NCBI RefSeq assembly: GCF_023650955.1
Contig: NZ_CP098039.1
Location: forward strand, 2,542,001-2,606,000
Direction of reading: 5' to 3'
Source: Thermosynechococcus sp. HN-54
GTDB taxonomy: Bacteria; Cyanobacteriota; Cyanobacteriia; Thermosynechococcales; Thermosynechococcaceae
DNA: 64,000 nucleotides
Shown here: one piece after another, positions 1 to 64,000 of the stretch
Layout: every line of letters begins with the position of its first letter
How positions within the stretch are numbered: position 1 is the first letter of the stretch
Notes under the pieces: generated by a model
Database searches by the model: none
Seen by the model: the letters and a program-made list of their open reading frames with translations, nothing else
Told to the model about the DNA's origin: nothing
Translations under genes and position numbers: made by a program

Positions 1-585
1 GCCATTCGCGATCTAGAGAAGCAAGGCGTCGAAGGCTATATTCTAGATTTGCGCTCCAACCCGGGGGGACTGCTCTTTGCCAGTGCCGAAATTGCCCGTA
101 TGTTTCTACCACAGGGAGATATTGTCTCCACGGTCAACCGCCAAGGGGAAGCAGAGCGCTTACGCGCGGGTCGTGGTTTCTTGACCAGTAAACCCCTGGT
201 GGTGCTGATTGATGGCGGGTCTGCAAGTGCCAGTGAAATCTTAGCGGGTGCTCTCCAGGATAATAACCGCGCAGTATTGGTGGGAACCCGCACCTTTGGG
301 AAAGGCTTGGTGCAGTCCGTGCAGCCGGTAGGTGAAGGGGCAGGCATTGCGGTGACGATCGCCAAATACTTTACCCCCAGTGGCCGCGATATTAACAAGA
401 AGGGCATTGAACCCGATATTGAAGTTACCCTCACTGAGCAGCAGCGCCAACAACTGACTCGCGATGACATTGCCACCGATCGCGATCCTCAATTTACACG
501 AGCGTTAGCGGTTCTCAATGAACGCATCCTAGCAGAGCGACGCAACACCCAATCAGCGCGTCCCCCCCAGACAGCTAATCCTTAA
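1..585 (+). CDS. Carboxyl-terminal processing protease (S41), 3' part
   Basis: The reading frame is open from the first base of the window, so the start and the N-terminal and PDZ regions lie outside; about 194 residues remain. The visible part is the catalytic core of a tail-specific (Ctp) serine protease. It has the conserved RSNPGG segment, the nucleophile serine in GSASASEI, and the catalytic lysine in GTRTFGKG. Members of this family are exported and cut C-terminal tails; in cyanobacteria CtpA matures the D1 protein of photosystem II, while CtpB and CtpC have other roles. Which paralogue this is cannot be told from the C-terminal half. The tail is polar and ends at a TAA 23 bases before the next gene, on the same strand. 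Confidence 0.9.
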   Translation, partial: AIRDLEKQGVEGYILDLRSNPGGLLFASAEIARMFLPQGDIVSTVNRQGEAERLRAGRGFLTSKPLVVLIDGGSASASEILAGALQDNNRAVLVGTRTFGKGLVQSVQPVGEGAGIAVTIAKYFTPSGRDINKKGIEPDIEVTLTEQQRQQLTRDDIATDRDPQFTRALAVLNERILAERRNTQSARPPQTANP

Positions 586-608
586 GTTCACTCAGTTAGG
601 TAATCACC

Positions 609-1499
609 GTGGCCGACCACCGCCGACAAGCCCAATGGGTATTGCTCTTGGTGCTAGGGGTCAATGTTGCCCTGACCGTCATTAAGGCGGTTGTCGGGGT
701 TCTCAGTCATTCCCTCAGTTTGCAGGCTGATGCCCTACATAGTCTGACCGATGCCGGTAGTAGCATCTTGGGCTTAGTGGCCATGCAGTGGGCGAATCCC
801 CATCCCGATCGCGACCATCCCTACGGCCACCAAAAGTTTGAAGCTTTGGGCGCATTGGGGATTGCCGCCTTCTTGGGCATGGTGTGCTTTGAGATATTAC
901 AAAGTGCGGTTGAGCGCCTGCTGCATAAAAGCAGTGCGGTGACGATTACAGGGGCAGAACTATGGATTGTGATCCTCGTTCTTGGCATGAATATTGGCCT
1001 TACCCTCTATGAGCACCACATGGGGCACAAGCTCAATAATTCGGTTTTGATTGCTGATGCCAAGCATACCCTGAGTGATGTTTGGACCACGATTATTGTT
1101 CTCTTGGGGCTGATTGGGGTTTGGACGTTCAACTGGGATTGGTTAGATGTGGTGCTGGCATTTCCAGTTGCGGCTCTCGTCTTTTGGAGTGCTTGGGAAG
1201 TCCTCAAGCATAACATTCCTTGGTTGGTGGATGAGGTGGCGATCGCCCCAGAAGCGATTCATGAACTGGTGATGACAGTGCCAGGGGTGGTCAATTGCCA
1301 CGACATTAGCTCGCGGGGCATAGTGGGACGCCAAGTATTTATTGAGATGCACCTTATCGTCGAGGCCGAAGATATTCCCACTGCCCATGACATTACTGAG
1401 CAAATTGAAGCCCTGCTGCAAGACCGCTATGGACCGGCTCGCATTGTCATCCAGGTTGAACCGCCGAACTACGAATCCAGTCAGATCAGCTTCTCGTAG
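609..1499 (+). CDS. Cation diffusion facilitator (CDF) transporter, zinc type
   Basis: A 296-residue inner-membrane protein with the CDF layout: six predicted transmembrane helices, then a soluble C-terminal domain of about 85 residues with a ferredoxin-like fold. The metal site can be read directly: HSLTD in helix 2 and HTLSD in helix 5 give the His-Asp/His-Asp tetrad. In this family that arrangement usually goes with Zn2+ efflux, rather than the Asp-rich Fe/Mn type. The region after helix 2 (HPDRDHPYGHQKFE) is typical of FieF-like members. The start is GTG at 609, 23 bases after the protease. Metal specificity is inferred from the motif only. Confidence 0.88.
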   Translation: MADHRRQAQWVLLLVLGVNVALTVIKAVVGVLSHSLSLQADALHSLTDAGSSILGLVAMQWANPHPDRDHPYGHQKFEALGALGIAAFLGMVCFEILQSAVERLLHKSSAVTITGAELWIVILVLGMNIGLTLYEHHMGHKLNNSVLIADAKHTLSDVWTTIIVLLGLIGVWTFNWDWLDVVLAFPVAALVFWSAWEVLKHNIPWLVDEVAIAPEAIHELVMTVPGVVNCHDISSRGIVGRQVFIEMHLIVEAEDIPTAHDITEQIEALLQDRYGPARIVIQVEPPNYESSQISFS

Positions 1500-1552
1500 G
1501 TGATTTCTGCTATTTTTTGAGCATCTGCGCAGAGCAACTGAGGAGTGACCCT

Positions 1553-2692
1553 GTGGTGTACGACTGTATTGTTGTTGGTTCAGGCCCTGCGGGCGGGGCA
1601 GCTGCCTATCACTTGGCCAAGCGAGGCCATCAGGTGTTGGTTCTGGAAAAGGAAAGCTTGCCCCGCTACAAGCCCTGTGGGGGGGGTGTGTCGCCCCAAG
1701 TGCAAGCTTGGTTTGACTTTGACTTTAGTCCGGCTATCTCCCTGAAGCTGACGCAAATGGTCTGTACATGGCAGGGTGGAGAGGCACAAGTACTGGAACT
1801 GCCCCCAGAGCAAGCCGTTTGGATGGTGCGCCGAGACGTGTTTGATTATTTTCTGATTCAGCAGGCGCAGCAACAGGGGGCACAAGTAGAGGCTCAAACC
1901 CCAGTCACAGGTCTGACCTGGGGGGGCGATCGCTGGCGGGTGCATACGCCCAAGGGGGATTTCACAGCGCAGTATCTCATTGGCTGTGATGGTGCCAAAG
2001 GTTCAATGGCCAAGTGGTTGGGATTCGAGCATCGTCAGCAGCGTATAGGAGCAGCCATTGAGGTTGAAGCAGCCATGCCCAATCATTCCCTGAGGGCAGC
2101 CCACTTTGACTTTGGTCGCATTCACAATGGCTACATTTGGAACTTTCCTAAACGGGATGGCTACTCGATTGGCGTGGGCACATTTTCCCTAGAGCGCAAA
2201 CAAAATCTTCGGGCGATCGGGACAGCGTATGCTGAAACCTTTGGGGTTGATTTCAGTCAAGTCAAGGTCTACGGCCACCCCCTCTATTGTTGGCAGCGGC
2301 ACCAGCGCCTGCATACCCAAAATGCTCTCATTGCCGGGGAAGCCGCCTGTATTGTTGATCCGTTTACTGCCGAAGGCATTCGTCCCTCGCTGTTGACTGG
2401 GATGTTGGCCGCCCAAGCCATTGATCGCGCCCTCAATGGAGATTCAGAAGCGTTGGCAAGTTACTCGCGTCAAGTGCAGCAGGAATGGGGAGCCGATATG
2501 GTTTGGGCAAAACGTCTTGCCACTCTTTTTTATCAGATGCCCCACACTGCCTATGAAGTGGCCATCAAACGTCCCAGTGCCCTGCGACGCATGGGTCAAA
2601 TTCTCTGTGGTCAGCTCCGCTATCGCGATGCAGCGGCCAATGGCCTGAAATTGTTGGCGACAGGGTTAAGATTGCCCACCGTTCTCCGCTAA
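1553..2692 (+). CDS. Geranylgeranyl-reductase family FAD-dependent oxidoreductase
   Basis: A flavoprotein of about 379 residues. The dinucleotide-binding motif VVGSGPAGGAAAYHLAKRG sits at the N-terminus, followed by the PRYKPCGGG segment shared by geranylgeranyl reductases, and a second FAD motif (GEAACIVDPFTAEGIRPS) near residue 275. The family reduces prenyl chains (ChlP makes phytyl-PP or chlorophyll a) or acts on related lipids. This protein is shorter than typical ChlP and diverges after the FAD motifs, so it may be a paralogue with a different prenyl substrate. The frame is open from a TTG at 1517, but GTG at 1553 is preferred because AGGAGT lies about 10 bases before it. It sits next to fni, another isoprenoid gene. 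Confidence 0.82.
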   Translation: MVYDCIVVGSGPAGGAAAYHLAKRGHQVLVLEKESLPRYKPCGGGVSPQVQAWFDFDFSPAISLKLTQMVCTWQGGEAQVLELPPEQAVWMVRRDVFDYFLIQQAQQQGAQVEAQTPVTGLTWGGDRWRVHTPKGDFTAQYLIGCDGAKGSMAKWLGFEHRQQRIGAAIEVEAAMPNHSLRAAHFDFGRIHNGYIWNFPKRDGYSIGVGTFSLERKQNLRAIGTAYAETFGVDFSQVKVYGHPLYCWQRHQRLHTQNALIAGEAACIVDPFTAEGIRPSLLTGMLAAQAIDRALNGDSEALASYSRQVQQEWGADMVWAKRLATLFYQMPHTAYEVAIKRPSALRRMGQILCGQLRYRDAAANGLKLLATGLRLPTVLR

Positions 2693-2758
2693 GCAGCGCA
2701 AAAACCATCAGAGCCTTGCCTCCTATAATGTTGGTGCAGCCCAACTTTAGGAACACGA

Positions 2759-3790
2759 GTGGTGAGCAGTCCCATTGAGCAGCGCAAGGCCGAGCACCTC
2801 CAGCTTTGTATTGAGGGCGATGTCAGTAATCAGGAAATTACAACCGGTTTCGAGAAGTATCACTTTCGCCATTGTGCCCTGCCCGAACTGGACTTTGCCG
2901 AGATTGATCTGACTGTCGAGTTTTTGGGCTGGCGACTTGCCGCTCCCCTGCTGATTTCCTCCATGACGGGTGGTACACCCGAAGCGGGAGACATCAATCG
3001 CCGTTTAGCACGGGTGGCGCAGCACAAGGGAATTGCCATGGGCGTCGGTTCCCAACGAGTGCTGTTGGAGCATCCAGAGGTGGCGACAACGTTTGCCATT
3101 CGTCAAGAGGCACCCACCATTCCCCTCTTGGCCAATCTTGGCGCAGTGCAGTTGAACTATGGCTGTGGCGTCACTGAATGCCAAAGGATTATCGATCTTC
3201 TAGAGGCGAATGCCCTGATTTTGCACCTCAATCCCCTGCAAGAGGCTGTCCAAACGGGGGGCGATCGCAACTTTAAGGGACTGTTAACCAAAATTGGCGT
3301 TCTCTGTCGTGCCCTACCGGTGCCTGTGATTGTGAAGGAAGTGGGCAATGGTATCAGTGCCGATGTGGCCAAGCAACTCGTGGAGGTGGGTGTGGCAGCC
3401 ATTGATGTGGCGGGGGCGGGGGGCACCTCCTGGGCAAAAGTAGAAGCGGCGCGTGCCCAAGATGCCCGTCAACAGTATCTCGGAGAGGCCTTTGCCGAAT
3501 GGGGTATTCCTACGGCTCAGTCCCTTGAGCAAATTCATACTGCTCTGCCAAATACCCCTCTAATTGCTTCTGGCGGGCTTAAAAATGGTCTTGATGTGGC
3601 CAAGGCGATCGCCCTTGGCGCCGGCCTCGCAGGGTTAGCGCGACCCTTTTTGCAGGCAGCCCATCAATCAGAGGATACACTCGCCCAACGCATTAACTTT
3701 ATCCTTGAGGAATTAAAAACGACGCTGTTTTGTACCGGCAGTGCCACCCCCCAAGCCCTCTATCAGCGCCGTTGTCTCGAAAGGATCTAG
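2759..3790 (+). CDS. fni: Type 2 isopentenyl-diphosphate delta-isomerase
   Basis: A 343-residue FMN enzyme that interconverts isopentenyl and dimethylallyl diphosphate at the end of the MEP pathway, using FMN and NADPH. Family signatures appear in order: [17 protein letters not shown] near residue 63, the [15 protein letters not shown] active-site loop near 157, KEVGNGIS near 191, [11 protein letters not shown] near 217, and the FMN phosphate loop [19 protein letters not shown] near 267. Length matches the family. It begins with GTG GTG; the first was taken. The gene overlaps the convergent DUF2232 gene by four bases. Its position after the geranylgeranyl-reductase-like gene suggests an isoprenoid pair. 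Confidence 0.93.
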
Positions 3791-4497
3791 CGGGGGTCTT
3801 CAAGGATCGTGCGCAGCCACGGGGGCGGATCTGGAATCGGATTGCCCAATCGCTCCAACAGTGTCCATGCCAAAATATGCACCACTAAGGCATAAACCGT
3901 GGACTGGAAAAAGACAAGTAGCAGTGCCACAACTTGGATCAGAGTCACCGTTGTCTCCAGCAGCAAATTTAGATTGACCAGTACCCAATCAATAAAATTC
4001 GTGACCTGCTGATTGAAGTAAATCCAGAGGTTTTCCCCAAGCAGAATGGATACAAGACTAATCTGAAAGAAAAATCCTGCGGTGCCAATCACTGCGCCAC
4101 TGAAGATGGAGCGTCCCCAGCCTTCTTTTTTGGCCCAACAGCCGCCAAAAATGACCCCCATAATGCCGTGGGGCAAGAGAAATTGCAGACTGCGGGGTGG
4201 CCCCATCAACACAGAAAGGAGCAGCGCACTGACAATGGCCGCTATCCAAGCGGCGCGGCGGTTCCAGCGTAAATAAACCAACGCAATGGGAATAGGAAAA
4301 AACAGGCGCAAGACTGGACCAATGGGTAAATAAAAGTTAATCACCCACAGCAGGGCAGCGGTACTGGCAAGGAAGGCCGTTTCCGTAATGACAAGGGTAC
4401 GCTGAATTTGCGATCGCCCCAAGCTTTGGGACTGCTCAGGGGGCACCATTGCTTCTACATCGGGAAAATCGTCTTCTAGGGAATCCGTCGGGTTCAT
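3787..4497 (-). CDS. DUF2232 family membrane protein
   Basis: A 236-residue protein with an acidic, Pro/Gln-rich cytoplasmic N-terminus of about 35 residues, followed by roughly six hydrophobic segments. It resembles the DUF2232/YybS-type family, with [11 protein letters not shown] and a KKEGWGRS turn in the middle. The function of this family is not established; members are polytopic and similar to the S-components of ECF transporters, so a transport role is possible but unproven. It ends with a short cytoplasmic tail and overlaps the 3' end of fni by four bases (convergent). The upstream 150 bases up to egtC form a divergent intergenic region. The family call rests on recognition of the general pattern. 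Confidence 0.7.
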
Positions 4498-4646
4498 TCT
4501 AGGTCATTGACCCTCAATCTTTCCTAATCACTTTAGCAAGCGTCGCCGCCAGCCCTCAAACTGGACAGAGGTTCCCCGAAACCTCCTTTGATGGAAGCTA
4601 GAATCAACGGTACAACCCTTTTCTGATCAACTTTGCATGTTAATCT

Positions 4647-5429
4647 ATGTGTCGTCTCTATGCCTATATGGGGCGCAAAGCGTCCCTTGCCCATGCCTTG
4701 GTGGACGCTCCCCACTCGCTACTGGTGCAAAGTTATCAACCGCAGGAAATGACGGCGGGACTCCTGAATGCTGATGGCTTTGGGGTGGGGTGGTATGCGG
4801 CTCGCCAAGATATTCCCCCCTTTCTCTATCGGCAAACGATTCCCATGTGGCATGATGTCAACTTTACTGAGCATTTGAGCCGCTATATTGAATCTGCCTG
4901 CTTCTTGGCCAATGTCCGTAGTGCCACACCGGGGCAACCGGTGCAGATGACGAATACACAGCCCTTTCGCTGGGGACGCTGGTTGGGGGTGCACAACGGC
5001 TTTATCGAAAACTTTCGCCAAACCCTCTACCGCCCCATGCGCGATCGTCTGTCGGATATTTGTTACAACATCATAGAAGGCTCTACAGATTCTGAGCACC
5101 TCTTTGCCCTCTTTTGCAATGGATTGGTCTTGAATCCGCAACTGTCACCAGTCATGGTGCTGCGGCAGACGCTGCAAATTGTCTTTTCCTTGGCGCAGGC
5201 CGCGCGTACCAGTGTCAGTGTCGCCATGATTCTCACCGATGGCATGTATATCTTGGCCACCCGCTGTTCCCGTGGCACCCCACCGCCGACACTCTACTGG
5301 AGTCAGGATGCCGAAAAAATTCAACTCACCTCAGAGCCGGTAGATCGGCAAACGGAGTGGTATCCTTTACCCGAAAATAAACTGCTGTTGATGAGTTTGC
5401 AGAGTGAACCAGAGATTTATCCCTTCTGA
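4647..5429 (+). CDS. egtC: Class II glutamine amidotransferase, EgtC-like
   Basis: A 260-residue N-terminal-nucleophile amidohydrolase. Cys2 in MCRLYAYMG is the predicted nucleophile once Met1 is removed, and ANVRSATPGQPVQMTNTQPFRWG plus HNGFIENF form the glutaminase-type active site. The overlap with an EgtB-like gene identifies it as the EgtC type, which in actinobacteria removes the glutamyl group from the hercynyl gamma-glutamylcysteine sulfoxide intermediate of ergothioneine synthesis. The stop of this gene lies inside the start region of egtB, so the two are probably translationally coupled. No egtD, egtA or egtE is visible in the window, so the rest of the pathway must be elsewhere or differ. 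Confidence 0.85.
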   Translation: MCRLYAYMGRKASLAHALVDAPHSLLVQSYQPQEMTAGLLNADGFGVGWYAARQDIPPFLYRQTIPMWHDVNFTEHLSRYIESACFLANVRSATPGQPVQMTNTQPFRWGRWLGVHNGFIENFRQTLYRPMRDRLSDICYNIIEGSTDSEHLFALFCNGLVLNPQLSPVMVLRQTLQIVFSLAQAARTSVSVAMILTDGMYILATRCSRGTPPPTLYWSQDAEKIQLTSEPVDRQTEWYPLPENKLLLMSLQSEPEIYPF

Positions 5430-6528
5430 GACCTCAACCCCCTTGAATCCCTTTGACCGGGAAGCCCTTTGGCAAGCCCTTCAGCACCAGCGGAAATTTA
5501 CACTCCAGTTAGTTGCTGAGTTGAGCGAGGTGGCTCTTTGTGCACAGCCCCATCCCCTCTATAGCCCTGTGGGCTGGCATTTGGGACACATTGGCTACAC
5601 AGAAGCCTTTTGGCTATTGCCTGAAGGTTCAGGGCCTAGCGATCGCGATCGCTATTGGTATGCCGCTGATGGCCGCCCCAAGGTAGAACGACAATACTTA
5701 CCATCGCGCAGCCAATTACTGGACTACCTAGCAGAGATTCGCCAACGCACGGGCGATCGCCTCCACAGCCTCACCGACGAGCAGTGGCAACGGGAAGTCC
5801 GTCTCTGGTGGTGGATTTTGCAGCATGAAGCCCAGCACACGGAAACGATGCAAATGGTGCTGGCGATGCAGGGGATTTTCACCACATTACCCCCTAACCT
5901 ATTACTGCCGCAGGATCACCAACGGATTCCCGCTGGGGGCTATGTCATTGGCAGTGAAGACCTCTTAGCCCTTGATAACGAGCAGCCAGTCCAGAGTGTG
6001 GAGCTGCTTCCTTTTACGATTGATGCGGCACCGCTGACGTGGCGGGAATTTCTCACCTTTGTTGAAGCGGGTGGTTATCATCGGCGGGAATGGTGGTCTA
6101 GCAGTGGTTGGGAATGGCGAGAAGCAGAGGAAATTACCTCACCGTTTTACCCTATTCCTGAGAACCTAGATTTACCCATGTGGGGACTCAGTTTCTACGA
6201 AGCCGAAGCCTACGGCCATTTCCAAGGCAAACGCCTCCCCAGTGAACGGGAGTGGGAAATTGCTGCTCAGCAGGGACTCTTGCATAGGGGCTACGTGTGG
6301 GAGTGGACTCAAAGTCCCTTTGCCCCCTATCCGGGGTTCCAGAGCTATCCCTACCGGGGCTATTCTGCGCCCTACTTTGATGGCGAGCATTTTGTCCTCA
6401 AGGGCGGTAGTCACTGGACCCGCCCCATTCTCAAGCGACCCTCATTTCGCAATTGGTATAGCCGCACCACCCGTGAGGTATTTGCTGGAGCGCGCTACGT
6501 TCACCAAGAAGATTTCATTTCTCAATGA
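5404..6528 (+). CDS. egtB: Ergothioneine biosynthesis sulfoxide synthase-like protein EgtB
   Basis: A protein of about 374 residues with two domains: an N-terminal DinB-like helical domain (residues about 15-155) and a C-terminal formylglycine-generating-enzyme/SUMF1 domain (about 175-370). The iron-binding His triad of EgtB is readable: one His in GWHLGHIGY and two in LQHEAQHTETM. The FGE part shows LPSEREWEIAA and KGGSHWTR. EgtB uses O2 and Fe(II) to form the C-S bond between hercynine and a thiol donor. The GTG at 5404 overlaps egtC by 26 bases; a TTG at 5443 is an alternative. The protein is somewhat shorter than the mycobacterial enzyme. The thiol donor cannot be predicted from sequence alone. 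Confidence 0.85.
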   Translation: MNQRFIPSETSTPLNPFDREALWQALQHQRKFTLQLVAELSEVALCAQPHPLYSPVGWHLGHIGYTEAFWLLPEGSGPSDRDRYWYAADGRPKVERQYLPSRSQLLDYLAEIRQRTGDRLHSLTDEQWQREVRLWWWILQHEAQHTETMQMVLAMQGIFTTLPPNLLLPQDHQRIPAGGYVIGSEDLLALDNEQPVQSVELLPFTIDAAPLTWREFLTFVEAGGYHRREWWSSSGWEWREAEEITSPFYPIPENLDLPMWGLSFYEAEAYGHFQGKRLPSEREWEIAAQQGLLHRGYVWEWTQSPFAPYPGFQSYPYRGYSAPYFDGEHFVLKGGSHWTRPILKRPSFRNWYSRTTREVFAGARYVHQEDFISQ

Positions 6529-6629
6529 AGAAAGTTTGAAAAGCGGAGTCAAATGATCCGAGGAGTACCCCGAACTTTCTACACTGGGGAAAATAGTTTG
6601 GCAATGCGTGACATTCTCCTTCACTAACC

Positions 6630-7677
6630 TCAAGGTATCGTGAAAGCTTCCAACATCGCTATCGGACTTTCGTGCTTCACAGGCTGGGCAACCCCTAAGC
6701 CGCCACAGACTGCCACTGCTGCCAAAATGGTGAGGAACTGACCCAAGGCTGCATCCAAGATCGATTAGCTTGCTCCCGGCCAGCCCTCGGAGGGTCAGGT
6801 CTTCCCCCCCGATCAGGTCGTATGTTCGGCATAGTTGCTAGGCCTCCTTGTAGTGAAAATCTTTTCTTTGCTGCTTGATGCGCAAATGCAGTCTGGATAC
6901 CTTTGCGCGTGACTTCTGAGAGTTGGCAGCCCCTTTCTGCTTGCGGCTCAGTTGCCTTTGTCTTCTGGCTAATACTCGCTGCGACCGCCGATAAAACTTC
7001 GGAGGAGAGACTTCTTCTCCTTGAGCGCTCACCAAGAAACTGTTCAACCCCAAGTCAATGCCAGTGGCGCTTTTGATCTCGGATTTATCCTTGGGAACAG
7101 GCGTAGGTACAGTCTTGTCTTCTAGCGTGACACACACATAGCAGCCATCCGCTTTCTGGACGACAGTACAGGTTTTGGGCGTAAATCCCTCTGGCAAAGT
7201 GATGGTCATCTCGCCTATCTTGCTCAGCTTGATGGTCTGTCCCGTGATGTGCACACCCGTTTTTGGACAGTTGACTCTTGGGAACGTGAATGAGCGGAGT
7301 TCCCCTGCTTTCTTAAACTTGGGTGTGCCACCCCGTTTGCCAGTGGCATCAGGAAATAGCCAACGCTGTCATGCCTTCTCTAACCTGAGTCAGTTCTGTT
7401 GTTGTACCTCATGATAAATCTCCTTGTATTCAGGAAATAATTCTTTCGTCTGTTTCAGTTGTGCCAATTGAGAATAGTAGTTTGGACATTCAGGAATCTC
7501 ACCAATGGGTTGAGAGACCAAAGAGCATCGGTCAATGAAGCAGCGAGTGCGATGTAACCAATCGAGTCTTTGTCGCCAGCAGGAGTTCCAGTGTCGCCGC
7601 CGCGGCTCTAGCCACTTTAAGAGTAGGGCTTCTTGGTGGTTGTTCGGTTGGATGCGGTACTCGTAGGTGAGAACCAT
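6630..7677 (-). pseudogene. Degenerate TnpB (IS200/IS605-type) gene
   Basis: Read on the minus strand from ATG at 7677, this is a TnpB/OrfB RNA-guided nuclease relic. The N-terminus (MVLTYEYRIQPN) and the RuvC-I motif GIDLGLNSFL (with the catalytic Asp) are clear, and a RuvC-II-like stretch (IGGEDLTLRGL) follows. The frame from 7677 to about 6740 is a single one but carries two TGA stops near 7383 and 7362, where family members are expected to have Trp, and a TAG at 6838. A frameshift near 6740 then moves to a frame with DAALGQFLTILAAVA, which ends at 6630. The zinc-ribbon and RuvC-III end is missing. No tnpA gene and no clear IS ends were found. Confidence 0.85.
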
Positions 7678-8201
7678 GCTGTCGATTATCGTCTGCGTCT
7701 CAAGGACAGAACTGCAATTCCCCGTACCCCTAAGCTACGCTATCGTGGCAGTACCCTTGAGAAGTTTATGATGGATTTGAGCAGGCGATCGGGGTCTTGG
7801 GCAGAGCGATAGACCAACACATAGTGCACATTTGCGAGATGGGGTGGGGGGATCGTAGGTAGGTTGCTGAGCCATAATCAAGGTCAACAGTAAACGCGAA
7901 AAGGTTGGTGTTGATAACTTTAATTGTTATCCAGCATTTACTACAGCAAACACTATGAACTTAGGGGGCTATGGTTTCAAAGGCGATGCGGACAGGACTA
8001 CTGGAAGGTAAAAAGTTAGTAGAGTTAGTAGTTCTCCTTCTTTCATTGCACTGGTTCGATAGGCTGTGATGAGAAACCCTTCTCATTTAAGCACCTCGCT
8101 ACAGTACAGACCCAACGCTTCGCACTATCATCACCTTCATCGAAAAATCCGCGCCCACATCCAAGGGTGGGCGATCGCCACCATGGAAATCATCTTGCAT
8201 C
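7678..8201. other. Non-coding stretch between dead tnpB and moaE
   Basis: About 520 bases with no gene I can support. The minus strand holds an open stretch of about 45 codons (roughly 7880 to 7740, containing HYVLVYRSAQDPDRLLKS) without a convincing start; it may be a remnant, but I do not recognise it. From 7900 to 8060 the sequence is AT-rich. A perfect inverted repeat lies at 8069-8086. A 77-codon plus-strand frame at 8066-8299 runs into the 3' end of moaE and is not thought to be real. The stretch may contain the left end of the old TnpB element. Confidence 0.5.
8069..8086. repeat. Perfect 7-bp inverted repeat with 4-base loop
   Basis: ATGAGAA and TTCTCAT flank the loop ACCC. It lies 115 bases beyond the stop codon of moaE in the direction of moaE transcription, but there is no T-run on that strand, so it is a poor intrinsic terminator. 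It could be a subterminal hairpin of the former TnpB element or a processing site. Confidence 0.4.
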
Positions 8202-8648
8202 CTAAAACGGACTATCATGGTGATGCTCACGGCAGTACACCCAAGTGGCTGGTTCATCTAGATAGTATTCTTTCTTCCAAATGGGGAGGCGGTGTTTGAT
8301 CTCGTCAATGATGTAGGCCGCACCCGCAAAGGCTTGTTGGCGATGAGACGCCGTAACTCCTACCCACACAGCAATCTCCCCTAGGCTCAGTTTGCCGTAA
8401 CGATGGCTGGCGATCGCCCCCAGCAAGTCAAATTTCTCAATCGCTTCTGTGAGAATCTGCTCCCCTTCCTTGAGAGCCAAAGCGGGATAGACCTCATATT
8501 CGAGGCTAGTCACAATCTTGCCGTGGTTGTGATTGCGCACCCAACCCTCAAAGCTAACAAAGGCACCGGCACTCAAGTTGGCAAGGGGCTGCCAGAGTTG
8601 GGCTGGCTCCAAGGGAGTGTTGGTTAGGGAAAACTGCTGGAGAACCAT
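8202..8648 (-). CDS. moaE: Molybdopterin synthase catalytic subunit MoaE
   Basis: A 148-residue protein with the MoaE pattern. FEGWVRNHNHGKIVTSLEYEVYP carries the conserved Arg and the pterin-binding region; the sequence continues with ASHRYGKLSLGEIAVWVGV, the ASHRQQAF segment and the catalytic lysine region LPIWKKEYY. MoaE pairs with thiocarboxylated MoaD to insert two sulfurs into cyclic pyranopterin monophosphate, giving molybdopterin. Length is normal for the family. It is the last gene of the minus-strand ure/moa run and starts seven bases after moaD. Confidence 0.93.
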   Translation of the reverse strand: MVLQQFSLTNTPLEPAQLWQPLANLSAGAFVSFEGWVRNHNHGKIVTSLEYEVYPALALKEGEQILTEAIEKFDLLGAIASHRYGKLSLGEIAVWVGVTASHRQQAFAGAAYIIDEIKHRLPIWKKEYYLDEPATWVYCREHHHDSPF

Positions 8649-8655
8649 CGGTGAA

Positions 8656-8910
8656 TTAACCCCCAGCGACAGGAGGGATAAATACGACGCTATCCCCTGT
8701 TTTAATGGGCTGATCTAGGGTCACGAACCTATCATTGGCCGCAACTTTAATGTGGCTGAGATCAAGGGTAAACCCGTACTGCACTTTTAGCTCTTGGTAT
8801 AGCTCGCTATAGGTTTGGGCGGTGGTCACTCGCTCCTCCTCTTCCCGTTGGCTTTGCTCCCGCAACTGGGCAAAGTAGCGTAGATGAATGGTTTTAGGGG
8901 CGTCGGACAT
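8656..8910 (-). CDS. moaD: Molybdopterin synthase sulfur carrier subunit MoaD
   Basis: An 84-residue ubiquitin-like protein ending in VAGG. The C-terminal di-glycine is adenylated and converted to the thiocarboxylate that donates sulfur to MoaE. The FIPPVAGG tail and the beta-grasp length are diagnostic. Its start overlaps the end of the moaC-mobA fusion gene by 17 bases, and moaE follows after seven bases, which implies coupled translation of the synthase subunits. Confidence 0.93.
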   Translation of the reverse strand: MSDAPKTIHLRYFAQLREQSQREEEERVTTAQTYSELYQELKVQYGFTLDLSHIKVAANDRFVTLDQPIKTGDSVVFIPPVAGG

Positions 8911-9952
8911 GGTGTAGGGCTTCCAGATAGTCTTCAGGGGTGTTGATATTGGCAGTAATCCTTGGCTGTGGCGGCGTAATCCCTTGGCAGGGCGATCGCT
9001 GGAGAATTTTCACAGGGCAGTAGATGCCTTCTGCATAGGCAGCTTCAAATACCGGCAGAGCTTGGGGGGTATAAATGGCACACAGCGGCTCTGGGAAACC
9101 TTCTTGGGGATGATGATAGCAGGTGGCCACCACATCTTCGCGGTAGTGCTGCAACAGCGGGGCAAGGGTTTCTGGAGTCAAATAGGGTAGGTCACAGGCC
9201 ACCACCAGCCAGTTCACTTCGGGATAGGCACGCAAGGCGGTTAAGATGCCGGCAATGGGTCCGATCTGGGGAAGGGTATCTGCAAGGGTGGGCAGCTCGG
9301 CTAGCGGAGTCCCCTGCCATTGGTTGGGTTGCGCCGAGAGAAAGACCTGTTCGCAGTATTGCCCCAACAAATTGTAGAGGTATTGGGCATGGGGTTGGCC
9401 GTAATAGTCGAGAAGGGCTTTGTCCTGTCCCATCCGCTGACTTTGGCCGCCCGTGAGCACCAGGCCGTAGAGGGGATATTGGCCGAGGGTTTTCTTGCCA
9501 CCACTTTTGGCTAGGAGGCGCACCTCTCGAATCACAATGTGGGGGCTGAGGGCTTTGCACATGTCATAAATTGTCAGGGCTGCAATGGTCACTCCATGCA
9601 GGCTTTCCATTTCCACACCGGTGCGATCGCGGGTTTTGACTTCACAGCGCAGGCGAATTCGTAAGCCACTCTCTAGAGACTCAATGTCGGTCTCAAAACG
9701 ACAACTGGTAATCGGCAGCGAATGACAAAAGGGAATCGCCTCGGCAGTGCGTTTTACCGCCATTGTGCCAGCAATAATCGCCGTTTGTACCACAGGCCCT
9801 TTCTTGAGAAAGAGCTCCCCCCCCTGCACATAGGCCTGAAAGACGGGCGGCAATTCAATGAGGGCTTCCGCCACCGCCCGGCGATCGCTCACGGTCTTCT
9901 CGCTAATATCCACCATCTGGGGTTGTTGGTTCTCATTGATGTGGGAGAACAT
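8894..9952 (-). CDS. moaC/mobA: MoaC-MobA fusion protein (cofactor synthesis and nucleotide attachment)
   Basis: About 352 residues in two parts. Residues 1 to about 158 are cyclic pyranopterin monophosphate synthase (MoaC): the start MFSHIN, CHSLPIT with the conserved His, and MESLHGVTIAALTIYDMCKA with the Asp/Lys pair. Residues from about 160 are a MobA-type molybdenum cofactor guanylyltransferase: LTGGQSQRMGQDKALL is the nucleotide-binding loop, and VVACDLPYL gives the Mg-binding Asp. The fusion joins the second step and the last, optional GMP-attachment step of Moco synthesis in one chain. ATG at 9952 is the natural MoaC start; the frame is open further upstream into moaA. It overlaps moaD by 17 bases. 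Confidence 0.9.
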   Translation of the reverse strand: MFSHINENQQPQMVDISEKTVSDRRAVAEALIELPPVFQAYVQGGELFLKKGPVVQTAIIAGTMAVKRTAEAIPFCHSLPITSCRFETDIESLESGLRIRLRCEVKTRDRTGVEMESLHGVTIAALTIYDMCKALSPHIVIREVRLLAKSGGKKTLGQYPLYGLVLTGGQSQRMGQDKALLDYYGQPHAQYLYNLLGQYCEQVFLSAQPNQWQGTPLAELPTLADTLPQIGPIAGILTALRAYPEVNWLVVACDLPYLTPETLAPLLQHYREDVVATCYHHPQEGFPEPLCAIYTPQALPVFEAAYAEGIYCPVKILQRSPCQGITPPQPRITANINTPEDYLEALHHVRRP

Positions 9953-9956
9953 TCTC

Positions 9957-10922
9957 TTAGCCTCCAATCTGGTGCATGGCATGGTGAACTTCTGCCCCAC
10001 GTAGGCTCGGTTTCATGCCCAAGACTTGTTCATATGCAGCATAGCGTTCAGGTTTGCTCAAACCCCGCAGGGACACCCCCGCCTCCTTAAATAGACACGC
10101 CCGTAGAACCCCATCGGCGGACAATCGCCAACGAGAACAGTGCCCACAAAAGGGTTGTGATTCCGAAGCAATGAAGCCAATCTGACCGCCACAGGCGGTC
10201 TCAAAGTTAAAGGAGGTGGAATCTTGAGGACGAGGGACAGGACACAAATCATAATGCTGACGCAAGCGCTCAATCATGGTGGCGGCACTGATAAAGCGAT
10301 CGCTCCCCAAGTGGCAGGCATAGCCAATGCGCATCAGCTCCAAAAAACGCACCTCAACCCCTAAAGCCTTGGCGTACTCCACCATTGGCACCAGCTCGTG
10401 ATCATTGACACCCGCCATCACAACCATGTTCAGCTTGACTTGAAACCCTTGCTCAACAGCGGTGGCGATCGCCGCCTTCACCGTTTCCAAATGGTGGCCA
10501 TGACTAATGACGGCAAAGGTTTGGGGGTCTAGGCTATCCAGACTGATATTCAAACGCCATACGCCATAGCAACCTAGCAGGGGCAAAAAGGGGACAAGGC
10601 GAATGCCATTGGTGGTTAAGCTCAGTTCCGGCACACCCACTGCTGCCAAAGCTGCCACAATCTCAGGAAACTCCGCTCGCAACAGTGGCTCACCCCCCGT
10701 CAGCCGCACGGATTCAATGCCCAGTTCCACCAGTTCGGCCACAATCGTCGCATACTCCGCCGGAGTCAGGTAGGTCTGGGGGGGCATAAAGGCGGCATCT
10801 ACGGGCATACAGTAGGTACAGCGCAGATTACAGCGATCGGTCACCGACAAGCGCAACTTACGAATTTGGCGCCCTTGGGCATCCAGCAGCCGCTGGCTAG
10901 GAATAGCCGTGGTGACAACCAT
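9957..10922 (-). CDS. moaA: GTP 3',8-cyclase MoaA (radical SAM)
   Basis: A protein of about 321 residues. The radical-SAM [4Fe-4S] motif CNLRCTYC lies near residue 31, and the second C-terminal cluster motif is CGHCSRWRLSADG with a further Cys in LRACLF. The chain ends in Gly-Gly, as functional MoaA proteins do for insertion of the tail into the active site. It turns GTP into 3',8-cyclo-7,8-dihydro-GTP, the first step of Moco synthesis; MoaC takes the product. ATG at 10922 (MVVTTAIPSQ) is preferred over a longer frame from 10955, because moeA ends at 10928 and the conserved sequence begins after it. Four bases separate it from moaC-mobA. Confidence 0.93.
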   Translation of the reverse strand: MVVTTAIPSQRLLDAQGRQIRKLRLSVTDRCNLRCTYCMPVDAAFMPPQTYLTPAEYATIVAELVELGIESVRLTGGEPLLRAEFPEIVAALAAVGVPELSLTTNGIRLVPFLPLLGCYGVWRLNISLDSLDPQTFAVISHGHHLETVKAAIATAVEQGFQVKLNMVVMAGVNDHELVPMVEYAKALGVEVRFLELMRIGYACHLGSDRFISAATMIERLRQHYDLCPVPRPQDSTSFNFETACGGQIGFIASESQPFCGHCSRWRLSADGVLRACLFKEAGVSLRGLSKPERYAAYEQVLGMKPSLRGAEVHHAMHQIGG

Positions 10923-10927
10923 GACTC

Positions 10928-12103
10928 CTAGCTCCACGGAAAATAGCGATAGCACTCACCGGCGGCAAATACCCCTTGCGAGGCAGGCAGTTCCAAAAAT
11001 CCATCGCTATCAGCCAAGGCCAAAAAATCACCAGAATTTTGCATCGGACGGGGGTGGGCAATCAGTTCAGCAGTTTTTGTGGTTTCTAGTTTAACGGGTA
11101 AAAAGTAGGTTAAGGGCTTCTCAAAAGAGAAGGGACTGGCTAAGCAGGCATAGAGGGGTGGGATGTCCAAGACATAGCGGTGCAAGCACACCAAACTGGA
11201 GACAGGGTTCCCCGGCAAACCAAAGACTGCCGTTTGCTGACGGTGATCCACCCCAAACCAGAGGGGTTTTCCGGGACGCTGGGCAACACCGTGGATATAC
11301 TCCTGCACGCCTTGATCCCGCCACAGTTGGGGTAAGTAGTCAAACTTGCCCTTGGAAACGCCACCGCAATAAATCAGGAGATCGTACTCTTGGCTCGCTT
11401 GGCGATAGTGGGTTGCCAGTTGTACTGGATCATCGGGCAAATGGGTGATGCTGACGTGGGGGTACCCTTGGCGCTTGAGGGCGGCCATCAGCGCATAGGC
11501 ATTGGAGAGGCGCAGTTGATGGGGCTGGGGCACGTGGTCAGGAGGAATCAGTTCATTGCCTGTAGCAATAATTTGGGTGCGCGGGGTGCGCCTAACGCAA
11601 ACTTCGGTCTGCCCCACAGAGGCAAGAATGCCCCAAGCCGGACTGTGTAGAGGAGTACCAGCGGCCAGAACCGGTTGACCGGCGGCGGCATCACTGCCAC
11701 AGCGATGGACAAATTGATAGGGCGACCATGCTTCGGGGTGCAGGATATGGGCAATGCCGTCACGAATCTCTAGCGCTTCGTAGGGAATTACTAGATCACA
11801 GCCCTGGGGCAAGGCCGCACCCGTCATGACTTCAAAACAGGCTTGGGTATCCGTGAGGATTGGCGGTACCTCACCTGCAGGAACCACCCCTAGAATCGGA
11901 AAGGCCCGCTGACCAGACTGATAGGCTGCCCAATTAAGGGCAATGCCATCCATCATGATGCGGTCAATCGGCGGGTAGGGGCGATCGCTAGCAATCGTTA
12001 CGGCTAGTCTGCCGCACCGCGGATCGGTCAAGGAGAGGGTCTCTGTGCCCCAATCGGGCAAATGCTGCTGAATAAGGTCAAGGGCGGCTTCAACGGAAAT
12101 CAT
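10928..12103 (-). CDS. moeA: Molybdopterin molybdotransferase MoeA
   Basis: A 391-residue enzyme that inserts molybdate into adenylated molybdopterin. Signatures include RPYPPIDRIMMDGIA near residue 40, the EVMTGAALPQGCD segment near 90, the IIATGNEL motif near 183, GGVSKGKFDYLP near 243, and VFGLPGNPVSSLV near 307. Length agrees with the family. It lies between ureF (23 bases upstream) and moaA (five bases downstream) in the minus-strand run. No molybdoenzyme is visible in the window; in cyanobacteria the main client is nitrate reductase, which fits the nitrogen theme of the neighbourhood. Confidence 0.93.
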   Translation of the reverse strand: MISVEAALDLIQQHLPDWGTETLSLTDPRCGRLAVTIASDRPYPPIDRIMMDGIALNWAAYQSGQRAFPILGVVPAGEVPPILTDTQACFEVMTGAALPQGCDLVIPYEALEIRDGIAHILHPEAWSPYQFVHRCGSDAAAGQPVLAAGTPLHSPAWGILASVGQTEVCVRRTPRTQIIATGNELIPPDHVPQPHQLRLSNAYALMAALKRQGYPHVSITHLPDDPVQLATHYRQASQEYDLLIYCGGVSKGKFDYLPQLWRDQGVQEYIHGVAQRPGKPLWFGVDHRQQTAVFGLPGNPVSSLVCLHRYVLDIPPLYACLASPFSFEKPLTYFLPVKLETTKTAELIAHPRPMQNSGDFLALADSDGFLELPASQGVFAAGECYRYFPWS

Positions 12104-12126
12104 TTTTTATTCCAAACTGGTTAAGA

Positions 12127-12810
12127 TTAACTGCGAAACAAACGGCAGTAGAGGGTTTCGTGTTGCATGCTGGCGAGGGCTAAGCCCAAGGTACAGCTTT
12201 CTAAGTCATCGTCAGTTACGTTTAAGCTCTGCTGCACGGTTTGCTGAATGTGCGGTTGAAGTTGGCGCAGGAGCACTTGACCCGCCGTTTGGCCAAGGGG
12301 AATCAGTTTCACCGCTGCATTGATCAGGGTGGTGACCCAACTGTGGAGATAGCCTAGGAGTGCGATTTCTAAGGGAATGTCTGCAAGGGCAGCGGCAATG
12401 CAAAAGGCGACACTGACATTCCAAGGGTAGGGCTGGGCATGGGCAGTATGGAGTTCTGGTGGTAAGTCTTCAAGGGTAGTCAAAAGGTTCATCAGCGCCG
12501 TTCCCATTTGCCAATTTTGGGCACGCAGTTCGGCGCTTTCGCGGGCAGCCGAGAGCCACGCATTCCACTGGTGAACGGCGTCAAAATCACCCTTAGCGAT
12601 CGCCCGATAAACCCGCACCATGATTGCTGCTTCCAACTGGGCACTACCAAAGGCCAGTTCAAAGATTAGCCAGTCCTGTACGGCTGCGGCTGAGGTGATC
12701 TTGCCTTGGGCAATGAGGGTTTCCAACCCCTCAGAGTAGTTAAAGCCGCCAATGGGTAAGGCCGGACTCACCCACTGCAGCAAGGTTAAAAGTGCTGAAT
12801 CAGTGAGCAT
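12127..12810 (-). CDS. ureF: Urease accessory protein UreF
   Basis: About 227 residues, all-helical. It shows the UreF pattern PALPIGGFNYSEGLETLI at the start, in which GGFNYSEGLE is the family hallmark, and a C-terminal SCTLGLALASMQHE motif. UreF acts with UreD/H and UreG as the chaperone complex that carbamylates and loads nickel into urease. ATG at 12810 (MLTDSALL) is chosen over a GTG at 12819. It overlaps the 3' end of ureE by 11 bases. UreA, B, C, D and G are not in the window. Confidence 0.9.
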   Translation of the reverse strand: MLTDSALLTLLQWVSPALPIGGFNYSEGLETLIAQGKITSAAAVQDWLIFELAFGSAQLEAAIMVRVYRAIAKGDFDAVHQWNAWLSAARESAELRAQNWQMGTALMNLLTTLEDLPPELHTAHAQPYPWNVSVAFCIAAALADIPLEIALLGYLHSWVTTLINAAVKLIPLGQTAGQVLLRQLQPHIQQTVQQSLNVTDDDLESCTLGLALASMQHETLYCRLFRS

Positions 12811-13234
12811 GGTAGGCACCGCGTTCGGGACAGAAGGGAGCGACCTCGAATGTCACCGTCAACCCCCGCTGTTCCAGCATCGTTTGCAACACTGAATCCG
12901 CACCCAAGCGGAGATAATCGGTGTGAATTTCCAAGGGGACGTGGCGATTTCCGAGATGGTAGGCAGCCTGTAGAAGGTCAAGGGGTGTTGGAGCCATGAC
13001 TTTGAGCGTGGGTTCAGGTTTGGCGTGAACCGTAACAACCACCGTGCCCTCCTCGTCCTGAAGGCGATCGCCCGGCTGTAACGTGATTCCCCGCGGTAAC
13101 TTCAAATAGAGGGATTCCCCCTCCTCGCTGCGGCAATGGAGACGACTGCGACACCGTTCCTCAGCGGTCAACGCGAGGTGTAACTGCCGCGCATTTTCCA
13201 GCACAGTGGGACAAAGTTGCGTCAGGGTGAACAT
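12800..13234 (-). CDS. ureE: Urease accessory protein UreE
   Basis: A 144-residue nickel chaperone. The N-terminal peptide-binding domain includes RCRSRLHC and LPRGITLQPGD; the C-terminal metal-binding domain includes AAYHLGNRHVPLEI, whose His and the dimer interface are conserved in UreE. The tail is short and ends in CPERGAYHAH, so it has only a small version of the His-rich tail seen in enterobacterial UreE. The start codon shares a base with the stop of the sensor kinase (TGATG), which implies coupled translation. Confidence 0.92.
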   Translation of the reverse strand: MFTLTQLCPTVLENARQLHLALTAEERCRSRLHCRSEEGESLYLKLPRGITLQPGDRLQDEEGTVVVTVHAKPEPTLKVMAPTPLDLLQAAYHLGNRHVPLEIHTDYLRLGADSVLQTMLEQRGLTVTFEVAPFCPERGAYHAH

Positions 13235-16200
13235 CAGACCAGCGTGAGTTCGACAATCTTATCAAAGCGGAATGTTTTCACCAGTTGCTGCAGACCTTCA
13301 ATCAGAGCGGCTTCCTCAGGGGGGATTTCCGCAATCAGTTCCCGAATCCGCTTGGCGTTGAGTTTTTTGGCGGCTTCTTGGAGTTTGCTAATCCAAGGAC
13401 GCGGCATCACCATTAGGGCGGCGGGGTCGAGGACAGCGGGCGGGCGGGCGGGCGGAGGTTGGGGCGTAGTCTCGTAGATATACTCTAGGTTTAACTGGGC
13501 GGCGAGTCGTTCAAAAATCGTTTGCGGACGGAAGGGCTTGGCAATGTAGTCATCACAGCCGAGATCCAGAAGTTCCTGCTTGTCCTGCTCAAAGCTACTG
13601 GCGGTAACCGCAAGAATTTTCGGGGGGCAAACCGCTTCTCCGCGTCGCAGGCGATCGCCCACTTCTTTCTTGATCTGTCGCGTTGCCGTTTTACCATCCA
13701 TCACGGGCATCCGAATATCCATGAGAATGGCATGGGGCTGCCACGTCCGCCAAATTTCAACTGCTTCTTGACCATTGCAGGCTTCTTGACAACGAAATCC
13801 TACGGGTTCTAGGAGTTGGGTTAATAGTTGACGATTTTCGGGAATATCATCCACTACCAGGATGCGGACTTCTGAGGTGGGCGATCGCAGGCCAACAACG
13901 GTTTGCGTCTTTTCCTCCTCTAGTTCTTGCGGATCCCCAAGGCCAATTTGAATCTCAAAATAAAAGTGACTTCCCTGCCCTTTCGTGCTACGGACTTGGA
14001 TATCACCTCCCATCAACTGCACAAACTGGCGACTAATCGCTAAGCCCAAGCCCGTGCCTTCGCTCACTTTTTTACTGCTATCGGTCTGGACAAAGGGCTG
14101 AAAGAGCATTTTTAATTCTGCCGGAGTCATGCCAATGCCCGTATCACTCACTTCAAAGGCCAGTCGCGGCGGATCTTGGGCTTTGTAACTGACCTTGAGG
14201 GATACGCCTCCCTCGTTTGTGAATTTAATGCCATTGCCCACGAGGTTGACCAATACTTGGCGGAGCTTCATTTCATCGGTGGTTACCGCCACAGGCAGAT
14301 TAGGGGGCAAATCAAAGACCAGACGCAACCCTTTGGCTTCAGCCCGCACCTTGAGCATATCTTCAAGGGTTTTGAGCATCCGCCGTAGATCAAAGGTGGT
14401 TTCCTGAAGGGTGATGCGCCCCGCTTCAATTTTGGCCATGTCAAGGACATCGTTAATCAGCCCCAAGAGGTGTTCGCCACTGCGGTTAATCTTTTCAAGG
14501 GTTTGCCGATGCTGCGGCGCAAGGGTGCGATCGCTGAGCAAAATTTGACTAAAGCCAAGAATGGCATTGAGCGGGGTGCGCAGTTCATGGCTCATGTTGG
14601 CTAGGAAAATACTTTTGGCTTTGTTAGCGGCTTCTGCGGCTTCCTTGGCCTTGAGCAACTCGCGCTCTGCTTGATGGCGCTGATGGGCCGCAAGGGCGAT
14701 CGTGACAATATCCGCCACATTGGAAACAAAACTGCGTTCCTCTACCAGCCAAATCCGATGCTCGCCAACGCTTTCGACACAAATCACCCCCAATAATTGG
14801 CCATTGAAGATGATAGGGGCATCAATGCGGGAATACACCCTTTGCAGCTTGGCATACTCCCGTAGTTCATGGGTGCGCGGATCCGTGAGTAAATCATTGA
14901 CGACAAGGGGTTCCCCCGTGCGCAGCAGTTTCAGGTACTCCGGATAGGGCGGTTGGGTGAGGTAGGTGGATTGGCTATGGTTGTTGGCAGCAGGGTCGTA
15001 CTGGACGACACATTTCAGGCGATCGCCCTGGAGTTCCCACGCCGAAGCTCGCTGGACGCGCAGTGTTGTCGCTGTTACTTGGATAATCTCCTGCAACGCC
15101 ATGCGAAAGTGCCCCTGTTGCACGTGGGGAGACTGGCTCAGCTGCACCAGAGCCATATTGTGGTCATGGAGCACCCGTTCTTTTTCGAGCAGTTGTTGAT
15201 TGGCCGCCTCAAGGGCAGCCGTCCGGTGCGTCACTTCCTCTTCAAGGCGTTGATTAAAGCGATGGAGTTCACCAAAACTCTCTTGGAGTTGCCCCGCCAT
15301 ATCGAGAAAGGTTCGCCCTAAGTTCCCCACTTCATCTTGGCTGTGGGTGTCCACATCCCCTTCAATGGCCAAATCACCGGCGGCAATTTTGTGGGCTGCC
15401 GCATCTAACTTCTGAATCGGGCGCACCATGTAGCCGGTGACACCCCAAGTCACAAGACTAATCAGACAGAAAGACACAACAAGAATAAGAAGACCGGCTC
15501 GCGTTTCTTCGTGGATAAAAACCAAGAGAGTTGCTTCATTGAGACGGATGGCGAGACTCCAGCCGGCTTGGGAAATCGGAGTGTAAAAGACCCATTGCCG
15601 CTCATTGGAAGTCCAATCCCGCATCCACAGATGGCCACTTTGACCGCTGACCATTGCTTGGCCCAAGGCCTCAAGATCACTGCGATTTTGTTCTTTGGCA
15701 ATGTAGAAAATAGACTGGCCAATCAACTGAGCATCGTTGTGAAAAATAATTCGTCCCTTGCGATCCAAAACAAAAAACTGTTCCTCCTCTAGGCCTTGGA
15801 TATTGATTTCCTGTTGGAGCGTTGCCAACGCCACATCCACAGTGGCCACACCCCGAATTTGTCCCTGACGACGAAAGGGAACGGCATAGGTGACCATCCA
15901 GACATTCCCTGCCCCCTCATCAAAGTAGGGATCACTCCAGCGCGGTTGGCCAGTGCGGATCACCTCACCATACCAGTCCCACCTAGGCTGCGTGTAGTCG
16001 TAGATTTTCCCTGTGTCTTTTTGTACTACGGTGCCGTTGTCCTTATAAACATAGGGAGCAAACAGTCGTTTGCGAGGGGAGAAGCTATAGGGGGTAAAGG
16101 CGATCGCCACCCCATAGGCGAGATTATTCATTTCGACAGTGCGGCGCAGAAACGCATACAGCGCCTGCTCACTGGCCATGGGAAAGGTTTCTAGGGCATG

Positions 16201-16416
16201 GGCACTGGCCGTTGCCAGCTCTACCATTTGCTCTAGGGTGTCATCAAATTGGGTTGCATAGAGGGACACCATGGCCTGCTGCCACTGCTCATAGTCAGCG
16301 GTACTGCGGCGAATCACCCGCCCGCGAATGTAGAGGAATAGACCCGTGTAGATGACAATAACCGGCAGGAGCGTCCCCAGCAAGAGCTTATGGCGAAAGG
16401 ATAGCTTGCTGAGCAT
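13234..16416 (-). CDS. Hybrid sensor histidine kinase (dCache-HAMP-GAF-HisKA-HATPase-REC)
   Basis: A 1,060-residue membrane sensor. In order: N-terminal transmembrane helix (about 11-30); a large extracytoplasmic double-Cache-like region (about 40-295) with [19 protein letters not shown], typical of small-ligand sensing; a second helix (about 308-333); HAMP (about 335-388); coiled coil; GAF (about 430-580); HisKA with the phospho-acceptor His610 in MSHELRTP; HATPase with GNGIKF, DTGIGM and GTGLGLAIS; and a receiver domain with Asp900 in MDIRMP and AKPF. A Pro/Ala-rich linker leads to a helical tail that may be a phosphotransfer-like or output element. It overlaps ureE by one base (TGATG) and lies 60 bases after the glutamate synthase gene. 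The ligand is unknown; the context suggests a nitrogen signal. Confidence 0.9.
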
Positions 16417-16476
16417 GGCGATCGCTCTCCGTAGGCCTTCCCCTCAATTTTAGGCTGGCCAAGAAAAGCCGATTTT

Positions 16477-19400
16477 TTAAGACAGGGGACTCAGAACCTT
16501 ACTGTCGGTCTCCGTGGCTGCCTCGCCAATGACCTCTGGTGTATTGGCTTCTGAGGGCGGCACCACCTGCCAGAAGAGGGGTAAATACCGCTCCCATTGC
16601 TCGAGAATCATTGCTGCCTTGGCACTGCCGGTGCGCTCGTGGTGAGCAGTAATCAGTTGCTTGAGTTGAGCGGCGCCAATAGCAGAGGTGACCCGCTGGA
16701 GCTTGACAATTTCGGGGTTTACCTTGGCGGGGAAGTCACCCGCTTCATCCAAGATATAGGCCAAGCCACCCGTCATACCGGCACCGACATTGCGACCTGT
16801 GGTTCCCAAGACCACCACCACACCGCCGGTCATGTACTCACAGCAGTGATCCCCTGTGCCCTCAACAACGGCATAGGCTTTGGAGTTGCGGACAGCAAAT
16901 CGTTCACCGGCGCGGCCATTGGCAAAGAGGAACCCACCCGTGGCGCCGTAGAGACAGGTGTTGCCAATAATCACATTCTCCGCAGCCGCGTAGGGGGCAT
17001 TGGCCGGCGGCTTGATAATGATTTCACCGCCGTGCATCCCTTTGCCGACATAGTCATTGGCTTCCCCTGTGAGGTTGAGGATCATCCCCGGCAGGTTGAA
17101 GGCGCCAAAGCTCTGACCCGCACTGCCGCGGAAGTTGAGGGTAATCTGACCTTCAAAGCCGGTGTTACCATACTTTTTGGCAATGACACCCGCAATCCGT
17201 GCCCCCACGGTGCGATCAGTGTTGACAATGGGCAGCTCCAGCTCAACGGTTTGTTGTTTTTCAATCGCTGCTTGCACCTCTGGGCGTGCCAAGATGGCAT
17301 CATCGAGAACAGCCCCGTTACTGTGAACGGTTTCGTGTTGCAGCCACTGGCGATCGTGCCGCGTGTCGGGTAACTTCGTCAGGCAATCCAGATTCAGGGG
17401 CGCGGTTTTCGTCAGGGTGACATCCTGCCGCGGTACCAGTAAATCCGCGCGGCCAATGATCTCGTTCAGGCTGCGGTAGCCCAGTTTTGCCAAAATTGAG
17501 CGCACCTCTTCGGCAATAAAGAGGAAGAAGTTCACCACATGCTCAGGCATACCGGGGAAGCGCTTGCGCAGTTCTTCTTTTTGGGTGGCCACGCCCACAG
17601 GACAATTATTGGTGTGGCAAATCCGCGCCATGATGCAGCCCTCGGCAATCATTGCCACCGAGCCAAAGCCAAATTCCTCGGCACCCATCAGTGCCCCCAT
17701 GACGACATCCCAGCCACACTTGAGGCCACCATCCACCCGCAGAATCACGCGATCGCGCAGTTGATTTTCGAGGAGAACACGGTGAACCTCCGTCAGACCC
17801 AGTTCCCACGGACTGCCGGCATGCTTAATTGAACTCAAGGGTGAAGCACCCGTGCCGCCATCGTGACCGGAAATTTGAATCACATCGGCGTTGGCCTTCG
17901 CTACCCCCGCGGCAATCGTACCAATGCCAATTTCTGCCACCAGTTTTACGGAGACTTGGGCTTGGGGATTGATCTGGTGCAGATCAAAGATCAGTTGCGC
18001 CAAATCCTCAATGGAGTAAATGTCGTGGTGAGGGGGCGGTGAAATGAGGGAGACTCCCGGCTTGGAGCGCCGCAGCATAGCAATGTAGGGGCTGACTTTG
18101 GTGCCCGGCAGTTGACCCCCTTCCCCCGGTTTTGCCCCTTGGGCAATCTTGATTTCAATTTGCTGGGCATTGATCAGGTACTCAGGGGTGACGCCAAAGC
18201 GCCCAGAGGCCACCTGTTTAATCGCTGAGCTGGCGGTGTCACCATTGCGCAAGCCCCGCAAATGGGGAAATTGGGGAGAGTGCCCCTCGGCATCCACATC
18301 CGTGAGCACTTGGAAGCGAATTGGATCTTCACCGCCCTCACCAGAGTTGGATTTGGCACCGAGGCGGTTCATGGCGATCGCCAGCACCTCATGGGCTTCC
18401 CGCGAGAGGGCACCCAAGGACATGCCGCCAGTACAGAAGCGCTTAACAATTTCGCTGGCAGGTTCGACCTCCTCGAGGGGAATACTGGGGCGATCGCTCT
18501 GGAAGTCCAGTAGATCCCGCAACGCTGTGGGTACCCGCTCCCGCAATTGGCGGCGATAGACCTCGTAGTGGTCGTAGCGATTGCTGGTCACCGCCTTGTG
18601 GAGGGCCTTGGCCATCTCCGGATTGTTCATGTGGTACTCGCCCCCCGGACGGAACTGGACAAAGCCAAAGTTCTCCAGTTTCTTTGCGGTGAGTTCGGGG
18701 AAGGCTTTCTGGTGAAAGGCAATGGTTTCTTGCGCGAGATCCTGTAGCGTTAGACCGCCCACGCGAGAAGTAGTACCAATAAAGGCCTTATTAAGCAGGT
18801 CATCACCAATGCCAATGGCCTCAAAGATTTGGGCACCGCGATAGCTGGCAATCAAGGAGATGCCCATCTTGGAGAGAATTTTTAGGAGTCCCTCTTCTAT
18901 GGCTTTGCGATAGTTGGCCTGCACTTGTTGCAGTGTCAGTTGCGGTAGTTTCCCCTTGGCCATCAGGCTTTGGGTGCGATCGCTATACCACCACTGGCGA
19001 ATCGTTTCCCACGTCAGATAGGGACACACTGCCCCTGCCCCGTAACCAATCAGACAGGCAAAGTGATGGGTACTCCAGCATTGGGCTGTTTCCACCACGA
19101 GGGAGACACGACGGCGAATGCCTTGGGCAATCAAATGGTGGTGAACGGCACCCACGGCCAACAGCGGCGGAATATAGGAGGTGTCCGCATCAAGGAGATG
19201 GGGTTCGCCAGCAAGATTGTGGCGATCGCTGAGGACAAGGATTTCAGCCCCTCCCCTAACGGCTGCCGCTGCCTGTTCACAGAGCCGATTCACCGCTGCC
19301 TCTAAGCCCGCAGGCCCTTGGGCGATCGCAAATTGTGTCGAGAGGCGAGTCGTGCCAAAGGGTACCTTGAGAATTTCCTCTAGCTCTGCTTCGTTGATTA

Positions 19401-21102
19401 GGGGTGAATTGAGTTGCAATAGGCGCGCATCTTCGGGGCGTTCAACCAGCAGATTCCCTCGGGCGCCAAGGCGAGTCACCAGCGACATCACCAGTTTTTC
19501 CCGCAGTGGATCAATGGCGGGATTGGTGACTTGGGCAAAGCGCTGCTTGAAGTAGTCGTAGAACAGGTGGGGTTGCTGCGAGAGCACCGCCAAAGGAATG
19601 TCATCCCCCATGCAGAAGGTGGGTTCCTTGCCGTCCTTGGCCATAGCCTCAATGATCATTTCTACATCTTCGGCACTGAAGCCAAAGGCCATTTGCTGTT
19701 GTAGACAGGTCTGGCTTTCAAGGGTGGGGGTTTCGCCATAGGGTTGAGGCGTGAGTTCTTGGCGGTAGGTTTTCAGCCATTCACCGTAGGGCTGCTGCTG
19801 TGCCACCCGCTGTTTAATTTCCCAGTTGGTAAGCAGTTCTTGGTGCTCTAGATCAACGGCAATCATCTGCCCCGGACCAAGGCGGCCCTTTTCAATCACC
19901 GTTGCTTCATCAATTTGAATGCTGCCTGCCTCGGAAGAGACAATCACGAGATCGTCATTGGTGAGGGTATAGCGGGCGGGGCGTAGGCCATTGCGATCGA
20001 GGGTGGCGCCAACAATTTTGCCATCGGAAAAGGCCACCAATGCAGGACCATCCCAAGCCTCTTGAATGCCACTGTAGTATTCGTAAAAGTCCACCACCTC
20101 TGGGTGATCCGCCAAATCGGGCTGATTTTGATAGGCCTCGGGAACCAGCATCATCATTGCCTGCAAGGGCTGTCGTCCCGATTGCACCAGCAGTTCAAGG
20201 ACGTTGTCGAGGTTGGCGGAGTCGCTGTTTTCGGCATTAACAATCGGCATCAGATCCGCAAAGGCTTCGCCCCAATAGGGATGGCTCAGTTGAGCTGCCC
20301 GTGCCCGCATCCAGTTGATATTCCCCAAGAGGGTATTGATTTCGCCGTTGTGCCCCAGCATGCGCATGGGTTGAGCCAAGGGCCACTTGGGCATGGTGTT
20401 GGTACTAAAGCGACGGTGATAGAGGGCAAAGGGGGTGATGTAGTTGGGGTTCCGCAGATCGTCATAAAACTGGGCCAGCACCACCGATCGCACCATGCCC
20501 TTATAGACAATTGTGCGGGTGGAGAAAGAACAAATATAGAAGTCCTGTCGCCAGTCCGCTTTGGTTTGAGCGATCGCCCGCTCAATGCGCTTGCGGGTCA
20601 AGTAGAGTTGCCGCTCCAGTTCATCGCCACTCGCTTTGCTCGAAGCCACAAAGAGCTGTTCAATCTGAGGCTGATTTTGTTTCGCCTGCACCCCCAAAAC
20701 ACTGGGATTGACAGGTACCGGCCGCCAGCCCAACAGGCGCAGTTCATTTTCACTGAGCACCCGTTCGACAATACCTTTCGCCGCTGCTGTTGCCGCCCCT
20801 TGGGGCAAAAAGATCATGGCCACGCCAATCCGCTGCCGCGGGATGCCAAACTCTGGCAACAACTCCCACGGAATCGCTGTCATGATGCCAGCCCCATCCC
20901 CAGAGTCGCGATCGGCACTACAGCCCCCCCGATGTTCAAGGCAGGTCAATCCCTCAAGGGCTTGGGTCAAGATGCGGTGACTGGCCACCCCCTTACAATG
21001 GGCAACAAAACCCACACCACAGGCATCTCGCTCGGCTACAAGCCAAGGCTGTCCATGGTAACCAACTTGATGCTTGGGGGAAGAAAAGGTGGATTGTTGC
21101 AT
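16477..21102 (-). CDS. gltB: Glutamate synthase large subunit, probably ferredoxin-dependent
   Basis: About 1,541 residues from ATG at 21102 (MQQSTFSS); a TTG at 21246 would add 48 residues. The sequence has an N-terminal glutaminase domain with nucleophile Cys28 in ERDACGVGF after a short propeptide, a central domain, and the FMN/2-oxoglutarate domain. The last includes PGEGGQLPG, the [18 protein letters not shown] motif, and the 3Fe-4S cluster Cys triad [14 protein letters not shown]-terminal beta-helix follows ([19 protein letters not shown]). The enzyme makes two glutamates from glutamine and 2-oxoglutarate. No small NADPH subunit (gltD) is adjacent, and cyanobacteria commonly use the ferredoxin form (also called gltS or glsF), so that is the likelier donor. 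The last residues are Ala/Thr-rich. Confidence 0.92.
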
Positions 21103-21264
21103 GGGTCTGAGAACGTTCAATCGACTGAGGGATGAAAACGTTGTCTTGGCAACAGCAACCTGCTCTAGGGACTGAAAAACGCCACGACTCGAAAGGGGGA
21201 GCCAAGGCGACAGTATAGAGATTAGAGAGTGCTGGTGATGGATCAACGTATAGGGTCTCTCGCT

Positions 21265-21270
21265 ATTATA
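21265..21270 (-). promoter_or_regulatory. Candidate -10 element upstream of glutamate synthase
   Basis: On the minus strand the hexamer TATAAT reads from 21270 to 21265. A transcript starting about seven bases further would give a leader of about 155 bases before ATG 21102, which also argues against the TTG start at 21246. The -35 region is weak, and no clear NtcA site (GTA-N8-TAC) was seen nearby. Confidence 0.3.
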
Positions 21271-21481
21271 GGGGTTTCTCTTGGATCCAGAAACGCCAAA
21301 GCAAGAGATTGTTAAGGTTTGGCTATAGGAACCGGCAAACTAGCGATCGCTGAGGCTGACTTGAAGGCTAGAACGCCGCAGCAGAGAGGGGTTAAGGTTG
21401 GCGTTCAGGCTGGCGTGATATCATTAAATTTTCCAACTAAACAACAAGGCTTCCAGATTAATTGCTTGGTAAAACACGCCC

Positions 21482-24043
21482 ATGAGCTTTGCTGCTGATT
21501 CTTCTCGGATCATTCCCACTGAGCTGCGGGATGAGATTTCGCGCTCGTACCTTGAATACGCCATGAGCGTCATTGTGGGGCGTGCTCTCCCCGATGCCCG
21601 CGATGGTCTCAAGCCCGTACACCGGCGGATTCTCTATGCCATGCACGAGTTGGGGCTGACCAGCGATCGCCCCTTCCGCAAATGTGCCCGTGTGGTGGGG
21701 GAAGTGCTAGGGAAATATCACCCCCACGGCGATTCCGCGGTCTATGATGCCCTCGTGCGGATGGCGCAGGACTTTTCCATGCGTCACCCCCTGATTGATG
21801 GCCATGGCAACTTTGGCTCCATTGACAATGATCCGCCAGCAGCGATGCGCTACACCGAGTGTCGGCTGCAAGCCCTAGCCACCGAAGCCCTGTTGCAGGA
21901 CATCGAGCAAGAAACCGTTGACTTTGTTGATAACTTTGATGGCTCGCAGCAGGAACCACTGGTGTTACCGGCGCGGATTCCCCAGTTGCTGCTCAATGGC
22001 ACCTCCGGTATTGCTGTGGGTATGGCGACGAATATCCCGCCCCATAACTTGGGAGAACTGGTGGATGGGCTGGTGGCCTTAATTCATAACCCCCAGATCA
22101 GCGATCGCGAGCTAATGCGCTACATTCCGGGGCCTGATTTTCCCACCGGGGGGCATATCCTTGGTCAAGGGGGGATTGAAGAGGCCTACACCACTGGTCG
22201 CGGCTCGATTACACTGCGGGCAGTGGCCACGATTGAAACCCTTGAAGCACCGGGTCGCCAACCTCGGGAGGCGATTATCGTGACGGAGTTGCCCTACCAA
22301 ACCAACAAGGCAGCGCTGATGGAAAAAATTGCCGAGTTGGTGAATGAGAAAAAAATTGAGGGCATTGCCGATCTGCGGGACGAAAGCGATCGCGATGGCA
22401 TTCGGGTGGTGATTGAGCTAAAGCGGGATGCCTACCCCCGTGTGGTGCTCAACAATCTCTACAAGCAAACGCCGCTACAGGTGAATTTTGGCGCCAATAT
22501 GCTGGCGATCGTCAACGGTGAGCCGCAATTGCTGACCCTCAAACGCAGTTTAGAGGTGTTCCTTAGTTTCCGCGAGGAGGCGATCGCCCGCCGTACCCGC
22601 TATGCCCTGCGCAAGGCCGAAGAACGGGATCACCTACTCCAAGGCTTGCTGGTGGCGTTGGCCAATCTCGATGCCGTGATTCAACTGATTCGCAGTGCCA
22701 GTGACACCGCCCTTGCGCGCCAGCAATTGATGCAAACCTATGCCCTCAGTGAAGCCCAAGCGGATGCCATTTTGCAGATGCAACTGCGGCGACTCACCGC
22801 CCTAGAGGCGGAAAAAATTGAGCGGGAGCACGCAGACCTTCAGCGGCAAATTGCTGATTACCGCGATATTTTGGCCAATCGGCAGCGGGTGCTAGAGATT
22901 ATTGAAAAAGAAGTCACCGAACTCAAGGCCAAGTTTGCTACCCCGCGGCGATCGCTGATTGTGCAGGCGGATGGGGAGATTAGCGATACCGATTTAATTG
23001 CCAATGATAAATCCGTCATTCTCGTTACCCAGCAGGGCTACATCAAGCGGATGCCCGTGGATACCTTTGAAGCCCAAAGTCGGGATGGTCGCGGCCGCAA
23101 AGGAGCAGAAATTAAAGAGGATGATGCCGTTGAACACTTCTTTAGTTGCAATGATCACGATCGCATTCTCTTCTTTAGCGATCGCGGTTTAGTGTATGCG
23201 TTACCCGCCTACCAAATTCCCAGTGGCTCACGCCAAGCCCGCGGCACCCCTATTGTCCAACTGCTGCCCATTCCCCGCGAGGAAAAAATTACCTCCGTCA
23301 TTGCCGTCCAAGAGTTTAGTGAAGATGAGTATCTGGTGATGCTCACCCGTAAGGGATTCATTAAGAAAACGGCGCTGGCAGCCTTTAGCAATATCCGCAC
23401 CAATGGTTTGATTGCCATTTCCCTTGAGGAGGGGGATGAGTTGCGCTGGGTGCGTCGTGCTCGTGAGGAAGATACAATTATCATTGGCTCCCGTCAGGGC
23501 ATGGCGATTCATTTTCGCGCGAGTCACGATCAACTCCGCCCCTTGGGACGAGCGACGCGGGGGGTCAAGTCCATGAGCTTGCGACCGGGAGATGAGTTGG
23601 TGGGGATGGACATTTTGCCGGCAGCGATCGCCAACCGTTTTGCCACCACCCCTGAGGATGACAGTGCAGAGATTGAAGAAACCGAGGAAACCGTGGCTCA
23701 AACGGAAGGTCCTTGGGTACTCGTGATCACCACCAATGGCTACGGCAAACGCGTCCCCGTGCAACAATTCCGTCTGCAAAACCGCGCCGGCATGGGCATT
23801 ACCGCCACCAAGTTCAAAGCCAAAAGTAACGAGGATCAACTGGCCGCTCTGCGAATTGTCAATGCTGAGGATGAATTGATGATTGTCACCAGTCGCGGCA
23901 TCATTATTCGTCAAAAGGTCATGGATATTTCCTCGCAGTCGCGATCGGCCACGGGCGTCCGTCTACAACGCCTAGATGAGGATGATGTGATTGTCACCGC
24001 AGCCGTCTTGCCCCCCGGTAGTATGGAGGCCGAGGAAGATTGA
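21482..24043 (+). CDS. gyrA: DNA gyrase subunit A
   Basis: An 853-residue type IIA topoisomerase subunit. It has the winged-helix start ([28 protein letters not shown]), the [10 protein letters not shown] quinolone-determining region with the usual Ser and Asp, and the active-site Tyr in AAMRYTE. The C-terminal beta-pinwheel contains the Gly/Arg-rich stretch [15 protein letters not shown] at the position of the GyrA box, which supports gyrase rather than ParC. GyrA cuts and passes DNA with GyrB to introduce negative supercoils. The tail is acidic. The stop TGA is overlapped by the TTG start of hpnA. TTGGCG at 21398 and TATCAT at 21419 form a possible but weak promoter. Confidence 0.95.
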
Positions 24044-25029
24044 GCACCACCGCCTTTCTCACCGGTGCCAGTGGCTTTGTCGGTACCCATGTGGCACAAG
24101 TCCTTGCAGAGAGGGGGTATCGCGTCCGTGCCCTCGTGCGCCAACCGCAGCAGGCTGCCCATCTCAAGGCGTGGGATGTGGATCTGGTGCAGGGGGATCT
24201 GCGCACCAGTGACTTAGTGCCCTTGATGCGGGGGTGCCAAGTCCTCTTCCATGTTGCCGCTCATTACAGTCTGTGGCGGCGCGATCGCCCCCTCCTCTAC
24301 GCCGTTAATGTCGAGGGCACCCGTCGAGTTTTGGCTGCTGCCCGTGAGGCCGGCATTGAGCGCACCGTTTGCACCAGTTCCGTGGCCGCTATTGGCGTGG
24401 ATCCCAGTGGCCAACCCACAACTGAGGCTTACCAAAGCCCCCCCGACAAGTTGATTAGCGAGTACAAACGCTCCAAGTACTGGGCAGAGCAGGTGGCTCA
24501 TGAGGCAGTTGCTCAAGGGCAAGATATTGTGATTGTCAATCCCAGCACCCCCATTGGCGCTTGGGATGCGAAGCCCACCCCCACAGGCGAGATCATCCTG
24601 CGCTTTCTGCGGCGGCAGATGCCCTTTTACGTCAATACAGGGTTGAACCTGATCCATGTGCGCGATGTGGCGATCGGTCATCTCTTGGCCTTGGAAAAAG
24701 GCAAAACCGGTGAACGCTACATCCTTGGCCACCAAAACCTCACGCTGGCAGAAATTCTCGGGCGCCTAGCCGCGATTACTGGATTGCCACGTCCCCTTGG
24801 CGAAATTCCCGTCGTCATTCCCTTAGTCGTGGCTTGGTTGGATGAAGTGGTGCTGGGGGCCTTGGGAAAACAACCTGCTATCCCCGTCGATGGAGTGCGC
24901 ATGGCACAGCAAAAGATGTTTTACGATGCCCACAAAGCAGTCGCTGAATTGGGCTTGCCCCAGACGCCGATTGATGAAGCGCTCCGAGACGCCGTGACTT
25001 GGTACCGCGAGCGGGGGTACTGCCCCTAG
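24040..25029 (+). CDS. hpnA: Hopanoid-associated sugar epimerase HpnA
   Basis: A 329-residue extended short-chain dehydrogenase. [12 protein letters not shown] gives the NAD(P)-binding glycine motif, the SSVAAIG segment supplies the catalytic Ser, and YKRSKYWAE the YxxxK pair. [19 protein letters not shown] and the RDVA segment are characteristic of HpnA proteins, which are linked to hopanoid side-chain sugars but lack a fully defined reaction. The start is TTG, and its first two bases overlap the stop of gyrA, suggesting read-through translation of a housekeeping transcript. ATG starts are absent near the N-terminus. Confidence 0.85.
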
Positions 25030-25078
25030 GGTTTGCGATATAGTGAGGAATGGAAATTATGAAGTTTAGTTAAGAACT

Positions 25079-26161
25079 ATGTTGGTTACGCCCTTTGCTT
25101 CTCAGTTACCGTTTGTGGAAGAGATGCTTCACAGTGGCTATCAAGCCCTGCAATGGGGCAAAAATATCTTTGCGATCGCCCACAAAACCTTGAGTGCTCG
25201 TCTTCTCAATACCCTCTTCCCCACTGAGGAGCGGACGCAACCTCTTAGCCCTGAGTTGCAAGCGTGGATTAAGGAACGCTACGAGGCGCTGCTCCAGCAA
25301 GATTGGCAAGACGCCGCTGCGGGCTTGTATCCGTCTACCCTCTTGTTTGACGCCCCTTGGGAAGAATTTTTGCGCTTTTATCCTGTACTGTGGCTGGATT
25401 TGCCGCGGATGTGGCAGCGGGCGCGAGCGCGCCAATTTCAGGAGTTTGCCAAGGACGTGCGTCTAGAAGACTATCCCCAGTACTATCGCCAAAACTTCCA
25501 CTACCAAACCGACGGCTACCTCAGTGAAACCTCCGCCAATCTTTACGATGTTCAAGTGGAGCTGCTCTTTGGCGGTACGGCAGATGCGATGCGGCGGCGA
25601 GTGATTGCTCCCATTGCCCAGCATTTTGCTGCTCATCCTGCCACGCCCCCGCTGCGAATTCTTGATGTGGCCTGTGGTACGGGTCGCACCCTGAAACAAC
25701 TGCGCTATGGCTTCCCCAAAGCAGCCCTCTTTGGCATTGATTTGTCCCCTACCTACTTGCGCAAAGCCAACTCCCTACTAGCGACCCAGACGGGTGATCT
25801 GCCGCAACTCATTCAGGGGAATGCTGAAAGCCTACCCTACGTGGATAACTACTTTAGCGCCGTCACCTGTGTCTTTCTTTTTCATGAACTGCCTGCCCCA
25901 GTACGCCAAAATGTGATCAATGAATGCGCCCGCGTTCTCCAGCCGGGGGGCCTCTTTGTGATTTGCGACTCGATTCAAGCCCTTGATTCCCCAGAGCAGC
26001 GACCGATGATGGAAAACTTTGCCAACCTTTTCCACGAACCCTTTTACCGCAACTACATCGAAGATGATCTGAACATCCGCTTAGAAAAGGCGGGGCTGGT
26101 GGTCAAAGACACTCAACACCACTTTATGAGCAAGTATTGGGTGGCCGTTAAACCTTCTTAG
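25079..26161 (+). CDS. Class I SAM-dependent methyltransferase, cyanobacterial type
   Basis: A 360-residue protein. The first 190 residues are a helical region without a motif I can name. A Rossmann methyltransferase domain follows: motif I ILDVACGTGRT near residue 200, the acidic residue in FGIDLSP after strand 2, and VFLFHELP and VLQPGGLFVICDS for the later strands. The substrate is unknown. The N-terminal region ends with YPQYYRQNFHYQTDGYLS, which is common to a family of cyanobacterial methyltransferases. It follows hpnA on the same strand after 49 bases, so a joint transcript and a lipid-related role are possible, but this is only inferred. Confidence 0.82.
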   Translation: MLVTPFASQLPFVEEMLHSGYQALQWGKNIFAIAHKTLSARLLNTLFPTEERTQPLSPELQAWIKERYEALLQQDWQDAAAGLYPSTLLFDAPWEEFLRFYPVLWLDLPRMWQRARARQFQEFAKDVRLEDYPQYYRQNFHYQTDGYLSETSANLYDVQVELLFGGTADAMRRRVIAPIAQHFAAHPATPPLRILDVACGTGRTLKQLRYGFPKAALFGIDLSPTYLRKANSLLATQTGDLPQLIQGNAESLPYVDNYFSAVTCVFLFHELPAPVRQNVINECARVLQPGGLFVICDSIQALDSPEQRPMMENFANLFHEPFYRNYIEDDLNIRLEKAGLVVKDTQHHFMSKYWVAVKPS

Positions 26162-26276
26162 TCCAACAGAGCCAGTCTGCTACGGTTTGTAACAGTGTCT
26201 GTCGGCGGCAGTAGGCGCTTGGTAGCCTGAAGGCAGTACCTTAGCCTTTCCCTGTTGCAGTCTGGAGGATAGCTCT

Positions 26277-26726
26277 ATGGATGGGTTGGCATGGCAAGCG
26301 GAGTTTGTGTCTGGCTTGGCGGAAATCGATCAGGAGCATCAGGCACTGCTGGAGACGTTGCAGCAGTTACGTTCCGCGATCGCCCAAGGGGCATCATTTA
26401 CTCAGGTAAAGCCCCAATTATTAGCCTGTGCCACCGAAACTGAACGCCACTTTCAGCACGAAGAAACCCTCATGGCTGCCGCCAACCACCCCCTTTACCT
26501 ATCGCACCGCGCAGCTCATCAAAACCTCCTGCGGGACTTGAGTTTGGTGCTTGAGGATGTGCAAATTCATCCCGAAAAGCTGACGCCAGAGACGATCGAG
26601 GCGATTGGTGCCCTAGTAGTGCGCCATATTCGCGAAGAAGATCTGCCAATGCTCTACCTGCTCACCCATCCCGAGGAGCTAGCGCAGCAACAAGCGGCCG
26701 AATTAACGGCGGAAAATGCGTTTTAG
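26277..26726 (+). CDS. Bacteriohemerythrin
   Basis: A 149-residue four-helix-bundle protein with all diiron ligands visible in order: His in IDQEHQ, His and Glu in HFQHEETLM, two His in LSHRAAHQ, and His and Asp in RHIREEDLPM. It binds O2 at a non-heme diiron centre and serves in oxygen storage, sensing or delivery; nitric oxide binding is also known for the family. A strong ribosome-binding site (GGAGGA) precedes ATG 26277. It converges on the flavodiiron gene with only nine bases between the stops, which joins two diiron proteins. Confidence 0.92.
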   Translation: MDGLAWQAEFVSGLAEIDQEHQALLETLQQLRSAIAQGASFTQVKPQLLACATETERHFQHEETLMAAANHPLYLSHRAAHQNLLRDLSLVLEDVQIHPEKLTPETIEAIGALVVRHIREEDLPMLYLLTHPEELAQQQAAELTAENAF

Positions 26727-26735
26727 ATCTCTGTG

Positions 26736-28472
26736 CTAACTGCTGGTTTTGCGATGTTGGATTGCCGTTAGGCCACTGGTTTGCAGCAATTCCCCACTCT
26801 CGACCACGGCATAGATCAGCCAGTGGTTGCCACAGTTCATGCGGGACTCTACCGTACATTCCAAATAGGCGAGGGCATCGAGCAAAATGGGGGCACCACT
26901 CTCAGCGCTTTTGAGACCAAGGGTGGCCAATTGTTGCTCACCAAGGCGTTGCGCCTGCTGAAATTGGCGCACGAGGGGACTGCCTTCCTTGAGAATATTC
27001 AAGACAAAGCGATCGCCCACTAGGCACAAGCTTTCTGCCCATTCCTGCGGCAAGGACACCGTGATACCGGGGGGATTAAACGAGGCTTGGGAGACCGACG
27101 ACACCAAAATAGCCGCCGCTTGGGTGAGGTGAAAACAGCCTTCCGGTAGGGTGGTCAGGACACACAGGGAACCCACCACCCGGTTCATGGCTTGTTCGGT
27201 GCGATCCACTTGCGCTTCCACGAGACTGGGGGGGCGGACGGTGCGGCTCTTGCGTAGTTTCTTCAGGGCTTGGGCAAACTCGTTGGCAGCAATTTGGCAT
27301 TTTTCAAGATCGCTAGCCGTGGGGGTAAACTTCACCCGCAGCGTTTCAAAGCCAAGGGTATAACCAGCATCAAGCAACTTTTGCTCAATATCATCAATGG
27401 CCTCACCGCTCCAACCATAGGAGCCAAAGACCCCCGCCAGCTTGGTTTGGCTGCCCTCCGCCAAGATAAATCCTAAGGCGGTCTGCACCTGTGTCGGCAT
27501 GTGTCCCCCTAGGGTGGGCGAGCCAATAATAAAGCCATCACTACTGTGGATCAGGGCTTGCATTTCTGCTGGGGGTGTGGTTTCACAGTTAATGGCCTCC
27601 ACTTGCACCCCGGCGGCGGTGAGGGCTTGGGCAATCGCATTGGCTAGAATTGCCGTATTGCCATAGGCAGAAGCATAGAAAAGCGCCACCTTCGTGTCCT
27701 GTTCCGTTTGGGCTTGGCACCAGTCACGATAGTCCTGAAAAAGGCGGCTACGGCTAAACTTGACAATCGGACCGTGGGCAGGGGCATAGAGGCGCGGTGG
27801 CGGGGTCAGTTCTGCGAGCCGATCTAAAATGCTTTCCACTTGGCGGGTTTGCGCCGCATGCAAACATTCAAAGTAGTAGGCGCGATCCTCATCCAGTTTT
27901 TTCCACTGCTCGTCGTAGAGACTATCACTACAGACATGGGCACCAAAGAGCTTATCCGTGAACACAATTTGATTCTGAGGGTCAACGGTGATCAGGCCAT
28001 CGGGCCAGCGGGGTGTGGCGGCAGCAATAAACTCCAGTTGGCGATCGCCCCCTAATTCAAGGGAAGTTTCCGCACGGGGAATCCAGAGATTTACCTGCTC
28101 CCCTAGGGTGGAGCGCAAGGTCACTGCCCCTGCCTTAGAGCAGACGATAATGAGCTGGGGCGCTTTTTCCAGCAAGATCTTGACGGTCGCAAGGCGGTTG
28201 GAGTTGACATGACTGAGAATGAGATACCGCAGTTGACTGAGATCAATGTGCTGCTGGAGTTCTTGCAAATAAATCTGGGTAAAGGATTCCCCCGGCGGAT
28301 CTAGAAGTGCGGGCTGGGGTGCTCGGATCAGATAGGAATTGGAAGTGGTTCCCTGCTGACGGCCATACTCCACTTCAAACTTGAGTCGATCCCAAGTGCG
28401 CGATCGCAAGACCAAAACGCCGGGCGCAATTTCTGCGACTTGAACATCACGGGGACGAGTTTCCGTGAGCAT
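26736..28472 (-). CDS. Flavodiiron protein (Flv1/Flv2 type, non-canonical iron site)
   Basis: A 578-residue protein with three parts: a metallo-beta-lactamase-like diiron domain (about 1-265), a flavodoxin domain with the FMN loop YASAYGNTA (about 270-410), and a C-terminal NAD(P)H:flavin reductase-like domain (about 425-570), the cyanobacterial arrangement. These proteins reduce O2 to water at the acceptor side of photosystem I or II. The canonical HxExDH ligand set is replaced by LSHVNSNR, and the HWPD site reads RWPD; this is the degenerate site of Flv1/Flv2, which work with an Flv3/Flv4 partner. AGGAGG lies seven bases before the ATG. The partner is not in the window. Confidence 0.87.
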   Translation of the reverse strand: MLTETRPRDVQVAEIAPGVLVLRSRTWDRLKFEVEYGRQQGTTSNSYLIRAPQPALLDPPGESFTQIYLQELQQHIDLSQLRYLILSHVNSNRLATVKILLEKAPQLIIVCSKAGAVTLRSTLGEQVNLWIPRAETSLELGGDRQLEFIAAATPRWPDGLITVDPQNQIVFTDKLFGAHVCSDSLYDEQWKKLDEDRAYYFECLHAAQTRQVESILDRLAELTPPPRLYAPAHGPIVKFSRSRLFQDYRDWCQAQTEQDTKVALFYASAYGNTAILANAIAQALTAAGVQVEAINCETTPPAEMQALIHSSDGFIIGSPTLGGHMPTQVQTALGFILAEGSQTKLAGVFGSYGWSGEAIDDIEQKLLDAGYTLGFETLRVKFTPTASDLEKCQIAANEFAQALKKLRKSRTVRPPSLVEAQVDRTEQAMNRVVGSLCVLTTLPEGCFHLTQAAAILVSSVSQASFNPPGITVSLPQEWAESLCLVGDRFVLNILKEGSPLVRQFQQAQRLGEQQLATLGLKSAESGAPILLDALAYLECTVESRMNCGNHWLIYAVVESGELLQTSGLTAIQHRKTSS

Positions 28473-28737
28473 TTGACACCTCCTAAGAACCTACCGCACC
28501 AATCTCCGATGGCCTTGGCACTACCCTCCAAGACTCGGAATAGTCTTTTTGACACTATAACGTAGTTCCTTGGGGTGAAAAATTGCCCTTAATCTTGAGG
28601 CTTATACCAGCCTTTGTGACGGCGGCAGAACACTTTTTTCAAATTTACGACCAGATCAGAGGGTGTGACTGGTTCTCTGACGGACTGATTACTCATTACT
28701 CAGCCTCTATTAGCGCGGTCTTCGAATTGAATTGGTA

Positions 28738-29377
28738 TTACAGCAAGGCATCGCGAAAGCAGACGAAGCTCGGCGATTTGCACCGGCTAGGATTCAGATG
28801 TTGCCCCAAAGCTCGCGCGACCTCAACCTTGCGTAGCCCACTTTTGAAGTACCCATGCATCACGGATTCAAATGTTTCCCAAGCGCCGCCAGCAATTGCG
28901 TTGGAATTGCGATATTTGGTTTTTTGCGTCACAGTTCGGGATACTTTTGGATAAGCAGCTCGAACAGCCTCCCAGTCGCCAAAGTACCAAGCCTCCAACT
29001 CCTCAATTGCAATCCGATTAACAAGTTGCCAACATAAGGGCGAATTACTTCGAGTTTTCAGTCCTGCCTTGGTCGCGATGTTCTCCAATTGCTGCTTCAG
29101 CTTTTTGCAGTCGTCATCGTCGCGATCCACATAAAACGACAATGCGCCAGTCAGTGGGCAGCCATTCCGCATACCCACGCAGTCGGCTTTCCAACTTGTT
29201 GAGCAAGTCTTGTTTCCCTTGAAATGGGTGCACCCCAAAGGTTTGGCCTTTTCGCAGCAACCGAGGCAGCAGTCCGTGTGGGAATACTTCCATTGAAGGC
29301 TCTTCCACGAGGAACTCGAAGTGTTGTATCACTGTCGTCTCGTTGTTTTGTTTTCTAGATGGCATTCCTTCATTCAC
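28738..29377 (-). pseudogene. DUF4276 family gene, frameshifted
   Basis: The minus-strand frame from ATG 29377 gives an N-terminal half with FLVEEPSMEVFPHGLLPRLL and LRGYAEWLPTDWRIVV. A second frame, joined at 29133-29136, gives VDRDDDDCKKLKQQL, the RIAIEELEAWYFGDW segment and a C-terminal SPSFVCFRDAL. Removing one T from the run at 29133-29136 restores one chain of about 212 residues reading RIVVYVDRDDDDC, which fits the DUF4276 family (a Toprim-like or nuclease-related fold is suspected; function unproven). DUF4276 genes typically follow an AAA ATPase gene and are found in predicted anti-phage or DNA-repair cassettes. It overlaps the ATPase end by four bases. Confidence 0.8.
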
Positions 29378-30577
29378 GGCACGAGCGGATCACCTACACC
29401 GAAATATCCTTCCATCCATAGGTGACCAAGCAACGCTCCATGCTTAACAAAGTCGGACACACGCGGAATATCCGAAACTCGCTTTGATTGTGTGTAGCCT
29501 TGCTCGTCTCGCCACAGTACCCAAACCTCATCTGCACGAAGCGCGTTCAGAAAAAAGGGTGAATGCGTCGTCACAAGCATTTGTGTGCGACTGGCTGCCT
29601 TGCGGCATTCCTCGGCTAAATCAGACAATAATCGTGGATGCAAAAAGTTTTCGGGTTCCTCAATGCCGATAAAAGGTGGCGGTGTCGGATCGTAATAAGA
29701 GCACTAAATAGGCCAGCAGCTTCAATGTGCCATCAGAAGCGAACCGAGCTAATACCGGATGGGAAAAGGGAGCATCCTTGATTTGTAGAAGTAATCTTCC
29801 ATCTGGCATCGTTTCGGTGATTACTTTTTCAATTCGCGGTACACGCTGACGCAACACGTTAAAAATTCCCTCCAGTCTCGATGGGTGTTGTTCCGCTAGG
29901 TATTGAATCACATTGGCGAGGTTGTCACCCGTGCGCGACAAGCGTTCCTGTGGACCGGCCTCAGGTTGGCCGCGCGCTTGTTCCGCTGAAAGGTACGAGA
30001 CATACCAACCCGTGATAAATTCTCGCAATGCGGCCACGCGCGGGTGCTCCTCAAATTGCCCCAATGCATTCACCGCGAGTAAATCTGCGCTTTTGAGGGA
30101 TATCTCCACACGCTGGTCTTGGTCATCCGGTAATTCGCCGCTGACAGCTCGACCCTTACCTTCTCGATATTCCAAAAAACGAAACGGCTTGCCGCAACTC
30201 CTCCGCCGCCATTGCAACCATTCCTCGACGACTGTTGGACTACCTGCTCTCTCGTCAATACTCAGATGATAGGTGATGATCGGATAATTCAATTCTTTGT
30301 ATTTGATTTCAATCGTAATCGGCCCCTCGGCATTGCGAGTTCTTAACTCCTTAGCACGCCCGCGCTTATCCCACGCCCGCCTGAGTCCTAACTCAAAGCA
30401 TTCTGCTAGGAACGCAAACACGTCAAAGACAGTGGATTTACCACTCCCATTCGGTCCAAGCAAAACGGTGAGCGATCCTAAGTCATGAAACTCTACATCG
30501 CGCAATGTCCGAAAGTTTTTGACCTTTAAGTACTTAATGCGTGGCGGACTGGTAGTTGGCTGCATTAGTTGACTCAT
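29374..30577 (-). pseudogene. AAA family ATPase (DUF4276 partner), frameshifted
   Basis: An ATPase of the AAA_21/SMC-like type. It has Walker [10 protein letters not shown] near residue 42 and [18 protein letters not shown] in the middle, but the main frame from ATG 30577 ends at 29660 after [10 protein letters not shown] +1 shift at 29693-29698 (an extra T) restores the continuation [22 protein letters not shown], with the Walker B Glu residues, followed by [11 protein letters not shown] and a C-terminal [18 protein letters not shown]. The restored protein would be about 400 residues. The stop overlaps the DUF4276 start (ATGA). Such ATPases power defence or repair nucleases. The pair has one frameshift each, so the module is unlikely to work as read. 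Confidence 0.8.
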
Positions 30578-30810
30578 TATTCTTTTTTCTCTAAAAACTC
30601 GTCTGCATCCTTCACCCAAAACTTACTGAGGAACTGACTCGACAGTGCTACCATCCAGTTCATTAGGATAGTTCCGATGATATTTTTATGAATCTCGCTT
30701 TCATCGGATCGATTCGACAAAATCGAGCCGCACAGTGCATCGGCTATCTTGCAGAGGTGCACCTCGTAACTGACGGTGTCGCTGGTCGCTTCTACAGTTC
30801 TTCTAGAACA
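30577..30810 (-). pseudogene. Remnant of an upstream partner gene of the ATPase module
   Basis: An open frame of about 77 codons ends with the stop TAA overlapping the ATPase ATG (TAATG), a coupling typical of a real operon. The residues are helical and charged ([30 protein letters not shown]). There is no good start: an in-frame stop lies at 30811, while the bases beyond continue in other frames with coding-like content (LEYEENA, VAENWKFLA). I take it as the C-terminal end of a decayed gene with several shifts. I do not recognise the family. A GTG at 30762 would give a 61-residue product. Confidence 0.4.
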
Positions 30811-30995
30811 TTATGCGTTCTCTTCGTACTCCAAATCAAATACTTGCTAGGAATTTCCAGTTCTCTGCTACTTGGCACAAATGCTTATTATTACTTCCGC
30901 TGGTAAGTACCTACTGCGGTAATATCTGGATGCTTCAACATTCTTCTTCAAAACCAGCAACAGTTCTTTTGACAATATACCCTAATGCTTTAAGG

Positions 30996-32396
30996 TTAAA
31001 AATTACTGTTAACCCGCATGGGAATATGATCGCAAGACTGCAATTGGGCGAGCAGAACCACCATTCGATCCAACCCTGCGCGGAGTTCTCCTGTCGCCTG
31101 CCCCCCTTGATTGACAACTATGCTAAAGACAAGGGGGCGATCCTGCAACGGTTCCACATAGCCCGCTAGGGCAACTACCCCCCGCAATGTGCCTGTTTTC
31201 GCCCAGACACGATCCTGAGCGGCCGTACCACGAAAGCGCTGCCGTAGGGTACCGGATCTGCCGGCAAGGGGGAGCGATCGCCGCCACAGCGAGGCATCAT
31301 TGGTTTGCTCTATGTGTTGCAGCAGGGTGACTAAACCATGGGGCGTCAGCCAATTTTGCCGCGAGAGTCCCGAACCATCCACCAAGACTGCTACTGGGAC
31401 ACCGATTCGCTCTAGATAGCGTTGGCGATAGCCGGGTTGTGCTGCCTCCAGAGCGGCAAGGAGCATTTCCGCATAGAAATTGTCACTCTCTTGGAGAATC
31501 GGCAAAATTAACTCTGCTAGGGGGGGTGAAGCATGAGGCACTAAAACATCAGGTAAGGGGTCTGCTGTCTCCACTAGGCGAATCTGCCGCACTTGAATGC
31601 CCGCTTGGGCAAAGGCACGCTGCACCTGCTGCTGAAGATAAGAGGTGGGCTGAGGGAGAGGAATGCGCATTTCTGCTGGTTCACTGCCGACGTGGAGTTG
31701 ACCCCGCACAATCATTTGCTGGCCGCGCACCTCACTTTCGAGAAATTCCGCTTCAGCGGTCGATACGGTACGGGTCTCATTCACCACTGGCCAAGGAAGA
31801 CTGCCCTCCGGCTGCCGCAGCGCCAAAGGTTGAGCCAACTCTTGAGGAATGACCTTGAGATTGAGGGCGTTTTGATTGACACTGAAGCGCGTGACAACTG
31901 CTGCATAGCCCATCGTCAGGTCTTCGATCGCCCATGTGGGTTCCATCCTCACAGGGGTTATACCACCGATTTCCAAGACTTGAATCTGGCGAATGCCCTC
32001 TTGGGCAAGACGGACCGCCATTTGTTGCAGGTCTTGGCTGCTGAAACTCGGGTCAAAACTGCCCTGAAGACGCAGGGTTGTTCTGTCGGGCGATCGCGCA
32101 CTGAGGGTGGTGATAAACCGATGATTCGCCCCCCAATAGTCAAGGGCTGCCGCCACCGTGGTCAGCTTCACATTTGAGGCGACCAAAAAGAGCTTTTCCC
32201 CTTGGTAGTCGTAGAGAAGGTCACCTGTGGTTAAATCCCGCACCACCATGCCCCACTGACCCCGTTGCCATTGGGGATTTTGGATTTCCTGTTGCAGGGC
32301 ACGAGCCAAGTCTTGGCGGCAAAGGCTAAAGGCAGCAGGTGAAACCAGCAGGACAAGGATACTAACAGGGGGCAGAAGCCATCGAAGCCATGCCAT
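30996..32396 (-). CDS. dacB: D-alanyl-D-alanine carboxypeptidase/endopeptidase (PBP4 type)
   Basis: A 466-residue peptidase S13 protein with an N-terminal signal peptide (WLRWLLPPVSILVLLVSPAAFS). Active-site motifs occur in order: SNVK (SxxK, catalytic Ser and Lys) near residue 75, SGLSRQN for the SxN motif near 340, and KTGTL near 405. It trims or cleaves peptidoglycan peptide cross-links in the periplasm. Its 5' end overlaps the GNAT gene by about 35 bases. The last residues (PMRVNSNF) extend into the border of the foreign segment, so the tail may have been altered by the insertion. Confidence 0.9.
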   Translation of the reverse strand: MAWLRWLLPPVSILVLLVSPAAFSLCRQDLARALQQEIQNPQWQRGQWGMVVRDLTTGDLLYDYQGEKLFLVASNVKLTTVAAALDYWGANHRFITTLSARSPDRTTLRLQGSFDPSFSSQDLQQMAVRLAQEGIRQIQVLEIGGITPVRMEPTWAIEDLTMGYAAVVTRFSVNQNALNLKVIPQELAQPLALRQPEGSLPWPVVNETRTVSTAEAEFLESEVRGQQMIVRGQLHVGSEPAEMRIPLPQPTSYLQQQVQRAFAQAGIQVRQIRLVETADPLPDVLVPHASPPLAELILPILQESDNFYAEMLLAALEAAQPGYRQRYLERIGVPVAVLVDGSGLSRQNWLTPHGLVTLLQHIEQTNDASLWRRSLPLAGRSGTLRQRFRGTAAQDRVWAKTGTLRGVVALAGYVEPLQDRPLVFSIVVNQGGQATGELRAGLDRMVVLLAQLQSCDHIPMRVNSNF

Positions 32397-32919
32397 GGGG
32401 CACTAAATCCTTGACATACACGCGATCGCAGCGCTGCGTTTCCACACCAGTGGCAGGTTGATAACCCAACTTTTCGTACAAATAGACTGCCGTGGTCATC
32501 GCTGACGCCGTTTCAATCCAGATTTTGCGGTAGCCCGCCGCTGCAATTGCTGCCTCCAAATGGTGCAGCAGGAATGTCCCGAGACCTTGACCGCGCACAC
32601 GGGGATGAAGGTACATCTTGCGAATTTCCACGGCCGCTTCGCCCCGCTCAATCGGATAGAAGGCGATCGTGCCAACGACTTCAGAGGCTTTCTCCACTAC
32701 CCAAAATTGTCCGCCACGGCGGTGGTAGTAGTCCTCCACATGCACCACATCGGCATCGGCACCTTCGGGTTGCCAAGAGAGGCCAAATTCTTCTAAAACA
32801 CTGGCAATGAGTTGCATGACCGCTGCGCGATCGCGATCGCACCAATGCCGTACCCTACAATCCCCATAGTGAAGAAAGAATGCACTCAAGGACGGCTGCC
32901 TCCAGCAAGATATTGCCAC
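32362..32919 (-). CDS. GNAT family N-acetyltransferase
   Basis: A GNAT-fold protein of up to 185 residues. The acetyl-CoA binding motif A reads YLHPRVRGQGLGTFLLHHLE near residue 103, and the C-terminal GNAT strand is VYLYEKLGYQP. The preceding HRRGGQFWVVEKASEVVG region is typical. The N-terminal start is uncertain: the frame opens with TTG at 32919, and no ATG precedes the conserved region (first near residue 35). The substrate is unknown. It overlaps the start of dacB by about 35 bases on the same strand. Confidence 0.82.
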   Translation of the reverse strand: MAISCWRQPSLSAFFLHYGDCRVRHWCDRDRAAVMQLIASVLEEFGLSWQPEGADADVVHVEDYYHRRGGQFWVVEKASEVVGTIAFYPIERGEAAVEIRKMYLHPRVRGQGLGTFLLHHLEAAIAAAGYRKIWIETASAMTTAVYLYEKLGYQPATGVETQRCDRVYVKDLVPHGMASMASAPC

Positions 32920-33055
32920 TCTAACGATTCAGCGTGAGGCTCGCAAGATCATTTTGCTACTGTTTTTATCTTTGTTTAATGTTTCTCGAAATACTGTGGC
33001 TGCTACTCTCCCAATGGCCAACCTAGTATAGGAAAAGATGCTGGATTAACGGACA

Positions 33056-34783
33056 ATGCAAGACTTTGCCGTTGTGATTGTCGGTGGTGGCCTAGCAGGC
33101 TGTCGTGCTGCTTTGGAAATTTGCCGCCTTGCCCCGGAGACCGCCATTGCCCTTGTGGCCAAAACCCATCCGATTCGTTCCCATTCCGTTGCCGCCCAAG
33201 GGGGCATTGCCGCCACGCTGAAAAATGTGGATACAGAAGACTCTTGGGAAAGCCATGCTTTTGATACGGTCAAAGGATCCGACTTCCTAGCGGATCAGGA
33301 TGCGGTTGCCCTCCTCGCCCAAGAAGCCCCCGATGTCGTCATTGACCTTGAACATTTGGGCGTGCTTTTTTCCCGCTTGCCCGATGGCCGCATTGCCCAA
33401 CGTCCCTTTGGCGGTCACACTCACCAGCGCACCTGCTATGCAGCCGATAAAACGGGTCACGCCATTCTCCACGAACTCTATTGCAATCTCCTGAAGTACA
33501 ACGTCACGTTTTTTAGCGAATGGTATGTGCTGCGGCTGATTGTCGAAGATCAGCAGGCCAAGGGGGTCGTCGCTTACCACATTGAAACCGGTCAACTGGA
33601 AATCCTGCGGGCGCCCGCAATTCTTTTTGCAACGGGTGGGTATGGGCGCGTCTTTAATACCACGTCCAATGATTTTGCCTCTACGGGGGATGGATTGGCG
33701 ATGACCGCACGAGCGGGCTTGCCCCTTGAGGATATGGAATTTGTTCAATTTCACCCTACAGGGTTGTACCCTGCTGGAGTCTTGATTTCTGAGGCAGTGC
33801 GGGGCGAAGGGGCGTATCTGATCAATGCGGCAGGTGAACGCTTTATGGCGCGCTATGCCCCGACTCGCATGGAATTAGCACCGCGCGATATTACCTCGCG
33901 GGCGATCGCCATCGAAATTCGTGAAGGGCGAGGGATTCACAGTGATGGCTCTGCCGGTGGGCCTTTTGTCTATCTCGATGTCCGCCACTTGGGTCGGGAA
34001 AAAATCATGAGTCGCATTCCCTTTTGCTGGGAGGAAGCCCATCGCTTGGCGGGGGTGGATGCCGTGGTGGAACCCATTCCTGTCCGTCCGACGGTGCACT
34101 ATTCAATGGGGGGGATTCCGGTCAATGTCAATGGGCAGGTGCGCGCCAATGCCACGGAACTAGTCACAGGGTTTTATGCCGCTGGCGAATGTGCCTGTGT
34201 GTCGGTGCATGGTGCCAATCGGTTGGGGAGTAATTCCCTGTTAGAGTGTGTCGTCTATGGCCGCCGTACGGGTGCCGCGATCGCCAAGGATTTACCGAGC
34301 TTGCCCCAACCCCAATTTGACCCCCAGCCCTATCTACAGGCAGCGGAACAACAGATTCAACACCTTTTTGACCAAGCGGGGGATTTGCGTATTGCCCAAC
34401 TGCGGCAGCAGGTTCAAGATTGCATGACCCAGTACTGTGGCGTGTTTCGCACTGCTGACTTAATGCAGAGGGGGTTGGAAGAATTGCAGCGGCTGAAGGC
34501 AGCCTATGCGCGGATTCGTCTCGACGATCGCCAGCGCTATTGGAACACAGAGCTGTTAGAAGCCTTTGAGTTAGCAAATATCCTCGTGGTTGCGGAAGTG
34601 ATTTTGAGCAGCGCCCTTGCTCGCCAAGAAAGTCGGGGTGCCCATTTCCGTGAGGACTATCCGCAGCGGGATGATGTTAATTTTCTGCGCCACACCTTGG
34701 CCACCTACTACAGCGACGGCATTAGGATTGACTATCTGCCGGTAACCATCACCATGTTTCCGCCCCAAGAGCGCAAGTACTAG
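33056..34783 (+). CDS. sdhA: Succinate dehydrogenase/fumarate reductase flavoprotein subunit
   Basis: A 575-residue FAD protein. The N-terminal Rossmann motif is VIVGGGLAGCRAAL, followed by the histidyl-FAD region HSVAAQGGIAATL. Other motifs are FGGHTHQRTCYAADKTGH, TGLYPAGVLISEAVRGEG, the HYSMGGIPVN active-site segment and GANRLGSNSLLECVVYG. It oxidises succinate in the thylakoid or plasma membrane and feeds the plastoquinone pool in cyanobacteria. The iron-sulfur subunit is not adjacent; cyanobacterial sdh genes are often scattered. The next gene, a K+ channel, starts four bases after the stop. Confidence 0.9.
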   Translation: MQDFAVVIVGGGLAGCRAALEICRLAPETAIALVAKTHPIRSHSVAAQGGIAATLKNVDTEDSWESHAFDTVKGSDFLADQDAVALLAQEAPDVVIDLEHLGVLFSRLPDGRIAQRPFGGHTHQRTCYAADKTGHAILHELYCNLLKYNVTFFSEWYVLRLIVEDQQAKGVVAYHIETGQLEILRAPAILFATGGYGRVFNTTSNDFASTGDGLAMTARAGLPLEDMEFVQFHPTGLYPAGVLISEAVRGEGAYLINAAGERFMARYAPTRMELAPRDITSRAIAIEIREGRGIHSDGSAGGPFVYLDVRHLGREKIMSRIPFCWEEAHRLAGVDAVVEPIPVRPTVHYSMGGIPVNVNGQVRANATELVTGFYAAGECACVSVHGANRLGSNSLLECVVYGRRTGAAIAKDLPSLPQPQFDPQPYLQAAEQQIQHLFDQAGDLRIAQLRQQVQDCMTQYCGVFRTADLMQRGLEELQRLKAAYARIRLDDRQRYWNTELLEAFELANILVVAEVILSSALARQESRGAHFREDYPQRDDVNFLRHTLATYYSDGIRIDYLPVTITMFPPQERKY

Positions 34784-34787
34784 GTCT

Positions 34788-35837
34788 ATGCGACGGTTAC
34801 CTGCAACCCCTGCCCTCAACCGCTTTATTATTGGCATCACCCTCTTTGTTCTGATTATGTTGGTGGCGGTGGTGGGCTACACCAGCTTTGGCTGGAACTG
34901 GCTCGATGCCCTCTACATGTACGTGATCACCGTCTTTGGCATTGGCTATAGTGAAGTGCGACCGCTGATTACGCCGGCGCAACGCTTCTTCAACATGATG
35001 ATTATTGTGGCCGGCAGTGCCGCAACCGTCTATACCATTGGTGCGGTGGTGCAACTGTTTACGGAAGGGGAGATCAAACGCCTACTCGATATTCAACGGG
35101 CGAGCCGCGACATCAACAAACTCAACCGCCATGTCATTGTCTGTGGCTTTGGCCGTATTGGTCAGGTGATGGCTCAGGAATTATCCGCATTAAAAACCCC
35201 CTTTGTGATTTTGGATGTCAATGAACAACGCATTGATTTAGCAATCCAGTTGGGCTATTTGGCCTATTTGGGGAGTGCAGCGGAGGAGGAAACCCTGCGA
35301 GTGGTGGGCATTGATCGGGCGATCGCCCTCGCAACTGTGCTGCCCAATGACACGATCAATGTCTTTATTACACTGACGGCGCGATCCATGAATCCGAATC
35401 TGCTGATTGTGGCACGGGCAAATTTAGCCACGACGGAATCAAAGCTACGCATGGCAGGGGCAGATCACATCGTCTTGCCGACAAAAATTGGTGCCAGTCA
35501 AATGACTAACTTGATTCGGCGGCCGCGCATTGATTTCCTTGAGCAAACGGGCGATCGCGAGACCCTGAATGAACTGTTGAGCCACATTGACGCTCGCCTG
35601 GAGGAACTGGAGATTACCCCCGATTACCCTTACGTGGGTACGCGCTTGACAGGACTTGAGGTGCGCGGCCAAGGGGCATTTATTATTGTTGGCTTACGCA
35701 AAAGTGACGGCCAATTGTTTCCGACTCGCGCCAATCCCCTTGTCGAAGTGGGCGATACATTGATTCTATTGGGACACGCCCAAGATGCCCCCAAGCTCAT
35801 TCGCAAATATACTGCCCGCTCTCGCCACTCCCAATGA
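34788..35837 (+). CDS. Potassium channel with RCK (TrkA-N/TrkA-C) domain, atypical filter
   Basis: A 349-residue protein. Two transmembrane helices (about 13-32 and 68-90) flank a pore loop; a gating domain with HVIVCGFGRIGQV (Rossmann, about 113) and a C-terminal RCK_C domain (about 255-340) follow. The filter region, TVFGIGYSE at residues 48-56, differs from the canonical TVGYGD: the first Thr position is shifted and the second Gly is Ser. So K+ selectivity cannot be assumed; related cyanobacterial proteins do keep a TrkA-N tail. It begins four bases after sdhA and overlaps the following RCK gene (ATGA). Confidence 0.82.
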   Translation: MRRLPATPALNRFIIGITLFVLIMLVAVVGYTSFGWNWLDALYMYVITVFGIGYSEVRPLITPAQRFFNMMIIVAGSAATVYTIGAVVQLFTEGEIKRLLDIQRASRDINKLNRHVIVCGFGRIGQVMAQELSALKTPFVILDVNEQRIDLAIQLGYLAYLGSAAEEETLRVVGIDRAIALATVLPNDTINVFITLTARSMNPNLLIVARANLATTESKLRMAGADHIVLPTKIGASQMTNLIRRPRIDFLEQTGDRETLNELLSHIDARLEELEITPDYPYVGTRLTGLEVRGQGAFIIVGLRKSDGQLFPTRANPLVEVGDTLILLGHAQDAPKLIRKYTARSRHSQ

Positions 35838-36601
35838 CAACCCCCTCTCATCTCGCTGACCTCAAGGATCACGTCATTATTTGCGGCTACGGCCCCATAG
35901 GTCGCACGTTGGCAATGAACCTAGCTGCTGCTCAAATTCCTTTTGTGGTGATTGACAACCAGCGGCAGCGACTCCGGCTCGCCCAGCAGTCCGGCCATCT
36001 TTTCTATCGCGGTGACGATCTCATGGATGAAAATGAACTCTTGGCGGTGGGGGTGGATCGCGCGCGCACGGTGGTGGCTGTCTTGCCCGATGATGCCAGC
36101 AATGTCTTTATCACGCTGATTGCCCGTCGTCTGAATCCCAACCTACAGATCTTGGCCTATGGCGAGTTGCCGGCCACAGAGTCTAAACTGCGTTTTGCTG
36201 GCGCCGATCATGTCGTCTTGCCCTCCAGTATCAGTGCCCAACGCATGGTGCAGCTCATTACTCGCCCCACCGTTTTGGATTTTCTTGAGGAAAAAGAGGA
36301 ACGCAGTCACCTGATTGAGCTATTGAGTCAGTTAGATCTCCAGATTGAGGAGTTTACGCTGCCCTTGGAGTCCTCCCTTGTGGGGCTGGCGATCGCCGAT
36401 GTGGAAGCAAAAGGCCGGGGTCGCTTTATTATTGTCGCTGTCCGCCATCAGAACGGTGCCTTGGTGACCCATCCCCCCTTAACCCTGCCCCTAGCGCCGG
36501 GGGACACCTTGATTGCCCTTGGCCGAGCAGCGGAAATTAAAACCTTCTTTCGCCAATATGCCCACCGCCAGCCCATTCGCTATCGCGGCCTAGGACGCTA
36601 G
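35834..36601 (+). CDS. Stand-alone RCK/TrkA protein (partner of the K+ channel)
   Basis: A 255-residue soluble protein. A TrkA-N domain with CGYGPIGRTLA (about 15-30) and an Asp at the strand-2 end (VVIDNQ) binds nucleotide; a TrkA-C domain (about 165-240) ends the protein. It lacks membrane helices. Its sequence is collinear with the RCK half of the preceding channel (FITLIARRLNPN matches FITLTARSMNPN), which suggests a duplication. The ATGA overlap with the channel gene implies coupled synthesis. It may form a mixed gating ring with the channel's own RCK domains; this is an inference. It converges on the permease with a four-base overlap. Confidence 0.83.
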   Translation: MTTPSHLADLKDHVIICGYGPIGRTLAMNLAAAQIPFVVIDNQRQRLRLAQQSGHLFYRGDDLMDENELLAVGVDRARTVVAVLPDDASNVFITLIARRLNPNLQILAYGELPATESKLRFAGADHVVLPSSISAQRMVQLITRPTVLDFLEEKEERSHLIELLSQLDLQIEEFTLPLESSLVGLAIADVEAKGRGRFIIVAVRHQNGALVTHPPLTLPLAPGDTLIALGRAAEIKTFFRQYAHRQPIRYRGLGR

Positions 36602-37416
36602 CCCTTCAGTCCAGCACCGGTTTGTGAGGGAATAATATATCGCTGCAAGAAAATAAACACAATGAACACGGGCACAATTGAAATGACTGAGCCGGCGGCA
36701 ATGAGTCGCCAATCCAAGGAAAATGTCCCTGCCAAAGTCACCACGCCAATGGGGAGCGTATAAAGCTCTGGCTGATCTATGACCAACAGTGGCCAGAGAA
36801 AATCACTCCAGGTGCCAATAAAAACAAAAATGCCAAGGGTAACCAACGCCGGGCGAATGGCAGGCAGCATCACAAACCACCACAGCCCCAATTCCGAGCA
36901 GCCGTCGAGGCGAGCCGCTTCCTCCAGTTCCTTGGGCACCGCCATAAAGGCCTGTCGCAGGAGAAAGATACCAAAGGCAGAGGCCAAACTCGGCAGAATC
37001 ATTCCCAGATAGGTATTCCGCAGACCCAACTGCACCGCCAGAATAAACAGCGGAATCATGATGATTTGAAAGGGAATCATAATCGTGGCCAAAATGGCCG
37101 TAAAGATCACCTCACGCCCGCGAAAGGAAAGACGGGCTAAGGGATAGGCCGCCAAGGCAGACGTTAACAGATTGCATCCCACTGTTAAAACCGCGACCAG
37201 CGTACTGTTGAACAGGTACTGGCCAAAGGGATGGGTTTGCCAAACAGTGACAAAATTCGCCAAGGTTGGTTCTGCGGGCAGCCAGCGGGGCGGAAAGGCA
37301 AAAATATCTTCATTGGCAGACTTGAAAGCGGTACTGGTGAGCCACACCAAAGGGAGCAGCATGGCGATCGCGATCGCCACCAGTAGCAGGTACGTCAAGC
37401 CTCGCCGCAGGGTCAT
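36598..37416 (-). CDS. Carbohydrate ABC transporter permease (MalG/LacG type)
   Basis: A permease of about 272 residues with six predicted transmembrane helices. The EAA loop reads EEAARLDGCSELGLWWFVMLPAIRPAL near residue 180, the contact site for the ATPase. The pattern SDFLWPLLVI follows, as in sugar permeases of the second (MalG) type. It would import a sugar or sugar-like compound together with a MalF-type partner, a binding protein and an ATPase, none of which is adjacent. ATG 37416 is preferred over the TTG at 37428, since its ATGA overlaps the stop of a 33-residue membrane peptide gene. Confidence 0.85.
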   Translation of the reverse strand: MTLRRGLTYLLLVAIAIAMLLPLVWLTSTAFKSANEDIFAFPPRWLPAEPTLANFVTVWQTHPFGQYLFNSTLVAVLTVGCNLLTSALAAYPLARLSFRGREVIFTAILATIMIPFQIIMIPLFILAVQLGLRNTYLGMILPSLASAFGIFLLRQAFMAVPKELEEAARLDGCSELGLWWFVMLPAIRPALVTLGIFVFIGTWSDFLWPLLVIDQPELYTLPIGVVTLAGTFSLDWRLIAAGSVISIVPVFIVFIFLQRYIIPSQTGAGLKG

Positions 37417-37514
37417 CGCCGCGTCCAAAGATTGGTAAACATCATCAACAGGCCACCAATGACAATGGCGATCGCCAGACCACCAGCTAGCCAGTCCAAG
37501 GTTGTCGTTTCCAT
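37413..37514 (-). CDS. Small single-span membrane peptide, 33 residues
   Basis: ATG 37514 to TGA 37413. The peptide has a polar start (METTTLDW), one hydrophobic helix (LAGGLAIAIVIGGLLMMF) and a short basic tail (NLWTRR). An AGGGA sequence lies about nine bases before the ATG. Its stop and the ATG of the permease overlap as ATGA, a common sign of coupled translation. I do not recognise a family with certainty; the size and shape recall small cyanobacterial membrane subunits (for example of NDH-1 or photosystems), or a helper peptide of the transporter. The longer frame starting at 37658 overlaps the MacB-like gene and is not preferred. Confidence 0.5.
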   Translation of the reverse strand: METTTLDWLAGGLAIAIVIGGLLMMFTNLWTRR

Positions 37515-37536
37515 CTGAGATTCCCTAAGGGTACTG

Positions 37537-38760
37537 CTACACACTGCGCAGGGCGACAATGGGATCGAGCCGTGCTGCTCGCTGGGCGGGCACAACCCCA
37601 AAAAAGAGACCAATACTGCCGGACACGCCGACCGCAAGAGCCACAGCAACGGGTGCAACCCCGGCTTCTAAGGGGGTCAGCATGGCCACCAGCATCACAC
37701 CACCTACGCCCACTCCCGTGCCAATGAGGCCACCGAGAGCCGAGAGGATTATCGCCTCAATCATAAACTGTGCCAGTATATCCTGCTGTGTGGCGCCAAT
37801 GGCTTTGCGCAGACCAATTTCTTGGGTACGCTCCGTCACGGACACCAGCATAATGTTCATGATGCCAATGCCCCCCACCAGCAGGGAAATGCCGGCGATC
37901 GCCGCCAACATCAAGGTCAGGGCATTGCTGATATTGCCGATAATTTGCAGGGCTTCCTTTTGGGTTTGAATCGTAAAATCGTCCTCATCAACAATTTGAT
38001 GCCGCAGCCGCAGTAGGTTGGTAATCTGAAACTTGGCTGCATCAATGCTTTGCTCATCGCGGGCAGACACCGAGATAAAGGTTAGGGAAATCCCATAGGG
38101 GGAGCGCTGCCCCACAATGCGGGAAGACATCGTACTAATGGGGATATAGGCCGCCTCGTCCTGATTGTTGCCAAGGAAGGCGCCCTTTTCGGCCATGACG
38201 CCAATCACCTCAAAGGAAAGATTCTTAATCCGCACCTGCTGCCCCACCGGATTTTCGTTGATAAAGAGCTTTTTCGCCAAGTCAGAGCCTAGAATGACGA
38301 CGCGGCGATGCCGTTCCACATCTTCATTCGAGATAAAACGTCCCTGTGCCACTGTAAAATTGCGCACCGAGGGAAATGTCGGTGTCGTTCCCACAATCAG
38401 CACATTTGTATTGCGTCCGCGATAGGTCACCCGTTGCTGCACTTGGATTTGCGGTGCTACCTCTTTAACCGTGGGCACTTGGGTGGCGATCGCCTCGGCA
38501 TCCTCAAGGACAAGGGTTTGGGGTATATCAAACGTGCGGTTGCGGGCTTGGGGCGTACCGGGGACGATAAAGAGGGTATTCGGACCGAGGGATTCAAACT
38601 GACTGGCAGCATAGCGCTGTGCCCCTTGACCCACGCCCACCATGGTAATCACCGCTGCATTGCCAATAATAATCCCCAGCATTGTCAGCCCACTGCGGAG
38701 CCGGTTGGCCTTGAGGGTGGCGATCGCCATGCGCACACTTTCGCCAATATCCATGATCAC
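37537..38760 (-). CDS. MacB-type ABC transporter permease
   Basis: A 407-residue protein of the MacB/LolC-like family. An N-terminal helix (about 22-45) is followed by a periplasmic MacB_PCD domain (about 48-235), then three helices with LLVGGIGIMNIMLVSVTERTQEIGLRKA, the family signature, and a C-terminal LDPIVALRSV tail. It likely works with an ATPase (absent here) and a periplasmic adaptor in efflux of a peptide, lipid or glycolipid. An ATG at 38754 (MDIGES) is an equally good start. It is followed after 22 bases by the small membrane peptide gene. Confidence 0.85.
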   Translation of the reverse strand: MIMDIGESVRMAIATLKANRLRSGLTMLGIIIGNAAVITMVGVGQGAQRYAASQFESLGPNTLFIVPGTPQARNRTFDIPQTLVLEDAEAIATQVPTVKEVAPQIQVQQRVTYRGRNTNVLIVGTTPTFPSVRNFTVAQGRFISNEDVERHRRVVILGSDLAKKLFINENPVGQQVRIKNLSFEVIGVMAEKGAFLGNNQDEAAYIPISTMSSRIVGQRSPYGISLTFISVSARDEQSIDAAKFQITNLLRLRHQIVDEDDFTIQTQKEALQIIGNISNALTLMLAAIAGISLLVGGIGIMNIMLVSVTERTQEIGLRKAIGATQQDILAQFMIEAIILSALGGLIGTGVGVGGVMLVAMLTPLEAGVAPVAVALAVGVSGSIGLFFGVVPAQRAARLDPIVALRSV

Positions 38761-38816
38761 TGCGCCGACAACGACTTTTTTACTCTAACTTGCGACGGCG
38801 AGAAGGGTGAGGCGGT

Positions 38817-39434
38817 TCATGGCTGCGGCAGGGGAATGCTTTTGCCGTTGAAGTGATTCATCGCCGCCTCCACCCCAGACTGAATGCTCAACTCAATGGC
38901 ATCCACGGCAAGGTCAAGCACAGCGGGTAAAATCGCTAGTTCAGCAGCCGAAAAATGCCCCAAAACAAAGGGCACAGCATTGCGCGGCCCCGCCTGTTGC
39001 TTCAGGCGATCGCCAAAGGCAATGCCCACCTTGAGGCGGGGAAACTGTTGGGAATGACAGTGTTGAATAATTGACTTAATGCCGTTGTGTCCGCCTGTCG
39101 AGCCACTCAAGCGCAAGCGCACCCGCCCTAGGGGCAAATCGGCATCATCATAGACCACAAGGGTTCGCTCTAGGGGTAGTTTGTAAAAATTCAACAGGGC
39201 ATGGAGAGACTGCCCAGAGCTATTCATGTAGGTGGTGGGTTTGAGGAGGCGCACCTTCTGACCCTGAATCAACGCTTCCCCCACCTCTCCCAAAAAGCGA
39301 CGTTGAGGGGTCAGTTGAATATTGTGACGCTGTGCAAGGGCATCGAGGACACGAAAGCCAATATTATGCCGCGTCGTAGCATACTCTGCCCCCGGATTCC
39401 CAAGGCCGACAATGACACAGGGCTGGAGAACCAT
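38817..39434 (-). CDS. pth: Peptidyl-tRNA hydrolase
   Basis: A 205-residue enzyme that releases peptides from stalled peptidyl-tRNA. It shows GLGNPGAEYATTRHNIGF with catalytic His (near residue 23), LLKPTTYMNSSGQS, the VVYDDADLPLGRVRLR segment, and SGSTGGHNGIKSI. The overall length and motif order match the family. It lies directly after tatA on the same strand. Confidence 0.95.
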   Translation of the reverse strand: MVLQPCVIVGLGNPGAEYATTRHNIGFRVLDALAQRHNIQLTPQRRFLGEVGEALIQGQKVRLLKPTTYMNSSGQSLHALLNFYKLPLERTLVVYDDADLPLGRVRLRLSGSTGGHNGIKSIIQHCHSQQFPRLKVGIAFGDRLKQQAGPRNAVPFVLGHFSAAELAILPAVLDLAVDAIELSIQSGVEAAMNHFNGKSIPLPQP

Positions 39435-39439
39435 GCCAC

Positions 39440-39673
39440 CTAAGCAGAGGGTTCCCGCGATGATTCGGATTCTGCCTTGGCCTGCTGTTCCTGCTCAAGG
39501 GCAGCGGTCTGCCGTCTCATTTCATCTTGGAATTCACGGGAGGCTTCCTCAAAGGCACGCTTGGTTTTGCCAAGGCTGCGACCAATTTCCGGCAGCTTTT
39601 TAGGGCCAAAGATTAAAAGCGCCACCACCAGAATCACAATCAGCTCTGGCAGACCGATACCAAAAACGTTCAT
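39440..39673 (-). CDS. tatA: Sec-independent translocase protein TatA
   Basis: A 77-residue protein with one N-terminal transmembrane helix (ELIVILVVALLIFGPKKLPE), the FGPKKLPEIGRSLG amphipathic hinge, and an acidic, helical tail. TatA pores move folded proteins across the thylakoid and plasma membranes. The length and the FGPKKLP motif are typical. It lies three bases after psbH and five before pth. Confidence 0.93.
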   Translation of the reverse strand: MNVFGIGLPELIVILVVALLIFGPKKLPEIGRSLGKTKRAFEEASREFQDEMRRQTAALEQEQQAKAESESSREPSA

Positions 39674-39676
39674 GGG

Positions 39677-39877
39677 TTATCCTAGTGCTTTCCAACTCAC
39701 GTTAACACCATCGAGGATGAGTGTCGAGTTGTAGATTTGCAAAATAATCAGCAAAAAGACAAGGAACAGCCCCATAAAGACCGCCATCAAGGGAGTGGTT
39801 CCCCAGCCGGGGGCGACTTTACCGTATTCAGAGTTCAGGGGGCGCAGGAGATCCCCTAGCCAAGTCCGTCGTGCCAT
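39677..39877 (-). CDS. psbH: Photosystem II protein H
   Basis: A 66-residue single-span subunit with the start [20 protein letters not shown], the motif [10 protein letters not shown], and the transmembrane stretch [17 protein letters not shown]. PsbH sits at the edge of CP47 and stabilises the QB site. The gene is divergent from psbN (psbN on the plus strand), the usual cyanobacterial order. Confidence 0.95.
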
Positions 39878-39924
39878 AAATCCCTTTTTTGAACGAGATG
39901 AACAGAGTTTTAATGTTTCGTAAT

Positions 39925-39930
39925 ATTATA
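39925..39930 (-). promoter_or_regulatory. Candidate psbH -10 element
   Basis: TATAAT reads on the minus strand from 39930 to 39925, about 48 bases before the psbH ATG. The -35 region is not consensus, so the call rests on the -10 only. Confidence 0.35.
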
Positions 39931-39963
39931 GAAGCACATCTTGCTCCCATTTAGAACGCTTCT

Positions 39964-40095
39964 ATGGAACCTGCAACAGTTCTTAGCATTGCTCTCGCTG
40001 CCGTCTGCATTGGCGTGACCGGCTATTCCATTTACCTCTCCTTTGGTCCTCCCTCCAAGGAGCTAGCGGATCCCTTTGACGATCACGAAGACTAA
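39964..40095 (+). CDS. psbN: PsbN
   Basis: A 43-residue single-span protein, reading MEPATVLSIALAAVCIGVTG at the start and ending in an acidic DPFDDHED tail. The GYSIYLSFGPPSKEL region is the PsbN hallmark. It is an assembly factor for photosystem II, not a structural subunit. It lies opposite psbH and converges on ycf4 with two bases between the stops. Confidence 0.95.
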   Translation: MEPATVLSIALAAVCIGVTGYSIYLSFGPPSKELADPFDDHED

Positions 40096-40097
40096 AG

Positions 40098-40676
40098 CTA
40101 GAGTCCCTCAACGGGGACACCCAAAAAGCTGGCGATCGTGGCGCCTTGGGTCTCGAGTTCTGCCAAGGGTAGCGGGGCACCTACGCGCGTCAGCGGGACT
40201 TCGCCGCGACCTTTAATTTTAAGGTAGAGGGCGCGTTTCGGGTTTAGCCCTTCTTTAATCACAATCCTCACGGATTGGACATCGCTGATGGGGCAGCTGA
40301 CCTCAATACGGCGATTCTTGCCCGGAAAGCCCCAGCGGAAAATGCGCACCACACCGGTTTCTTTGTTGAACTCATTAAAGCCACCGCCAATATCCCAAGC
40401 GATCGCTAGCCATAGATAGGTGGCTAATAGCAGCGCCGCCACCCCATAAAAGCCAATGGCAATGCCTTGGGGAATAAAAACCAAATCAATGGGGTTGCCC
40501 ACCGGCAAGAGGTTGCGGTGCAAATAGCTCGAGAGGCCAGCGAGAAAGAAGCCGAGTCCCCCAATGGAGACGACCATTGCCCAAAAATAGTTGCTAGGGC
40601 GGCGGGATCCCAATACCGAATAGCGCAGAACCGACTCTTGACGGGGGGATGGCTCAGTCACAGGGGAGTTCGTCAT
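40098..40676 (-). CDS. ycf4: Photosystem I assembly protein Ycf4
   Basis: A protein of about 192 residues from ATG 40676 (a TTG at 40691 adds five). Two transmembrane helices form a hairpin (about 25-45 and 68-90), followed by a hydrophilic domain with IRIFRWGFPGKNRR-like residues and a C-terminal GATIASFLGVPVEG. Ycf4 acts in assembly of the photosystem I core in the thylakoid membrane. The sequence SYLHRNLLPVGNPIDLVFIPQG is typical. Confidence 0.93.
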   Translation of the reverse strand: MTNSPVTEPSPRQESVLRYSVLGSRRPSNYFWAMVVSIGGLGFFLAGLSSYLHRNLLPVGNPIDLVFIPQGIAIGFYGVAALLLATYLWLAIAWDIGGGFNEFNKETGVVRIFRWGFPGKNRRIEVSCPISDVQSVRIVIKEGLNPKRALYLKIKGRGEVPLTRVGAPLPLAELETQGATIASFLGVPVEGL

Positions 40677-40796
40677 AGCTCGCGTTGCCAAAGTTGAAGT
40701 GCCTTACATTTTATAGAGAAACAGGTCATCTTCCCAAAGAGACACCCCCGATTTCGCCTCTAGCAGCTACGCTGGAACTAATTGTGGCGAGTTAAT

Positions 40797-40813
40797 CCTA
40801 CCCTTGAGGTAGG
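40797..40813. promoter_or_regulatory. Inverted repeat upstream of clpB
   Basis: CCTACC and GGTAGG flank the loop CTTGA, 81 bases upstream of the clpB ATG. It could be an operator or a leader hairpin. It is not a CIRCE element, whose sequence is different. Confidence 0.35.
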
Positions 40814-40893
40814 GAAGTCCGAAAAAGTGTTTTTCTTGCCATCCATACAATATAAGTAGTTAAAAACTCTAAAAAGGGGTCAAAGGGTCAGCT

Positions 40894-43509
40894 ATGCAAC
40901 CATCCAATCCAAATCAATTTACCGAAAAAGCTTGGGCAGCGATCGCCCGCACCCCCGATCTGGCCAAGCAAGCCCAGCATCAGAATCTTGAAAGTGAACA
41001 CCTGATGAAATCACTGCTAGAGCAAGAGGGTCTAGCCACACAAATTTTTCAAAAAGCAGGCTGCTCGGTGCAGCGATTGCGGGATCTCACCGATGAGTTT
41101 ATTAGCCGTCAGCCGAAAATCAGTACTCCCAGTGGTGTCTATCTAGGGCAAAGCCTCGATAAGCTCCTCGATCGCGCCGAAGACTTGCGCAAACAGTTTG
41201 GCGATGACTTTATCTCCATTGAGCACTTGGTCTTAGCCTTTGCCCAGGACGATCGTTTTGGCAAAAAACTCTTTCAGGACGTTGGTCTCACGGAAAAAGT
41301 TCTGCGGGAAACGATTCAGCAAATTCGCGGCTCCCAAAAAGTTACCGATCAAAATCCAGAGGGTAAATATGCGGCGCTAGAAAAATATGGCCGTGATCTG
41401 ACCCTGCTAGCCCGCCAAGGGAAGCTGGATCCGGTGATTGGCCGTGATGACGAAATTCGCCGCGTCATTCAGATCCTCTCCCGCCGTACCAAAAATAACC
41501 CGGTGCTCATTGGTGAGCCGGGGGTGGGTAAAACCGCCATTGCTGAAGGCTTGGCACAGCGGATTGTGGCCGGGGATGTGCCCGATTCCCTGCGCGATCG
41601 CCAGCTCATTGCTCTCGACATGGGGGCGCTGATTGCCGGTGCCAAGTATCGCGGTGAATTTGAAGAGCGCCTGAAAGCAGTTCTCAAGGAAGTCACAGAC
41701 TCCAACGGTCAAATCATCCTCTTTATTGATGAGATCCACACGGTTGTTGGTGCAGGAGCCACCCAAGGCGCCATGGATGCCGGTAACCTACTCAAACCAA
41801 TGCTGGCACGGGGTGAACTGCGCTGTATTGGTGCCACCACCCTCGATGAATACCGCAAATATATTGAGAAGGATGCAGCCTTGGAGCGGCGCTTCCAACA
41901 AGTCTATGTGGATCAACCCAGTATTGAGGACACGATCTCGATTTTGCGGGGTCTCAAGGAGCGCTATGAAATCCACCATGGGGTGAAAATTTCCGATACC
42001 GCCTTGGTGGCAGCGGCCACTCTCTCCACCCGCTACATTAGCGATCGCTTCTTGCCCGACAAAGCCATTGATCTTGTGGATGAAGCGGCAGCCAAATTAA
42101 AAATGGAAATCACCTCAAAACCTGAGGAACTGGATGAGATTGACCGCAAAATCCTGCAATTGGAGATGGAGCGGCTTTCCCTGCAAAAAGAAACCTCCGC
42201 AGCCTCGCGCGATCGCCTTGAGAAACTGGAAAAAGAGCTAGCGGATCTCAAGGAGGAGCAAAGCCGCCTCAATGCCCAGTGGCAAGCAGAAAAAGAAGTC
42301 ATTGACCGCCTGCAAGCGATCAAAGAAGAAATCGAAAGAGTCAACATCGAGATTCAGCAAGCGGAGCGCAACTACGACCTCAACCGGGCTGCCGAACTCA
42401 AATACGGTAAGCTCACCGAGCTGCACAAAAAACTAGCGGAAGCCGAAGCCAAACTGCGGGAAATTCAAGTGGGTGGTCGCTCCTTACTGCGCGATGAAGT
42501 GACGGAGGCAGACATTGCCGAAATCATCTCCAAGTGGACGGGCATCCCCGTCAGCAAACTGGTGGAGTCGGAAGCCCAAAAACTGCTGCACCTCGAAGAA
42601 GAGTTGCACAAACGGGTCGTCGGTCAAGATGAGGCGGTCACCGCAGTGGCGGAGGCTATTCAACGCTCCCGTGCCGGACTAGCGGATCCCAACCGTCCTA
42701 TTGCCAGCTTTATCTTCCTTGGCCCGACCGGTGTTGGTAAAACCGAATTGGCCAAAACGTTGGCGGCCTTTATGTTCGACACCGAAGAGGCGATGGTGCG
42801 GATTGACATGTCCGAGTACATGGAGAAACATGCCGTGTCCCGTCTGATTGGTGCGCCCCCTGGCTATGTCGGCTATGAGGAAGGGGGGCAACTCACGGAA
42901 GCGATTCGCCGTCGTCCCTATGCAGTCGTCCTCTTCGATGAGATCGAAAAAGCCCATCCCGATGTTTTTAACATCTTCCTGCAAATTCTCGATGATGGCC
43001 GCGTCACCGATTCCCAAGGGCGCACGGTGGACTTCAAGAACACGATCATCATTATGACCAGCAACATTGGATCCCAGTACATCCTTGATGTTGCCGGTGA
43101 TGACAGCCGCTACGGGGAAATGTACAACCGCGTCATGGAGGCAATGCGCGCCCACTTCCGACCGGAATTCCTCAACCGCGTGGATGAATTTATCATCTTC
43201 CACAGTCTGCGCAAGGATCAATTGCGGCAAATTGTCCAATTGCAGGTGCAACGCTTGCAGGAACGGCTGAGCGATCGCCACATGACCTTGTCTCTCACCG
43301 AGAAAGCGATCGACTTCCTAGCCGAAGTAGGGTACGACCCCGTCTATGGTGCCCGCCCGCTGAAACGCGCCATCCAGAAACAACTGGAAACTCCCATTGC
43401 CAAAGCCATCCTGCGGGGCGAGTTCTTCGATGGCGATACGATTCTGGTGGATGTGGGTGAGAACGAACGCCTCAGCTTCCGGCGCCAAGCTGAACTGGCA
43501 ACTGTTTAA
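40894..43509 (+). CDS. clpB: Chaperone protein ClpB (disaggregase)
   Basis: An 871-residue AAA+ protein that rescues aggregated proteins together with DnaK. It has the Clp N domain (about 1-150), NBD1 with Walker [10 protein letters not shown] (near 208) and Walker B LFIDEIH, the coiled-coil M domain (about 405-540), and NBD2 with Walker [10 protein letters not shown] (near 612) and the sensor region [11 protein letters not shown]. No LGF/IGL tripeptide for ClpP contact is evident, which supports ClpB rather than ClpA/C. The tail ends before a terminator hairpin. The gene is separated from ycf4 by a divergent 200-base region. Confidence 0.95.
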
Positions 43510-43529
43510 GTTCAACTGAAACTGATTCA

Positions 43530-43571
43530 AGAGGGTTGGGTTGGGACTTTTCCCTCAGCCCTCTTTTTTTT
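43530..43571 (+). terminator. Rho-independent terminator of clpB
   Basis: AGAGGG pairs with CCCTCT around a G/C-containing loop, and is followed by a run of T residues. It lies about 20 bases after the clpB stop. Confidence 0.75.
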
Positions 43572-43581
43572 GATCAATCTT

Positions 43582-43998
43582 TTAGTAGCCGCGGTCAAAC
43601 AGCGTAATTTTTGCCAAGAGTCCCGGCACCATCAAAAAGAGTGCCCCTAGCAGTGCCCAGAGCCGATTTCCCGTTGAGCCTTGACGCTTTCCTAAGTCCA
43701 CTAACTGCTCACGGTTGGTTTGCACTTCCAAGCGCACCGCTTCAATTTTGGCTTCTATGGTGTTCAGTTTCTCATTAATCGTGTTAAATTTTTCGTCAAA
43801 TTTTTCTTCCATTGAGTTCAGTTTCTCTTCAAACTTCGCCTCCAGAGTCTGGAACTTTTGATCAATCGTGTTGAATTTCTCCCGTATTTCCGCATGACCC
43901 ACTTTCACCTCAAGGGTGAGTTCTGCCACTTGGGACTGCATCGCCTTCATGGTCTCGAGGACTTCTGCAAGTTGCGATTGCGTGACGGGTTCACTCAT
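43582..43998 (-). CDS. Coiled-coil protein with C-terminal membrane anchor
   Basis: A 138-residue protein. Residues about 5-105 form a long coiled coil with repeats of the type EKFNTI and LEAKFEEKL; the last 25 residues contain one transmembrane helix (LWALLGALFLMVPGLLA). I recognise no catalytic motif. Similar short coiled-coil anchored proteins are common in cyanobacteria and have no defined role. The near-repeats around residues 40-85 (EKFNTIDQKF, EKFDEKFNTI) look like internal duplication. It converges on clpB; the terminator lies between. Confidence 0.75.
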   Translation of the reverse strand: MSEPVTQSQLAEVLETMKAMQSQVAELTLEVKVGHAEIREKFNTIDQKFQTLEAKFEEKLNSMEEKFDEKFNTINEKLNTIEAKIEAVRLEVQTNREQLVDLGKRQGSTGNRLWALLGALFLMVPGLLAKITLFDRGY

Positions 43999-44284
43999 GG
44001 GTGGCGTTCAAGGGGACTTAAGTTTATTCTAGAGTGAACTAACAAGTTCCATTTTCAACATCTCCATAAATGCCGAATAATTTTGGTGGTTGGCTGGGAA
44101 GCTGAGTTGTAGCCAAGGCTGGGGTAATGGGTCTTCTATAAACTGACGTGCTTCAGTACAATGATCAGGCTGGCGATCGCCCCCCTTCTGTCAACAGACC
44201 GCCTCCTCTGGGCGTTTATTTTCTGTGTTATTGAGGTCTTCCTAGAGCCTGTTGCAGACATTAAGCAATAACCAACAGTGCGGG

Positions 44285-45073
44285 TTACAACCCTTGGAGA
44301 AAGGCGAGGCGCGCCTGTGACCGTTGATCTTGGGGATCATGCTGCAAAATGTATTGGTAGTGAGCGATCGCTCCCTTGCTATTGCCCAGCTGCTCCTCTA
44401 GCCAAGCCAGATTACGACGGTAGTTGAGTTCTGCGGGTGCCAAGCTGACCAGTGTCTGGAGAACCTCCCGTGCCGCCGCCAATTGATTTGCCAAATATAA
44501 TCCTAGAGCCAACTTTGCATAGAGCTTGGGGTTATTGGGGGACTTGGCAATGGCCTGTTTCAGCTTTTCACTCGCTTGAACCAGTTTTTGCCGTTGCTCA
44601 GGAGAAAGAATTAAGCGCAGGTGGGCAATCGACCAGAGCAGGGTTCCCTCCTGTAAGGTCACGGCTGCGGGTGTGGGCATGCCTGCATTCAGGAGCTTCT
44701 GAATCCGTTTGAGCAACTCTTGGGGCGTGACGGGCTTTGTAATGTAGTCCACGGCACCCACGCCACGGGCACGAATCCGATGCACCGGATCATCCTTGGC
44801 TGTGAGCATAACAATTGGCACGCCCTCCAGTTGGGGCGATCGCCGCAGTTGGCGACAAATCTCGTAACCATCCATCCCTGGTAAATTCAAATCCAACAAA
44901 ATCAGATGCGGAGGATGGGCAATTAGGGAGGGGACTGCTGTAGTGGCATCGACAAACGTCAATACATCATAGCCAGAGCGTTGCAGGATCAGAGAAACTT
45001 GCCGTTGTACCGTGTGGCTGTCATCAATACAGGCAATGACGGGGCGGGTGGTACCCGCTGGAGTTTGAGTCAT
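44285..45073 (-). CDS. Response regulator with TPR-like output (REC-TPR)
   Basis: A 262-residue protein. The receiver domain (about 10-128) has the acidic pair in IDDS, the phospho-acceptor Asp in DLNLPGMDG, the Thr in MLTAK and the Lys in TKPV. The C-terminal half (about 180-255) is a helical TPR-like region (AKLALGLYLANQLAAAREVL, NSKGAIAHYQYILQHD). No DNA-binding domain is present, so the output is probably protein-protein contact; PatA/PixG-like regulators of pili or phototaxis have a similar REC arrangement. It is separated from IS copy 1 by about 170 bases, in which I see no gene. Confidence 0.85.
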   Translation of the reverse strand: MTQTPAGTTRPVIACIDDSHTVQRQVSLILQRSGYDVLTFVDATTAVPSLIAHPPHLILLDLNLPGMDGYEICRQLRRSPQLEGVPIVMLTAKDDPVHRIRARGVGAVDYITKPVTPQELLKRIQKLLNAGMPTPAAVTLQEGTLLWSIAHLRLILSPEQRQKLVQASEKLKQAIAKSPNNPKLYAKLALGLYLANQLAAAREVLQTLVSLAPAELNYRRNLAWLEEQLGNSKGAIAHYQYILQHDPQDQRSQARLAFLQGL

Positions 45074-45237
45074 CGTGGCCTCCCCTTCTGAAACACAATA
45101 ATTTGTTATTCGTAGAAAATTAAATAGAGATTAATCCTAAGATGGTAGGCTGTTATGTGCTATACAGGCAAGGGTAGTTTTTGTATTTTCGCTTCCTCCT
45201 AAGTGGTGATTTTTGCTATTGCTACTTACCAGAATGC

Positions 45238-45246
45238 CCAAAAAGC
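45238..45246 (+). repeat. Target-site duplication of IS copy 1, left
   Basis: CCAAAAAGC directly before the left inverted repeat; repeated at 46336-46344 after the right end. Confidence 0.9.
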
Positions 45247-46335
45247 CAGAAGTGTTGAATTCTGCAACAAAACTTAACATCCTAAGTGACAAGTAGCTCT
45301 GGCTGCCAATCAAAGCTCCAATGCACTATCGAGCAGCGGCGACTCAGTTCCAGTTGCAAATATCGCAATTTGTCTAATAGCTTCCTGCCAAAGTATTCAG
45401 GTATCTCCATTAGCTCTAAAATTAAGTACCCAATCAAAACCATATAAATCTGATTTATCACCCCATTCAAACTCTTCGTAATCAGCTTGTCTAATGATAA
45501 ATGCATCTTTAGAAACTTCCATAAGTTCTCAATCCCCCACCGATGCCGATACAGCTCACTCACTTCCTCATCACTTAGATGCATTAGATTCGTCGCAATA
45601 CGAAACTCTGTTCCATGCTCATCAAAAAATTGAACCACTCGGTATCTCTCATGATTGAGCTTCATTCTCATGTTATTCTTGATACGCACAACAAATAAAC
45701 ACTTCCTCTCACTCAGCCGCTCTAAAAATCTCCAACTCGCAAACCCTCTATCCATGATGGCAACGGCATTCTCAGGGATCATTTCTAAAATCTCGTCTTG
45801 AAAGCTTAGGTCATGTCTCTCCCCAAAAGAGACTACTGCCTTACCCAGGATGTTCTCTGTTAAATCAAATCCTGTAATTAACTTCACTTGATGGTATTTG
45901 TAGAACCAAAAGAGCTTACTCGTCAGGGTAATGACGGTTGAATCAATAGGAAACAGCATCAGACTTGAACAACGATGTCTCTTGCGAGCTTGAGACATGA
46001 GATGAGTGTAAATCCTCTCAAATAAGGTGGTTGTTCGAGTTTTGTTCGCCTTGGAAAACGTGGACATATCCACTGTAATCCCCGAATGATTCAAGCGATA
46101 AAATAAGGCTCTCATGCTGGTTAATCCTTGGTCGAGAATGTAGGTCAACCAGATTTTGAAGAACAATTGAGAGTTGAGGACGGGGTAGTCGCAAGGGCTG
46201 AGCTGCTTGAGAATAGACTTGACAAGAACTGAAAAAGATGCCATAGTAAGCTGATTACTTTTTCTTCTTTTGAGGGAAGAATACGACATTTCTTCCCTTT
46301 TTTCTAGCCTCTTAAACTATCTTTCAACACTTCTG
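45247..46335 (-). mobile_element. IS4-family insertion sequence, copy 1
   Basis: A 1,089-bp element with perfect 13-bp inverted repeats (CAGAAGTGTTGAA at each end, facing inward) and a 9-bp target duplication. Nine bases agree with the IS4 family. It carries one transposase gene on the minus strand. It inserted in the gap between the response regulator and the MFS gene, so no gene is visibly broken, although the upstream region of the MFS gene (133 bases away) may be affected. Confidence 0.95.
45282..46289 (-). CDS. IS4-type transposase, copy 1
   Basis: A 335-residue DDE transposase. The first Asp lies in FPIDST, the second in IMDRGF, and the C-terminal Y-(2)-R-(3)-E-(6)-K signature reads YRHRWGIENLWKFLK, with the catalytic Glu. 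This is the IS4-family YREK pattern. The chain continues after the signature with a basic helical tail. It differs from copy 2 by one residue (Ser11 here, Ile in copy 2). The gene appears intact, so the element may still be active. Confidence 0.95.
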   Translation of the reverse strand: MSYSSLKRRKSNQLTMASFSVLVKSILKQLSPCDYPVLNSQLFFKIWLTYILDQGLTSMRALFYRLNHSGITVDMSTFSKANKTRTTTLFERIYTHLMSQARKRHRCSSLMLFPIDSTVITLTSKLFWFYKYHQVKLITGFDLTENILGKAVVSFGERHDLSFQDEILEMIPENAVAIMDRGFASWRFLERLSERKCLFVVRIKNNMRMKLNHERYRVVQFFDEHGTEFRIATNLMHLSDEEVSELYRHRWGIENLWKFLKMHLSLDKLITKSLNGVINQIYMVLIGYLILELMEIPEYFGRKLLDKLRYLQLELSRRCSIVHWSFDWQPELLVT

Positions 46336-46344
46336 CCAAAAAGC
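46336..46344 (+). repeat. Target-site duplication of IS copy 1, right
   Basis: CCAAAAAGC directly after the right inverted repeat; matches 45238-45246. Confidence 0.9.
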
Positions 46345-46468
46345 GCCTAAAAGGATCCACACACAGGGCGTGCATTCTAGGCTGTGACGGTATATTGGAT
46401 TCAGGCTGCCAGCCCCACTGTTTGGTAACAATGAGGAAACCTGTGTTCATAGTCAGTGAGCCACAGCA

Positions 46469-47719
46469 ATGGTGAGTTCTGGATCTAAACCCCGTCCAGA
46501 AGGGTTTGCTGCTCTGATGCGGAACAAAAACTTCCTCAAATTGTGGGGCGGTCAAATCATCTCGCAACTGGCGGACAAAATTTTTCTGGTACTGCTGATT
46601 ACACTGGCTGTGTCCTACGATGCCAGCTACGAGCTGCCCGGCTCCAAAGCCTCGGCAGTAATGATTGCCAATACCCTACCAGCAGTCTTCTTTGGCTCAA
46701 CGGCAGGCACATTTGTGGATCGCTACCCCAAGCGGGAGCTAATGAGCATTACCAATATTTTGCGGGGGCTACTGGTCTTCACGCTGATTTTTATCCCCAA
46801 GCGTTTTACGCTGTTGCTCCTGATTGCTTTTTCAGAGTCGATTCTGACCCAATTCTTTGCCCCTGCGGAACAGGCGGCGATTCCCCTCTTGGTCAAGGAG
46901 GAAAACCTGCTCTCGGCCAATGCCCTCTTTATTACAACAATGATGGGGTCGCTGGTGGTGGGGTTTGCGATTGGCGAGCCATTGCTCAGTGGTGCCGTTG
47001 CGCTCGGCGGTGTCTATGCCCGTGAAGTGGTGGTGGGCACGTTGTATGTTCTGGCGGGGTTGGTTTTAGCCTCGATTCGCTACCGAGAAGCGGTTCATGA
47101 ACGTGATGGTCAGCTCAATGTCTGGCAGGACTTGCAGGAGGGGTTTCACTATCTGCGCAAGAATCGCCTCTTGGGCAATGCCATGCTCCAGTTAACGATC
47201 CTCTATTGTGTTTTTGCTGCTTTGACGGTGTTGGCAGTTAGCTTAGCTCAAGAAATTGGCCTGCGTCCCAATCAGTTTGGCTTTCTCTTGGCCGCCGCAG
47301 GGTTGGGGTTAATTTTAGGGGCGGGTATTTTGGGTCAATGGGGGGAGAAGTTGCATCATCGGCCACTGCCGTTGATTGGCTTTTTAGTGATGGCAGCCGT
47401 CTTACTGGTCTTTGCCTTTGTGCATCATCTATGGGTGGGTCTAGGCTTAAGTATTTTGTTGGGGATGGGGGCATCTTTGATTGGTATTCCCATGCAGACC
47501 CTCATTCAAATTCGGACGCCGGCGGCAATGCGTGGCAAGGTCTTTGGTTTCCAAAATAACATTGTCAATATTGCCCTCAGTGTGCCCCTAGCGGTGGCGG
47601 GGATTCTCTCGGATTTCCTTGGCCTGACAGTTGTCATGGTGGGGATGGGGGGCGTGGTGGCGATCGCGGGCATTTGGGCATGGCGAAATACACGAGCCGT
47701 TCTTGAAGACGTGATTTAG
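46469..47719 (+). CDS. MFS transporter
   Basis: A 416-residue membrane protein with about 11-12 predicted helices and the MFS loop sequence VDRYPKRE between helices 2 and 3. It resembles the MFS_3/EntS-like group of exporters and cyanobacterial homologues, with a second-half gating region LGLILGAGILGQWGE. The substrate is unknown. It starts 133 bases after IS copy 1, with a possible effect on its promoter, and lies 22 bases before the creatininase-family gene on the same strand. Confidence 0.85.
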   Translation: MVSSGSKPRPEGFAALMRNKNFLKLWGGQIISQLADKIFLVLLITLAVSYDASYELPGSKASAVMIANTLPAVFFGSTAGTFVDRYPKRELMSITNILRGLLVFTLIFIPKRFTLLLLIAFSESILTQFFAPAEQAAIPLLVKEENLLSANALFITTMMGSLVVGFAIGEPLLSGAVALGGVYAREVVVGTLYVLAGLVLASIRYREAVHERDGQLNVWQDLQEGFHYLRKNRLLGNAMLQLTILYCVFAALTVLAVSLAQEIGLRPNQFGFLLAAAGLGLILGAGILGQWGEKLHHRPLPLIGFLVMAAVLLVFAFVHHLWVGLGLSILLGMGASLIGIPMQTLIQIRTPAAMRGKVFGFQNNIVNIALSVPLAVAGILSDFLGLTVVMVGMGGVVAIAGIWAWRNTRAVLEDVI

Positions 47720-47741
47720 AATTCTTGAGGAGACGTGAGGA

Positions 47742-48491
47742 ATGCCCCTACTGCACCTGAAGACTTGGCCAGAGGTTGAGGCCTATCTCAACACCTCCAA
47801 AGGGATCATTCTCCCCATTGGTTCTACTGAGCAGCACGGCCCTATGGGCTTAATCGGCACCGATGCCCTCTGTGCGGAGGCGATCGCCAAAGGAGTCGGG
47901 GAAACGACCCAAGCCTTGGTTGCACCTACCATTTCAGTGGGTATGGCCTTGCACCATACAGCCTTTCCGGGCACCATGAGTTTGCGCCCCAGTACCTTGA
48001 TTCTCGTGATTCGCGACTATTTAGTGAGCTTGGTGCGTGCAGGTTTTCAACGCTTCTTTTTCATCAATGGTCATGGCGGCAATATTGCCACGGTTAAGGC
48101 GGCCTTTGCTGAAACCTATGCGGTCTTAGCAGATCTGCACATTCCAGAAGCGGATCAGGTACGCTGTGAGTTGGCCAATTGGTTTATGTGTAGTTCAGTG
48201 ATGCAGCTAGCGCGGGAATTATATGGCGATCGCGAGGGGTCTCATGCGACGCCCAGTGAAGTGGCAGTGACCCAGTTTCTCTACCCAGAGGCCATCAAGC
48301 GGGTTCCCCTCAATCCCGATGTTAATACCAGCCATGCTATCTACAGTGCCGCAGATTTTCGCCGCCGCTATCCCGATGGCCGCATGGGGGCAGATTCCAG
48401 CTTGGCCACCCCTGAGCATGGACAGCAATTTTATGAGCGAGCCGTCCAAGAGTTGAGCGATCGCTACCGTCAATTTCTTCAAGCCGACTAA
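47742..48491 (+). CDS. Creatininase-family amidohydrolase
   Basis: A 249-residue protein with the metal-binding pattern of the family: PIGSTEQHGPMGLIGTD (Glu/His/Asp) at about 25-41, NGHGGN near 107, and a Glu in the SHATPSEVA region near 167. Creatininase homologues in bacteria include deformylases of riboflavin or F420 pathways and pyrroloquinoline-type enzymes, so the reaction is not known. It begins after a GAGG-type ribosome-binding site. The next gene starts immediately after its stop codon. Confidence 0.85.
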   Translation: MPLLHLKTWPEVEAYLNTSKGIILPIGSTEQHGPMGLIGTDALCAEAIAKGVGETTQALVAPTISVGMALHHTAFPGTMSLRPSTLILVIRDYLVSLVRAGFQRFFFINGHGGNIATVKAAFAETYAVLADLHIPEADQVRCELANWFMCSSVMQLARELYGDREGSHATPSEVAVTQFLYPEAIKRVPLNPDVNTSHAIYSAADFRRRYPDGRMGADSSLATPEHGQQFYERAVQELSDRYRQFLQAD

Positions 48492-49376
48492 ATGACCGTC
48501 TCTCTGACACCGCAAACTTGGTATTGGCAAGGGTACCCGATTCTCTACCGCCATCAAGGCAGCCAAGGTACCCCCCTGCTCCTTATTCATGGTTTTGGTG
48601 CCTCTAGCTTGCATTGGCGCAAAAATATTCCTGCCCTCGCTGCCCACCATCGCGTCTATGCCGTTGATTTATTGGGCTTTGGTGGCTCCGCCAAACCGGC
48701 TCCCTCAGCCCTCCGCTACACATTTGAGACTTGGGCAACGTTGGTATTGGACTTTTGCCGCGAGGTCATTGGTCAGCCTACTGTTCTCGTTGGCAACTCC
48801 ATTGGCTGTGTTGTCGCTTTACAGGCCGCTGTTTTCGATCCAGCGTGGGTCACTCAACTGATCCTACTTAACTGCTCTTTGCGTCAGCTCCACGATCGCA
48901 AGCGACAGCAACTCCCTTGGTACCGCCGCTGGGGAACCACACTGCTCCAGCAACTACTGGGGAATCGTACCCTTGGCACCTACTTTTTCCGCCAAATTGC
49001 CCAACCGCGTACCGTGCGCCGCATTCTTCAGCAAGCCTATGCCAACACCGCCGCTGTAACCGATGAACTGGTCGAGATTTTGCTCGCTCCTGCCCAAGAG
49101 AGGGGGGCTGTCGATGTCTTTTTAGCCTTTGTCCGCTATTCTCAAGGTCCCCTACCCGAAGACCTCCTGCCGCAGGTTACCTGTCCCACCTATTTTCTGT
49201 GGGGCGCTGCCGACCCTTGGGAACCCCTCAGCGAAGGCCAGAAGTTTACCCAGTTTCGTTGTGTTCAGGAGTTTGTGCCTTTGCCAGAGGTTGGCCACTG
49301 TCCCCAAGATGAAGCGCCAGAGCAGGTGAATGCCTATATCCTGAAGTGGCTGGGCAAGATTTCCGTCACAGACTAG
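48492..49376 (+). CDS. Alpha/beta hydrolase
   Basis: A 294-residue hydrolase. The oxyanion motif is HGFGASS, the nucleophile elbow is VGNSIGCV (Ser), the acid is expected in WGAADPW, and the base is the His in EVGHCPQDE. No cap-domain motif reveals the substrate; the family includes esterases and dienelactone hydrolase-like enzymes, and many cyanobacterial members are unassigned. ATG 48492 directly follows the stop of the creatininase-family gene, with no gap, so they form an operon. Confidence 0.87.
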   Translation: MTVSLTPQTWYWQGYPILYRHQGSQGTPLLLIHGFGASSLHWRKNIPALAAHHRVYAVDLLGFGGSAKPAPSALRYTFETWATLVLDFCREVIGQPTVLVGNSIGCVVALQAAVFDPAWVTQLILLNCSLRQLHDRKRQQLPWYRRWGTTLLQQLLGNRTLGTYFFRQIAQPRTVRRILQQAYANTAAVTDELVEILLAPAQERGAVDVFLAFVRYSQGPLPEDLLPQVTCPTYFLWGAADPWEPLSEGQKFTQFRCVQEFVPLPEVGHCPQDEAPEQVNAYILKWLGKISVTD

Positions 49377-49414
49377 GATGTTCTCTGAACTTATGTTATA
49401 CTGGTAAAGCTTAA

Positions 49415-49488
49415 CGGGGCGTAGCGCAGCTTGGTAGCGCACCACTTTGGGGTAGTGGGGGTCGTGGGTTCAAATCCCGCCGCTCCGA
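49415..49488 (+). tRNA. trnP-GGG: tRNA-Pro(GGG)
   Basis: A full cloverleaf: acceptor CGGGGCG with CGCTCCG, a D arm, an anticodon stem CCACT/AGTGG with loop TTGGGGT (anticodon GGG), and T arm GTGGG TTCAAAT CCCGC. A discriminator A follows, and the CCA end is not encoded. TATACT at 49397 is a likely -10. It marks the left border of the polysaccharide island. Confidence 0.95.
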
Positions 49489-49577
49489 TCTTAGTGTTGG
49501 CAAAGTTGATCTACAATGAACAGGGTGTATATTAGCTGCTTTATTTCTGCCGAATTTCTGCCGATCGGGATTAGATC

Positions 49578-50552
49578 GTGATTCAAGAAGGCATTACAAT
49601 AGCTGTTGGCTCTAGTGGCTCATCAACGGGGTATACAATAGTTCAATCCCTTAAGGAAACTTGGGGTCAGAAAGGATGTAGGATTATCGCCTGCGATATC
49701 AATCCGAAACACTTGGTTGCAGCGGCATCCATTTCCGATTCTTACATACAGCTACCTTCAGCTTCTGAAAATAGCTTTGCAATCCAAACAGTAGAACTGC
49801 TTAAATCTAATAATGTTAACTATTTCTATCCAGTTCATGATCAAGAAATATGTGCAACTGCTTCTGCAAGAGACCTTTTTGAAAGTTATGGAATAACTAT
49901 ACTTTGTGCATCAAAAAAGGCTGTAGATTTATGCACCGACAAGCTAGAATCGAGTGAGATGCTATCTTTAATCAACTTAAATATCCCTACAACTTATCCA
50001 TTATCCGACAATATCAGTTTCTTTGGAAAAGCCATTATTAAAGAAAGATATGGAAATGGTAGCCAATTTATAGAAGTAATCAATGATCAAAATGAACTAG
50101 AATATATAGTTAGTAAAATTATCCCAAGTAATCGCCAATACATTATTCAAGAGTGGATAGGTGATCCAGAAATTACTGTTGATGCTTTTGTTATTCCAGA
50201 AAAAGGATTTGTTAGGACACTTTGTCGAAAACGTATTGAGATTAAAAGCGGTATTACTACAAAGGGATATATCTTTTATGATGAAATTCATTCACAAATT
50301 GCTCTAAGTATTGCAAAAGCTTTTCAACTAGTCGGTTCATTTTGTTTTCAAGTCAGAGGGTATGATAACTACATTATAGATATTAACCCAAGAATTGGGG
50401 GAGCTACAGCAATGTCCATTGCCGTTGGTTTGGATTTTCCGTCTGCCCATCTCGCTTATTTCTTAGGCGAGGATCCAGCTCCTTACTTTAAGGACATGCC
50501 AAAATCCTGTTTTGTAACTCGATCCTATCGCGAGCATATTTCTTATCAATGA
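49578..50552 (+). CDS. ATP-grasp family protein
   Basis: A 324-residue protein resembling the carbamoyl-phosphate-synthase large-subunit-like ATP-grasp enzymes. The N-terminal preATP-grasp region is TIAVGSSGSSTGYTIVQSL; ATP-binding Lys residues lie in FFGKAIIKERYGNGS near 150; and the Mg site is in YIIDINPRIGGATAM near 268. Such enzymes join an acid to an amine or thiol using ATP. Placed first in a sugar gene cluster, it may attach an amino acid or other acid to a sugar precursor; this is only an inference. It starts with GTG, and its base composition is AT-rich relative to the core genes. Confidence 0.8.
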   Translation: MIQEGITIAVGSSGSSTGYTIVQSLKETWGQKGCRIIACDINPKHLVAAASISDSYIQLPSASENSFAIQTVELLKSNNVNYFYPVHDQEICATASARDLFESYGITILCASKKAVDLCTDKLESSEMLSLINLNIPTTYPLSDNISFFGKAIIKERYGNGSQFIEVINDQNELEYIVSKIIPSNRQYIIQEWIGDPEITVDAFVIPEKGFVRTLCRKRIEIKSGITTKGYIFYDEIHSQIALSIAKAFQLVGSFCFQVRGYDNYIIDINPRIGGATAMSIAVGLDFPSAHLAYFLGEDPAPYFKDMPKSCFVTRSYREHISYQ

Positions 50553-50572
50553 AATAAACTAAAGGTAACCAC

Positions 50573-51226
50573 ATGATGAATGATTCAAAAATAATCACGA
50601 TTGATTTAGATGGAACAATAGTTGATTGTTATCCTCGCCAAGCCGCTGTTACAGAGTACATTCTTAAAGAGTTGGGAATAGGAAATATTGAATTTCAGCT
50701 TATCTGGAAGCATAAAAGATCTGGCCTTTCCACAGTTGCAGCTTTGAACTCCTATTTTCCCGAAGTTAATTCAAAAATAATTAACTGTTTTGTTATCAGG
50801 TGGCTGGAACTGATAGAACAGCCTTGTTGGATAAAACTTGACAGACTATTTCCATGGTCTAGGTCTAGCCTAGAAACTCTAAAGTCGATGAACTTTAGTT
50901 TGGTGCTTTTGACTGCACGACAGCGTCCTGAAAATGTACTTACTTTTTTGAAAATTAATGAAATTGATCACTTATTTTCTTGGCTGCATATTGTCTCACC
51001 TCAGAATGCTGCTGAAGAAAAAGCAAGTTTACTGCTTCAAGTAAAGCCACTATATCACTGCGGAGATAGTGAGACAGATGCCCTAGCTGCTGAGAAGGCG
51101 AATGTGAGATTTATAGGAGTCTCTTGTGGACAAAGATCAAGAGAGTTCTTAGAACAGTATGATAGTCTAACCATATTAGATGACATTAGGCGATTACCGC
51201 AGTCTATACTTCAATTTAGTACTTAA
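50573..51226 (+). CDS. HAD superfamily hydrolase
   Basis: A 217-residue phosphatase-like protein. Motif I is DLDGTIVD with the nucleophile Asp, motif II is LLTARQRP, and motif IV is HCGDSETDALAAEKA. The cap is a small helical insertion. HAD phosphatases of sugar clusters dephosphorylate nucleotide-sugar precursors; the substrate cannot be stated. It starts with ATG ATG, 20 bases after the ATP-grasp stop. Confidence 0.82.
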   Translation: MMNDSKIITIDLDGTIVDCYPRQAAVTEYILKELGIGNIEFQLIWKHKRSGLSTVAALNSYFPEVNSKIINCFVIRWLELIEQPCWIKLDRLFPWSRSSLETLKSMNFSLVLLTARQRPENVLTFLKINEIDHLFSWLHIVSPQNAAEEKASLLLQVKPLYHCGDSETDALAAEKANVRFIGVSCGQRSREFLEQYDSLTILDDIRRLPQSILQFST

Positions 51227-51241
51227 ACTTTAAGGAGCCTA

Positions 51242-51997
51242 GTGATGAGTGACCCAAAAGAAATAGATCGGCAGTCTATACCAGAAATTCAGCGCCTCAA
51301 TAGTATTGCATCTGATAGTTGGTACACTCTCCCGACTGCTGTAGCCACGATTGAATATTCCTATCAAGTTTTCCGCAGGTATTTCCCTCGATCCTTGAAT
51401 CGCGTCCTAGAAATAGGACCTGCGGAAGGAACAATGACAAAGTTGCTCATTAACGATGGTATCCGACCTGATATCCTAGAAGGCTCTACCATTTTTGCGG
51501 AGAATTTACGTCAGCAGTTTCCTGATTTGCAGATATATAACTCACTCATTGAAAGCTTTCAGCCCACTTGCCTTTACGATCTGATTATTTTGGGACATGT
51601 TTTAGAACATGTCGATGATCCAGTTCTAATCTTAAGTACCATTCGAAATTGGATAGTACCTAAAACAGGTCTCATCATGGCTGCTGTCCCCAATGCGCGC
51701 TCAATCCACCGTCAGGCAGCAGTGATTATGGGATTAATTCCACATGAGGAAACCATGAGTGAAAAAGACGTTCACCATGGCCACCGTCGAATTTATACTC
51801 CCGAAACCTTTCGGCGTGACTTTACTCTTGCTAGATTGACCATCGAATTTTTTGGTGGTTATTGGCTTAAGCCCCTATCTGATCGACAACTAGAGGCGAG
51901 CTGGACACCAGAAATGCTACATGCCTTTATGAAGCTAGGTGAAAGATATCCGGATATTGCTGCTGAATTGGTAATTGTTGCCAAGAAGGACTACTAG
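51242..51997 (+). CDS. SAM-dependent methyltransferase
   Basis: A 251-residue class I methyltransferase. Motif I is VLEIGPAEGTMTKLL, with motif IV in LIILGHVLEHVDDP, and the chain ends after a beta strand. The sequence resembles sugar- or polyketide-type C/O-methyltransferases. The start may be GTG 51242 or ATG 51245. The stop is immediately followed by the fdtA start, so it belongs to the same transcript. Confidence 0.85.
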   Translation: MMSDPKEIDRQSIPEIQRLNSIASDSWYTLPTAVATIEYSYQVFRRYFPRSLNRVLEIGPAEGTMTKLLINDGIRPDILEGSTIFAENLRQQFPDLQIYNSLIESFQPTCLYDLIILGHVLEHVDDPVLILSTIRNWIVPKTGLIMAAVPNARSIHRQAAVIMGLIPHEETMSEKDVHHGHRRIYTPETFRRDFTLARLTIEFFGGYWLKPLSDRQLEASWTPEMLHAFMKLGERYPDIAAELVIVAKKDY

Positions 51998-52435
51998 TTG
52001 AGCATGCTGAGTCCTATAGATAAATGTCGTATCATTCAACTCCCAAAAATCACCGATCCAAGGGGTAATCTCACATTCATTGAGGGAGAGCGGCATATTC
52101 CCTTCAAAATTGAGCGAGTGTACTACCTCTATGATGTTCCGGGAGGTGCTGATCGCGGTGCCCATGCCCACAAGGCGCTACATCAATTTGTGGTGGCTAT
52201 GTCTGGGAGTTTTGATGTCGTACTAGATGATGGCGATCGCAGGCAGCGTTATCACCTTAACCGCTCCTACTTTGGTCTGTATATCTGCCCAATGATGTGG
52301 CGATACCTCGATAACTTCTCCTCGGGTGCTGTGTGTATGGTCTTAGCCTCTGCTCCCTATGATGAAAGCGATTACATCCGCAACTATGACGAATTCCTAG
52401 TCCTTGTTCAGCAACGCTCACGGGAGATGCTATGA
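51998..52435 (+). CDS. fdtA: FdtA/QdtA-type sugar 3,4-ketoisomerase
   Basis: A 145-residue cupin-fold enzyme. The motif [19 protein letters not shown] and the metal/active-site His in [12 protein letters not shown] are typical of dTDP-4-keto-6-deoxyglucose 3,4-ketoisomerases (WxcM/FdtA). The product is the 3-keto sugar, which the next enzyme aminates. The frame may start at TTG 51998 or ATG 52004. The gene overlaps the aminotransferase by four bases (ATGA). Confidence 0.88.
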
Positions 52436-53529
52436 CTTCTATCCCCTTTCTTGACTTGGCAGCAGCCTACCGTGAACTCAAAACTGAAATTGATGCTGCT
52501 GTTGCCTGTGTTCTTGACTCGGGTTGGTACATTCTTGGCGCAGAGGTGGAAGCGTTTGAAGCAGAGTGGGCAGCTTACTGCGGTGCTAGCTATGCCATTG
52601 GTGTTGGTAATGGATTGGATGCTCTTGTTCTCTCTCTGCGGGCAATGGGAGTTACCCATGGAGACGAAGTGATTGTTCCCAGCAACACTTACATTGCCAC
52701 TTGGCTGGCAGTCAGTCAGTGCGGAGCCATTCCTGTGCCAGTAGAGCCTGATCCCCAAACGTACAATATTGATCCCTTGAAAATTGAAGCGGCTATCACT
52801 GCCAACACCAAGGTTATTTTGCCTGTTCATCTCTATGGCCAGCCCGCTGACCTTGACCCGATTCTAGAAATCGCTCGCCATTATCAGCTTTGGGTACTCG
52901 AAGATGCTGCCCAAGCCCACGGTGCTCGATACAAAGGGAAACGGATTGGTGCTCATGGCGATGCCGTGGCATGGAGCTTTTACCCTGGCAAGAACTTGGG
53001 TGCCCTTGGCGATGCGGGGGCTGTGACGACGAACAATCCCGACCTTGCTGATCGCATCCGTGTACTGCGCAACTATGGCTCACGGGTCAAATATGTTAAT
53101 GAAGTTCAGGGGGTCAACAGTCGCCTCGATCCCCTACAGGCCGCCATCCTACGGGTGAAATTGCAGTACCTTGATGAATGGAACCAACGACGCCAAAAAC
53201 TGGCTCAACTTTACCTGATGGAACTGAAAGGAACCTCCCTCGTATTACCCTTTGTTCCCCCTTGGGTAGAGCCAGTGTGGCATCTCTTTGTTGTCCGCAC
53301 GCCCCAGCGCCAGCCCCTTCAAGAAAAACTGCATGCCGCAGGCATTGGTACTCTCATTCACTACCCCATTCCCCCTCACCGTCAGACCGCCTATGCCCAT
53401 CTAGACTTGAGCCAAAAATCCTTCCCGATCGCGGAGCAATTTGCCCAAGAAGTGTTAAGCTTACCAATAAGTCCTCACCACTGGATTGAGCAAATTAGCA
53501 GAATTATAGCTTTACTTAAATCTCTCTGA
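52432..53529 (+). CDS. fdtB: DegT/DnrJ/EryC1 sugar aminotransferase (FdtB-like)
   Basis: A 365-residue PLP-dependent transaminase. [17 protein letters not shown] carries the PLP-binding Lys, DAAQAHGA gives the Asp that contacts the pyridine nitrogen, and [13 protein letters not shown] is the phosphate-binding part. It follows a 3,4-ketoisomerase, so it probably makes a 3-amino-3,6-dideoxyhexose nucleotide (FdtB/QdtB type). Unlike the genes around it, it contains no unusually AT-rich stretch. The stop lies five bases before the next gene. Confidence 0.88.
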
Positions 53530-53534
53530 AGAAT

Positions 53535-55088
53535 ATGGAAAACTGTTCTTTAAGCAAGAAGAAGGAATTTGCCTATCGTCTTCGGGAGCGAGCCCTCAAA
53601 GAAAAAAATCCCTATCAAAAAGCTCTTCTTGCAGAGGTTTATGCAACTTACAATATAAGAAACTTAGTTCCTATAGCTGAAGATTTGGAGTTAGAAAGGA
53701 GTATTTTGCTCTCTCTTCGCCCTAATGATTTTGACCCTGTAATTCTCAATCACGATTTTGTTCATATCATTACAGAGACTTATGAGACAGGAGGACATAC
53801 TCGTTTATTAACTGCCACTGTAAGGGAGCAGATAAAACAAAACCAAGATGTTGCGGTTTTTGTGACTAGGAGGGTTGATCCTCTAACCCTGAACTTTTTA
53901 AACCAGATTAAATGCAAAGTTTATTGCTTAGGAGGCAAAAATAAGTTCTTCGAGTTGGTAACAAAAGGTAAGGTAATGTCTCACATACATCACTTTGATA
54001 TTTACACAGCAGTTTCGCTATGGTTTTCAAAAGAGAAGTATCACTTTGATATTTATTTTATCAATCACGCTGATCACGTTTTCAATTATGGGCATAGTAT
54101 TTGCAACAGTATTCTTGAGGTCAGTGGCTACGGTTACTACAGAACAGAAGCCTTGAAACACTATCAAGCACATCATTTAGTCGGAATACCTTTGAATACG
54201 GTGCACTTAAAAAAGATCCAATACAGACCTAATTACCGATCTAATGACCAAAAATTCTTTAGTATTCTGACGATAGCTGGAGGAGATAAATTAAGACCTA
54301 CTCAAGAATGGAATTATCCTTTATTCATCAATCAACTACTCGACAATTTCGATAATAATAGAATATCGATAACAATTATTGGTCAATCTGGAGAAGAACC
54401 TTGGTGGAAGAAAGGTTACGTTTCGCAAAAAAAACTAGAAAAGGTTAAGTTTATAAAATCTTTACCCTATGAAAAGTTATACAAAGATATAAATTTATAC
54501 GATGCATATCTAGATAGCTTTCCTTTTACAGGTGGTACTGTTATCTCAGAAATTGCTGCTATCGGTGTTCCAATATATGCACCAAAGCTGCCCTGTCAGG
54601 GATATTCAATTGCGGATAAGGTAAGGTCTGATTCCTTAGATATAGTTATGCAAGGGATCAAGGATCATATTCTTGATGGAAAGCTTCCCTACGATACTCA
54701 ATCTCTAGCATTTGAAGTTCAGTCCTTTCATCATCCTTCAAGTTATCTAAATCGATTAATGAACATCATAAATGATCGAGGAATCAAGGTGCCAAGTATT
54801 TTGCTGAATTTTAAGCCTGACATACTCTTTTTGGAAAAGGCCTATGCAACAGAATGGATAGAGGGACTACCTAACTTGCCACGTGAAACTTCCCCTGTCA
54901 ATAGAATAAAGCTTTTAATTTACTCACTCGAAAAGCGAGATTCCTCTCTCACTGTTACAAAATTAATCAAAACAGTTCTATCCGATAATCACCCTATATT
55001 AATATTTTTAAAGCGCATTAAAAGTATTTATCAAAAGATGGTAGCTAAATTTAATCAAGTAAGTATAGACAAACCAGTTGGAGGATAG
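53535..55088 (+). CDS. Putative GT-B type glycosyltransferase, family not recognised
   Basis: A 517-residue protein. I see no N-terminal signal or membrane helix. The region about 85-180 contains THTRLLTATV-like and VTRRVDPLTLN segments. The C-terminal half (SFFSILTIAGGDKLRPT through LPYEKLYKDINLYDAYLDSFPFTGGTVISEIAAIGVPIYAP) resembles the acceptor half of GT-B fold or SPINDLY-like glycosyltransferases, with a Glu near 350. It sits between an amino-sugar gene pair and further glycosyltransferases, so transfer of a sugar is likely. The exact CAZy family is not clear to me. Base use is strongly AT-rich. Confidence 0.65.
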   Translation: MENCSLSKKKEFAYRLRERALKEKNPYQKALLAEVYATYNIRNLVPIAEDLELERSILLSLRPNDFDPVILNHDFVHIITETYETGGHTRLLTATVREQIKQNQDVAVFVTRRVDPLTLNFLNQIKCKVYCLGGKNKFFELVTKGKVMSHIHHFDIYTAVSLWFSKEKYHFDIYFINHADHVFNYGHSICNSILEVSGYGYYRTEALKHYQAHHLVGIPLNTVHLKKIQYRPNYRSNDQKFFSILTIAGGDKLRPTQEWNYPLFINQLLDNFDNNRISITIIGQSGEEPWWKKGYVSQKKLEKVKFIKSLPYEKLYKDINLYDAYLDSFPFTGGTVISEIAAIGVPIYAPKLPCQGYSIADKVRSDSLDIVMQGIKDHILDGKLPYDTQSLAFEVQSFHHPSSYLNRLMNIINDRGIKVPSILLNFKPDILFLEKAYATEWIEGLPNLPRETSPVNRIKLLIYSLEKRDSSLTVTKLIKTVLSDNHPILIFLKRIKSIYQKMVAKFNQVSIDKPVGG

Positions 55089-55272
55089 CTTGATATACAA
55101 AAAAGCAACGAATGACAGAATTAGAAGAAAGCTGAGCTGCGTGACGCATAACCTAAGTTTTTGAAGAGGAGATTCCGAAGATTCTTCTTGAGGATTGTAT
55201 AGGAGTCAGACTTAAACATCCCATATTATGTTAGGATATATGCACGTTTATTCTAGCCTCATAAATTGTGCG

Positions 55273-56265
55273 ATGCGCATCTCAATTGCAATGGCAACCT
55301 ACAATGGTGAGAAGTATCTTCAAGAGCAGCTAGATAGTTTCTTGAAGCAGACTTGCTTACCGGATGAATTGATTGTCTCAGACGACTGCTCAAATGATAA
55401 CACAGTGCAAATCCTAAAGAACTTTACCAATTATGCACCATTTGAAGTAAAGATCTATAAAAATGAGAGAAACTTGGGCTATGCGGCGAACTTTGAGAAT
55501 GCCCTAAAACAAACGTCTGGGAACATTATATTCCTCAGCGATCAAGATGATGTATGGTTTCCAAACAAAATAGAATATGTTATTAAGATTGCTCAACAAA
55601 ATGATCAATATCTTCTTTACACAAATGATGCTGAAATTTGCTTAGCTGATGGAACTTCTACAGGCTTAACTAAATTAGGGCAAACATTATCATTAGGTCT
55701 ATCAGAAAAAGATTTTACAGCAGGTTGCTGCATGGCTATTAGAAAGGAATTAAAGGACATTGCATTGCCAATACCCACAAAATTTTATGGTCATGATCAT
55801 TGGTTAGATAAGTTGTCTAATATACTAGAGGCTAAAAAAGTTATTCCTTCCGTTCTGCAACTCTATAGGCGACATGGTGAAAATACCTCTAGTTGGATTG
55901 TGAGTTGCACGAAAAAGCAGACACTTGTTGACTTAATTATTTATAAACTGACATACAATGGCAATCCAAGCCTAGAGCTTGATCAACTCAATAGTGAGAT
56001 AGATGCCTTAAGTGCAATCATAAACTCTCCATTAATTACTGACTCCATGAGAGAGAAAATTAATCGAGAAATACATGAATGTAAAGTAAAGGAGTTAATA
56101 AGAAAGAAAAGATTGAAAATTCAAGCAATGCCCCATATTCATAGGATAAGATATGTCCTAAGATTACTTTTGTTAGGAGATTATAAATATTACTCAGGCT
56201 GGCAAAGCGCTATCAAGGATTTAGTTTCTAAATCTAGGAGTCTAGGGCAACCAAGAAAAAACTAG
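55273..56265 (+). CDS. Family 2 glycosyltransferase
   Basis: A protein of about 330 residues from ATG 55273 (an earlier ATG frame at 55228 adds 15). The GT-A core is readable: MATYNGEKYLQEQLDSFL, the nucleotide-sugar DDCSNDNT segment, and the LSDQDDVW metal site (DXD-like). It resembles rhamnosyl- or other O-antigen GT2 enzymes. The C-terminal part is helical and basic. About 185 bases before it hold no gene that I can see. Confidence 0.87.
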   Translation: MRISIAMATYNGEKYLQEQLDSFLKQTCLPDELIVSDDCSNDNTVQILKNFTNYAPFEVKIYKNERNLGYAANFENALKQTSGNIIFLSDQDDVWFPNKIEYVIKIAQQNDQYLLYTNDAEICLADGTSTGLTKLGQTLSLGLSEKDFTAGCCMAIRKELKDIALPIPTKFYGHDHWLDKLSNILEAKKVIPSVLQLYRRHGENTSSWIVSCTKKQTLVDLIIYKLTYNGNPSLELDQLNSEIDALSAIINSPLITDSMREKINREIHECKVKELIRKKRLKIQAMPHIHRIRYVLRLLLLGDYKYYSGWQSAIKDLVSKSRSLGQPRKN

Positions 56266-56351
56266 TTGAACTTTCTTAACTTGAGCTGTATCAATATCAA
56301 TGCTAATGATAATAATTCGTTAGCATGTAAGGCAAATCAAAATCTGAATCT

Positions 56352-57452
56352 ATGAGCTTAATTACTTTACTATTGCCAGATCTACGTTGTGGCGGTGCTG
56401 AGCAAGTGTGCATTCAGCTAGCCAAAGAGTTTACTAACAAAGGATACTCAGTTGAATTTTTACTGTGTTCATTAAGGGGGGAGCTGCTCGAAACAGCTTC
56501 TAGTATCGCCTCAGTCCGATCTCTAAAAGTTTCACGCTTTCGCGAAGTTTTGCTGCCTCTTTCTAGATATATCAGCCTGCATCAACCAGACGTACTGTTG
56601 GCAAGTATGTGGCCGCTCACTTGTCTTGCTCCTCTTAGTAAAAGGATTTCACAATCTCGCACCAAGGTCATTATTTCCGAACACGTTACCTTAGAAAATC
56701 AATATAAAGACTGGGGTGTATTGACCTACACGGGACTGGGTCTTTCGACTGCCATTGGTTATCGACTTGCTGATCAGTGCATTGCAGTATCCCGTGGAGT
56801 GGCTCAAAGTATGAGTCAACTTGCTCATTTCCCTCTAGATCGGATTACCGTCATTTATAATTCTCGCCGTACCTTTCCAGAACCAACAGAGAGTGAGCTA
56901 GAACAAATAGAGCAACTATGGAATACTCCCAGAGGACATCGCATTGTAACGGTAGGTACCCTCAAAGAACAAAAGAATCATGCCTTGCTCCTGCAAGCAT
57001 TTGCCCAATTACCCTTTGTGAATCATCGTTTAATGTTAGTTGGTACAGGTCATCTTGAAGATAATCTGAAAGCTTTAGCACACCAACTAGGCATTGCTGA
57101 TCGCGTCGTCTTTGCCGGCTTTTACCAGAATCCAGCTGCATTTTACAAAACGGCAGATTTATTTGTTCTCTCCTCGGACTACGAAGGATTGCCTAGTGTT
57201 CTTATTGAGGCTTTGTCCTATGGTCTGCCAGTTGTTTCTACTGACTGTCCCAGCGGGCCTCGTGAAATTCTCATAGACGGCAAATATGGTAGGCTTGTTC
57301 CTGTAGGTAATTCTAGTGCCCTAGCTCAAGCAATCACTGAAACGCTGATGAATCCACCTGAACCTGAATTCCCTAAACAACGAGCAGCCGATTTTTCAGC
57401 TGAGAAGATAGCACAGCAGTACCTAGATTTAATGTTTTCCAATGGTTACTAA
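56352..57452 (+). CDS. Family 4 glycosyltransferase
   Basis: A 366-residue GT-B enzyme with PDLRCGGAEQVCIQLA near the N-terminus, TVGTLKEQKNH near 200, and the C-terminal nucleotide-sugar site with SSDYEGLPSVLIEALSYGLPVVSTDCPSGPREI, which contains the conserved Glu pair. It transfers a sugar to a growing glycan in the polysaccharide pathway. Its last 11 bases overlap the start of the next glycosyltransferase, so the two are coupled. Confidence 0.9.
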   Translation: MSLITLLLPDLRCGGAEQVCIQLAKEFTNKGYSVEFLLCSLRGELLETASSIASVRSLKVSRFREVLLPLSRYISLHQPDVLLASMWPLTCLAPLSKRISQSRTKVIISEHVTLENQYKDWGVLTYTGLGLSTAIGYRLADQCIAVSRGVAQSMSQLAHFPLDRITVIYNSRRTFPEPTESELEQIEQLWNTPRGHRIVTVGTLKEQKNHALLLQAFAQLPFVNHRLMLVGTGHLEDNLKALAHQLGIADRVVFAGFYQNPAAFYKTADLFVLSSDYEGLPSVLIEALSYGLPVVSTDCPSGPREILIDGKYGRLVPVGNSSALAQAITETLMNPPEPEFPKQRAADFSAEKIAQQYLDLMFSNGY

Positions 57453-58677
57453 CGTATTGTATATCACTTATGATGGCTTGCTAGAGCCATTGGGACAGTC
57501 CCAAGTACTCCGCTATCTTGAAAAGCTAAGTGATAGCTACAATATTTACGTGCTTAGTTTTGAAAAGAAAAACGATTGGCAAAACTCTACTCAACGGCAG
57601 AGAATTCAAGAAAAGGTTGATTCACATCAAATTCATTGGATACCGCTTAGATATCACAAATCGCCTTCTGCTTTAGCAACCACTTATGATTTACTCCAAG
57701 GAACCATAGTTAGTCTTTTTATCGTAATTACGAAGCGGGTCAAAATTGTGCATGCCCGTAGCTATGTCCCTTCTGTTATTGCCCTATTCCTTAGGAAGTT
57801 GCTAGGAACGAAATTTATCTTTGATATGCGTGGATTTTGGGCTGACGAACGTGTTGATGCAGGAATCTGGCCAGTCGGGAGTAAGCTATATCATGTAGCT
57901 AAATGGTTTGAAAGGCAGTTCTTACTCAATGCTGATCATATTGTGTCTTTGACACAAGCTGCTATTAATGAAATCAATCAGTTTGATTATTTGCAAAATT
58001 TCAAGCTAAATTTCTCCTGTATTCCAACTTGTACAGATTTAGCTCTTTTTTCACCTCAACCTATCCTTGACTATGAAGGTTCAGGAGATTTAGTTAATAA
58101 TGGATTGAGTAAATTAACAGTTGGATATGTTGGCTCTATAAGCGGCTTTTACTTATTTCCTGAAGTGCTCAAATTTGTAGAATTATTAAGCCTAACCGGC
58201 CAAAATATTTCCAAATTTATAATAGTTACACGAACGAGCTATCAATTGGTTGAACAAACTATTAATCAAAATATTTCTAATTTACAGTCATTTACTATCA
58301 AGATTGTTAGTGCTGACTACTTTGATGTTCCAAAGATACTTAGGATACTAAACTTAGCTATCTTTTTTAGAAAGCCCGCCTACTCCAATCTTGCTTGTGC
58401 ACCGACTAAATTAGGTGAATTTCTCGCTTGTGGTGTTCCGTGTGTATCCAACGATGGCGTTGGTGACATGACGCAGATTATCGAGCAGGAAAGAGTAGGA
58501 GTTGTCTTGAGAAGCTTTGATGAAGCTGCTATGTATCAAGCCATTGAGCAAATTCTAGACTTGCTAAAGGATGAAGAATTAAGTCAGCGGTGTCGTGCAA
58601 CAGCGATGAAATATTTTTCCCTTGAAAAAGGTGTAAAGGCCTATCGCGACATTTACCAGAAACTGTCAAGCCAGTAA
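57442..58677 (+). CDS. Family 4-like glycosyltransferase
   Basis: A 411-residue GT-B enzyme. The N-terminus YDGLLEPLGQSQVLRYL is a signature of a group of O-antigen glycosyltransferases. VKIVHARSYVPSVIAL and FDMRGFWADERV follow, and the C-terminal site reads KLGEFLACGVPCVSNDGVGDM. Its function would be a single transfer in polymer synthesis. It overlaps the preceding gene by 11 bases. It ends 58 bases before tRNA-Ser(UGA), which marks the right border of the island. Confidence 0.88.
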   Translation: MVTNVLYITYDGLLEPLGQSQVLRYLEKLSDSYNIYVLSFEKKNDWQNSTQRQRIQEKVDSHQIHWIPLRYHKSPSALATTYDLLQGTIVSLFIVITKRVKIVHARSYVPSVIALFLRKLLGTKFIFDMRGFWADERVDAGIWPVGSKLYHVAKWFERQFLLNADHIVSLTQAAINEINQFDYLQNFKLNFSCIPTCTDLALFSPQPILDYEGSGDLVNNGLSKLTVGYVGSISGFYLFPEVLKFVELLSLTGQNISKFIIVTRTSYQLVEQTINQNISNLQSFTIKIVSADYFDVPKILRILNLAIFFRKPAYSNLACAPTKLGEFLACGVPCVSNDGVGDMTQIIEQERVGVVLRSFDEAAMYQAIEQILDLLKDEELSQRCRATAMKYFSLEKGVKAYRDIYQKLSSQ

Positions 58678-58735
58678 TCACTATTCTGCCGCAGTATTCA
58701 ATGCTTCTGTAACTGAGTTAAAATATAAAGCACTA

Positions 58736-58822
58736 GGAGAGATGGCAGAGTGGTCGAATGCGCTCGACTTGAAATCGAGTGTGGCAGTGATGTCACCGAG
58801 GGTTCGAATCCCTCTCTCTCCG
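58736..58822 (+). tRNA. trnS-UGA: tRNA-Ser(UGA)
   Basis: A class II tRNA with a long variable arm. Acceptor GGAGAGA pairs with TCTCTCC; the anticodon stem/loop CTCGA CTTGAAA TCGAG gives anticodon TGA; the T arm reads GAGGG TTCGAAT CCCTC. The gene is 87 bases including the discriminator G, and CCA is not encoded. Confidence 0.95.
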
Positions 58823-58889
58823 TCCAGTTAGCAAAAAGGCAGCCAGAACTTCTCCAGCCGCCTCACTCAACCTTGACTTTTGGAACGAC

Positions 58890-59327
58890 CTACAGACCCA
58901 GATCCGCCAAAATGTCGCTGGCGTGGGTGTCGGTTTTCACGTTGGTATAAACATGGGAAATGATGCCATTGCCGTCAATCACATAGGTAACTCGCTTGGC
59001 ATAGCCGCCCCCATCCACGTCATAGGCTTTGATGATGGATTGATCGACATCTGCCAGTAAGGGGAAGGGGAGGTTGAATCTCTCGGTGAACTTTTGGTGC
59101 GAGGTTTCGTCATCGGTGCTTACGCCCAAAACGACAATATCTTTGCCCTGATAGGCGGCATAGTTGTCACGGAAGCTACAGGCCTCTTTGGTGCAGCCGG
59201 GGGTGTCATCCTTGGGGTAGAAGTACAGCACCACGGTTTTGCCTACGAAGTCGCTGAGAGAAACGGTATTGCCATGGGTGTCTTTGGCAGTAAAGGGCGG
59301 TGCGGGTGTACCAACGGCTAGAGCCAT
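58890..59327 (-). CDS. bcp: Peroxiredoxin Q (Bcp family), cytoplasmic
   Basis: A 145-residue thiol peroxidase. The peroxidatic Cys is in DDTPGCTKEACSFRD, and the second Cys (five residues later) is the typical intramolecular resolving Cys of Bcp. The FPLLADVDQ and VTYVIDGNG regions agree with the family. It lacks a signal peptide. It reduces H2O2 and lipid hydroperoxides with thioredoxin. AGGAGG lies nine bases before the ATG. The paralogue at 63338-63850 has lost the resolving Cys. Confidence 0.93.
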   Translation of the reverse strand: MALAVGTPAPPFTAKDTHGNTVSLSDFVGKTVVLYFYPKDDTPGCTKEACSFRDNYAAYQGKDIVVLGVSTDDETSHQKFTERFNLPFPLLADVDQSIIKAYDVDGGGYAKRVTYVIDGNGIISHVYTNVKTDTHASDILADLGL

Positions 59328-59399
59328 GACGGATAACCTCCTAACGTTAAGATTTGTTACGTCATTTCGTTTTTTATTCTATCGGCAGGTGCCAAAAAG

Positions 59400-60257
59400 T
59401 TAGTAGTGGATGCGAGGGTCAATCCAAGCATTGAGCAGATCAATGAGAATACTGGCGGCGACCACAATCACGGCAAAGAAAACCACAATGCCCTGTACGG
59501 TGGGATAGTCCCGCAGAGTAATGGCTTCGTAGAGTCGCTGACCCAACCCCGGCCAAGAAAACGTCACCTCTGTCAACACGGCTCCCCCCAAGAGACTCGC
59601 AAGGGTCAGACCTAAAACCGTGATCACTGGAATCAAGGCATTCTTGAGGGCGTGGTGAATGAGAATCCGATGCTCAGGGATACCACGGGCACGGGCGGCT
59701 TCCACATAATCTGCCACTAAGGTTTGCTTGAGATTCACCCGCACAATCCGCTCAAAGATGCCACTGAGGACGATGGCCAGCGTGGCCGCAGGCAGGAGCA
59801 AGTAGGTAGCGGCCGTTAGGAATTGATCGAGATTGCCGTTCAGAAGGGCATCAACAATGTACAAGCCTGTAGGACCTTGAGGGGGTGTTTCGGTGATGGG
59901 GTAGCGGGTGCCCAAGGGAAGCCAGCGTAGATTCACTGCAAAGAGCAGTTGCAAGAGCATCCCCAGCCAAAAGAGGGGCAAGGCATAGGTGATGATGCCA
60001 AAGAGACGCCCACCCATATCCCAAGCGGTTCCAGACTTAACCGCAGCCAGAGTGCCAATGAGCACCCCTAAGGCAAGGGCAATCGCCAGACTCGCAAGGC
60101 CTAATTCTGCCGTTGCCGGAAAATGCTGAGCAATGATACTCGTGACTGCTTCCCCTTGACTGGTGAGGGAGGTTCCCAGATCAAATCGCAGCAGTTGCCC
60201 TAAGTAAGTCAAGTATTGCTGCCACAGCGGTTGAGCTAAACCCAATTGTTCGCGCAA
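59400..60257 (-). pseudogene. DppB-type ABC transporter permease, N-terminally truncated
   Basis: A 285-residue reading from TTG 60257 matches dipeptide/oligopeptide permeases: LREQLGLAQPLWQQYLTYLGQL, five predicted helices, and the EAA loop VEAARARGIPEHRILIHHALKNALIPV. Full-length members are about 310-340 residues and begin with one more helix and a GDPV-type loop; here family-like residues (RPPAAIKEALREQ) begin near 60280 and a TGA in frame lies just upstream, so the first helix is missing. No start codon of normal type exists before it. It diverges from the TPR pseudogene, and their 5' ends overlap, which suggests a deletion or rearrangement at this point. A shortened product cannot be excluded. 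Confidence 0.7.
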
Positions 60258-60286
60258 GGCCTCCTTAATGGCAGCCGGTGGGCGAA

Positions 60287-61098
60287 ATGCGCAAGAAATG
60301 GATCACCCTGTTAGTGTTGGTGCTGGGCATGATTCCTTTCATTGCCATTTCTGTCATGCCTCTGCTCACCAGTACCTTTACGGCACCCCAAGCCACCCCT
60401 AGCCCTGTGGCCAGTCCCCCCGCTGGGGATAAAGTTGCAGAACTCCAAGCCCAAGAAAAGGGCTATCAAATGGTGCTGGAGCGTGAACCCAACAATGCCA
60501 CGGCACTGGAAGGCTTGGTGCTGGCTCGACTGCAATTGATTCAACTGGGCAAAGGGGAAATTGCCAGCGTCATTGATCCCCTGCGACGCTTAGCTGCTCA
60601 GCGACCCGAACAAACAGATTACGCGATCTTGCTGGTACAAGCGCAACAACAAACGGGCGATCGCGAGGGGGCTGCCCAAACCTTTCAGGGAGTTCTTGCC
60701 AAATCCTCCGGCAACCTCAATGCTCTGCGGGGTCTGGTGGATCTCTACCTCAAGGAAAATCGTCCCCAAGCGGCCATTGGCCTGATTGAAGAGACCCTCC
60801 AAGGGGCAGAGCAAGCCAACAAAGTCCAACCGGGGAGCGTGGATACTACGGCTGTGCAGCTCTCCTTGGCGATGTCTATATGGCTCAAAAACGCTACGAT
60901 GAGGCGCTGACCCTCTTCCAAAATCTCGGTAAAGAGAACCCCAATGATTTTCGACCCGTTCTTGCCTAGGCAATGGCGCTAACGGAACAGGGGAAAAAGA
61001 CAGGAGCTGCTCCCCTGTATGCCAAGGCAGTGGAACTTGCACCTGCCAAGTATAAAGATGCGATTCAGCAAGTTGCTCAGAAGATTCAGGAACCTTAA
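60287..61098 (+). pseudogene. TPR protein with N-terminal membrane anchor, broken
   Basis: Starting from ATG 60287 (a GTG at 60278 is also open), the frame has one hydrophobic helix (TLLVLVLGMIPFIAISVMPLL), a Pro-rich stretch, and TPR units such as YQMVLEREPNNATALEGLVL. The frame ends at 60910 as NATMRR, but after a shift near 60868 (one base lost or two gained) another frame continues as GDVYMAQKRYDEALTLFQNLGKENPNDFRPVLA. An in-frame TAG at 60967, where CAG (Gln) is expected, interrupts it, then AMALTEQGKKTGAAPLYAKAVEL follows to a stop at 61096. Two separate lesions imply a pseudogene; the original protein had about 270 residues. Confidence 0.85.
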
Positions 61099-61107
61099 CT
61101 TACCCTC

Positions 61108-62100
61108 CTAAAGGAGCTTAGTATTCACACTCTTTCTTAAGGTCAGGGCAACCGTAAAACCAATGATGAGCACTAGGGCTTGAGCAGCAAGTACCGGATA
61201 AAAAATCCAGCTTAACCAAAAGAACGGGTATTTTTCCTTCATTTTTAGACTCAACGTAAAAAGGGTCTTGAAAGAAACGGCAGCTTCATCACCAATGTTT
61301 TTCATCAGGTCAAACAAAAAACCATTGAACATTCTCAAAACACACTTTCTGCATAGATAGACAGCGAACCATTTGCTGAAGCCCAAATCCCTAGCATAAT
61401 TAAAAATGCGATCCCAAATCTGTAGGTTTTCAAGAAGTTCATATACATTCAACTGCTTTGAAGCATTAGCACCGTGAATACGCCACACGGCTACAGTTTT
61501 TTTTAGGTACCTAACCCTGCCATGTTGAGCTAAGCGGTAGAGAGATTCCCAATCAGAACTAGGACTATCAAAAGAGTAAAAGTTGATTAAGGTTGCTTCT
61601 TTTCTTTGATAAAGAGTTGCTGCATGTTTGAAAAAGTAACGGCTATCCGGTAGCTTTTTAAGTAGCTCCTGCCCTAAAATTTCACTTTCTACTGGTAAAC
61701 GATAACTGACTTTCTCTCCGCTGGGCAACAATTTGAAGATGTTTGCCGCAATAATAACAACCCGTTCATCAATCAGCTCTATAGCATCACTTACGAAATG
61801 ATCATCAATTAAATAGTCATCTCCATCAAGGCAGAGAACCCATTCCCCAGAGGCATGGTTATAGAGTAGATTCTGATAATTTTTCACTCGACCTAGGTTT
61901 TGCTGATTACGAATGTAAATTAATCGAGGATCAGTGATTTGACGAATTAAAAAGGGAGTTTTGTCGGAAGAGTTATCATCACCCACAATAACCTCTAAAT
62001 TTGGATAAGTTTGACTTAAGGCTGAATAAACTGCCTCAAGAATAAATTGTTCTTGATTATAAGTGGGAATCAAGATGGAAACTTTAGGCAAATTGTCCAT
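61108..62100 (-). CDS. Family 2 glycosyltransferase, membrane-associated
   Basis: A protein of about 330 residues from ATG 62100 (GTG 62106 adds two). The GT-A core reads VSILIPTYNQEQFILEAV, GDDNSSDKT and LDGDDYLIDD (DXD metal site). A C-terminal hydrophobic segment (WLSWIFYPVLAAQALVLIIGFTVAL) would anchor it. It resembles island glycosyltransferases but lies outside the tRNA borders and on the opposite strand. Base use is AT-rich like that of the island. Confidence 0.87.
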   Translation of the reverse strand: MDNLPKVSILIPTYNQEQFILEAVYSALSQTYPNLEVIVGDDNSSDKTPFLIRQITDPRLIYIRNQQNLGRVKNYQNLLYNHASGEWVLCLDGDDYLIDDHFVSDAIELIDERVVIIAANIFKLLPSGEKVSYRLPVESEILGQELLKKLPDSRYFFKHAATLYQRKEATLINFYSFDSPSSDWESLYRLAQHGRVRYLKKTVAVWRIHGANASKQLNVYELLENLQIWDRIFNYARDLGFSKWFAVYLCRKCVLRMFNGFLFDLMKNIGDEAAVSFKTLFTLSLKMKEKYPFFWLSWIFYPVLAAQALVLIIGFTVALTLRKSVNTKLL

Positions 62101-62212
62101 TCGCACCCTTGACTATTAGGAAGGGAATCAGCAGTCATACCGGGAAACGACGAAAGTCTCATGATGAATGACGATAAGCTTCCCTTTGTTTCGTTATTTC
62201 TCTATTATTTCT

Positions 62213-62260
62213 CTATATTTGCTCCTGTAGTTTTCTTAAGTGCTCTAACACCTCTTGACT
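62213..62260 (-). pseudogene. 3' remnant of the interrupted peroxiredoxin gene
   Basis: On the minus strand these bases read SQE (within the 9-bp duplication) and then VLEHLRKLQEQI and a TAG stop at 62213. With one copy of the duplication removed they continue in frame from the peroxiredoxin at 63338-63850. Confidence 0.85.
62252..62260 (+). repeat. Target-site duplication of IS copy 2, left
   Basis: CTCTTGACT directly before the left inverted repeat; repeated at 63350-63358. Confidence 0.9.
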
Positions 62261-63349
62261 CAGAAGTGTTGAATTCTGCAACAAAACTTAACATCCTAAG
62301 TGACAAGTAGCTCTGGCTGCCAATCAAAGCTCCAATGCACTATCGAGCAGCGGCGACTCAGTTCCAGTTGCAAATATCGCAATTTGTCTAATAGCTTCCT
62401 GCCAAAGTATTCAGGTATCTCCATTAGCTCTAAAATTAAGTACCCAATCAAAACCATATAAATCTGATTTATCACCCCATTCAAACTCTTCGTAATCAGC
62501 TTGTCTAATGATAAATGCATCTTTAGAAACTTCCATAAGTTCTCAATCCCCCACCGATGCCGATACAGCTCACTCACTTCCTCATCACTTAGATGCATTA
62601 GATTCGTCGCAATACGAAACTCTGTTCCATGCTCATCAAAAAATTGAACCACTCGGTATCTCTCATGATTGAGCTTCATTCTCATGTTATTCTTGATACG
62701 CACAACAAATAAACACTTCCTCTCACTCAGCCGCTCTAAAAATCTCCAACTCGCAAACCCTCTATCCATGATGGCAACGGCATTCTCAGGGATCATTTCT
62801 AAAATCTCGTCTTGAAAGCTTAGGTCATGTCTCTCCCCAAAAGAGACTACTGCCTTACCCAGGATGTTCTCTGTTAAATCAAATCCTGTAATTAACTTCA
62901 CTTGATGGTATTTGTAGAACCAAAAGAGCTTACTCGTCAGGGTAATGACGGTTGAATCAATAGGAAACAGCATCAGACTTGAACAACGATGTCTCTTGCG
63001 AGCTTGAGACATGAGATGAGTGTAAATCCTCTCAAATAAGGTGGTTGTTCGAGTTTTGTTCGCCTTGGAAAACGTGGACATATCCACTGTAATCCCCGAA
63101 TGATTCAAGCGATAAAATAAGGCTCTCATGCTGGTTAATCCTTGGTCGAGAATGTAGGTCAACCAGATTTTGAAGAACAATTGAGAGTTGAGGACGGGGT
63201 AGTCGCAAGGGCTGAGCTGCTTGAGAATAGACTTGACAAGAACTGAAAAAGATGCCATAGTAAGCTGATTAATTTTTCTTCTTTTGAGGGAAGAATACGA
63301 CATTTCTTCCCTTTTTTCTAGCCTCTTAAACTATCTTTCAACACTTCTG
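62261..63349 (-). mobile_element. IS4-family insertion sequence, copy 2
   Basis: 1,089 bp, with the same 13-bp inverted repeats as copy 1 and its own 9-bp duplication (CTCTTGACT). The two copies differ at one visible base, near 46251/63265. It is inserted in the 3' end of a peroxiredoxin gene, in the same orientation. Confidence 0.95.
62296..63303 (-). CDS. IS4-type transposase, copy 2
   Basis: 335 residues, intact, with the DDE residues in FPIDST and IMDRGF and the YREK signature YRHRWGIENLWKFLK. Identical to the copy 1 protein except Ile instead of Ser at residue 11. Confidence 0.95.
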   Translation of the reverse strand: MSYSSLKRRKINQLTMASFSVLVKSILKQLSPCDYPVLNSQLFFKIWLTYILDQGLTSMRALFYRLNHSGITVDMSTFSKANKTRTTTLFERIYTHLMSQARKRHRCSSLMLFPIDSTVITLTSKLFWFYKYHQVKLITGFDLTENILGKAVVSFGERHDLSFQDEILEMIPENAVAIMDRGFASWRFLERLSERKCLFVVRIKNNMRMKLNHERYRVVQFFDEHGTEFRIATNLMHLSDEEVSELYRHRWGIENLWKFLKMHLSLDKLITKSLNGVINQIYMVLIGYLILELMEIPEYFGRKLLDKLRYLQLELSRRCSIVHWSFDWQPELLVT

Positions 63350-63850
63350 CTCTTGACTATGAATCGCGGGATTCACTTTGACAAACCGCTCTCGTAATAT
63401 CCCCTCAGGATCGATGATAAAGCTGTGGCGCAGTGAGACAAACCCCAACCAAGAGCCATAGGCCTTGCTCACTCGGCCATCGAGGTCAGACAGTAATGGA
63501 AATGTCAGGCCTTCACTGTCACAGAAATCTTCATGGGAATCCACAGAGTCGGCACTGACGCCAATCACTTCAGCATTGTGAGCATGGAACTGCTCAATAT
63601 CCCGCTGAAAGCGTTGGGCTTCGAGGGTACAGCCAGAGGTAAAGTCCTTGGGGTAAAAGTACAGCACCACCCACTTGCCGCGATAATCCTTGAGGGAAAT
63701 GGGCTGACCATCCACGCTGCTGGGGAGGGAAAAGTCGGGTGCTGGGGCATTGAGGGGCGGCAATTCACCTCCAAGCGCCCAACTGGGAGCTGATGAACCC
63801 AGAAACAGAATCAAACTCAAAAGGGCAACAAGTAGGGAGCGCAAGAACAT
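63338..63850 (-). pseudogene. Peroxiredoxin Q with signal peptide, 3' end cut by IS copy 2
   Basis: The reading gives 170 residues: a signal peptide (SLLVALLSLILFLGSSAPSWA), then the peroxiredoxin domain with FYPKDFTSGCTLEAQ (peroxidatic Cys) and FPLLSDLDGRVSKAYGS. The resolving Cys of the Bcp type is replaced by Gln. The last residues QKC and the TGA stop come from the end of the IS; without it the chain ended in VLEHLRKLQEQI (remnant at 62213-62260). Nearly the whole fold is kept, so the product may still be made and work. The signal places it in the lumen or periplasm. Confidence 0.8.
63350..63358 (+). repeat. Target-site duplication of IS copy 2, right
   Basis: CTCTTGACT directly after the right inverted repeat; part of the peroxiredoxin coding sequence. 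Confidence 0.9.
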
Positions 63851-63925
63851 GGCTAAATCGCTAAACTGGCCTTAGGAAAGCATCTAGCTGCACTGTACCG
63901 TAGTTTTAGCGCTTTTTCGAGGTTG

Positions 63926-64000
63926 ATGCCGTCGCTCTCCGTTGTACAGTTTATGCCCCGTTGGTTGCGCTGGCTCTCTGGCCTCGTGCTGGCGATCGCC
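63926..64000 (+). CDS. 5' end of an unidentified gene running off the window
   Basis: From ATG 63926 the frame is open to the window edge (25 codons). An alternative ATG at 63953 begins MPRWLRWLSG. The residues WLRWLSGLVLAIA look like a signal peptide or membrane helix. Too short to assign; it diverges from the peroxiredoxin gene. Confidence 0.45.
   Translation, partial: MPSLSVVQFMPRWLRWLSGLVLAIA

Follow-up and report, generated by a model that had tools for sequence, protein, structure and literature searches.

Why should a channel gene that already encodes an RCK domain overlap a second gene that encodes only an RCK? The question is posed by two plus-strand genes in the window (the whole 64,000-nucleotide stretch analysed here, part of a 2.7 Mb single-contig genome of the hot-spring cyanobacterium Thermosynechococcus sp. 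HN-54). The first (positions 34788-35837) encodes a 349-residue 2TM channel subunit with a tethered RCK, in which profile matches over the cut-off place Pfam Ion_trans_2 at residues 19-92, TrkA_N at 116-231 and TrkA_C at 271-339, and which matches both MthK and GsuK. Its pore domain (residues 19-92, positions 34842-35063, plus strand; PF07885, E 5.6e-13) is followed by the tethered RCK (positions 35130-35834, plus strand), which matches TrkA_N and TrkA_C and, by column tally, carries the nucleotide-type motif GFGRIG and an Asp after beta2. The order of a 2TM pore, RCK_N and RCK_C places the protein among the 2TM-RCK (MthK-like) channels. The second gene (positions 35834-36601, plus strand) encodes a 255-residue protein that matches TrkA_N and TrkA_C and is 47% identical to the tethered RCK (tblastn). 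Its start overlaps the channel stop in an ATGA (positions 35834-35837, plus strand), and the channel ATG at 34788 begins four bases after the sdhA stop (34781-34783), both junctions being as the earlier note described them. Downstream, the neighboring gene is encoded on the opposite strand.

Both open reading frames are more than chance frames, given their TrkA_N matches (E 3e-30 and 4e-27) and the purifying selection seen in the genus of the window organism, where dN/dS for the two genes is 0.04-0.12 in 15 of 16 comparisons, those for which dS was finite. For the RCK-only genes taken separately, dN/dS is 0.04-0.11 in seven of eight comparisons, the eighth being saturated, which indicates purifying selection. 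MthK is among the top structural matches of the AlphaFold model of the channel (Z 19.5 over 256 residues, rmsd 14.1, for a model of middling confidence). The two models, with mean pLDDT of 72 and 73 from 7 and 6 sequences, are of middling confidence and are taken as support for the predicted fold alone.

The reading that we favor, and consider fairly probable, is that this locus encodes an MthK-like channel built from two genes, with a mixed gating ring. Four copies of the pore protein would form a 2TM tetramer, the four tethered RCKs would pair with four copies of the RCK-only protein to complete a ring of eight, and translational coupling at the ATGA could supply the two proteins at close to 1:1; this assembly and its stoichiometry are what we infer from gene arrangement and homology. 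The likeness to MthK lies in the 2TM pore with one RCK, in an ungapped alignment through the filter and in the ring itself, which in MthK is reported to contain four loose and four tethered RCKs (PMC9440719), as proposed here. The lower four RCKs of MthK, however, are reported to arise from an internal start, Met107, within the same gene (PMC9440719; PMC4565861), whereas the window holds a second, diverged gene; the two systems also differ in the filter (TVGYGD in MthK, GIGYSE in the window) and in the Ca2+ site of MthK, which is not kept here. GsuK, the dual-RCK channel of Geobacter, similarly brings two types of RCK together in a ring and shares the nucleotide motif, but both of its RCKs are described as lying on one chain (PMC3510474) rather than on two proteins. 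Among cyanobacterial K+ channel homologues, Synechocystis Sll0536 and SynCaK (Sll0993) were compared by description: the parts of PMC13099474 consulted state that Sll0536 is without functional information and do not mention a separate RCK gene for either (PMC13099474). KtrAB and TrkHA likewise join a separate soluble RCK protein to a membrane subunit, yet in these systems the membrane part is a TrkH-type transporter and in the window it is a 2TM channel; the sole TrkH match in the genome (G000:C1:501408-502634) is far from the window.

To place the locus among its relatives, we defined the channel family as 123 proteins, distinct over their last 200 residues, that share 43% or more BLASTP identity with the window channel, and a sister set as 29 RCK channels below that identity (28 cyanobacterial, one from Tamlana). 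The loci for the family count were chosen, among the matches listed, for genus spread and represent part of the matching genomes, and an RCK-only neighbor was scored as far as each locus reached. Before counting, we left out duplicates, frames that were short or truncated, and the broken fragments L083 and L111, both from the MAG G242, in which a channel-family member is split into three frames across these two loci. The figure of 356/388 mixes family and sister matches.

If the ring of MthK is completed from an internal start, single-gene relatives of the window channel may do the same. A Met occupies one internal column in 76 of the 109 family channels that lack an RCK-only neighbor, vs. none of the 14 two-gene channels; in the window this column is Ala105 (codon at positions 35100-35102, plus strand), so that at this position the internal Met of MthK is absent and a separate gene is present. 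In all 76 cases the RCK's first His follows 10 residues after the Met, and the same distance holds between MthK residue 107 and its RCK His, in a linker that aligners gap. In two of the two-gene channels a Met does occur nearby, three residues ahead of the column. A Shine-Dalgarno-like element (GGAG, AGGA or GAGG, 4-18 bases upstream) precedes the internal Met in 36 of the 76 genes and is absent from the other 40. By comparison, it is found at 60 of the 758 remaining internal ATGs of these genes and in 4 of the 47 genes that lack the Met. A Gly at -4 to the Met is encoded by GGA in 29 of 41 cases, against 241 of the 1309 Gly codons at other places in these genes; among 31 Gly columns, none has a larger share of GGA (next 0.43, median 0.17). 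Such a bias among synonymous codons suggests a ribosome binding site upstream of the internal Met. Caution is called for, as a Shine-Dalgarno-like signal is also frequent at another Met column (27/76), perhaps through its adjacent Gly codons. Many single-gene relatives seem to make a loose RCK in the manner of MthK with its Met107, by initiating translation at the internal Met a short way ahead of the RCK.

The start of the separate gene fits the same scheme. Of the 13 RCK-only proteins whose start is on the locus, nine start 12 residues ahead of the RCK His, and one each 8, 10, 13 and 21 residues ahead of it; 11 of the 13 starts thus fall at most two residues from the place of the internal Met, mostly two residues earlier. 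The separate gene resembles an independent version of the internal product, and in the lineage of the window, where the Met is absent, a duplicated RCK gene would supply the loose half of the ring.

The association between the Met and the separate gene should be weighed with the phylogeny in mind. Because the Met state changes just 4-6 times on the tree, the association amounts to far fewer than 123 independent cases, and a tree-aware pair test of Met against Shine-Dalgarno signal, with few changes to draw on, ran slightly in the opposite direction on supported branches under strict coding. Moreover, 33 single-gene channels are without the internal Met (two of them have a Met 1-2 residues later), and no convincing alternative start codon was seen in the DNA of these Met-less genes. 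In three channels (L026, L028 and L030), ATA replaces the internal ATG. Since 26 of the 33 fall with the two-gene channels and the RCK-only proteins in one clade (support 86) that contains no Met-bearing member, the Met probably disappeared ahead of the duplication, or else arose elsewhere, and a one-step replacement is the less likely course. The order suggested by the tree is probably that the internal Met was lost first and that the duplicate arose later in one branch.

We read the RCK-only gene as a tandem duplicate, since diverged, of the RCK in its channel, on the basis of a tree of 163 RCK regions, a quick tree for which the tool gave a long-branch warning. In it the RCK-only proteins group together (SH-aLRT 98), as do the two-gene channels (96), and the two groups branch in parallel order; a tree holding both groups together was 32 log units better than the free tree (p-AU 0.886). 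From this grouping and the clade test, the duplication most likely took place in the ancestor of the four genera that carry the pair. Within the window's family, the RCK-only protein is matched in 22 of 29 genomes at E <= 1e-30. Fourteen of these genomes hold a separate RCK-only gene (11 in the window's genus and one each in g2, g4 and g7); in the other eight (g3, g5, g6, g8 and g9) the match is the channel's RCK, broken in one of them. Twelve of the 13 pairs that lie whole on one locus, from four genera, have the two genes joined at -4 to +2 nt. In the remaining pair (G030), the frames are 1.8 kb apart, separated by an IS200-type transposase and an OrfB/IS605 gene (L042:6272-8029), an insertion that removes the ATG of the RCK-only gene. 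A search at E <= 1e-12 with a criterion of open-frame length found no RCK-only frame of the window's kind in 60 further cyanobacterial genomes; in this search the gene was not found in 30 of the 32 genomes with Met-less single-gene channels, nor in 30 genomes with Met-bearing ones.

These distributions bear on a simpler explanation, in which the channel is a single-protein RCK channel and the RCK-only duplicate acts elsewhere, for instance with a Trk/Ktr transporter, or is decaying. The loose RCK may indeed be dispensable in some relatives, as 33 single-gene channels lack the Met and the RCK-only gene was not found in 30 of 32 of their genomes, and decay would agree with the loss of the RCK-only ATG to the insertion in G030 and with a frame break in the RCK-only gene of one MAG (G202). 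However, the low dN/dS of RCK-only genes in the window's genus is at odds with decay, the gene stays beside the channel across four genera, and TrkH and another RCK-only, KtrA-like protein are encoded elsewhere in the genome. We thus consider this explanation unlikely and retain the mixed ring of tethered and separate RCKs. The earlier note had proposed such a ring, and the proposal gains indirect support from the abutting genes in four genera, the origin by duplication, the similar start and the lack of the internal Met in 14/14 two-gene channels.

Does the upstream neighbor offer a further clue to function? It had been suggested that the channel might be linked to respiration through its coupling to sdhA, and sdhA does lie directly upstream in 9 of the 11 genomes of the window's genus. 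It is located elsewhere, however, in g2, g4 and g7, and two MAGs of the genus that keep the channel (G202 and G168, 90-92% complete) yielded no close sdhA, just a 43%-identical paralogue. In G168, sdhA remnants (residues 1-27, 489-526 and 559-575; L010:5755-5993 and L023) lie just before the intact channel start. A coupling to sdhA as part of the channel's function was accordingly rejected; a tie to respiration by this route is very improbable, and the adjacency, confined to one genus, looks incidental.

The ligand of the proposed ring can be approached through its binding residues. The Ca2+ residues of MthK (D184, E210 and E212) correspond to V, R and N in the channel and to V, Y and E in the RCK-only protein, so that the gating residues of the MthK site are not conserved as such in either. 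Both RCKs find their best PDB sequence match in the second RCK of GsuK, which for the RCK-only model is also the best match by structure among the chains compared, and which is reported to bind ADP and NAD+ (PMC3510474). Both proteins also have the GxGxxG motif and the acidic residue after beta2 of nucleotide-gated RCK rings of the GsuK and KtrA type. It is therefore possible that both RCKs bind nucleotides such as ADP and NAD+, and the ligand of the ring is probably an adenine nucleotide, not Ca2+ at the MthK site. The Arg of GxGRxG is retained in 14/14 two-gene channels and in 106 of 109 other family members and is lost in all 13 RCK-only proteins that cover the motif. We take this position to be that of Arg16 in KtrA. 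There, Arg16 is described as lying between the ATP phosphates, and the R16A protein as still functional (PMC6957272), which makes the effect of the Arg loss in the RCK-only proteins uncertain.

The remaining question is which ion the pore passes. The earlier note had read the pore loop as TVFGIGYSE in place of TVGYGD and concluded that the channel need not be selective for K+. The letters ITVFGIGYSEV are present, but the ungapped alignment pairs MthK T59-V-G-Y-G-D64 with G51-I-G-Y-S-E56 of the window (positions 34938-34955, plus strand). As MthK aligns gaplessly through the filter, TVGYGD corresponds to GIGYSE, and TVF is the match to the pore helix; an insertion that lengthens the filter is ruled out by the phmmer alignment, which is gapless there. 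The TVGYG signature of K+-selective channels, with its S4 threonine, is thus represented by GIGYS. In the family, the S4-threonine position is Gly in 123/123 members, preceded by Phe in 122 and Tyr in one, whereas in the sister set it is Thr in 26, Ser in two and Gly in one. The filter Asp is Glu in 123/123 family members and in 28/29 of the sister set. At the fifth position, the family has Gly in 114 and Ser in nine, all nine in the window's genus, which has two further members with Gly; the sister set has Gly in 14, Ser in seven, Met in six, and Leu and Thr in one each. Ser and Glu are therefore discarded as the oddity of this filter, both being present in relatives with the usual threonine, and the residue that sets the family apart by alignment is the fixed Gly at S4. 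Elsewhere in the same genome, there is a small channel with SVGYGD, as well as a 472-residue channel-like protein with a Slo-like RCK (L005:943-2361; G000:C1:1932977-1934395, outside the window) whose pore loop, SLVSAEPIGAYP, is without a TVGYGD-type filter.

Doubt about K+ selectivity thus survives on other grounds than Ser and Glu, namely the Gly at S4, for which the mutant data conflict. MthK T59A and NaK2K T63A are reported to be nonselective, and for KcsA T75A/E71A, K+ and Na+ permeability came out equal in one of two force fields (PMC11251424); the same source reports that Kv1.5 T480A and Shaker T442A are still K+ selective (PMC11251424). The Gly substitution itself, KcsA T75G, has been used for perturbing site S4 (PMC7337057). 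One could hence propose that the pore passes cations nonselectively, or is permeable to Na+, by virtue of its S4 Gly, a residue without exception in the family, and such a pore would be compatible with the mixed ring. This is quite possible, though we lean against it: besides the selective Kv1.5 and Shaker mutants, the GY core of the filter is retained and the pore aligns to MthK without gaps. K+ is probably conducted by this pore, whose selectivity may be weak owing to the Gly in place of the S4 threonine, and a reduction of K+ selectivity is plausible. An RCK-gated channel reported to be Ca2+ selective is found in CASTOR/DMI1 of plants (PMC6697748), which differs in being a eukaryotic nuclear channel.

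The component parts of this system are of known kinds, and neither the two-gene arrangement nor the family-wide Gly filter was found in the open-licence literature searched, which leaves their absence from the literature unproven. A bolder reading, which we hold tentatively and think rather doubtful, is that the locus captures a step on the way to dual-RCK rings, in which an internal-start subunit has become a diverged separate gene with two unlike ligand sites in the ring, combined with a family filter that is weakly K+ selective for lack of the S4 threonine. In BK, two RCKs are fused in one chain. The eight RCKs of a ring are thus known to come from one gene with two starts (MthK) or from a fused pair (GsuK and BK), and two separate genes, if the proposed ring is true, would be a third way of supplying them. 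A mixed ring would then bear two unlike nucleotide sites, and the two genes would allow both ring positions to be mutated separately, something not easily done with the single MthK gene. Where mutant data conflict, a family in which Gly is fixed at S4 offers a natural test of whether the threonine is needed for K+ selectivity.
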